A stretch of 34,741 bases of DNA from Deltaproteobacteria bacterium (lineage in GTDB: Bacteria > Desulfobacterota > Desulfobacteria > Desulfobacterales > C00003060). Below are positions 1 through 34,741 of this stretch, piece after piece; position 1 is the first letter of the stretch, and each line of letters starts with the position of its first letter. The position numbers and the translations under genes were made by a program. The notes below the pieces were generated by a model, which saw only the letters and a list, made by a program, of their open reading frames with translations, had not been told where the DNA came from and made no database searches. The stretch covers positions 1 through 34,741 of the forward strand of contig JAFGFW010000071.1 in the NCBI GenBank assembly GCA_016930875.1. The letters run 5' to 3'.

Positions 1-280
1 ATTTTCAAAGAACGACTCGAGAACATTTGCGGCATAACGTACCCGCAAATATTTGTAAAAAAACTCTTGACTTTTACCGGAACAACTTAAGTTAAGAACA
101 GAACGTGCAACCCCAATTTTAGGCATTTTACAATTCTAGGCATTTTTTTCTTAGGCACTTATGAGTTTGCGAACGTCCGGCCCTCTTCCCCGTTAAGATA
201 ACGGGATCTCCGACAAGGGGGCAGATCAAAGTCACATCCTCTGGGTGTGGATATTTGCTCTAATCCGTTTCACACGTGGT
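1..280. other. Leader region with small repeats, no gene seen
   Basis: No coding region is evident here. Three structures are visible. An 8-bp inverted repeat ATTTGCGG/CCGCAAAT lies at 25-32 and 43-50 with a 10-base loop. A motif TAGGCATTT, the third copy TAGGCACTT, occurs three times at 120, 137 and 152. A perfect 7-bp hairpin CCCGTTA-AGA-TAACGGG lies at 189-205. A weak TTGACT box at 67-72 could be a -35 element, but no good -10 follows at normal spacing. trmD, the usual upstream neighbour of this methyltransferase and rplS, is not within the window. Confidence 0.5.
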
Positions 281-862
281 ATGATGCACCCTGTGAGATC
301 CAACAGGGTTTACTTGGCCCTGATACACTATCCTGTATACAATAAATCAGGTGAGGTGATCGCATCGGCCGTCAGCAACCTGGACTTGCACGACATATCA
401 AGGGCGGCTAAAACGTTCGGTATTAAGGTTTTCTATGTGGTGACCCCCCTGGTAGACCAGCAGGAGCTTCTTAGAAGGATTATTTCTCACTGGACAGACG
501 GCGCGGGGGGCAAATACAATCCTGATCGCAAGGCGGCATTAGAACTGGTCAGTATTGTAGCGTCCCTTGATGCTGCGCTGGAGGATATTGCCTGCAATGG
601 CCATGATAGACCGGTTACAGTCATTACAGATGCACGGCCACACCCTAGAAACATCAGCTATGGGAAGCTGTCGGAAATGTTGAGTTCGGATCGACCCTTT
701 TTGCTATTGTTCGGGACGGGCTGGGGACTGACGCAAGGGTTTATTGAAGCAGCGGATTATGTTCTTGCCCCTATCATGGGGCCTATGGATTACAACCACC
801 TGTCAGTTCGCTCGGCCACTGCCATTGTTCTTGACAGGCTTTTTGGAACGGATAGAATATAA
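281..862 (+). CDS. Putative SAM-dependent RNA methyltransferase (SPOUT-like, TrmD-associated)
   Basis: The protein of about 193 residues begins with a block around [13 protein letters not shown] and continues with [16 protein letters not shown] and a C-terminal [10 protein letters not shown] stretch. I recognise this as the RNA methyltransferase family often encoded beside trmD and rplS in Desulfobacterota. The glycine-rich C-terminal segment fits the SAM-binding knot of SPOUT enzymes. The target base is not known to me. It lies 14 bases before rplS, so the two are probably co-transcribed and act in tRNA or ribosome maturation. The start is uncertain: ATG codons at 281 and 284 and a GTG at 293 are all possible, none has a clear Shine-Dalgarno sequence, and the frame stays open to 245. 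Confidence 0.8.
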
Positions 863-876
863 TTTTGGAGGAAAAT

Positions 877-1224
877 ATGGAAGCAATCAAAGCGATTGAA
901 AAGGAACAAATGCGGTTTGATCTGCCGTTTTTTAAGTCGGGTGATACGGTAAAGGTCTCCGTTAAAATCAAAGAAGGGGAAAAGGAACGGATTCAGCTTT
1001 TTCAAGGCGTTGTGATCAGGAAGCGTAAAGGGACAACCAATGCCACATTCACCGTAAGAAAGATCTCTTACGGAATAGGTGTTGAGCGTATCTTCCCCTT
1101 GCATTCCCCAAGTATTGAAAAAGTCGAGGTGGTCACCCGAGGTCGTGTCCGTCGCTCTCGTCTCTACTATCTGAGGAAACTGAGAGGCAAGGCAGCCCGG
1201 ATCAAGGAGCTTCGCCCTCGCTAG
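877..1224 (+). CDS. rplS: 50S ribosomal protein L19
   Basis: The 115-residue product matches L19 along its length, with [20 protein letters not shown] near the N terminus, [14 protein letters not shown], the [21 protein letters not shown] core and the basic [17 protein letters not shown] tail. L19 sits at the 30S-50S interface of the ribosome. The ATG at 877 is chosen because GGAGG at 867-871 lies just upstream; an in-frame TTG at 865 would swallow that site. It follows the RNA methyltransferase by 14 bases and precedes rnhB by 45, the familiar proteobacterial order around trmD. Confidence 0.97.
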
Positions 1225-1269
1225 GTCTGGCGGACCTTTGTCGCTTATGCGGGTTCAAGAATCGCAGAC

Positions 1270-1884
1270 ATGGATTCCAAATCCTTTGAGAAAACGGCTC
1301 GAAAAGAAGGCTATTCAAAGATTGCTGGCATTGATGAGGCTGGTAGGGGTCCACTGGCTGGTCCGGTAGTGGCTGCTGCAGTGATCCTTCCGGAAAGGGT
1401 GGATTTAGTCCATCTTGATGATTCTAAAAAACTGAGTCCTGGAAGGCGGGAACAGCTTTTCGGTGCGATTTATGACCATGCCATTTCTATAGGCATAGGC
1501 ATTGTTGATCCTGTGGAGATCGACCGTATCAATATCCTTCAGGCCTCTCTCCTTTCCATGCGCATGGCAGCGGATAATCTTCGCCCACACCCGGATTACT
1601 TGCTTGTTGACGGCACTTTTCCCATTGAATCAAGCCTGCCCCAAGAGGCTGTCAAACACGGCGACAGGCGGTGTCTGTCCATTGCTGCAGCATCCATTAT
1701 AGCCAAAGTTACCCGGGATCGACTTATGGAGATTTACGACGATGAGTTTCCAGAGTTCGGCTTCGGCAGACACAAGGGCTACGCCACAAAAGCGCACTGT
1801 GCCGCCATTCGCGCTTTTGGTTGTTCCCGGATTCACCGGAAGACATTCCGTGGCGTTAAGGAATATGTAAATTGGCCGGGTTAG
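1270..1884 (+). CDS. rnhB: Ribonuclease HII
   Basis: This 204-residue protein removes RNA from RNA-DNA hybrids and single ribonucleotides from DNA. The family signature IAGIDEAGRGPLAGPVVAAA is present near residues 18-37, giving the first two catalytic acids (D22, E23). DDSKKLS at about 50-56, DRINILQASL, LLVDG (D114) and SIIAKVTRDRLM (D150) complete the active-site set, so the enzyme looks intact. The length is normal. It lies between rplS and yraN in a tight same-strand cluster and is probably co-transcribed with yraN, whose start is 7 bases downstream. Confidence 0.96.
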   Translation: MDSKSFEKTARKEGYSKIAGIDEAGRGPLAGPVVAAAVILPERVDLVHLDDSKKLSPGRREQLFGAIYDHAISIGIGIVDPVEIDRINILQASLLSMRMAADNLRPHPDYLLVDGTFPIESSLPQEAVKHGDRRCLSIAAASIIAKVTRDRLMEIYDDEFPEFGFGRHKGYATKAHCAAIRAFGCSRIHRKTFRGVKEYVNWPG

Positions 1885-1891
1885 GAGAAAG

Positions 1892-2296
1892 ATGTTTGGA
1901 AAGGGAGTCCCAGGGATGGAAGATTCCCGGGCAGACCATCGCAGCCGCACTGGAGCCTTTGGTGAGTCTATTGCTGTCAAGGTCCTGAAGAAAGACGGAT
2001 ACAAGATCCTTGAGCAAAACCATCGTTCCAGGTTAGGTGAAATCGACATCATTGCCCTGGAGGGTGGAACGCTGGCCTTTGTAGAGGTAAAGGCCCGTCG
2101 AACGGATCAATTTGGAGACCCGAAGCAGGCTGTCACGCCTAAGAAACAGCGCAAGATATCGATGGTTGCCCTTGAATACCTAAAAAAGACAGGGCAAACA
2201 GACAAAAAAGCCCGTTTTGACGTTGTGGCCATCCGGCTGTCCCATGGTCAACCGGATGTCGAAATAATCAGGAATGCCTTTGAGCTTGCCTGGTGA
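1892..2296 (+). CDS. yraN: YraN family endonuclease-like protein (UPF0102)
   Basis: This 134-residue protein has the UPF0102 pattern: TGAFGESIAVKVLKKDGYKIL, then NHRSRLGEIDIIALEGGTLAFVEVKAR, then a helix with QAVTPKKQRKISMVAL. The GEIDII and FVEVKAR elements correspond to the acidic and lysine residues of the restriction-endonuclease-like fold. Family function is poorly defined; its place beside rnhB and rsmI is conserved in many bacteria. The ATG at 1892 follows an AGGAG in the end of rnhB; a second in-frame ATG at 1916 is possible. rsmI starts 10 bases after its stop. Confidence 0.9.
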   Translation: MFGKGVPGMEDSRADHRSRTGAFGESIAVKVLKKDGYKILEQNHRSRLGEIDIIALEGGTLAFVEVKARRTDQFGDPKQAVTPKKQRKISMVALEYLKKTGQTDKKARFDVVAIRLSHGQPDVEIIRNAFELAW

Positions 2297-2306
2297 GAGA
2301 TCCGCA

Positions 2307-3161
2307 ATGCCTTCTCCCCGTTCATCTGGGACGCTTTTTGTGGTAGCTACCCCAATCGGTAACATGGAAGACATCACCCTGCGAGCCATTCGGACCTTGA
2401 CAGAAGTAGACCTCATTGCGGCAGAGGACACCAGGCAGACCCGGAAGCTCCTTTCGCGCTACGAAATCTCCACACCCTTCGTCTCTTATCATGACCACAA
2501 TAAGGAGAAACGTACCCCTGAACTGCTGCAAAAGCTTAAAGCGGGGGCATCCATTGCACTTGTTACAGATTCGGGCACTCCGTCCATATCTGACCCGGGT
2601 TATTGTCTCGTCAGGGCTGCTATCCAGGAGGCAGTTCCTGTGGTGCCGATACCGGGGGCGTCGGCAGTTGTCACTGCATTGAGTGTGTGTGGCCTTCCCA
2701 CGGATAGTTACGTTTTTGTCGGCTTTGTTTCAAGGAAATCAGGCAAACGTAAACTACTGCTGGACCGTCTAGCACTGGAGCCGAGTACCCTCATTTTCTA
2801 TGAATCGCCCAAAAGACTCCTCGACCTGATGAGAGAGATTCTCGATGTCATGGGAAACCGTGAGGCTGTGGTGGCACGTGAACTGACCAAGCTCCACGAG
2901 GAAGTCCTGAGGGGGCCGTTGAACACGATGGTGAAAGAAATATCAGCGCGTCTTTCTCTGAAGGGTGAATGCACTTTGCTTGTGTCAGGATGGCATAAGG
3001 CAGGGGAAGTAGACCTGGAGACCATACGGAATCACCTGAGACGGCTGGGTATGGAGAAAGCTCTTTCCCTTTCTGACCGAGCGAAAGAGGTGGCCAGAAA
3101 ATACAGCCTTTCCAGGAAAGTCGTCTATGAGGAGGCATTAAAGCTTGAAAAAGAGGGTTGA
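2307..3161 (+). CDS. rsmI: 16S rRNA (cytidine-2'-O)-methyltransferase RsmI
   Basis: RsmI methylates the 2'-hydroxyl of C1402 in 16S rRNA using SAM. The 284-residue product opens with GTLFVVATPIGNMEDITLRA, then AAEDTRQTRKLLSRY, ALVTDSGTPSISDPG and PVVPIPGASAVVTALSVCGL, the standard order for this tetrapyrrole-methylase-fold family. The C-terminal region has REVVYEE-like helices (KVVYEEALKL). ATG 2307 is chosen because the recognisable family N terminus starts soon after it and GGTGAGAG lies just upstream; the upstream in-frame codons overlap yraN. Confidence 0.96.
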   Translation: MPSPRSSGTLFVVATPIGNMEDITLRAIRTLTEVDLIAAEDTRQTRKLLSRYEISTPFVSYHDHNKEKRTPELLQKLKAGASIALVTDSGTPSISDPGYCLVRAAIQEAVPVVPIPGASAVVTALSVCGLPTDSYVFVGFVSRKSGKRKLLLDRLALEPSTLIFYESPKRLLDLMREILDVMGNREAVVARELTKLHEEVLRGPLNTMVKEISARLSLKGECTLLVSGWHKAGEVDLETIRNHLRRLGMEKALSLSDRAKEVARKYSLSRKVVYEEALKLEKEG

Positions 3162-3269
3162 CCTGCCACTAACTTCTCCATTATATGGAGTAACGTCAAC
3201 TGAAATACTAAAGTGCCTAAGAATGCCTTGTGCCCGGATCTTTACCAGAGGGGTAAGCAGGGGAACAGC

Positions 3270-3758
3270 ATGCCCATTTATGAATTCTATTGCAAGGACT
3301 GCAACACCATATTTAGCTTCTTCTCAAAGTCTGTGAACACTACCAAGCTGCCACTGTGTCCAGGGTGTAAACGAATGAAACTTGAAAGGCAGATGTCAAC
3401 TTTTGCCAGGCTCACGGGGGCGCAGGACGAGGGTGAGACGGATGATTTGCCTATTGATGAGGCCAAGATGGAAAGGGCTATGGACATGTTGGCCCGGGAG
3501 GCTGAGGGAATCAACGAGGATGACCCGCGCCAAGCTGCCAGATTGATGCGCAAGCTTACGGATGCCACAGGAGCTAGCCTGGGCCCTGGCATGGAGGAGG
3601 CCCTGAAACGGCTGGAAGCCGGGGAAGATCCCGAGCAGATTGAAGCGGAACTGGGTGATATCATGGAAGAAGAGGAGCCGTTCATGTTCGGAGGAAAGAA
3701 AGGCAAGAGGGTCAAAGGGGGCAGGCCCCGTCACGATGAAACACTGTATGAACTCTGA
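3270..3758 (+). CDS. FmdB family zinc-ribbon protein
   Basis: The first 45 residues are a FmdB/CxxC regulatory-type zinc ribbon: MPIYEFYCKDC followed by LCPGC, giving cysteines 8, 11, 30 and 33 for one metal site. The remaining 117 residues are unusually long for this family and strongly charged. They carry acidic helices (ERAMDMLAREAEGI, EEALKRLEAGEDPEQIEAEL) and end in a short basic stretch KKGKRVKGGRPRH. ATG 3270 has AGGGGAA just upstream. The family is linked to regulation of formamidase or metal-dependent genes in a few organisms, but that does not predict a role here. Confidence 0.85.
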   Translation: MPIYEFYCKDCNTIFSFFSKSVNTTKLPLCPGCKRMKLERQMSTFARLTGAQDEGETDDLPIDEAKMERAMDMLAREAEGINEDDPRQAARLMRKLTDATGASLGPGMEEALKRLEAGEDPEQIEAELGDIMEEEEPFMFGGKKGKRVKGGRPRHDETLYEL

Positions 3759-3765
3759 AGTAACT

Positions 3766-3792
3766 GAACGTGGGGGCGATGCCCCTAAGTTC
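3766..3792 (+). other. Hairpin between fmdB-like gene and pyrR
   Basis: GGGGC-GAT-GCCCC forms a short G/C stem at 3773-3785. It can extend outward to GAAC (3766-3769) and GTTC (3789-3792) with one mismatch and one G-U pair. It starts 7 bases after the preceding stop codon. No run of T follows, so it is not a standard intrinsic terminator; it may protect the mRNA end or be a weak pause. Confidence 0.35.
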
Positions 3793-3861
3793 ATTGTATA
3801 GAGTTTCATCAAGACCGGAACAGCGAAACGACTGGGAAATGGGCTCAATAGGAATACTGCA

Positions 3862-4398
3862 ATGACTACGGAACAGGTTATATTGCAAAGCCCAGACATT
3901 GACCGGATTTTGGCCCGGATGGCCTACGAAATCCTGGAAAAGCACAGGGGCGCTAAGAACTTGGTGATCATTGGCATCAGGACTGGCGGGGTTTTTTTGG
4001 CCGATCGCATGGCAGCAAGGATTCTCTCGTTTGACGGCACGAACATCCCCCGTGGCGATCTTGATATCACCCTCTACAGGGATGATTGGACCCGCATAGG
4101 ACATCAGCCCATTGTACAAAAGACGGAGTTGCCTTTCTCTTTGGATGGCAAACAGGTGATCCTGGTGGATGATGTCCTATTTACCGGTCGCACGGTCCGC
4201 GCAGCCATGGATGCTCTCATGGATTTTGGCCGTCCGGATCGAATCGAACTCGCTGTTCTGGTGGACCGCGGTCACCGCGAGTTGCCAATTGAAGCCAATT
4301 ATGTGGGTAAGCACGTTGAAACAATCCATGACACCATGGTCAATGTGTATCTGAAAGAGAAGGCGGGACGCGACGAAGTCACGGTCACTTCACAATGA
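3862..4398 (+). CDS. pyrR: PyrR: uracil phosphoribosyltransferase / pyr attenuation protein
   Basis: The 178-residue protein belongs to the type I phosphoribosyltransferase fold. The PRPP-binding loop VILVDDVLFTGRTVRAAMDA lies near residues 96-115, and IIGIRTGGVFLADRMA near 38-53 is the PyrR N-terminal signature. PyrR homologues make UMP from uracil and PRPP, and in some bacteria bind pyr mRNA to cause attenuation. No pyrimidine genes are adjacent, so here the salvage role is easier to defend than the regulatory one. ATG 3862 is preceded by AGGAA. Confidence 0.93.
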   Translation: MTTEQVILQSPDIDRILARMAYEILEKHRGAKNLVIIGIRTGGVFLADRMAARILSFDGTNIPRGDLDITLYRDDWTRIGHQPIVQKTELPFSLDGKQVILVDDVLFTGRTVRAAMDALMDFGRPDRIELAVLVDRGHRELPIEANYVGKHVETIHDTMVNVYLKEKAGRDEVTVTSQ

Positions 4399-4498
4399 GA
4401 GGAGGCCAAAAGGCTGTCCACTGAAAGGGGAAGTTCCAGATGAGAAGTGCGTGGAGTGCCGGCACAGCAGCGAGCTATCGATTTTTTCTTTTTTCATG

Positions 4499-4525
4499 TT
4501 GACAAACATCGTTTTTTCATATAAA
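4499..4525 (+). promoter_or_regulatory. Candidate sigma-70 promoter for dsrC
   Basis: TTGACA at 4499-4504 and TATAAA at 4520-4525 are separated by 15 bases, slightly short. Transcription would start near 4532, giving a leader of about 70 bases before dsrC. That leader holds a small dyad TTAAC-TG-GTTAA (4552-4563) and a third TTAACT at 4575, a possible operator. Confidence 0.5.
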
Positions 4526-4601
4526 GACCATGGGCTAGATATCAACAGGGATTAACTGGTTAACAGTAAAGATATTAACTAGAGAAAAGGAGGGCGTTGG
4601 C

Positions 4602-4919
4602 ATGCCGGAGATTGAATTTGCAGGAAAAACCTTTAATGTGGATGAGGATGGTTTTATTGATGATTTCGGTAATTGGTGCCCGGAATGGGTTCAATACGTG
4701 AAATCGACAGAGGGGATTGAAGAACTGAACGATGAGCACTGGAAGTGCGTGACCTTTTTGCAGGATTATTACAAGAAAAACGGGATTGCTCCTATGGTTC
4801 GGGTCTTCTCCAAGGTGACTGGTTACAAACTGAAACACATTTACGAACTGTTTCCTTCTGGACCTGGCAAAGGCGCATGTAAGATGGCGGGTCTTCCCAA
4901 GCCGACCGGCTGCGTCTAA
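4602..4919 (+). CDS. dsrC: DsrC, sulfur-carrier partner of dissimilatory sulfite reductase
   Basis: DsrC accepts sulfur from DsrAB as a trisulfide between two C-terminal cysteines, and the trisulfide is then reduced by the membrane DsrMKJOP complex. The 105-residue protein has the DsrC N terminus (MPEIEFAGKTFNVDEDGFI), the helical core EHWKCVTFLQDYYKKNGIAP and the flexible arm. C93 and the penultimate C104 are separated by exactly ten residues, which marks a true DsrC and not a TusE-type paralogue. It stands alone, far from dsrAB in this window, as is common in sulfate reducers. AGGAGGG precedes the start, and its own promoter candidate and terminator make it a likely single-gene transcript. 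Confidence 0.97.
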   Translation: MPEIEFAGKTFNVDEDGFIDDFGNWCPEWVQYVKSTEGIEELNDEHWKCVTFLQDYYKKNGIAPMVRVFSKVTGYKLKHIYELFPSGPGKGACKMAGLPKPTGCV

Positions 4920-4946
4920 GGAAGAGGTTCTGATCCTGCAACACAA

Positions 4947-4999
4947 TTCGAACGTTCGAAAAAAAGAGGCTTTGCTATGCAGCGGGGCCTCTTTTTTTT
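4947..4999 (+). terminator. Intrinsic terminator of dsrC with preceding palindrome
   Basis: GAGGC (4966-4970) pairs with GCCTC (4987-4991), and the flanking A7 and T8 runs extend the stem. The T8 tract at 4992-4999 follows directly, so this is a strong intrinsic terminator and could work in both directions. Immediately before it lies a perfect 14-base palindrome TTCGAACGTTCGAA at 4947-4960. Confidence 0.85.
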
Positions 5000-5052
5000 A
5001 AGCAAGGAGTCTGGGGCCGCCAGGAATTATTTCCTTTGAAAAGAAGATTTTG

Positions 5053-5082
5053 TTGACATATAATTTTATAATGTGATATAAA
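5053..5082 (+). promoter_or_regulatory. Candidate sigma-70 promoter upstream of a terminated transcript
   Basis: TTGACA at 5053-5058 is followed after 18 bases by TATAAA at 5077-5082, within very A/T-rich DNA. Transcription would begin near 5089. Only about 130 bases further lies a strong terminator (5185-5220), still upstream of the cold-shock gene. Confidence 0.55.
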
Positions 5083-5088
5083 ATAATT

Positions 5089-5220
5089 ATTCATGGTAGT
5101 TAGTTGTATGGTTTTGTCGCCAGGCACCTTTGGGTTAGGCGAAGTGTCAGATTGGGATAGGAATTTTGCGAAGTAAAATAAGATGCCAACAAGGTCCACA
5201 GGTCTTGTTGGCTTTTTTTT
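5089..5220 (+). ncRNA. Candidate small RNA or attenuated leader of the cold-shock gene
   Basis: The interval is bounded by a good promoter candidate (5053-5082) and an intrinsic terminator: GCCAACAAG (5185-5193) pairs perfectly with CTTGTTGGC (5204-5212) and T8 follows at 5213-5220. No ORF with a ribosome site is visible inside. A second possible stem pairs GGCACcTT with AAGTGTC, and TCGCC can instead pair with GGCGA, so two exclusive folds exist. It could be a free-standing sRNA of about 130 nt, or a leader whose read-through controls the cold-shock gene that starts 51 bases after the terminator. I do not recognise it as a known RNA family. Confidence 0.4.
5185..5220 (+). terminator. Intrinsic terminator upstream of the cold-shock gene
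   Basis: A perfect 9-bp stem GCCAACAAG/CTTGTTGGC with a 10-base loop is followed by eight T. It lies upstream and not downstream of the nearest gene, which implies either a small RNA or attenuation. Confidence 0.8.
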
Positions 5221-5271
5221 CGTCAGATCCATATCCCGGCTAAATAATATTGTGAAAGGAGGGATATGGTC

Positions 5272-5472
5272 ATGGCAGAAGGCACCGTAAAGTGGTTTAA
5301 TGAGAAAAAGGGCTATGGTTTTATTAGCATGGATGAAGGCCAGGACGTCTTTGTTCACTATAGCTCCATTCTCGGCAGTGGTTTTAAGTCGCTATATGAA
5401 GGCCAGCGGGTTCGATTTGAAGTCGAGGACGGCCAAAAGGGTCCGCAGGCAGTGAACGTTGAAACCACCTAG
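5272..5472 (+). CDS. Cold-shock domain protein (CspA family)
   Basis: This 66-residue protein is a single cold-shock domain that binds single-stranded RNA or DNA. RNP1 (KGYGFIS) and RNP2 (VFVHYSSI) are both present, after the usual start [14 protein letters not shown] 5272 fits the family start and lies 9 bases from GGAGG in AAAGGAGGG; ATG 5266 is in frame but only 3 bases from it. The upstream terminator at 5185-5220 suggests that expression depends on read-through, or on a promoter hidden in 5221-5255 that I cannot see. Confidence 0.95.
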
Positions 5473-5600
5473 GTTAAGGGGTTGACAGGCCGCTGTCCCT
5501 GGGCCTTTGGGCTTAAGTTTAAGGTTTGGGTTCACAGAAGTTAGGGTCAGATCCGAAATGTGTTGACGGGGAGATGAGCCCGGCAAGTCTAGAAACAACT

Positions 5601-5640
5601 GAAGAACCCTGTCATCAAAGATGACAGGGTTCTTCAATTT
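5601..5640. terminator. Strong 16-bp hairpin after the cold-shock gene, probable terminator
   Basis: GAAGAACCCTGTCATC (5601-5616) is perfectly complementary to GATGACAGGGTTCTTC (5620-5635) with an AAA loop. Only a short AATTT follows, so termination efficiency is uncertain. The hairpin contains an in-frame ATG (5621) of the next gene that would be hidden in the stem. Confidence 0.6.
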
Positions 5641-5647
5641 AGAGCAT

Positions 5648-6334
5648 ATGATGCCAGCAATCAGAACGGTATCTCGAACCGAGTGCATTCGCTGCGGGAC
5701 CTGTTGTATGAAAGGAGGCCCCGCCCTCCACGAGGAAGACGCCACACTATTTGCCAAAGGTATCTTGGAAAGGGCCCATGTTTATACTCTGAGAAAAGGG
5801 GAGCTCGTTCGGAACATTGATGAGGTTTTCATGGTCCTTGAACAGGAGATCATCAAGATCAAGGGGCAGGGTGAAGCCTGGACATGTATGTTTTATGAGA
5901 ACGAAAAAACGGCCTGCGGGATTTATGAAAACAGACCAGTTGAGTGCCGGGCCTTGAAATGCTGGGATTTGCGGGAATTCAAGGAGGTCATGACCAGGCC
6001 GTATCTTCAAAGAAAGGATCTGGTGAAGCCGGACGACGGCATCCTTAAGGTGATGGATGCCCACGAAAGACGATGCGCGTATGAGATTCTGGACTCAGCA
6101 GTTAAGGGGTTGGAGGGGCCGGATCCCAGGAAAGCAGTGGAAGTAATTCTTGAACTCTTGCAATATGACAACTATGTGCGGCCTTTCTTGACAGATAAGC
6201 TCAATCTGGATCCGAGCATAATGGATTTCTTCTTCGGCAGGCCTCTTACGACCACTATCCGCATGTTCGGGCTGTGTGTCAAGCAAGAAGGAGACACCTT
6301 CACTCTGTCGCCGACGGCACACCACCGGGATTAG
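5648..6334 (+). CDS. YkgJ-type cysteine-cluster protein
   Basis: The product of about 228 residues carries the CxxCxxCC motif of this family at residues 13-20 (TECIRCGTCC), followed by a second cysteine set near 82-106 (WTCMFYENEKTACGIYENRP, then ECRALKC). These cysteines are expected to hold an iron-sulfur cluster or zinc; the family is often called a putative Fe-S oxidoreductase, with no reaction proven to my knowledge. The start is taken at ATG 5648 or 5651, since the ATG at 5621 lies inside a hairpin stem. Its stop overlaps the convergent def stop by four bases (TTAG). Confidence 0.85.
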   Translation: MMPAIRTVSRTECIRCGTCCMKGGPALHEEDATLFAKGILERAHVYTLRKGELVRNIDEVFMVLEQEIIKIKGQGEAWTCMFYENEKTACGIYENRPVECRALKCWDLREFKEVMTRPYLQRKDLVKPDDGILKVMDAHERRCAYEILDSAVKGLEGPDPRKAVEVILELLQYDNYVRPFLTDKLNLDPSIMDFFFGRPLTTTIRMFGLCVKQEGDTFTLSPTAHHRD

Positions 6335-6858
6335 AGTCTTTGAACAGACGATTCTCTTTTCTTCAATATTTTTTTCAACTTCCTCTTGTAAAGCTCCCGC
6401 TTGAGCTTGCTTATATGATCAATAAAGAGAGTGCCGTTCAGATGATCAATCTCATGTTGGAGCACAATAGCGGGGAGACCTTCCTTTATGAGAGTGATCG
6501 GGTTCTCTTCCCTGTCAAGGCCCTTTACGGTGACGCACTCCGCGCGCTTGATTTCTGCTGAATAGTCAAGAACACTGAGGCAGCCTTCTTCGCTTACCAC
6601 CGCGCCATCTGCCTCGACGATTTCAGGGTTGATCACAACGACAAGATCATGGGGTTCGTTCTTGGGTGAGATATCAAAGATGATGACGCGACATGGTTCT
6701 CCCACCTGGTTGCTTGCGAGGCCGATGCCAGGCGCATGGTACATGGTGTCGGCCATGTCATCAATGAGCTGTTGGACCTTTCCGTCAATATTCGTGACAG
6801 GCTCGGCCCGCTCGCGAAGAACCGTATCAGGGTAGGTGATAATTTTTCTTAGGGGCAT
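6331..6858 (-). CDS. def: Peptide deformylase
   Basis: Peptide deformylase removes the formyl group from the N-terminal methionine of new proteins. All three family motifs are seen in the 175-residue product: GIGLASNQ (44-51), EGCLS (91-95, metal ligand C93) and QHEIDHLNG (134-142, metal ligands H135 and H139 with catalytic E136). The C terminus is a basic, lysine-rich helix. The usual partner fmt is not adjacent. The gene is convergent with the YkgJ-type gene, their stops overlapping by four bases. Confidence 0.97.
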   Translation of the reverse strand: MPLRKIITYPDTVLRERAEPVTNIDGKVQQLIDDMADTMYHAPGIGLASNQVGEPCRVIIFDISPKNEPHDLVVVINPEIVEADGAVVSEEGCLSVLDYSAEIKRAECVTVKGLDREENPITLIKEGLPAIVLQHEIDHLNGTLFIDHISKLKRELYKRKLKKILKKRESSVQRL

Positions 6859-7131
6859 TGTGTGTTTATTTCATCCTGGAAAACCTGGTCCCTGGACTAG
6901 TGCTCCGTCTCTTTATTAAGGTGTCATTTCGACCAGAGGGAGAAAGCTTTACAACTACTTGATATAATAAGATTGCTCCCTGGCCCAGACCGGGTTCATA
7001 TGCCGCCTTCGCCATAGTCCGCCTGAGGCGGACGACGGCTGAAATAGCATCGGTTATTATTCTCATGTCGCGCCAGGGCGGGCGCTTGGCTCGAAATGAC
7101 ATGATTGTAACGTTATTCAAATAACATCCTA
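6859..7131. repeat. BIME/MITE-like intergenic element with terminal inverted repeats
   Basis: TGTCATTTCG at 6922-6931 is matched by its perfect complement CGAAATGACA at 7091-7100, framing about 180 bp. In the middle lies a 44-bp hairpin element (7002-7045). An 84-codon frame on the minus strand spans it, but its translation only mirrors the repeat and there is no ribosome site. I regard this as a non-coding, mobile or palindromic repeat. Confidence 0.6.
7002..7045 (+). repeat. 44-bp hairpin repeat, copy 1
   Basis: The inner stem GTCCGCC-TGA-GGCGGAC (7017-7033) sits inside an outer GCCG/CGGC pair (7002-7005 and 7036-7039). The same element recurs in inverted orientation at 32424-32467, with identical flanks but a different stem sequence that still pairs. 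Confidence 0.75.
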
Positions 7132-8397
7132 CTAGGCCAGAGCGACCTCCCTGAGGGCAGCCATGATCCTATCCGGCTCATCCATGCCGTAGATTTCAGT
7201 GTCGAACCTGGCACCCAGACCCAGTTTGTCCTCGGCCACATCCTTCATCTCAGGACCCAAGATGACGAGGTCCGTGTAAGGAAGAACAGAGGATAACACG
7301 GTTACGTCCTGTGGACCGGTCGCTCTCTGCAAGCCATCTTCATGACTCACTGCAAGAGCATTCCACAAGTCCCGTTTGATTCTGATAGCCGGGACATCTC
7401 TGAAGTGTTCGGATTCGTAAAAGGGTATCAGCCCTTCCAGGCCTTCCGGCTTTCCACGATAGTGGTTCCACAAGGCAATGGCCAGATCAACCTTCTGTCC
7501 TGCCCAGAAACCGTTCAAATGTCGCTCTTGTGCGTGCGCCACCATCGTCTGATACTTCATGCCCAGTCTGACCAGATCCCTCAAATGCCGTGTGGATCGC
7601 TGTTGCAATTGCTGCTCATGCTTGAGTGCGGTTTCGTCGTACCTAATCCTGAGCCGTGTTGACAGGGAGGCAGGCCTCTCTTCTGCACCCGGCTTGTCGC
7701 AAAGGGCCAAAACACTTCCAAACTCAATGGACGAGCGTTTCTTCATAATTGCGCGGACCGTTTGTTCCTGAAAAGCGTCTTTCCAGAACTTCCGGTGGGT
7801 TAGATGGCCGTTTGCGTTGATGAAGCCACGAAGCGCCCTGAAGATCTGAAAGTCCTCAATGGTCTGGCTGTGTTTGAATGAGAGGCCTTGTGAGAGCTGT
7901 CTTATGACATTGAGACCTTCTCTGGCTTGACGGCCTCCCATCTGGAGAGCTTCGCGATGGAAGGTGTCTTCGAGGCATACGAGCTTTCTGTCCTTGACGA
8001 GGGCCAAGATCTCTTCGTACAAGGCCTTTGAGTTTTCTGCCGTCGAGTTCAATGGTGGCTGCCCTAGCCCGTATCTGATGAGGTTTTCAATGACAGGGGT
8101 ATCCAGATAGAGCACTGGCAGTGGAGAGCGTTCCCCCCGAACTAGGGAAAGCTTGCGGCTCAACAGCTTTCTTTCCTGACCTTCAGGGAGGGAATCAATC
8201 CTCTGTCTCACGCTGGCATCAAGTTGATCAAACATCTCATCAGCGTATGCACGGGCCCCTTTGTCAAGGCGCTTATAATGCTTTACGACATATTCATGCA
8301 GTTGCTGCCACAAATAATCGGACAGCCCATCTTGCCTGGTGGGACCATCTGAAGACAACCTGTCCAAATATTGCCTTATGTGCTTTTTTGTAATCAC
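7132..8397 (-). CDS. Unknown protein, possible PIN-like nuclease
   Basis: I do not recognise this 421-residue protein. The first 90 residues are helical and charged. A beta-strand-like block PVLYLDTPVIENLIRYGL (from about 94) resembles the first strand and aspartate (D99) of PIN-domain RNases. KLVCLEDTFHREAL (E143, D144) could supply a middle acid and LPYTDLVILGPEMKDVAEDK (D376) a C-terminal acid. The spacing between these is far larger than in a standard PIN domain, so an insertion would be needed. It starts at a GTG 12 bases after the stop of the LOG-like gene, so the two form one unit. No signal peptide or membrane segment is seen. Confidence 0.6.
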   Translation of the reverse strand: MITKKHIRQYLDRLSSDGPTRQDGLSDYLWQQLHEYVVKHYKRLDKGARAYADEMFDQLDASVRQRIDSLPEGQERKLLSRKLSLVRGERSPLPVLYLDTPVIENLIRYGLGQPPLNSTAENSKALYEEILALVKDRKLVCLEDTFHREALQMGGRQAREGLNVIRQLSQGLSFKHSQTIEDFQIFRALRGFINANGHLTHRKFWKDAFQEQTVRAIMKKRSSIEFGSVLALCDKPGAEERPASLSTRLRIRYDETALKHEQQLQQRSTRHLRDLVRLGMKYQTMVAHAQERHLNGFWAGQKVDLAIALWNHYRGKPEGLEGLIPFYESEHFRDVPAIRIKRDLWNALAVSHEDGLQRATGPQDVTVLSSVLPYTDLVILGPEMKDVAEDKLGLGARFDTEIYGMDEPDRIMAALREVALA

Positions 8398-8409
8398 GGC
8401 ATCACAACG

Positions 8410-10224
8410 CTATTCGCTGGTTTCACTCACGGTGACCTCATGAATCATCTTGTCTTCTGAGCCGAAGTGTCGGCACAGGGTGTCGAAGATCTCAGCTCCA
8501 TGCTCGACAAAATAGCAACTCTCAAAGACCTTGGGATCCGCCATGCCTTCAGATGCCAGGTGGTTTAGCCAGTCGCGCAGGGGCTCATAAAACTCTCCAA
8601 CAAATATTTGGGGCTTATAATGTCCGATACCGAGTTTCTTCTTCACAAAAGTGATGGCATTTTCAAGGTTTGTGCCTACGCCGCCTTTGAAATAGATGTC
8701 TGCCTCTGTGGTTTCAGATAGAATCTCCTGTCTTTCCAGCAAGTCATTTCTGGCCAGATACGCCGCAAAATCCACGTGGGGATCGATGTCTACGCCGGGG
8801 ATTTTCCAGTACACGGCCCCGGAAAGCATGCCAAGAGAAGCTGTGGTTTCGGAGACAAATGACATAACGCTGCCCGTATTGCCTCCTGTGAGGATACCGC
8901 AAATACCGCCGTGGAAATCCTTGAAGGAGTTAATGCTGTCCACAATTTCTTTCTGCGTCTCAGCATCCACATTCCCTGCTGTTCCGTAGAACGCTGCCAG
9001 CTTTCTTGAGCTAAAGGCCTCATTGAAAGACGGTATCACGGAAGACCTCATAAAGAAGTGCTTATACAGGACGAGGTCCCCTTGCAAGGGGTTTTTCCAG
9101 TAGATAGCGACGCCCATATCCTGTAGGGTATTCATAAAGACGAGGTCTTCGGATCTGAAAAAGTACTCCTCTTCAGGTGCCTTCCTGAAGGTCAAATCCT
9201 TGATAAGTCCCAGATCAGCGGCTACAATAAGATAAGACGCACGGAGTCGGCTGGGGAAATCCTGAAGCACGAGAGATGTGTTCGGCTGCAGCTCGTCTAA
9301 CAGTTGATTGCAGTTTTGGTTCAGCTTGATGAATCTTTGTCCCTCGGCCTCACTGATGGCCGCAACGGTGTTTTCATCCACTGACCGCTCCTCGTAAAGT
9401 CTTTCCAAGGCTGAGGACTTCAGGTCAATATAGAACCTTTCTCTTACACTGTGTTGTGCCACGGCTGGTTTGTAGACTTCGAAGTGCACCGTTTCTTTGA
9501 CGATGTTTTCTGCTCCCCCAATAAGCTCCAGATATATGATGCCATTAGTGTGTTTGCTACCTACCCTGGCATCCGTGTGCTCGGGGTCCAGAATGTAAAT
9601 CTCGTTTTGTTGTGTAAAAAGGCTCGTGTGGGATATGACCCCGCTTCCGGCAGGGACGATGACCCGGTCCACCTTCTGCTCAGGCTGGACAAAATAGAGA
9701 TCTTCACGGGGAATTCTTTTCAGCACGGCAGCTTTTAGATAATGGGGTGTCAAGACCCTCGGATTGGGAAGATGGACAAATGGCATCACAGGCACAGCCA
9801 GAATGCCCCCCTCCAGCACTTTGGTTCCCTTGGGTACAATGATGGTGCGGTTTGAGATCAGGTTAATGAGTTCCTCTGCAGAATACTTGAGTTCAGGGTT
9901 TCTCAAATAGATTTTGCCCACCTCAAGTCCAGGTGCCATCAACTGGTCAATGGTGAGGCCTGCGGAATATTCAGGTATGTAGAACCATAACCTGGCTTCA
10001 TAGGAGATCCTTTTCCCATTCAGTTCAAATTGGCCCAGTTTTTCCTGGTTAATGCCCAGCCTGGCCTTTGTGCTGTGCAGGTCAGTCGTGAGGCAGTCCT
10101 GGTTGCGCAAGAAATACTGCATCTGTTCCTCATCAAGGTCTGCCGAAATCAGCGCAAGAACCTCAGAGTCATCAGCGCTAATGATCTTTTCTATCTTGCA
10201 ATCAGGGCTTTCGTTTAGGGACAC
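8410..10224 (-). CDS. Large protein with C-terminal LOG/SLOG-like nucleotide-binding domain
   Basis: About 604 residues. The first 400 are not recognisable to me; they contain AVPVMPFVHLPNPRV and several beta-rich blocks. From about 408 a Rossmann-like domain follows: KLAAFYGTAGNV, then CGILTGGNTGSVM, then DLLERQEIL, then YFKGGVGTNLENAITF. This order matches the LOG phosphoribohydrolase/SLOG family, whose signature is PGGxGTxxE with an upstream arginine. Here R498 and E521 are kept and the proline is lysine. The domain could cleave or sense a nucleotide. GTG 10224 is preferred because AGAGGT lies seven bases before it; a TTG at 10230 is the alternative. It is co-directional with the possible PIN-like gene. 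Confidence 0.65.
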   Translation of the reverse strand: MSLNESPDCKIEKIISADDSEVLALISADLDEEQMQYFLRNQDCLTTDLHSTKARLGINQEKLGQFELNGKRISYEARLWFYIPEYSAGLTIDQLMAPGLEVGKIYLRNPELKYSAEELINLISNRTIIVPKGTKVLEGGILAVPVMPFVHLPNPRVLTPHYLKAAVLKRIPREDLYFVQPEQKVDRVIVPAGSGVISHTSLFTQQNEIYILDPEHTDARVGSKHTNGIIYLELIGGAENIVKETVHFEVYKPAVAQHSVRERFYIDLKSSALERLYEERSVDENTVAAISEAEGQRFIKLNQNCNQLLDELQPNTSLVLQDFPSRLRASYLIVAADLGLIKDLTFRKAPEEEYFFRSEDLVFMNTLQDMGVAIYWKNPLQGDLVLYKHFFMRSSVIPSFNEAFSSRKLAAFYGTAGNVDAETQKEIVDSINSFKDFHGGICGILTGGNTGSVMSFVSETTASLGMLSGAVYWKIPGVDIDPHVDFAAYLARNDLLERQEILSETTEADIYFKGGVGTNLENAITFVKKKLGIGHYKPQIFVGEFYEPLRDWLNHLASEGMADPKVFESCYFVEHGAEIFDTLCRHFGSEDKMIHEVTVSETSE

Positions 10225-10230
10225 AGCCAA

Positions 10231-10352
10231 ACCTCTGTTATTGGTTATACGTCAATCGTTTAGGGGTTGCGCCGCTCGTTTCGTATGACGTTAGTCGGCC
10301 TACGGCTCGTAGAGCTTTCCGAGCCGTAGGCTCTACAAGCCGGAGGCCTACG
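10231..10352. repeat. Intergenic repeat with two competing hairpins
   Basis: GCCTACGGCTCG (10298-10309) pairs perfectly with CGAGCCGTAGGC (10320-10331). GTAGAGC (10309-10315) pairs with GCTCTAC (10330-10336). The two stems share bases, so only one can form at a time. No T run follows on either strand. It lies between sixA and the LOG-like gene. Confidence 0.6.
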
Positions 10353-10841
10353 CTAGGTGGCAATCAGTTTGAGCTGATCAGGGATCAAGTACCACCGAAG
10401 GCGGCCCGAGTGTGTGGGCAGTTCGTCAACGTCAATTCGGCAGCACCCACCCATCTCAAACTGCACTGCTGCCTTAGCGTCCTGTGTGAGCAAGAAGGAT
10501 GCCACCTCAGCCACCGATGGGAGGTGTCCTGCAATGAGCACACGCTTCGCACCTGAAAGCTCGGACAATGCCTGAATCGTCTCTTCAGGCGGTGTCATGG
10601 CTTTAACCTTTGGTGTTTCGACGATTTTTTCCAAAGGAAATCCGACTTCTTCTGCCACAATGGCTGCTGTCTGCTTGGAGCGCTTCTTGGGACTTGACAA
10701 AATCGCATCAAAGGGCACGCCCATCTTTTTAAGGGCCTGGCCACTGGCATGAATCCTTGCTTCCCCCTCAGGGTTTAGCCCTTCCTCTGGGTCCTGGTCC
10801 TTTGGCAGGGCAGGGCCGTGTTGCATGAGATAGATTTCCAT
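10353..10841 (-). CDS. sixA: SixA-type phosphohistidine phosphatase
   Basis: The 162-residue product is a small histidine phosphatase. MEIYLMQHGPAL gives the RHG-type motif in its QHG variant, followed by LSSPKKRSKQTAAIVAEEVG and the second catalytic histidine in RVLIAGHLPSVAEVASFLL. Members of this subgroup remove phosphate from histidine residues, for example on HPt-type proteins. ATG 10841 is set by a perfect AGGAGGTGATCAC ribosome site just upstream, the best in the window. Its first-motif arginine is replaced by glutamine, which may affect activity. Confidence 0.85.
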   Translation of the reverse strand: MEIYLMQHGPALPKDQDPEEGLNPEGEARIHASGQALKKMGVPFDAILSSPKKRSKQTAAIVAEEVGFPLEKIVETPKVKAMTPPEETIQALSELSGAKRVLIAGHLPSVAEVASFLLTQDAKAAVQFEMGGCCRIDVDELPTHSGRLRWYLIPDQLKLIAT

Positions 10842-10870
10842 GTGATCACCTCCTGTTATTGAGACACTCT

Positions 10871-11287
10871 TCATTCACCGATAATCTTAACCAGCGCCCT
10901 CTTTTTCCTTCGACCATCAAACTCGCCATAGAAAATCTGTTCCCAGGTCCCGAAGTCCAGTTTTCCGTCTGTGACCGCTACGACAACCTCCCTGCCCATG
11001 ATCTGTCTTTTCATGTGGGCGTCTGCATTGTCTTCACCCACATTATGCCTGTACTGTGAGACAGGCTCATGGGGCGCCAATTTCTCCAACCACACATCAT
11101 AGTCGTGGTGTAGTCCGGATTCGTCATCGTTTATAAACACGGAAGCCGTTATGTGCATGGCGTTTACTAGCACAAGGCCCTCTCTGATGCCACTTTCTCT
11201 GAGGCATTCCTTAACCTGTGGGGTGATGTTGACAAAGGCTCGTCTTGTTGGCACGTTGAACCAAAGCTCTTTTCGATAATTTTTCAT
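10871..11287 (-). CDS. yjbQ: YjbQ family protein (UPF0047), copy 1
   Basis: A 138-residue protein of the YjbQ family, a compact trimeric fold with weak thiamine-phosphate synthase activity reported for some members. It shows [52 protein letters not shown] and [21 protein letters not shown], the family order. The start at 11287 is favoured by GAGGAG nine bases upstream; an in-frame ATG at 11296 is possible. Its stop lies 29 bases before the sixA start on the same strand. A second, more divergent YjbQ is encoded at 12502-12930. Confidence 0.9.
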
Positions 11288-11619
11288 CTCCTTCATCTCC
11301 TCTAATTGCTTTGTGCATCGATAGGCCCTGGCAGAGGGACATGCCTTTGGGACCTTATAACAGAAACCGCGTCGTCCTTGCAACACCTTGCCGAGTTTGC
11401 GTCACGGCAACGTCAAAGTTGTATTTCTGACGAGCATCAAAATTCCCCTTTGAAAAGGAAAATTATTTATGTTACCCCCCTTTGGGAAAGGTTGGCAAGG
11501 GGGATTTTAGGAACGAGGCAATTCTTATTGTAAAACATTATGTTAAACATTGACGTGCTGTTATCTTCATGAAACATTCAAAAAAGATAATAGATGTGGT
11601 ATGAAAAAAAGGTGAGGTT
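11288..11619. other. Divergent intergenic region
   Basis: These 332 bases separate the minus-strand yjbQ from the plus-strand PDZ gene. No gene was found. An imperfect inverted segment lies around 11475-11506 (CCCCCCTTT to AAGGGGGAT), similar to common dispersed C/G-rich repeats, next to a partly related tract (TTCCCCTTTGAAAAGGAAAA) near 11442-11461. TTGACG at 11550-11555 could be a -35 box, but no convincing -10 follows. Confidence 0.4.
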
Positions 11620-12498
11620 ATGAAAACAGGAAGACGCCTGATTTTATGCACCATAGCAATGGTTTTCTGTGCCGCTGTGTTGGGCCTTCATGCGGAATCC
11701 CTCCAGGCTACCGGAGGCAAGGACAATGAGCTTGCCTGGCTGGGGGTTTCCGTGGGGAAGGTCGAAGCCAAGGATGAAAGGAAGTTTGATCTGCGTCCCG
11801 GCAAAGGCGTGCTGGTCACGGTAGTGGCAGACGATTCGCCTGCCGATAAGGTGGACTTGGAAGCAGGAGACATCATTCTTTCTTTGGATGGAGCAAAAAT
11901 AAAGAGTCCCGGACATTTCTATAGGATGATCCGCAGGAAAAACCCTGGTGACACCATTCTGCTGGAGGTCATTCATGATGGCAAGAAGAAAAGGTTAAAA
12001 GTCGCATTAGGGGCCCATGACGGAGACGAAGATCCTTTTGAGTTTTTCAGGCGATGGCCACGAATGTTCTGGTCTGTCTGGGACGATAGACCTTACATGG
12101 GGGTTATTTTACAGGATTTGAATGAAGACCTGGCCGGATATTTCGGGGTGGAGCCTGGTGAGGGCGTGCTGATTAGTGACGTGGAGGAAGGAAGTCCGGC
12201 AAAGGAAGCAGGTTTGAAGTCGGGAGACATCTTGACACGGATAGAAGGTGAGAAAGTGGGGTCCTCAGATGATGTGCGGGACATTTTGAGGGATTACGCC
12301 CCTGGGGACGAAATTGAAGTGACGATGATTCGCTCTGAAAAGAAGAGCAAAGCCAAAGTCAAGTTGAGGCAGTCTCGTTTTCAGGAGGACTTGGACAGCC
12401 TGAAAGAGTTTTGGAAAAAACTTGAAAGACAAAGGGATATCCTCCAACGCGAGCTGCATCGTTTGCGCGAATGGGTGGGGGTCAATGGAGGTGCATGA
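11620..12498 (+). CDS. Secreted protein with two PDZ domains, no protease domain
   Basis: The 292-residue product begins with a signal peptide (MKTGRRLILCTIAMVFCAAV, likely cut near residue 25 after LHA). PDZ 1 spans about 40-130 (GVLVTVVADDSPADKVDLEA, GDIILSLDGAKI). PDZ 2 spans about 157-250 (YMGVILQDL, GVLISDVEEGSPAKEAGLKS, GDILTRIEGEKV). The last 40 residues look like a coiled coil (LKEFWKKLERQRDILQRELH). No trypsin-like catalytic domain is present, unlike DegP/HtrA, so it is more likely a periplasmic scaffold or protease adaptor. A GTGAGG sequence precedes the start. The second yjbQ gene begins 3 bases after its stop. Confidence 0.85.
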   Translation: MKTGRRLILCTIAMVFCAAVLGLHAESLQATGGKDNELAWLGVSVGKVEAKDERKFDLRPGKGVLVTVVADDSPADKVDLEAGDIILSLDGAKIKSPGHFYRMIRRKNPGDTILLEVIHDGKKKRLKVALGAHDGDEDPFEFFRRWPRMFWSVWDDRPYMGVILQDLNEDLAGYFGVEPGEGVLISDVEEGSPAKEAGLKSGDILTRIEGEKVGSSDDVRDILRDYAPGDEIEVTMIRSEKKSKAKVKLRQSRFQEDLDSLKEFWKKLERQRDILQRELHRLREWVGVNGGA

Positions 12499-12501
12499 GC
12501 C

Positions 12502-12930
12502 ATGAGCGCTACGGTTGTATATTGTGATAGCCTGGAAGTTTCCTTGGCCATCGGACCAGACATTGTGGAGATCACTGGCCAGCTCTCTTCAATGGCCCGG
12601 AGGGCCGGCATAAAAAATGGCACTCTACATGCCTCTGTTATTGGCTCAACAGGGTCACTCACAACGATTGAGTATGAGCCTGGCGTTGTTGAAGATCTGA
12701 AAAGGGCTATCACGCGACTCGCGCCTCCGGGCATGGAGTATGAGCACGAAAAGGCGTGGCATGATGGCAATGGCCACAGCCACGTGCAGGCAGCCTTGCT
12801 GGGTCCTTCGCTTGTAATTCCAGTGCGCAAGTGCGCATTGGCCCTTGGAACGTGGCAGCAGGTTGTGGTCATCAACCACGACAACCGCCCACGCCAAAGG
12901 TCGATAGAGGTCACGGTGATTGGCACGTAG
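12502..12930 (+). CDS. YjbQ family protein (UPF0047), copy 2
   Basis: A second YjbQ-type protein of 142 residues, divergent from the copy at 10871-11287. It retains GTLHASVIGSTGSLTTIEYE, EYEHEKAWHDGNGHSHVQAALLG and LALGTWQQVVVINHDNRPRQRS. The D-G-N-G-H-S-H block aligns with D-N-A-D-A-H in the first copy, so the putative active site is partly conserved. It is almost fused to the PDZ gene (3 bases apart), which implies translational coupling, although YjbQ proteins lack a signal peptide and should be cytoplasmic. Confidence 0.88.
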   Translation: MSATVVYCDSLEVSLAIGPDIVEITGQLSSMARRAGIKNGTLHASVIGSTGSLTTIEYEPGVVEDLKRAITRLAPPGMEYEHEKAWHDGNGHSHVQAALLGPSLVIPVRKCALALGTWQQVVVINHDNRPRQRSIEVTVIGT

Positions 12931-13043
12931 CTTGCAAACTTATCATCTGATTCATCGACAGGGCGCCCTTCCCCTCTTGCGACCGTGTGAGACCAGAGAC
13001 CTCACGGGCAGAGGAAACGGGATCTTTGTTTTCGGATTGTTAG

Positions 13044-13940
13044 ATGTCTTCTTCAAAGCATAAAGTGGATCCGGCCGTGCCTTTGACGAACCAACCTCCT
13101 CAGATAATTCAGGGGGCGTCAATCTCTACCCGAAAGGTTCAAACCCTTACCGATATCCTTCGTCTCCTTGAAAAAGATAAGGCCATATCAGTGTGGTTGG
13201 ACTCGGGCAAGAATCGGAACCCGGAACTATTTGCTATCCTGGCAGATGAACTCTCCGATTCTGAGAGGAAAGCCCTTACACAGGTTACCGACGTCGTTGT
13301 TCACACCCGGGAAAATTTGGCAAAAAGGGTCGCGGAGCTTGAGAAAGAAAACAAGTCCCTGAGGTCTTTGAGCCTCACTGACGGACTCACCGACCTTTAC
13401 AATTATCGTTTTTTTGCTAAACAGCTTGAGGTTGAGATGGCTCGAACCAGACGGACGGGCCAGCCTTGCTCGCTTATGATGACAGACTTGGATGACTTTA
13501 AACTCTTGAACGACACTCTGGGCCACGATGAGGGAAACAAATTTTTGGTGAAGGTATCGGAAGTAATAGGCGAAAAGCTGAGGCCGACGGATATCCTGTG
13601 CCGATATGGAGGCGATGAATTCGCGGTGATTATGCCGGCTACCACCTTGTTTGACGCTTTGCGTATCGCTCAAAGGCTGAGGGAGTCGGTTGTCATGATA
13701 CCGGCAAAGCTGGACAACCCCTTTTCTGTCAGTATAGGACTGGCAGAGTATGATCCATCTTGCGGACAAGAAATGAGTGTTTTTGTTAACATGGCCGATA
13801 AGGCGCTTTACAGGGCCAAGGAAGGCGGCAAGAACAGGGTTTGTTACGAAGGAAAGCTCCCGGAAGTCGGCAAGGTGGCGCCTGTGACTCAGGACGAGAG
13901 AGCCATTCTCCTTAGGAGGGATGACAAGAAGGGACGATAA
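13044..13940 (+). CDS. GGDEF diguanylate cyclase
   Basis: This 298-residue protein likely makes c-di-GMP from two GTP. The N-terminal 100 residues carry a helical region ending in a coiled-coil signal helix (RVAELEKENKSLRSLSLTDGLTDLYN in sequence). The catalytic domain has LMMTDLDDFKLLNDTLGHDEGN, an intact RYGGDEFAVIMP (GGDEF at 189-193) and a C-terminal ADKALYRAKEGGKNRV. The inhibitory I-site RxxD is present as RPTD at 180-183, exactly five residues before GGDEF, so product inhibition is expected. No membrane segment or known sensor is seen. It is followed after 35 bases by the MinD-like gene. Confidence 0.93.
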   Translation: MSSSKHKVDPAVPLTNQPPQIIQGASISTRKVQTLTDILRLLEKDKAISVWLDSGKNRNPELFAILADELSDSERKALTQVTDVVVHTRENLAKRVAELEKENKSLRSLSLTDGLTDLYNYRFFAKQLEVEMARTRRTGQPCSLMMTDLDDFKLLNDTLGHDEGNKFLVKVSEVIGEKLRPTDILCRYGGDEFAVIMPATTLFDALRIAQRLRESVVMIPAKLDNPFSVSIGLAEYDPSCGQEMSVFVNMADKALYRAKEGGKNRVCYEGKLPEVGKVAPVTQDERAILLRRDDKKGR

Positions 13941-13975
13941 ACATCAATTCAACTCAGAAAGGTCGAGTATCGCCA

Positions 13976-14764
13976 ATGCAGTCAAAAGAGCCTGTTATCA
14001 CCTCTATTGCAAGCGGAAAAGGAGGTGTGGGAAAAACGTTCATTACTGCCAACCTCGCAGCTTGCCTTGTGAGGAAGGGAAGAAAAGTCCTTGTGGTGGA
14101 CTGTGATTTGGGCCTTGCCAATATGGATATCCTCCTGGGGATCACGCCTATGTTTACACTGCAAGATGTGGTTTTCGGAGACCAGACTATTCAAGATGTG
14201 ATCACTTCCACCAAGGCGGGGTTTGACCTGCTTCCGGCCAGTTCCGGCGTGAAGGAGATGGGCCAACTGCTTTACGAGAAGATCCAGATGATAAAGAGCG
14301 CTCTTAGCTCCATTTTTCCAAATTATGATGAGGTCCTTCTGGATACTGGCGCAGGGATCTCGGAGGTCGTGCTTCAGTTTAGTCTATTTGCCCCCAGGAA
14401 TATCATTGTGCTGAACAAAGAGCCGACCAGTTTGACAGACGCCTATGCAGTCATCAAGGTCATGCACCAGCGGTTTGACAGGACATCCTTTGGGATCATT
14501 GTCAATTCAGCAAGGGACGAAAAGGAAGCGGATCGGCTTTTCGGCCATATTGATACGGTCTGCAGGGACTTCTTGGGCATTTCCTTGCACTATCTCGGCC
14601 ACATTGTCAGCGACGAGGCAATCCCGGGGTCTATTGTGAACCAGAAGATTTTGGTACAGACCCACCCGAACTCCAGGGTTGGAATCAATTGCTTCAACAT
14701 TGCCAGAGCCGCTTCCAACTGGAAGCCACAAGCCGTGGCCACAGAGGGGCCTGCGGCTAAATAG
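13976..14764 (+). CDS. MinD/ParA-family ATPase, FlhG-like
   Basis: A 262-residue deviant-Walker ATPase. The P-loop SGKGGVGKTFITANL (residues 13-27) carries both signature lysines, K15 and K20. VLVVDCDLGLANMDILLG supplies the switch I region and YDEVLLDTGAGIS the Walker B/switch II. The family positions cell structures such as flagella or chemotaxis arrays by an ATP-dependent membrane or nucleoid cycle. The GLANMDILLG wording and short C terminus are closest to FlhG/YlxH, but no flagellar genes are in the window. It lies between a diguanylate cyclase and the chemotaxis cluster, which fits a polarity or motility role by context only. Confidence 0.85.
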   Translation: MQSKEPVITSIASGKGGVGKTFITANLAACLVRKGRKVLVVDCDLGLANMDILLGITPMFTLQDVVFGDQTIQDVITSTKAGFDLLPASSGVKEMGQLLYEKIQMIKSALSSIFPNYDEVLLDTGAGISEVVLQFSLFAPRNIIVLNKEPTSLTDAYAVIKVMHQRFDRTSFGIIVNSARDEKEADRLFGHIDTVCRDFLGISLHYLGHIVSDEAIPGSIVNQKILVQTHPNSRVGINCFNIARAASNWKPQAVATEGPAAK

Positions 14765-14795
14765 CCCCAATGCCGGAAGAATAAAGGAGGATGGC

Positions 14796-15191
14796 ATGGA
14801 ACTATGCTTTGCTTTTAGCACTGATGATGGGGAGGACATGATCAAGGAGCACGCGGGCCAGGCCAAGTTTTTTGACGTCTACAAGTTTTCCGACGGGGAA
14901 GCCACGTTTCTGGGAAGAAGGGACAATTCGAAGTACAAGGGCGATGAGGCCATGAAGCACGGTGATCCGAAAAAGGCAAAGGCGACCATGGAGGCGTTGA
15001 AAAATGTAGATGTATTGGTAGCCAGGGTGTATGGCCCGAATTTGCCAAGGCTGTTGAAGAAGTTCCTCTGTGTCGTTATTAGGACCAAGAAGATCACTGA
15101 TGCGATTGAAATCGTGAAAGAAAACATGGGAAAGATTCAGGATGAATACCAAAAGGGCGAATCACGAAAGCACTTGGTTTTAACGGCATAG
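14796..15191 (+). CDS. NifX/NifB-associated family protein (Nitro_FeMo-Co domain)
   Basis: The 131-residue product matches the dinitrogenase FeMo-cofactor biosynthesis fold: ELCFAFSTDDGEDMIKEHAGQAKFFDVYKF at the start, then VLVARVYGPNLPRLLKKFLCVVIRTKKITDAIE. These proteins bind metal-sulfur clusters in nitrogenase maturation, but stand-alone forms are widespread in anaerobes with unknown function. The conserved H19 sits in the EHAGQAKFF block. ATG 14796 lies five bases from a full AGGAGG. No nif genes are seen nearby. Confidence 0.85.
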   Translation: MELCFAFSTDDGEDMIKEHAGQAKFFDVYKFSDGEATFLGRRDNSKYKGDEAMKHGDPKKAKATMEALKNVDVLVARVYGPNLPRLLKKFLCVVIRTKKITDAIEIVKENMGKIQDEYQKGESRKHLVLTA

Positions 15192-15224
15192 AAGGCACCA
15201 GAAGGATTTTTGCCTGAGTCACTT

Positions 15225-16325
15225 ATGCGTGCATTACTCTTTTCTTCACGACTGACTGTTTTGCTTATGGCCCTCACTTTCCTTATGGTGGCGCCTCCGT
15301 CTTCTGCCTTCCCTGCCCAAGAAGGCGCTTATCTTGTTTTTCATAATTTCTCCCCTCCAGAATCCCTAACCCTGTGCGGTGAGCCAATGCCCCTTGAAAA
15401 CCGCCGCGTTTGGGAAATGCTTGACCGTGAATTTACCATAACTGTCTGGGACCGAGCCCAAGTGTTCATGTGGCTTAAGCGGTCAGGACGTTATTTCCCA
15501 TACGTGGAAAGGAGGCTGGCCGAGGAGGGCATGCCTGACGACCTGAAGTACCTTGCGGTGGCTGAGAGTTCTCTTCTCACGCATGCCCGATCCAGCGACG
15601 GCGCCAGGGGACCATGGCAGTTAATGACCCGTACTGCCCGATCCAATGGCATTCGCAAGGACCACACCATGGACGAACGGCTGGACATCGAGCAGGCCAC
15701 TGAGGTGGCCATTAAGTACCTTAAGCGTCTTAAGGATAAGTTCGGTACGTGGACATTGGCGTTAGCCGCATACAATTGCGGAGAAGGATCTCTGAAAAGA
15801 GAAATGAAGAAGCAGGGAGTCACTGACTACTACAGGCTCAACCTGCCCCTTGAGACCGAGCGATTCATCTTCCGCATTGCGGCTATCAAGATTGTTATGG
15901 ACAATCCGATGCGCTATGGATACAGCCTGCCAAAGGAAGAGATCTACAGACCTATCGAGTGCGATACCGTGTCGGTCAACATCCGGGTCCCCCTCCACAT
16001 AACGGATGTTGCCCAAGCCCTTGGCACGGACTTTAAAGTTCTCAGGGAGCTCAATCACAAGATCCCCGGCTATTATCTGCCCACCGGATCTTACACAATT
16101 AAGGTTCCGTCCGGGCAGGGTTCCAAGATGGCCGATGTTCTGAATGATCTCACCAAAGTCGCTTCCCGTCGCATGCAACATGATTCCTATTATGTGGTTC
16201 GGAGGGGCGACACCTTGAACCATATTGCCAGACGAAGGAAGGTCACTGTAGCGACCCTAAAAAAACTCAACAGCATCCAAGGTTCTCTGATCATGGTGGG
16301 GCAAAGGCTCCGGCTGATCCCTTAG
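15225..16325 (+). CDS. MltD-like membrane-bound lytic transglycosylase with LysM
   Basis: About 366 residues. A signal peptide (LTVLLMALTFLMVAPPSSAF) is followed by an SLT catalytic domain: LKYLAVAESSLL with the catalytic glutamate, GARGPWQLM, DERLDIEQATEVAIKYL and LALAAYNCGEGSL. A middle segment (VPLHITDVAQALGTDFKVLRELN) may be a degenerate LysM, and a clear LysM (YYVVRRGDTLNHIARRRKVT to MVGQRLRLIP) closes the protein. It cleaves peptidoglycan strands in the periplasm. The start is ambiguous: ATG 15225 lacks a close ribosome site, while TTG 15210 has AAGGA upstream. The stop overlaps the convergent fusion gene by four bases (TTAG). Confidence 0.9.
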   Translation: MRALLFSSRLTVLLMALTFLMVAPPSSAFPAQEGAYLVFHNFSPPESLTLCGEPMPLENRRVWEMLDREFTITVWDRAQVFMWLKRSGRYFPYVERRLAEEGMPDDLKYLAVAESSLLTHARSSDGARGPWQLMTRTARSNGIRKDHTMDERLDIEQATEVAIKYLKRLKDKFGTWTLALAAYNCGEGSLKREMKKQGVTDYYRLNLPLETERFIFRIAAIKIVMDNPMRYGYSLPKEEIYRPIECDTVSVNIRVPLHITDVAQALGTDFKVLRELNHKIPGYYLPTGSYTIKVPSGQGSKMADVLNDLTKVASRRMQHDSYYVVRRGDTLNHIARRRKVTVATLKKLNSIQGSLIMVGQRLRLIP

Positions 16326-18274
16326 CTCATTGCCTCCAGCATTTCAGTCTCTCCATGACTCAGCAATCGGTCTGTGCCGAGCAGAATTCTTACCCCTTTT
16401 TCAGTCTTGGCCATGCCAAGGATCACTTCTGTGTCCACGTCGACTCCAAACGATGGAGTCTTTTCAATATCTTCGCCTGTGAGGTTCAGAACCTCGGAGA
16501 CCGAGTCGACCACCATGCCAACTTCCATCTTGTCGGAATTCCCATTGACCTCCACAATAATAATACATGTTCGCTCATTATAGCCCAACTCTTCCAGGCC
16601 AAACTTAAGCCTCAGATCGATCACCGGAATCACCTTATTCCGCAGATTGATGACTCCTTTAAAAAAAGGAGGAGTTTGTGGTATAGTACGTATGGGCGTC
16701 ATCCCGATGATCTCTTTTACAGAGGTGATACTGATACCGTACTCTTGATGGTCCAGAGCGAAGATAAGATTTTTTCCTTCCTGTGCCAACATGTTCTTTG
16801 TATCAAGATCGCTTGTGTGGCGATCAACAATCCTTGATACGACTTTGGACAGGTCATGGAAGTTGGACGAGCGTCTGACTGAACCAGCGGTATCACAAGC
16901 AACCTCGGCAAACCGCGTGTCCACAAAATTTTTCAGATCAATCAATGTCCCGACACCCATTTCCTCGACCATGTATCGCTGAATCCTATCGAGGTCTTCA
17001 ATGACGGGAAATAGATCATCTGTCTTTATCCCTTGAGGTTCTTTAAGGACATTCTTTAGTACTGGAACCTTGAGACCCAATATGTTTTGAGGATCCAAAA
17101 AATCAACGGCGATTTCTGCGGCTTTGTCCGGTCGTTGAGCAATGAACTGCCCGGACTGTACCAACATTGTGGTGAGTTCCTGGACCACCTCAGGATGGGC
17201 GTTGATAAGTTCGTCTCGCACTGCAACTACACAACAGGGATGATATTGCCAAAGCTCTGCCGAAAGAAACATAAGATCTCCACTGTTTGCCGCGATGGCC
17301 TTCGTGCCCAAAGGCTCTGCTACAGTGTATCCACCTACCTCAGGATTTTTTGCCAGAAACTCCGGCATCTTGACTGGTGGGACTACCTCAAAGCAGACAT
17401 CGACGCCTTCCTGGCCTGCTACTCCCGGCTTGAGACCGAGCTGTCGCAAGAACATCGTTGAAAGCATGTGATGAATCGAAAGCATATGAGGGATGTAAAA
17501 GCTCTTACCTTTAAAAAACTGTTGTAGAGATCCTTTGTTTGAACCTTTCTTGTTGCTCACGCAGATACTGCCGTTTTTGTGGGCCAAAAGAACCAATTTT
17601 ATCGGCACATGGAAACTGAAAAGATCCATGGCAATCGGGGCCAGAATGAAGGCCGCATCAATATCGCCCTTTTCGAGGGCTTTTTGCAGGGGGTTCCAAC
17701 TCGACATGCATTGCGTTTCCAGTTCAAAATGCTTTGGGGCAAGCTTTTCGGTTGCAATCAAATGCTTTAAAACCCCGAGGGTTAGATGATCGGTGATCTG
17801 AATGTGGGCTACGCTCAATCGCACCTTTCCGGAAGCAGCCTTTTGGGGAAGCCTTGCTTTTCCGACATCTTCACCTTCACCATCCTTTTTTGCCCCAAAG
17901 GTTTCTTCAATCACGATTTTCAGCTCCTGTGCTGAAAATGGCTTGGTAATAAAACTACTTACACCTGCCTCTTTGGCCTTAAGAGTCTGTTTTTTTTCTG
18001 CCTGGGCCGTTGCCATAATGAAAGGCGCGTCCTTCCACTTTTCATCCGCCCTAACCCAAAGCAGCAGGTCATAGCCTCCCTTGTTGGGCATATTCCAGTC
18101 GCTGATAATAAGACGAACATCTTCGTCTTTTTGGAGCATCTGGATGGCCGCATCACCATCATCAGCTTCAACGATATTGGCGAAGCCCACTTCCTTGAGA
18201 ATCTTCACTTCCATCTTCCGGGTAAGTTTGGAATCTTCGACCAACAGGATTTTCATTTCAAGATCTACCGTCAT
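16322..18274 (-). CDS. Receiver - NrtA/NasS-like solute-binding - CheW fusion
   Basis: This 650-residue protein has three parts. Residues 7-128 are a CheY-like receiver (MKILLVEDSKLTRK, phospho-acceptor D59 in IISDWNMP, K111 in FITKPF). Residues 150-455 look like an ABC-type nitrate/sulfonate/thiamine-precursor binding protein (VRLSVAHIQITDHLTLGVLK, LEKGDIDAAFILAP, GGYTVAEPLGTKAI, LWQYHPCCVVAVRDELINAH). Residues 500-642 are CheW (IFALDHQEYGISITSVKEII, KGVINLRNKVIPVIDLRLKF). There is no signal peptide, so the binding domain is cytoplasmic, as in NasS. CheV is normally CheW then receiver; here the order is reversed with a sensor between. ATG 18274 is chosen for GGGAGGT upstream; an ATG at 18289 lies before that site. 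Confidence 0.9.
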   Translation of the reverse strand: MTVDLEMKILLVEDSKLTRKMEVKILKEVGFANIVEADDGDAAIQMLQKDEDVRLIISDWNMPNKGGYDLLLWVRADEKWKDAPFIMATAQAEKKQTLKAKEAGVSSFITKPFSAQELKIVIEETFGAKKDGEGEDVGKARLPQKAASGKVRLSVAHIQITDHLTLGVLKHLIATEKLAPKHFELETQCMSSWNPLQKALEKGDIDAAFILAPIAMDLFSFHVPIKLVLLAHKNGSICVSNKKGSNKGSLQQFFKGKSFYIPHMLSIHHMLSTMFLRQLGLKPGVAGQEGVDVCFEVVPPVKMPEFLAKNPEVGGYTVAEPLGTKAIAANSGDLMFLSAELWQYHPCCVVAVRDELINAHPEVVQELTTMLVQSGQFIAQRPDKAAEIAVDFLDPQNILGLKVPVLKNVLKEPQGIKTDDLFPVIEDLDRIQRYMVEEMGVGTLIDLKNFVDTRFAEVACDTAGSVRRSSNFHDLSKVVSRIVDRHTSDLDTKNMLAQEGKNLIFALDHQEYGISITSVKEIIGMTPIRTIPQTPPFFKGVINLRNKVIPVIDLRLKFGLEELGYNERTCIIIVEVNGNSDKMEVGMVVDSVSEVLNLTGEDIEKTPSFGVDVDTEVILGMAKTEKGVRILLGTDRLLSHGETEMLEAMS

Positions 18275-18332
18275 TTTGTTACCTCCCATGTCACCAAGAC
18301 ATTGACATTCCTTCTTTTTTCATTCACGGTTT

Positions 18333-18419
18333 TTAGCTCAAGACAGCGGCCTTAAAAAACTCGCCATCAATACGGACAACCTTTTGGATGGCGCCTGTCA
18401 GATCTTCGTCTTTCATCAT
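18333..18419 (-). CDS. Possible 28-residue peptide between cheR and the fusion gene
   Basis: An open frame of 28 codons starts with two ATG codons after GTGAGGCAAAA, 17 bases past the cheR stop. It encodes a charged peptide starting MMKDEDLTGAIQKVV and containing RIDGEFFKAAVLS at its end. The ribosome site, position in the operon and balanced composition suggest a real product, but I know of no family, and it could be chance. Confidence 0.35.
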   Translation of the reverse strand: MMKDEDLTGAIQKVVRIDGEFFKAAVLS

Positions 18420-18436
18420 TTTTGCCTCACTCGGTT

Positions 18437-19264
18437 TTACTGCTTGTGATACACAGTTGGCTTGATGTATTTGAAACCATGGTCAATACCCGTCAAGCTC
18501 TCTGAATGTCCAATAAGCAGGTAACCGCCGTCCACAAGACAATCATAGAACTTGTTGACCAGCATTTGTTGAGTCTGTTTGTTAAAGTAGATCATGACAT
18601 TGCGGCAGAAAATAAAATTGAAAGTTCCTCGAAATGGAAAGGAGTCCATGAGATTGAACCGCTGAAATTTGATCATGTCCCTTATGGATCGTTTGACCCG
18701 AAAACGACCTTCCTGGCTTCCGTAGCCTTTCTGGAAATACTTCCTGAGTGTGGGTTTTGGGATTTTCGCGAGCCGATCCGAGCTGTAGATCCCGGTCTTT
18801 GCCCGTGCCAGAACCTTGGTGGAAATGTCAGTGGCTAGCATCTTCGTATCAAAAGGCTGGCTGTCGCCGAAGTATTCCAACACACATATGGCCAGAGAAT
18901 AGGGCTCTTCACCACTGGAACATCCTGCACTCCATGCACGCAGCTTTTTGTAGCGTCCGTTTTCGGCAACACATGAAGGAAGAAGCGTGTTTTTTAAGAA
19001 ATCAAAGTGCTTTTCCTCTCGAAAAAAGCTGGTTAGATTTGTGGAGACTGCGTCGAGCATCCTTACCAGCTCGTCTCCACTGTCATCTTCCAGCACGAAG
19101 TTGTAATAGGTCCGAAAATCCTTGAAACCTCCCTCACGCAGCCGCTTGCTCAGCCTGGCACGGACCAATTCTTTCTTGCCCCCGTGCAGTTCGATGCCGC
19201 ACTTCTCATGAACCAGGGCGCTGAAACGCCAGAAATCGCGATCTGACAACTCTGAACCAATCAC
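18437..19264 (-). CDS. cheR: Chemoreceptor glutamate methyltransferase
   Basis: CheR methylates glutamates on chemoreceptors using SAM. The 275-residue product has the N-terminal helical domain (GIELHGGKKELVRARLSKRL), VSTNLTSFFREEKHFDFL, the SAM-binding LRAWSAGCSSGEEPYSLAI (108-126), TDISTKVLARAKTGIYS, FNFIFCRNVMIYF and GGYLLIGHSESLTG. All are typical. Its ATG overlaps the cheA stop by four bases, so the two are translationally coupled. A beta-subdomain able to bind a receptor pentapeptide is expected, which fits the EFKNF tail on the MCP of this cluster. Confidence 0.97.
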   Translation of the reverse strand: MIGSELSDRDFWRFSALVHEKCGIELHGGKKELVRARLSKRLREGGFKDFRTYYNFVLEDDSGDELVRMLDAVSTNLTSFFREEKHFDFLKNTLLPSCVAENGRYKKLRAWSAGCSSGEEPYSLAICVLEYFGDSQPFDTKMLATDISTKVLARAKTGIYSSDRLAKIPKPTLRKYFQKGYGSQEGRFRVKRSIRDMIKFQRFNLMDSFPFRGTFNFIFCRNVMIYFNKQTQQMLVNKFYDCLVDGGYLLIGHSESLTGIDHGFKYIKPTVYHKQ

Positions 19265-21531
19265 GCTGATGCTTCCTTAAGTCCGGTTGTTGTCTCTCCA
19301 ATTTCAAGCAATCCTGCGACATCCAGGATAAGCCCCACGCGACCATCGGCCAGTATTGCTCCGCCGGCCATCCCCTTGACTTTCTTCAGTTGTTCTCCAA
19401 GGCTCTTGATCACCACTTCCTGTTTGCCAATCAGCTCATCCACCAGGAGGCATTTGCGCTGGCCGTCACTTTCCGCCACCACCACGATGGCCTCCCATGG
19501 ATCCTTGTGCTGGGGCTCAAAATCAAAGACATCGTGAAGTCTGATCAACGGATGCAGATTATCCCGGATTTTGATCATCTCACCTTGGTTCACCACACTG
19601 TTATAGGCAGCTTTTTCCGGCCTGATGGATTCTACCACGGATATGGTTGGTATGATGAAATCCCTGTCTCCAGCCCGGACCATGATGCCGTCAATAATCG
19701 CCAGGGTCAGGGGCAGTTTCATCAGGATCGTTGTGCCCTGATCTTTGACCGAATCGACCTCCACCTTTCCCCGCATCTTTTCAACCGCGCGTTTTACCAC
19801 GTCCATACCAACTCCCCGGCCTGACACATCGGTAACGTTCTCGGCGGTAGAAAAACCAGGCTGAAAGATCAGGCCGTAGACATCCTGATCAGACAATTCT
19901 TCTCCACAGGTTATCAGGTTTCGCTCGATGGCCCTGTTGATGATCTTTTCCCGGTCAAGACCCTGGCCGTCTTCTGAGATCTCAATGACGATATTGCCGC
20001 CCTTGTGATAAGCCTTCAACTTCACTGTTCCAGTCTCCGGCTTGCCGGCAGCCTTTCTGACCTCAGGTTTTTCAATGCCGTGGTCCACCGAGTTCCTCAC
20101 CATGTGAACCAAGGGATCATAGATCTCGTCCACCATGTTGCGGTCTATTTCCGTGTCCTCACCGATCATCTCCAGGTGGACCGGTTTGCCGGATTTTTTC
20201 GAAAGATCGCGCACCAGTCGAATCATCTTCTGGAAGGTCTGCTTGATAGGCATCATGCGCAAGCTCATGGAGGTCCTCTGAATCTCACAGGTAATCCTGC
20301 CCAGTTGAGAAAGGTTTGTATAAAGGCTTTTATCCTGGGCCATAAAAGCACTCATACCTTGGGCTAACATCGCCTGGGTGATGACCAACTCCCCTACCAT
20401 GTCCACCATGTTATCCAGCTTCCGGGTGTCTACCTTGATAAAAGCAGCCTCCCGAACCGCCTTGCCGGGAACCGCTGAAGCACCTCGACGCTCCTTCTGC
20501 TCTCGAAGGGCGGCGGCTACATCCCTGGCCCCAACCTTTTTATCTTCCATCAGGATCTCACCGATCTTCTTATCTGATGGGGGTGGCCCGGCTTGTCTCT
20601 CAAGGGCCTTGGCCACCTGTTCCTCGGTGACGATCCCTTTTTCGATCAAGATATTTCCTGTATCGGCCCCATCAGACGAGGGGGTCGGTTTGGTTTTTTC
20701 CTGGTCTTCTTCAACCTCACCTGGCTGGAGCTTTCTTAATCGATCCACAAAGGCCTCCAGGCCAAAATGAGCCGGCTCAACCACGCCCGTGGCAAGGCCT
20801 TGGCTCAGATGGTTGATCATGGCCTTCATCAAATCCACTGCGTCCAACACCACGTCCGTGATGGCCTCATTGACCGTCAGTTTCTGATTTCTGGCGTCGT
20901 CCAAAAGGGTTTCCACCTCATGGGCAAGACGGTTGATATCAGAAAGATTCAGGAAACCGGACACGCCCTTGATCGTGTGGAAGGGTCTGAAGATCGCGTT
21001 GATCACCCCCGGGTTCTCAGGATCCTGTTCAAGAGAGAGCACATTGACTTCTATGGTTCCAAGATGTTCCATGGACTCCATGATGAAGCTTTCTACAAGC
21101 TCTTTATCCTGGGCAATGTCCACCCCCGGTTTGGCCTCATCAGCACCGGCAGATTCGCCCTCTTGGTCCATGGCAGCCGTATCATCGGACAAGCCACATT
21201 TGCGAAGATAACCTGAAATCTTCTCGGAACAAGCCTCCACATCTTCCGGATCCCTCAAGACCTCCTGAAACAAAGAGATGCCATCTTCGATTTGCTTTAC
21301 GGCTTGCTGTGGCTCTGGATGCTCGTCTAACACCAATTTTTCCGCAATGGACTTTATGCCCCTTGCAAGATCGCAAAAGCTGGCCTTGTCGGCTTTTGTG
21401 CACACCCCAACTATCTCGTCCAAAAGGTTCAGGGCTACACCAAAGCCCCCCACATCCTTTGGACCCAGCATCACCACTTCCAGGGCGAGCTTTTCGATCA
21501 ACTCTGTGGCCGTATTTAGATAATTTTCCAT
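19261..21531 (-). CDS. cheA: Chemotaxis histidine kinase CheA with extra linker module
   Basis: A 756-residue CheA. Residues 1-115 are helical with no obvious phospho-site. The HPt domain follows, with H185 in FRPFHTIKGVSGFL. Residues 292-346 hold two short repeats (GNILIEKGIVTEEQVAKALE and KKIGEILMEDKKVGARDVAA) like those at the N terminus of GspE/MshE ATPases. Then come the P3 dimerisation helices (KLDNMVDMVGELVITQAML), the P4 ATPase (HMVRNSVDHGIE, EDGQGLDREKI, GFSTAENVTDVSGRGVGMDV) and the P5 CheW-like domain from about 612. It phosphorylates CheY and CheB. It lacks an obvious CheY-binding P2 domain in the usual position. Confidence 0.96.
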   Translation of the reverse strand: MENYLNTATELIEKLALEVVMLGPKDVGGFGVALNLLDEIVGVCTKADKASFCDLARGIKSIAEKLVLDEHPEPQQAVKQIEDGISLFQEVLRDPEDVEACSEKISGYLRKCGLSDDTAAMDQEGESAGADEAKPGVDIAQDKELVESFIMESMEHLGTIEVNVLSLEQDPENPGVINAIFRPFHTIKGVSGFLNLSDINRLAHEVETLLDDARNQKLTVNEAITDVVLDAVDLMKAMINHLSQGLATGVVEPAHFGLEAFVDRLRKLQPGEVEEDQEKTKPTPSSDGADTGNILIEKGIVTEEQVAKALERQAGPPPSDKKIGEILMEDKKVGARDVAAALREQKERRGASAVPGKAVREAAFIKVDTRKLDNMVDMVGELVITQAMLAQGMSAFMAQDKSLYTNLSQLGRITCEIQRTSMSLRMMPIKQTFQKMIRLVRDLSKKSGKPVHLEMIGEDTEIDRNMVDEIYDPLVHMVRNSVDHGIEKPEVRKAAGKPETGTVKLKAYHKGGNIVIEISEDGQGLDREKIINRAIERNLITCGEELSDQDVYGLIFQPGFSTAENVTDVSGRGVGMDVVKRAVEKMRGKVEVDSVKDQGTTILMKLPLTLAIIDGIMVRAGDRDFIIPTISVVESIRPEKAAYNSVVNQGEMIKIRDNLHPLIRLHDVFDFEPQHKDPWEAIVVVAESDGQRKCLLVDELIGKQEVVIKSLGEQLKKVKGMAGGAILADGRVGLILDVAGLLEIGETTTGLKEASA

Positions 21532-21573
21532 TTTACCTCACTCATCCCCTCTCTTCCTACTGTTCACTGACCA

Positions 21574-22683
<1,110 letters not shown>

Positions 22684-23109
22684 CTAAAAGTCGTTCCCCT
22701 CAAGGGCTTCCTTGCCGTCCATGGATGCCTCATCCATACCGAGCACATCCACTAACATTTTTTTGATCTCCTCTGGCCTGAAGGGCTTCTTGATACAAGC
22801 CTTGGCACCCAGGCTCTTAAGCTCATCGATCCGTTCTTCTCGACCCTCTGTGGTCACAATTACAGTAGGCGTACTGGGCACAATGCCTTGCTCTTGCAAG
22901 GCCTTCAAGAAGGAAAAACCATCCATCTCAGGCATGTGAACGTCGGTCAGGATCACGTCCGCCCACTCCTTGTCAAGCACAGCCAATGCCTCCACGCCGT
23001 TTGCCGCCTCAAAGATCTGGCCGATATCAAAGCCGGACATCTTAAGAGTCTTCTTGATGACACTTCGCATGGACGATGAATCATCAACAATCAATACATT
23101 AAATGCCAT
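22684..23109 (-). CDS. cheY: CheY-like single-domain response regulator
   Basis: A 141-residue stand-alone receiver: VLIVDDSSSMRSVIKKTLKM, phospho-acceptor D56 in VILTDVHMPEMDG, VIVTTEGREERIDELKSLGA and the conserved lysine in CIKKPFRPEEIKKML. The sequence and place beside cheB/cheA fit the CheY that carries the output signal. The extra 15 residues at the C terminus (DEASMDGKEALEGNDF) are acidic. ATG 23109 has GGGAGGAT upstream. It starts 11 bases after the HDOD gene. Confidence 0.92.
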   Translation of the reverse strand: MAFNVLIVDDSSSMRSVIKKTLKMSGFDIGQIFEAANGVEALAVLDKEWADVILTDVHMPEMDGFSFLKALQEQGIVPSTPTVIVTTEGREERIDELKSLGAKACIKKPFRPEEIKKMLVDVLGMDEASMDGKEALEGNDF

Positions 23110-23120
23110 GGGATCCTCCC

Positions 23121-23969
23121 CTAAACCAACCTCAACATATCCCGCACCTTGTCGTACTGGCGGCAAAAATCGACCATGATTTTTTGCAGATCCTCTATCC
23201 CCAGGCGGTAACGTTTCGCGAGTTCCTCCCTTCCACGATAAGACAACCCGTCACGCCCCACGCCAATGCCCATAGAAAGCGTTAGGATGTTGGCAAGGTA
23301 AATGATAGGCGTAATCACATCATCTTCCCGGGCCTCCTCAGCCCTGTGATGCAGCCGTATGGCTCGAACAATATCTTCAGGAAAATTCCACGATTCAGCG
23401 ATTTTTGCACCCACCTCGGCATGGTTGATACCTAGCATCTTGCTTTCGGCTTCCAGGAAAGAACACTCATCTTCATTGACCAGCCCAATGATCTGCTCAA
23501 TGTATCTATCCACAAAACCATCGAGGACGACTTTTCCTATATCGTGCAAAAGGCCTGCGGTAAACAAAGACGAGGGCTCGGACTTCATCACACGAGCAGA
23601 GACAATCTTGGACATGATCCCCGTCGCCACGGCGTGTTTCCACAGTTCGCCCTTGGCAAGATCATACCCTTTATTGTCGTGCCGGAAGAACTTAACCACC
23701 GTGCTTGCCAGGATGATATTCTTCAACTCCGCATTGCCCAAAACCACCAACCCCTGCCGCAGGGAGTCGACCTTTCTCGTGAGCCCATAATAGGCCGAAT
23801 TGCAGAGTTTCAATACATTTGCCGTGATCGTCTGATCATACTGAACAACGGGGATGACATCATCTGCCGACGCATCGGGATCATTCAGGATCTTCAGGGC
23901 TTGAGTAGCCACACTGGGAAAGGGCGGCAGCTCCTTGATCGCCCCGGTTATTTCTTCCACAGCAATCAC
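23121..23969 (-). CDS. HDOD-domain protein
   Basis: A 282-residue protein with the HDOD fold: ELPPFPSVATQALKILND at the start, VVQYDQTITANVLKLCNSAYYGL, LRQGLVVLGNAELKNIILAS and LFTAGLLHDIGKVVL. HDOD proteins usually lack catalytic HD residues; here H112 (WKHAVATG) and H142-D143 are present, so a metal site is conceivable. HDOD proteins act as regulatory platforms for c-di-GMP or stress signalling. The start is a GTG that overlaps the cheD stop (GTGA), so it is translationally coupled to cheD. No ATG is available near. Confidence 0.88.
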   Translation of the reverse strand: MIAVEEITGAIKELPPFPSVATQALKILNDPDASADDVIPVVQYDQTITANVLKLCNSAYYGLTRKVDSLRQGLVVLGNAELKNIILASTVVKFFRHDNKGYDLAKGELWKHAVATGIMSKIVSARVMKSEPSSLFTAGLLHDIGKVVLDGFVDRYIEQIIGLVNEDECSFLEAESKMLGINHAEVGAKIAESWNFPEDIVRAIRLHHRAEEAREDDVITPIIYLANILTLSMGIGVGRDGLSYRGREELAKRYRLGIEDLQKIMVDFCRQYDKVRDMLRLV

Positions 23970-24445
23970 AACCTCATTTCTCCTTTGCCAGAGACTTTGA
24001 GGACAAGCTCTCCTGTGGCAATATCCAGCCACATGGTCCGATTCGATGTGCCCCCTATATCCTCGGCATCGATCATCACGTGGTTTCGCCAATAGATCTT
24101 CCTCAAAGCCGCATAGTTTCGTTTTCCGATGTTAAAACTCCCTGAAGGGTCCATGATCTGAGAACCGCCGGCCACCTTGGAAATCATCCGCTTTTTGTCG
24201 GCGCCAAGCTTGTAACAGGCTTTGAACAGGAGCGGGATCCCTGTATCGGCAAACATCAAAGGCCTGGTTTTGGCCTTGTTAGGATCCAACTCGGATTCAG
24301 GAAGCATATAATGGAGCAGCCCTCCCACCTTGGCCACGGGGTCATAGACGGCCACACCAATACATGAGCCCAATGAATGGGTAGCCAGGGTCACATCAGG
24401 GTCATCACTCACCTTCATGTCCGCTATACCTACATTAATATTCAA
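23966..24445 (-). CDS. cheD: Chemoreceptor glutamine deamidase CheD
   Basis: CheD deamidates receptor glutamines. The 159-residue product carries the active-site block ATHSLGSCIGVAVYDP with T22 and C28, and H45 in GLLHYMLPE, completing the Cys-His-Thr set. Later segments RPLMFADTGIPLLF and NIGKRNYAALRKIYW are typical. Its ATG overlaps the stop of the upstream receiver gene by four bases, and its stop overlaps the HDOD start, so four genes are tightly coupled here. Confidence 0.95.
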   Translation of the reverse strand: MNINVGIADMKVSDDPDVTLATHSLGSCIGVAVYDPVAKVGGLLHYMLPESELDPNKAKTRPLMFADTGIPLLFKACYKLGADKKRMISKVAGGSQIMDPSGSFNIGKRNYAALRKIYWRNHVMIDAEDIGGTSNRTMWLDIATGELVLKVSGKGEMRL

Positions 24446-24825
24446 AGCTCTAGTCCCTTGTCCAGAACGTCTCTGATCGCCCTCAAGATCTCCTGCCGTG
24501 TGAAGGGCTTACACAGTGTGTGCTGCGCACCTAGCTTCTTGGCCAAATACAGATATTCCTCTGGTGAAATACGGCCGCCCCCGGACATGGCAATGATGGG
24601 CACGTGTGGGAAGTCGCGCCGAAGTTCCATGATGGTTTCAAGGCCCTCCTTATCCGGCATGATCAAGTCTGTGATGACCAGGTCAACCCATTCCTGATGG
24701 CAGAGTCTTAACCCCTCCTTGCCGTTAGAAGCCTCCAGGACGTCGTATCCCTCGCGCTTCAAAATCTGCCGGAGCCATTTCAGTGTTGTAATGCTATCAT
24801 CTACGATAAGAAGGGAATTCTTCAT
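24442..24825 (-). CDS. Single-domain response regulator
   Basis: A 127-residue receiver distinct from the cheY at 22684: LLIVDDSITTLKWLRQILKR, D53 in LVITDLIMPDKEGLETI, IIAMSGGGRISPEEYLYL and K107 in LCKPFTRQEIL. The SGGG in place of a simple T/S-A step is typical of receivers in non-flagellar-type clusters. The start ATG at 24825 lies inside the end of the upstream small gene (24797-25012), a 29-base overlap suggesting coupled translation. No output domain is present. Confidence 0.9.
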   Translation of the reverse strand: MKNSLLIVDDSITTLKWLRQILKREGYDVLEASNGKEGLRLCHQEWVDLVITDLIMPDKEGLETIMELRRDFPHVPIIAMSGGGRISPEEYLYLAKKLGAQHTLCKPFTRQEILRAIRDVLDKGLEL

Positions 24826-25012
24826 TTTTGATCCTGTTGTAAATCTTACATTCCGTAAACTTGTCACCAGAATAATATACTGCATAGCCTGTTTTCCAGC
24901 TGTTCATGTTAACGCAGTAACAGTCCTTATGAGAGTCCTCAACAAAAGGGCACATTTCTTTCAAGTCATCTTGTTTTTTGTATAGTGTTTTATTATCAGT
25001 GGCCATAGTCAT
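24797..25012 (-). CDS. Small cysteine-containing protein
   Basis: A 71-residue protein with cysteines at 21, 31, 33 and 55 (MCPFVEDSHKDCYCVNMNSW, then GDKFTECKIYNRI). The CPF...CYC...C pattern is familiar to me from small uncharacterised proteins of Desulfobacterota, so I believe it is real; four cysteines could bind zinc or an iron-sulfur cluster. An ATG two codons downstream (25006) is an alternative start. The ribosome site is weak (GAAAGAT). It leads the cheD-cheR block and overlaps the next gene by 29 bases. Confidence 0.6.
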   Translation of the reverse strand: MTMATDNKTLYKKQDDLKEMCPFVEDSHKDCYCVNMNSWKTGYAVYYSGDKFTECKIYNRIKNEEFPSYRR

Positions 25013-25394
25013 TTTTATCTTTCGCTGACCCCCTATTACCCTGACAACGTGAAAGGGGAGGCTGGCTTACTCTCGGGATCGGGGGAGGCGGATAGTTGCC
25101 TAGACTATCCGGGAGGTCCTCGTCACCAGCGGTGTGTTTCGGGGATCATAATTGATTGTGTAGGAATTTCATTTTGTTGAGCGGCGTAGCCGCGTCGTAT
25201 AAAATTGCTCTCGCGATTCTATAACTTGACCCCATCCCGATATTCACCCGTAGCAATTCGCTCGCGATTCCCCAAGAGAAAAACTCAGTGTTCCATGGAA
25301 CTGGTGGCGGCCCGAAGGCCGCCACCATACATTTGCTATGTTTCAAACAGGCATAGCCGCGTTTCATAAAATCCCTCCTTTTGCGGGATTTTGT
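25013..25394. other. Structured 382-base spacer in the chemotaxis cluster, no gene
   Basis: On the minus strand the part just upstream of the small cysteine gene can fold: CGGATAGT/ACTATCCG with a 7-base loop near 25089-25111, and GCTGG/CCAGC may close around it. At 25312-25337 lies a perfect 11-bp hairpin TGGTGGCGGCC/GGCCGCCACCA, whose minus-strand loop is UUCG closed by C-G. Two imperfect 22-base direct repeats (18 of 22 identical, GCATAGCCGCGT type) lie at 25184-25205 and 25361-25382. A 73-codon minus-strand frame covers these structures and looks spurious. I do not recognise a riboswitch. Confidence 0.5.
25312..25337 (-). other. UUCG-capped stable hairpin downstream of the MCP gene
   Basis: Read on the minus strand, an 11-bp G/C-rich stem is capped by UUCG closed by a C-G pair, an exceptionally stable RNA tetraloop. 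It lies 58 bases after the MCP stop. No T run follows, so it is better seen as an mRNA 3'-end protector that could separate the very abundant MCP/CheW message from the downstream genes. Confidence 0.6.
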
Positions 25395-27359
25395 TTAGAA
25401 GTTTTTGAACTCACCCTCATCCATAGGGATGACGTCTTCAGGTGTGACTTGCGTTGCCTTTTTGATAGCTACCACTTCTTTGCTCGCGGCCTCCTTTCTT
25501 GCAGGAGGCGCAAGGGCCTTTCGAATTGCAGTAGCAACCCCTGTGGTGCCAGTCATTTCTTTTCTGCTTACTGCATGCTCCGCATGCTCCTTACCACCTG
25601 CTTGATTCCCGCTTCCGCCAACAAAGGCTGAGAGATCCCGCACAATACCTTTCATATTCTCGGCCTGGGCATTCAACTCCTCAGAGGCTGCGGCAGACTC
25701 CTCGGCATTGGCCGCATTCTGCTGGGTGACCTTGTCCATCTCGCTCGTGGCTTTATTGACCTGCTCAATCCCCTGGGCCTGCTCGTTAGAGGCCGCAGCG
25801 ATCTCGCTAACCAGCTCCCCCACTTTGGTAGCATTTGTGGTAACCTCGGAAAATGCATTAGCTGTTTCGGTAACCACGTCTGATCCGTTCTTTACCTTCT
25901 TCACGGTGTTTTCGATCAGAACCGCTGTGTTCTTGGCAGCCTCGGCAGACCTCATGGCAAGGTTTCTGACCTCTTCTGCCACAACGGCAAATCCTGCGCC
26001 TGCTTCACCGGCCCTTGCCGCTTCAACCGCAGCATTTAAGGCAAGCAGATTGGTCTGAAAGGCGATCTCGTCAATTGTCTTAATGATGTTTGAGGTCTCC
26101 TCACTGGCCTTGCTGATCTCTCCCATGGACTTGGTAAGATCCTCCATGGAGTTGCTGGCCTGGGTCACTGTCTGGTTGGCTTCCTTCATGAGACCGTCTG
26201 CCTGATTGGCATTGTCGGCGTTTTGTTGGGTCATGGAAGACATCTCCTCTAAAGATGAAGAGGTCTCCTCCAGGGCTGCTGCCTGCTCTGCCGCGCCTTC
26301 TGCCAGAGACTGGCTGGCAGATGAGACCTGGGCCGAGGCAGCGGACACCTGCTCAGCGCCTTCATTCAGGCCCTCGATAATACGGTTTATAGGCTTGGTA
26401 ATAGCCCTGGTGATAAAAAAGGCAAGCAACGATCCAATGACGATCGCTACCAGGGAACCGATCATCATAACGCTTTTGGCTGTGGATATCTGGCTGTCCA
26501 TCTTGGCTTTTTGATTGGCACGGGCCTTGTCGCAGACCTCATTAAGGGTTCTTGCTGCCGTTACCATGTCGGCGTCGGCTTCCACTTGCTTTCCTTTTAT
26601 TGTCACAAGCTCATCAAAGGACGCCTTATAGCCCTGAGCCGAGGCAATTATCTGATCGGACTGCTGTTGGTTTTTGGCCTGGTTGAACCGTGACTTTATG
26701 TCCCGGGCCAGATTGACGATATCCTCCACACACTTGTGCACACGATCGACATACATCTTGTCGCCGCGAATAATAAAGTTCTTTTCCTGCCGCCGGGATT
26801 CTAGAACCCAATTGATGATGCGGTTGGCATCATCGGCCTTGGTCAATTTGTCGTTAAGCTGCGCACCCTTAGCGTTTGCCTCACGCAGTGTTCCATATTC
26901 TGCTTTTTGCTCCTGGCGCATGGTCTCAGCAAGCGCTATAAGCGCTCTGGCGTTTTTTACCATGGTTGCATCGGCGACTTTGCGTTTTTCTGCAAAGGCC
27001 ACATATTCGCCAAACGACTTTTCGTATCTTCCGGTTGCCGCCGTGGCCTCGTCCATCTGCTGTTTGTTAACCGGGTCTTTGAATTTGACTTTGGTCTCGT
27101 TCGCCTGCTTTTTTATGGCCTCTGTTTGCTCTACAACCTGATCAACATATTTTTTTTCTCCGCGAATAATGAAATTCTTTTCGTGCCGGCGCGATGTCAG
27201 CATACGTTCTATCAACTGGCTGGTATCATCGGCCTTATCCACCCTGTCCACAACGCCTGACATGCCGTTGTAACCCACAAAGGCCACCACAGCGAACAAG
27301 ATCAGCACAATAGCAAACCCGCCGGCTACCTTGGTCCCAAGTTTCATATCCCTCAACAT
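25395..27359 (-). CDS. Methyl-accepting chemotaxis protein with tandem helical sensor
   Basis: A 654-residue chemoreceptor. TM1 spans about 11-32 and TM2 about 297-316, with a 265-residue periplasmic, all-helical sensor between. The sensor contains a duplicated motif: [18 protein letters not shown] at 56-73 and [18 protein letters not shown] at 188-205, as in helical bimodular (HBM) sensors. A HAMP segment ([16 protein letters not shown]) and the signalling tip ([20 protein letters not shown]) follow. The C terminus EFKNF fits the aromatic-x-x-aromatic tail that tethers CheR or CheB. AAGGAGGG lies eight bases before the ATG. It sits directly after cheW. Confidence 0.95.
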
Positions 27360-27380
27360 TTTTAGTCCCTCCTTGTGTTT

Positions 27381-27470
27381 GTCATTTGTTATTTGTCACT
27401 GGTCATCGGTCACTAGTCACCGGTTAAATGGTTGAATGGCTGAGTAATGAAATGGTCATTGGTCAATGAA
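27381..27470. repeat. Degenerate tandem tract between cheW and the MCP gene
   Basis: Imperfect 7-base units near TGGTCAC and TGGTCAT recur about ten times in the 182-base spacer. No promoter or ORF is seen inside. It belongs to the same family as the tracts at 22606 and 28073. Confidence 0.6.
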
Positions 27471-27541
27471 AGTGAACTGAGGTACCTAAAGCCGAAGGCC
27501 CCAATTCCTCAATCCCTGAATTCCAAAACCGCAATTTCAAC

Positions 27542-28054
27542 TTACGCCGCTTTCTCCAGGATAGCCATTTCTTCAGCGCTGAGAACTTGATCGATATCTA
27601 GGAGAATCTTGACACCGCCTTCCATCTTGGCCATTCCCAGAATGTACTCTGTGTTCAGCTTGGGGCCGAATGTTGGGGTATCTTCGATTTCCTCACCCTT
27701 GATGTTTAGTACTTCCGACACCGAATCGACCACAATGCCGATAAGCACAGTTCCCCCCTGGTCCGCGATTTCCACGACAATGATGCAGGTACGCTCCGTG
27801 TACTCCATTTCCTCCATGCCGAACTTGAGCCTCAGGCCCACTACCGGTATTACTTTGCCGCGAAGATTGATCACGCCTTTCACATACTCGGGTGTCTGGG
27901 GAACAGAGGTGATCGGCATCATCCCGATGATCTCTTTGACCTTCAGGATGCCGATGCCATACTCCTCTTCTGCCAGGGCAAAAGTGAGATATTTTGCCTC
28001 CTTGTCTGACGCGGCTTTCACCGCCTGATCCATTGCTTCACTTAATTCTGCCAT
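27542..28054 (-). CDS. cheW: Chemotaxis coupling protein CheW
   Basis: CheW links chemoreceptors to CheA. The 170-residue product has YLTFALAEEEYGIGILKVKEII, VPQTPEYVKGVINLRGKVIPV, ERTCIIVVEI and GIVVDSVSEVLNI, all diagnostic. It is clearly similar to the CheW part of the fusion protein at 16322 (KVKEIIGM, VINLR.KVIPV, VVDSVSEVLN), suggesting that one arose from a duplicate of the other. AAGGAGGTG precedes the start. It lies 106 bases after the thioredoxin-like gene, separated by a tandem tract. Confidence 0.97.
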   Translation of the reverse strand: MAELSEAMDQAVKAASDKEAKYLTFALAEEEYGIGILKVKEIIGMMPITSVPQTPEYVKGVINLRGKVIPVVGLRLKFGMEEMEYTERTCIIVVEIADQGGTVLIGIVVDSVSEVLNIKGEEIEDTPTFGPKLNTEYILGMAKMEGGVKILLDIDQVLSAEEMAILEKAA

Positions 28055-28072
28055 TCTTTTTTCACCTCCTTT

Positions 28073-28136
28073 GTTGGTCGTTGCTCATTAGTCACTAGAC
28101 ATTGGTTGAGTGGTTGAGTAGTTTAATGGTCATTTA
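28073..28136. repeat. Degenerate tandem tract between the thioredoxin-like gene and cheW
   Basis: Repeated units such as TGGTTGAG and TTAGTCACT fill the spacer, related to the tracts at 22606 and 27381. No coding potential is visible. Confidence 0.5.
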
Positions 28137-28160
28137 TTTTTTCGGACGGGCGAAGTCGCG

Positions 28161-28559
28161 CTATACGAAAACGCTAAGTGATTTTGTCTGCGGCAAAGTC
28201 TTCAGGACAAAGGCCGTTAACGATTCCCTGTCTGTCTGCCCCAACATCCGGCCTTTTTCCTTTCCGCGATGCAAGATCAAATAGGTGGGAGTCCCTGCAA
28301 TTCCAAGTTTCTGCCTGAATGCACCAATACAATTCATATCCAGCAAACATACCTTCAACGCCTCACCATAAATTTTCGATAAACCTTTTAGGACTTCTCC
28401 CTGGTGTTTGAAGTCAGGGCTTAAATGAAGACATGTCAGCAGAACGGGCCGCCATTCGTTCACGACCTCGGACTCAAAATTGTCCAAATCGATATTCAAA
28501 AACGCGGTTTTCACCGGCAATGGCTCTTTGTCCCAATTGGTATCCATTGCTAAGGGCAT
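28161..28559 (-). CDS. Thioredoxin-fold protein without CxxC
   Basis: A 132-residue protein with a thioredoxin-like core: EWRPVLLTCLHLSPDFKHQ, then IYGEALKVCLLDMN, then LGIAGTPTYLILHRGKEKG, where GTPT is the cis-proline loop. The active-site CxxC is missing; only single cysteines (C43, C67, C77) remain near it, so ordinary disulfide exchange is unlikely. It is the first gene after the sigma-54 promoter at 28608-28623 and AAGGAA precedes the start. It may be a binding or scaffold thioredoxin fold. A role in chemotaxis is inferred from position alone. Confidence 0.75.
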   Translation of the reverse strand: MPLAMDTNWDKEPLPVKTAFLNIDLDNFESEVVNEWRPVLLTCLHLSPDFKHQGEVLKGLSKIYGEALKVCLLDMNCIGAFRQKLGIAGTPTYLILHRGKEKGRMLGQTDRESLTAFVLKTLPQTKSLSVFV

Positions 28560-28597
28560 GGCATGGTTCCTTTTCTAAATTCGAAACGTTCAGATGT

Positions 28598-28633
28598 GTT
28601 ACTTATGGGCAACATGTATGCCACTTAAGTAAC
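28598..28633. promoter_or_regulatory. 8-bp inverted repeat flanking the sigma-54 promoter
   Basis: GTTACTTA (28598-28605) and TAAGTAAC (28626-28633) are perfect complements, with the 16-base sigma-54 site centred between them. The predicted start point near 28597 lies at the edge of one arm, so a protein bound here would block the promoter. Confidence 0.6.
28608..28623 (-). promoter_or_regulatory. Sigma-54 promoter of the thioredoxin-like/chemotaxis operon
   Basis: On the minus strand the site reads TGGCATACATGTTGCC, against the consensus TGGCAC-N5-TTGC. The -24 GG and -12 GC have the required 10-base spacing. Transcription would start near 28597, giving a 5' leader of about 38 bases before the thioredoxin-like gene, which has its own AAGGAA site. 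Confidence 0.75.
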
Positions 28634-28713
28634 AGGGCGGTTTGTTGCTACATTTGACAAGTATGTTCAGCTAGTTATTGCTGTGGGGATGGGCGCCGTC
28701 GGCCTAACGAATC

Positions 28714-28759
28714 TGTCCAAGAAAACGGACAAAACTCCGGAAAACAGGACTCTTGTCCT
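28714..28759. promoter_or_regulatory. Two GTCC/GGAC dyads, candidate enhancer for the NtrC-type regulator
   Basis: TGTCC-N8-GGACA at 28714-28731 and AGGAC-N4-GTCCT at 28746-28759 have centres 30 bp apart, close to three helical turns, so they face the same side of the DNA. They lie about 100 and 130 bp upstream of the sigma-54 site and just downstream of the activator gene. The second dyad could instead be a weak terminator hairpin of that gene. Confidence 0.45.
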
Positions 28760-28797
28760 CCATACCAGACACCCGGGAGAGACCGACGGAATAGGGG

Positions 28798-30195
28798 TTA
28801 ACCACGAGTGGATAGCTTGTGCTTGTTCAGGAGGGCATACAAGTGGGAACGAGACATGCCGCATATGCGGCAGGCTGCTTTGATATTTCCTCTGGTGAGT
28901 GATATCAGGTCTTGTAAGTATTCTTGTTCTGTGGCTTGTTGAAAATTCCGGAATTTCGGAAATACCCTGAAAGGCTCAGCGGTTCTTGCCGGATCGTCTC
29001 CGGCGGCAGGACCGTTGGTAACAGATACCCGTGCCACCCTGACACGAAGCCGCGTCGGCAGATGTTTGCAGAACAAAATCGGGGCATCCTGTGCAATGGC
29101 AATCGCTTTGTCTATTGTATTGGCCAGTTCCCGCACATTACCAGGCCAGTCATACACAAGAAGGATATCGAGAAATTCAGGAGAAAAACTTTTTGGTTTC
29201 ATCCCATACCTCTTGCAAAGCTTAACAGTGTGGAACGTGGCCAGTTGTTTGATATCTTCGCGACGTTCCCTTAGTGGAGGCAAATGAATTGTAAAGGATC
29301 GGATACGAAAAAGGAGCTCGTTTCGAAACTGGCGGTTTTGCACCATCTTATCGAGATCCCGATTCGTGGCCACCACCAGCCTGAAATCGCTCTCAATTTC
29401 TCCCTTGCCACCTATGGGCCGAAGGCGGCGTTCCTGAAGGACCCGAAGAAAGGCCTTCTGAAGGAACAGTGGAAGTTCGCCCACCTCATCAAGAAAGAGT
29501 GTTCCCCCGTCAGCCTGCTTGAGCAGGCCAATGTGTGGGGTGTCGGCTCCTGTAAAAGCTCCTTTTTCGTGACCGAAAAGCACACTTTCCACGAGTGTTT
29601 TGGGAAGGGCAGCGCAATCGACCACCACAAAATTCTTCTTGGAGCGCTGGCTGTTGGAATGAACTGCCCTTGCAAAAAGTTCTTTGCCGGTGCCGGTTTC
29701 ACCCGTGATGAGGACGTTGGCGTCACTTTGGGCAGCCTGAGCCGCAAGCTTAAGACAGTCGGTTAACTGCGGGCTCTCTCCAATGATGTTCCCACGCATG
29801 AAAGCGCCTAGTGGCTTTGCAAGCTTCTTCTCCTCCCGATATCGAAGGGCTCTTGCCAGGTGTTGGATCATCGATTCTGCAGAAAAGGGCTTTTGGATGT
29901 AGTCCCAGGCGCCACTTCTTATTGCAAGCTCCGCGCCGTCAGGCTCGCCCTGCCCGGTTATGATGATGACCTCTGGCGAGGAGGGGGTTAACATGATACG
30001 GGGTAACACATCGAGCCCGTTTCCATCAGGCATGCGCACATCGAGAAACACCACATCAAACGCCCCTGTGGATGCCTTTTCAAAGCCATCCTTGAGCGTA
30101 ATGGCATTAGTGCTTTCATATCCCCTCTCCCTTAGGACGTCGCACAGGGCATCGCAAATCATCTTGTCGTCATCTATGATCAGAATATTTGCCAT
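28798..30195 (-). CDS. NtrC-family sigma-54-dependent response regulator
   Basis: A 465-residue activator. The receiver (1-120) has IDDD at 7-10 and D52 (VVFLDVRMPDGNG) with K102 in YIQKPF. The AAA+ domain shows Walker A GETGTGKE (165-172), the sigma-54 contact loop GAFTGA (212-217) and Walker B GGTLFLDEVGEL (230-241). The C-terminal Fis-type helix-turn-helix is RGNIKAACRICGMSRSHLYALL. All parts are intact, so it can drive sigma-54 transcription when phosphorylated. ATG 30195 is chosen over extensions into the preceding gene. It is 7 bases from the broken kinase gene, its likely partner. Confidence 0.95.
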   Translation of the reverse strand: MANILIIDDDKMICDALCDVLRERGYESTNAITLKDGFEKASTGAFDVVFLDVRMPDGNGLDVLPRIMLTPSSPEVIIITGQGEPDGAELAIRSGAWDYIQKPFSAESMIQHLARALRYREEKKLAKPLGAFMRGNIIGESPQLTDCLKLAAQAAQSDANVLITGETGTGKELFARAVHSNSQRSKKNFVVVDCAALPKTLVESVLFGHEKGAFTGADTPHIGLLKQADGGTLFLDEVGELPLFLQKAFLRVLQERRLRPIGGKGEIESDFRLVVATNRDLDKMVQNRQFRNELLFRIRSFTIHLPPLRERREDIKQLATFHTVKLCKRYGMKPKSFSPEFLDILLVYDWPGNVRELANTIDKAIAIAQDAPILFCKHLPTRLRVRVARVSVTNGPAAGDDPARTAEPFRVFPKFRNFQQATEQEYLQDLISLTRGNIKAACRICGMSRSHLYALLNKHKLSTRG

Positions 30196-30202
30196 TATCT
30201 TG

Positions 30203-31548
30203 TTATCCGTCCAGCGCCTTTCGAATGGTCTTTGCCATCTCCGCAGTGACAACGGGCTTCATGACGTACGCCGAAATGTCCATGGCCTCCTCTTCTGTGA
30301 TCTGTTCACTGAAACCCGTGCAAAGTACTGTGGGAATATCGGGTCGAATCCGAGTGAGTTGTTGGGCCAATTCTTTGCCCGTCATATTCGGCATGATTTG
30401 GTCAGTGATGACCAAATCGAAGCTGTCTGGTTCAGCCCTGAAAGCCTCCAGGGCCTCGATGCTGCTCGTTCTTGCAACGACCTGATAACTAAGACGCTCT
30501 AACATCAACTTTAAGGAGTCAACCACTATTTTCTCGTCGTCCACCAACAGTATTCGCTCGTTGCCCTTGGGAAGTTGTGCGGCCGGCCCAACGCCAGGCG
30601 CTACCTCTTCTTCCTTGGCCCTTGGAAAATAGACATGGAAGGTAGTCCCCTTTTCAGGTTCACTATCAACAGTGATTGCTCCACTATAGTTTTTGAAAAT
30701 ACCATGGACCACAGCCAGCCCCATACCGGTCCCCTCACTGCGATCCTTAGGGCGAAAAAGGGATCAAACATACGTTCCACGACTTCTGGGTTGATACCGC
30801 GTCCTGAATCACTGACGGTAAGTCTCGCATATGAGCCGGATCTCAGATCCGGATGTGTGGCCGCAGCATCACCGTCAAGTTCCATGTCTACGAGGCTTAC
30901 TTCCAGCACGCCTCCCTTCTTTCGCATGGCATGGGCGGCATTAGTGCAAAGATTCACGATCAAGCCAGCACCCTGTCGGAGTCCGCCTTAAGTTCTTTCC
31001 TAATCTCGATGGTTGTCGCCAACGAAGATCGGAGCAGTTCAAGGACTTCTTTGACAATGGGACTCAGTTGTAAGGGGACTCGCTGCGGTTCAGTCTGGCG
31101 GCTAAAGGTGAGAATTTGCTTTATGAGATTCTTGGCGCGATGGCCTGCCTTAAGCACCTCCTGCAAGTTGAGGCGGGTGCGATCTTCCTTTTCAAGGTTA
31201 AACATAGCTAGCTCTGTCTGAACCATGATAGGCGTAAGGATATTGTTGAAATCATGGGCGATGCCCCCGGCAAGGGTGCCGATGGCCTCCAGCTTCTGAG
31301 CTTGTCGGAGTTGGCTTTTAAGGCGCTTTTTGTCCGTTATGTCCTCTCCAGAAGGCATGGTTAAACCGGGTAATTTTGGCCTCCGTATCCCATACAATGA
31401 TAGGAGCATTGGCGTAGTTGAACAGCTTTTCCAGATAGTCGCGCTTCTTCCCAAGGGTCTCCTCCGCCCGCTGGCGCCGAGTAGTTTCTGATTGTAATTT
31501 GTGGTTAAGCGATTCGAGTTGCTTTGCTGATTCCGCTTTCATTTCCAA
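30203..31548 (-). pseudogene. Broken hybrid sensor kinase (PAS-HisKA-HATPase-receiver)
   Basis: Parts of one hybrid kinase lie in order but in different frames. A coiled-coil and PAS start (LEKLFNYANAPIIVWDTEA, RFNHAF) breaks near 31350, where some 60-70 PAS residues are missing and the frame shifts to GEDITDKKRL. HisKA (EAIGTLAGGIAHDFNNILTP) then stops at 30960 (DSDRVLA-stop), where about seven residues before the N-box plus one base are missing; the N-box resumes as LIVNLCTNAAHAM. A third break lies at a T5 run near 30755-30759, between FDPFF and EGTGMGLAVV. The HATPase end and a C-terminal receiver (ILLVDDEKIVVDSL, LVITDQIMPNMTG) follow intact. The N-terminal sensor is missing. Confidence 0.8.
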
Positions 31549-31977
31549 CTCCAGGGCATTCCAAAAGTTGTTATTCTACCGTGTGCCAGTGGTGTAATGT
31601 TTTGAGTTCGAAAATGCTGTGCCGCTTTATTGGCAGCATGAATCATGCCATAGTGTTATAGATACACTATTCTCCTTAATTCCCGACAGTTGAGGTTTTC
31701 TTGTCGTGGGATTTCGATTTTGACTTGTTGGTAAATAGGGTTCATATGCTTCTAATTTATCAAGATTTTGACGTTTGATAGCGGTAGGCTAACAGCGCGG
31801 GGCAGGTTTGGGATGGACCATGTCCGTGGGGTGAAAGAAGTTGGCTGGATTCAAAAACTCACAAGTTCTAGGGGAAGAACATCTTTTCCGAGTTTACCAG
31901 AGAGGAGTGCACAACCATGTCACCTGTCATCGCTCTGGATATCTCGCAAAAGATTTCTGAAAAAACGGCTTAACTTT
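31549..31977. other. Junction between the broken kinase and the IS remnant
   Basis: No intact gene is recognisable in these 429 bases. A perfect 7-bp dyad ATAGTGT/ACACTAT with a 7-base spacer lies at 31650-31670. From 31768 a plus-strand frame leads into the transposase remnant, but its first 70 codons show no transposase similarity that I can see. The stretch probably holds decayed kinase sensor sequence or IS flank. Confidence 0.4.
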
Positions 31978-32286
31978 CTGAATACTCATGCGCCAGGCTC
32001 TTTGTATGAAACATTTCCACCGGATCATGCGAAGGGGCTACGGGACAGGTTCTGGTTCGTGTACACTCCCAAACATGGAAGCTGGTTAAATATGGGTGAG
32101 ATTGAATTGAACGTCCTTATCGGCCAGTGCCTGAATCGACGAATCAATGACATTAATGTGGTCAGAACAGAATCGTTGGCTTGGCAGGAACATAGAAACA
32201 ACAAAGGCGCCAAAGTCAATTGGCAGTTCACAACTGAGAATGCACGGACAAAACTGATCCGTCTTTACCCGACACTAGATGGTTGA
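31978..32286 (+). mobile_element. IS630-family transposase remnant (C-terminal part)
   Basis: The last 102 codons match the DDE_3 end of an IS630-type transposase: LNTHAPGSLYETFPPDHAKG, FWFVYTPKHGSWLNMGEIEL with the last catalytic glutamate, QCLNRRINDI and VNWQFTTENARTKLIRLYP. A complete protein would be about three times longer and carry two aspartates upstream; that part is gone. The element is therefore inactive. Its position beside the broken kinase suggests that its insertion, or a deletion linked to it, removed the kinase sensor region. Confidence 0.85.
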
Positions 32287-32423
32287 CAAGACACTAGGTG
32301 TTTAAATTCGAAATCCGAATATCGAAAGCCGAAACAAATTTAAAGCTCTAATGTTCCAATGACAGAAACAAACACACCAAGTTGCAGTCTCGAAACCGAA
32401 TGTCGCACGGTACAGTTTCAGTC

Positions 32424-32467
32424 ATTTCAGCCGTCGTAGCCGCCACGGCTACTATGGCGAAGTCGGC
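32424..32467 (-). repeat. 44-bp hairpin repeat, copy 2
   Basis: On the minus strand this copy has the same 5' flank (GCCGaCTTCGCCATAGT) and 3' flank (ACGACGGCTGAAAT) as the copy at 7002-7045. The central 13 bases are AGCCG-TGG-CGGCT where copy 1 has CCGCC-TGA-GGCGG. Four of the five inner pairs differ between copies, and all are compensated. Confidence 0.75.
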
Positions 32468-32509
32468 TTGGATTTTGGTCATTTGATATTGTCCTTCGAC
32501 TTCGCTCAT

Positions 32510-32571
32510 GGCCGTGAGTCCCTCGACTTGGCTCGGGACCGTGAGCCTGTCGAACGGCCTGTCGAACGGCC
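32510..32571 (+). repeat. 62-bp dispersed repeat, left copy
   Basis: It is the exact inverted complement of 34671-34732. It contains CCCTCGACTTGGCTCGGGAC and two tandem CTGTCGAACGG units. Together the two copies bracket the zinc-ribbon gene. Confidence 0.85.
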
Positions 32572-32724
32572 AGTCGAACCATTTCGAATTTGCGGCTGAC
32601 GCCTTGAAGACAGCACGGATTTCGAGATTCGAATTTTTATGTTCTATAGAGCGATGGCCCCCGCACCCCTATGGGGTGTTGCCTCAAAGCCACGTCCTCT
32701 GGGCGTGGAACTTTTACTTCTCCT

Positions 32725-34302
32725 CTACCGTTTTCTGCGAACAACTCGCCTTCTTACCACTTTTCTCTTTTTCTTGGGTCTTGAGGAAGCAGCGGGCGAT
32801 TTGAGAGGTTCTTGATGTGTTGAAAGGCCCTGTTCCAAAGGCGCGTCCGATGTTTCGCCGTGAGGCTTCTGCTGGTACCAGCAGGTGGCCCTCGGGCATT
32901 TCAAGATTGTTTGTCCGGCCTTGTCAGTGGATTCAACCAAAAAAGGATTCCTGCACGAGGGACAGGTCAAATGGTACGGCTTTCCCCAGCTCACAAAAAC
33001 GCAGTCTTTGTTGGAGCATGCATAGAAGGATTTTCCCTTTGCGGTCTCTTGCTTTTTAATCCTGCCGGTTGAACAGAGTGGACAACTCATGGCCAGGTGT
33101 TGTTGAAAGGCCGCAATCCGTTCTTCCAGGGATTCATCGCTTATCAGAGGCTCGGGGGCAATCCCCGTCTTTGCTTGGGACTCTTCGGTTTGCAATGCTA
33201 TCTCAATCCGATCTCTTTCAGCGCCGGACGACTCTGGCTCCGGCTCTTGTGTGAATTCCTCTTGTTCAGGGTCCTCTAAAAGAGACGATGGCATTTCCTG
33301 TTCAGACGGCATCTCGTGAAGTGCTTCATCGGCAGGGAGCGCTGCCCCAGGCACATCATCTTGATCAGACACATCATCTTGATCGGAGTCGGGCTCCGGA
33401 GCAGTCTCTTGGGCTTCTTCCGGCAGTACTTCAGATGCGTCGCAGGAGTCTTCGGGTTTACCAGCAGGTGCTTTAGGCTCATCTTCGGCTGTTCCCGGCG
33501 CTTGAGACTGCTCTTCTTCGATTAGCCCGGCAGTGCTCTCTGCGGGCTGATCTCTCTTTGAGAAGAACTCTTTGATTTTAACCTGTTTTGTTTCTCCTGT
33601 TGACGTCAGTACCAGAGGCTGTCCGGCAGTCCGTGCGGGCCTGGCATGAGACCCTTTTTCTGCTCGTCGCTTGCGCAGCGTTTCTGACAGGGCAGACTTG
33701 AGCGCCTCTGTGGATTGACGAATCTCTTTTTGTTTTGTTGCTACTGCTTCTCCTTGTTCAGCAAACCCAGCCCCATGCATTCTTAGGGTTTGGTCAAATT
33801 GTGTGATGGCAGATTCAAGGTCCTTGCGGCCCGACAAGAACTCGTCAATGGTCTGAGCAAGGTAGGCAACGAGATTTAGCCCCGGCATTCCGGGAAAGGC
33901 CTGGTCGAGCAATCGGGCCGTGTCAATGGCAGGTTTTTTGGCCAATAGGCTGCCATCAGGGTCAATGCCAATATGTCCCTTTTCAATCATGCCTTGAATC
34001 TGAGTTTCAACCTCTTCGTCCGAATTCAGGCCCACGTCTTCCAAATCCTCAAGGAATGACTCGTATGTATAACGTTCCGGGGGATCGGTTGGAAAGGCTT
34101 GGATCTCACCTTCACGCTCTGCCAGGAGGACCAGACACGATATGGTGGCCAGGTTCAGAGGGAGCCCGCCGATACGGTGGCTGGTCCCAATGCCTTCTTC
34201 CATGTGCCGAGCTAACGTCTCATCAAACCGCGCTTTGACATCGTGTGGCGCAGGGTTGTGCCGTTGGATATCTTTTTCCATGGAGTGTGTCTTTTCTTTC
34301 AT
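32725..34302 (-). CDS. Zinc-ribbon protein with acidic middle and basic tail, unknown function
   Basis: A 525-residue protein that I do not recognise as a whole. Residues 1-200 are mainly helical (LPLNLATISCLVLLAEREGE, NLVAYLAQTIDEFLSGRKD). Residues 240-390 are highly acidic and low in complexity, with a direct repeat DQDDVSDQDDV. Residues 406-478 hold two topoisomerase-type zinc ribbons (cysteines 407/410/429/434 and 447/450/469/474). The last 18 residues are a basic tail (PKKKRKVVRRRVVRRKR). The ribbons and tail suggest nucleic-acid binding. The start is unsure: ATG 34302 and 34281 both lack a clear ribosome site. It lies between inverted 62-bp repeats. Confidence 0.7.
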   Translation of the reverse strand: MKEKTHSMEKDIQRHNPAPHDVKARFDETLARHMEEGIGTSHRIGGLPLNLATISCLVLLAEREGEIQAFPTDPPERYTYESFLEDLEDVGLNSDEEVETQIQGMIEKGHIGIDPDGSLLAKKPAIDTARLLDQAFPGMPGLNLVAYLAQTIDEFLSGRKDLESAITQFDQTLRMHGAGFAEQGEAVATKQKEIRQSTEALKSALSETLRKRRAEKGSHARPARTAGQPLVLTSTGETKQVKIKEFFSKRDQPAESTAGLIEEEQSQAPGTAEDEPKAPAGKPEDSCDASEVLPEEAQETAPEPDSDQDDVSDQDDVPGAALPADEALHEMPSEQEMPSSLLEDPEQEEFTQEPEPESSGAERDRIEIALQTEESQAKTGIAPEPLISDESLEERIAAFQQHLAMSCPLCSTGRIKKQETAKGKSFYACSNKDCVFVSWGKPYHLTCPSCRNPFLVESTDKAGQTILKCPRATCWYQQKPHGETSDAPLEQGLSTHQEPLKSPAASSRPKKKRKVVRRRVVRRKR

Positions 34303-34460
34303 AGGGTGTCAGTGCAATAATGCCATGCCCGATTAGGTCCGGCAGTGCCCGCTTTCCCGTCCGGTTGAGAATAGGTGTTCGTCGAATTCATGCCTGCAAA
34401 GAACATACCCATGTTAACGACTTGCAAGTAAAAATGAATCGGCTTGAACGGCCGCGCCTG

Positions 34461-34500
34461 TGTCATTTCGAACCCCGCCCAAGACGGGGCGAGAAATCTC
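34461..34500. repeat. TCATTTCGA...GAGAAATCTC palindromic element
   Basis: TGTCATTTCG is followed by CCCCG-N7-CGGGG and then GAGAAATCTC. A shorter relative begins at 6922 (TGTCATTTCGACC, then GGGAGAAAG). This kind of REP/BIME element is common between genes in Desulfobacterota. Confidence 0.6.
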
Positions 34501-34591
34501 ATCCTCAAAAAATGAACATCGAACATCGAACGTCCAATCGCTCGACCTTGAGGCTCTCGACAGGCATCGAATGTTGAATGGAAAAAAGAAA

Positions 34592-34631
34592 TGGTTCGAC
34601 GGGCTCACCATCCCGAGCTAGGTCGAGGGAC
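34592..34631. repeat. Degenerate partial copy of the 62-bp repeat
   Basis: GGTTCGACGGGCTCACCATC and then CCGAGCTAGGTCGAGGGAC align with the core of the 34671-34732 copy with a few changes and the same orientation, 80 bases away. It shows that the family varies and is not one recent duplication. Confidence 0.65.
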
Positions 34632-34670
34632 AGAAGAACTAATTAAGATTTTCTTTACGAGTATCAAAAC

Positions 34671-34732
34671 GGCCGTTCGACAGGCCGTTCGACAGGCTCA
34701 CGGTCCCGAGCCAAGTCGAGGGACTCACGGCC
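34671..34732 (-). repeat. 62-bp dispersed repeat, right copy
   Basis: It is the perfect inverted complement of 32510-32571 over all 62 positions. A/T-rich DNA lies inside it and further repeat-like sequence (CCTGAGCGGA) continues to the window edge, so the element may extend beyond. Confidence 0.85.
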
Positions 34733-34741
34733 CTGAGCGGA

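Follow-up and report, generated by a model that had tools for sequence, protein, structure and literature searches.

The 34,741-nucleotide stretch of Desulfobacterota DNA analyzed here (the window) encodes on its minus strand a protein in which a receiver domain (REC), a solute-binding domain (SBP), and a CheW domain are joined, referred to below as REC-SBP-CheW. The gene and its features are as follows:

16322..18274, minus: REC-SBP-CheW gene, with its ATG at 18274 and its stop ending at 16322, 650 residues in one frame
18281..18287, minus: Shine-Dalgarno-like GGGAGGT before the ATG at 18274, read by eye
17909..18250, minus: receiver domain, residues 9–122, with phospho-site D59, acidic D14, T89, and K111
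16883..17830, minus: predicted cytoplasmic NMT1_2 solute-binding domain, residues about 149–464, from Pfam, AlphaFold2, and structure matches
17231..17242, minus: H345-P-C-C348 motif, part of the predicted ligand site, from its invariance and its alignment to CmpC HPGK and NrtC QPKK
16355..16768, minus: CheW domain, residues 503–640, with an NLR motif (R545), from Pfam and structures

Pfam profiles matched the 650-residue protein as Response_reg at 9–122 (E 4.9e-22, far above the curated cut-off), NMT1_2 (PF13379) at 149–389 (E 4.2e-27, 96 bits against a cut-off of 24.7), and CheW (PF01584) at 503–640 (E 7.5e-33, 113.5 bits against a cut-off of 23.5), bearing out the order of receiver, NrtA/NasS-like domain, and CheW that an earlier note on this DNA had read in one frame. 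The coordinates and the three domains given there were correct, the strand being minus, and the two receiver residues it had named, D59 and K111, are, like D14 and T89, identical in 35/35 aligned receivers. The arginine of the CheW NLR motif, R545, is identical in 31/31 aligned. This conservation makes both ends of the protein look functional, and the receiver residues that phosphorylation by CheA would require are present. Neither an export signal nor a membrane anchor was found in the 650 residues, which begin with a receiver strand, and the maximum hydropathy is 1.69, versus 2.74 for the membrane chemoreceptor (MCP) of the window, used as a control. The N-terminal receiver and the lack of an export signal or a comparable hydrophobic stretch support the cytoplasmic location that had been proposed.

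The gene is the last of a same-strand chemotaxis cluster that runs cheW, MCP, receiver, cheD, HDOD, cheY-like, cheB, cheA, and cheR, so that it closes a che operon, in agreement with the chemotaxis context first assigned to it. The remaining members are:

18437..19264, minus: cheR
19261..21531, minus: cheA (Hpt, H-kinase_dim, HATPase_c, CheW)
21574..22602, minus: cheB, from a shorter start within the 21574–22677 ORF
22684..23109, minus: CheY-like receiver
23121..24092, minus: HDOD protein
23966..24445, minus: cheD
24442..24885, minus: receiver-only protein
25395..27359, minus: membrane chemoreceptor (HBM sensor, MCPsignal)
27542..28054, minus: separate single-domain CheW

Since the window also encodes this separate CheW, which shares 60% identity with the CheW domain of the fusion, the fusion is no replacement for CheW. 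A second cheA and FliG are present in the genome of the window. No transporter was detected among the genes near REC-SBP-CheW in the window, and the neighbors therefore give no clue to the ligand. Also on the minus strand, at 30203–31454, a hybrid histidine kinase seems to be split over three overlapping frames, 30203–30724, 30601–30963, and 30960–31454, as if frameshifted. An ORF at 31768–32286 resembles a transposase fragment, as judged only by eye.

Searching other genomes for the same domain order recovered 41 distinct REC-SBP-CheW proteins of 638–731 residues from independent genomes, which belong to Desulfobacterota and to two or more further phyla. When species genomes were scanned, 14 loci at 48–95% identity came up, including Desulfonema magnum, whose genome is complete, and Desulfatibacillum alkenivorans. 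The recurrence of this order in 41 proteins, with a complete genome among their sources, excludes a chance fusion and the misassembly that the earlier note had considered. At E<=1e-25, the middle domain occurs in 28/395 Desulfobacterota genomes, mostly within the three-part protein, which is found in at least 20 of the 395; in further phyla, entered through MAGs titled KSB1 and Ignavibacteria, the fusion is present in 5/82 and 4/198 genomes. Within the genus of the window itself, it is carried by some species only. All 25 fusion-carrying genomes tested have CheA, versus 145/198 in the background, as expected, and FliG is present in 30/35 genomes. In the window, and likewise at L009, L010, L012, L013, L014, L070, L081, and L106, cheA/cheR or MCP genes lie beside the fusion. 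In most genomes it lies outside a che operon, and its context thus gives no proof of array membership.

In CheV, a CheW domain is followed by a receiver with no domain between them. REC-SBP-CheW resembles CheV in carrying one CheW-like domain and one receiver in one soluble protein, a predicted adaptor of the array with phospho-feedback, but here the receiver comes first and is followed by a 315-residue solute-binding domain and then by CheW. This order makes the protein CheV-like rather than CheV, and assignment as a classical CheV was rejected on the domain order and the extra NMT1_2 domain. Literature searches, whose coverage did not extend to a CheW-domain survey (Proteins 2023), returned no description of a receiver-NMT1-CheW protein. 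REC-SBP-CheW is a real, conserved, and apparently undescribed family, a putative CheV-like adaptor with an internal sensor.

The earlier note had likened the middle region to a two-lobed binding protein. The AlphaFold2 model (mean pLDDT 89) agrees: in structure comparisons, its residues 150–464 best matched 3UN6, a zinc-bound ligand-binding component of an S. aureus ABC transporter (Z 36.9, rmsd 2.0), and also matched NrtA (Z 36.9), CmpA (Z 35.2), the SsuA fold, and the cytoplasmic regulatory domains of CmpC (Z 35.0) and NrtC (Z 33.7). A two-lobed solute-binding fold of the NrtA/CmpA/SsuA type is therefore strongly supported by the model, and the outcome that the earlier note had named as refuting its reading, a middle region without two lobes, did not arise. 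The two ends of the protein matched CheY folds (Z about 24) and CheW structures (TM 0.74–0.88) in the PDB search. The C-terminal domains of CmpC and NrtC are cytoplasmic, serve in regulation, and have the fold of the middle domain (Z about 34–35), but they are fused to an ABC ATPase and carry hinge lysines at the positions of C347-C348. 3UN6 shares the tryptophan, H232, SxH, E320, and the two cysteines but is a transporter component and lacks H163, H345, the receiver, and CheW.

Ten residues of the putative ligand site (D162, H163, W193, H232, S236, S266, E320, H345, C347, and C348) are invariant in 44/44 fusion domains, and H268 is present in 43 of the 44, with one H268Q. This near-perfect retention, in domains that are mostly 46–70% identical overall, argues for selected ligand binding. 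The same residues are found in 13/13 REC-SBP domains without a detected CheW, among which L020 ends at a contig edge. From homologous positions, the conserved residues are assumed to cluster in one pocket. C347-C348 align with the KK of NrtC (QPKK) and the GK of CmpC (HPGK); the lysine-type hinge of these proteins is absent from all 44 fusion domains, which have HPCC instead. In the alignment, H268 pairs with the SMH-motif histidine of CmpC, either at H409 or at a position adjoining it; H409 (changed in H409Q) is a putative ligand residue, and the cytoplasmic domain that carries it has the NMT1_2-type fold. Such a Cys/His/Glu set would suit a metal, or a ligand that a metal holds, and the site formed by D162/H163, W193, H232, H268, E320, H345, C347, and C348 speaks for a transition metal (Ni, Zn, or Fe) or for a small ligand held by a metal, for instance CO or cyanide.

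HPCC is also present in many periplasmic, leader-bearing NMT1_2 proteins, and most exported relatives sampled have H-x-C-C, so the idea that the motif is peculiar to the fusion was rejected. The closest periplasmic ABC-type relatives carry the full residue set and, with a permease and an ATPase, adjoin CooS (L055, L056, and L057). Such NitT/TauT binding proteins, linked to clade-B Ni-CODH, resemble the middle domain in identity (about 35%) and in the full D-H-W-H-S-SxH-E-HxCC set, but they are exported, work with a permease and an ATPase, and have Ni as their proposed ligand (PMC6344411). The link to clade-B CODH and the homology to 3UN6 were described by Inoue 2019, who proposed plain Ni import (PMC6344411), and a 2026 study found mainly ABC transporters in clade-B CODH operons (PMC13056359).

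Other HPCC-type periplasmic binding proteins lie near nit1C-type radical SAM genes (L171, L173, L174, L175, and L178), assigned by NCBIfam (MSMEG_0568-type) in L171 and L175 and by eye, from a GGAGPAEG motif, in L173, L174, and L178; a flavodoxin-like reductase is sometimes found near these loci. In L171, the radical SAM protein is fused to a MSMEG_0567-type GNAT domain. We equate the MSMEG_0568-type radical SAM and MSMEG_0567-type GNAT proteins with NitD and NitE, which belong to the nit1C cluster for cyanide assimilation. The candidate common thread of the CODH- and nit1C-linked relatives is a metal or a CO/cyanide-type ligand, and, judging by motif and gene neighbors, a transition metal or CO/cyanide-like ligand is likelier for the middle domain than nitrate or sulfonate. 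At two loci (L015 and L119), the fusion gene has a complete ABC importer directly behind it, and the importer's binding protein shares the tryptophan, histidine, SxH, glutamate, and HPCC with the fusion, which suggests that one compound may be both imported and sensed; at L110, an ATPase gene follows the fusion. A leader-bearing H-x-C-C binding protein (L058:8884-9900) is encoded within a chemotaxis operon, with CheW-CheW on one side and an MCP on the other, and is possibly the periplasmic partner of that MCP.

The REC-SBP part is a mobile module, found with other outputs, or with none. It stands alone in the window's own genome (C95) and in L021 and L022, is repeated in a 1205-residue REC-SBP-REC-SBP-CheW protein (L105:6790-10407), and is joined to an anti-sigma-type HATPase_c_2 and STAS in L107:1880-4093, L108:6716-8935, and L109:6452-8770. 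The genes of these REC-SBP-HATPase_c_2-STAS proteins adjoin one for CheA or for a CheA-REC hybrid; those of L107 and L108 also stand beside a REC-SpoIIE phosphatase. The arrangement is a possible partner-switching chemosensory unit. Its occurrence without CheW or with HATPase-STAS indicates that REC-SBP is not tied to chemotaxis. Leaderless stand-alone SBPs are encoded in the window's own genome (C30), beside the fusion in L018, L079, and L080, and beside REC-SBP in L111 and L112; the copy on C30 (L053) lies near REC-PilZ and NifU_N/phosphatase proteins. In the tree, the REC-bearing domains fall into a single clade (support 1.0), whose sister group is the leaderless stand-alone copies, and the two together exclude all exported ones; the binding domain looks to have entered the cytoplasm in a single event. 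In one genome (G035, contigs C17, C38, C58, and C200), at least 20 NMT1_2 matches were found, several in frames of 630–918 residues, and other fusions of this domain may therefore exist. Tentatively, REC-SBP could be an undescribed cytoplasmic module whose Cys/His pocket reads an intracellular metal or CO/cyanide-type ligand and whose outputs, CheW to the CheA array or HATPase-STAS to a partner-switching unit, are interchangeable.

We infer, as the best explanation and one that is somewhat favored overall, that REC-SBP-CheW acts in the chemotaxis array as a cytoplasmic sensor and adaptor, with a ligand that is not nitrate-like. The CheW domain would dock the protein into the CheA/receptor array in the fashion of CheV, and closure of the middle domain on an intracellular ligand would alter the coupling between receptor and CheA, so that the state of the cytoplasm biases the kinase. 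The receiver, probably phosphorylated by CheA, would act back either on the adaptor or on its binding of ligand and reset the protein, a step for which the ligand-dependent contact between NasS and NasT offers a parallel in trans. That the binding domain of a CheV-like adaptor has instead lost its sensing role and now serves as a scaffold or as a spacer for protein interaction is quite unlikely: binding-protein folds can be co-opted, and a leaderless relative (L113:3281-4222) lacks SxH and HPCC, but the retention of the ligand-site residues across the 44 diverged fusion domains speaks against it. The earlier note had invoked NasS, a cytoplasmic NrtA relative that regulates a REC protein (PMC3795266). 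The note was right on structure and in its general idea, and the comparison holds as a precedent, since in NasS, too, a cytoplasmic NMT1_2-type binding domain acts together with a receiver (PMC3795266); NasS and NasT, however, are two separate proteins, the output of NasT is ANTAR/RNA, and NasS is reported to keep all nitrate-coordinating residues (PMC3795266), a site not conserved in REC-SBP-CheW. With HPCC at its hinge, the middle domain is not a NasS, and C347-C348 in place of the hinge lysines make nitrate unlikely, so that the nitrate-type pocket did not hold up. Sensing of nitrate, nitrite, bicarbonate, or sulfonate in the manner of NasS, NrtA, CmpA, or SsuA would fit the fold and the profile matches to SsuA_fam and NMT1_2, but the SsuA_fam profile (TIGR01728, NCBIfam) scored 65.2 bits on the 650-residue protein, below its cut-off of 163.5, HPCC replaces HPGK/QPKK, and the nearest solved relative is zinc-bound. 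A nitrate or sulfonate sensor is disfavored by the hinge and the sub-cut-off score, and we regard this whole group of ligands as similarly improbable.

Two further proposals draw on the genes found beside relatives. The domain might sense a diatomic ligand, or a metal complex of one, through a metal bound by the Cys/His residues and direct movement toward or away from CO or cyanide, as the closest periplasmic relatives beside CooS, in agreement with the published clade-B CODH link, and the HPCC binding proteins beside nit1C-type radical SAM genes, with the GNAT fusion in L171, would allow. This argument is guilt by association across subfamilies, and plain Ni import has been proposed for the CODH-linked proteins (Inoue 2019, PMC6344411); we consider this role unlikely. 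The importer genes located after the fusion at L015 and L119, the ATPase at L110, and the presence of this domain in CmpC and NrtC, where it regulates a transporter, would agree with a protein that mainly regulates a neighboring ABC importer or gene expression, with CheW serving for polar placement. Most copies, including that of the window, have no adjoining importer, and the genes next to the window copy are all che genes; we hold this to be the least probable of the alternatives.

Cells that steer by their internal or metabolic state usually need a receptor to do so. A soluble adaptor with its own ligand-binding domain, if REC-SBP-CheW is one, would be a new route by which chemistry in the cytoplasm reaches CheA, and the receiver offers a feedback loop that can be tested. 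Through this protein, an internal chemical probably steers swimming without a membrane receptor. REC-SBP-CheW also allows a genetic approach to the ligand recognized by NitT/TauT proteins of the large HPCC class, which are encoded beside CO dehydrogenase and nit1C-type genes.
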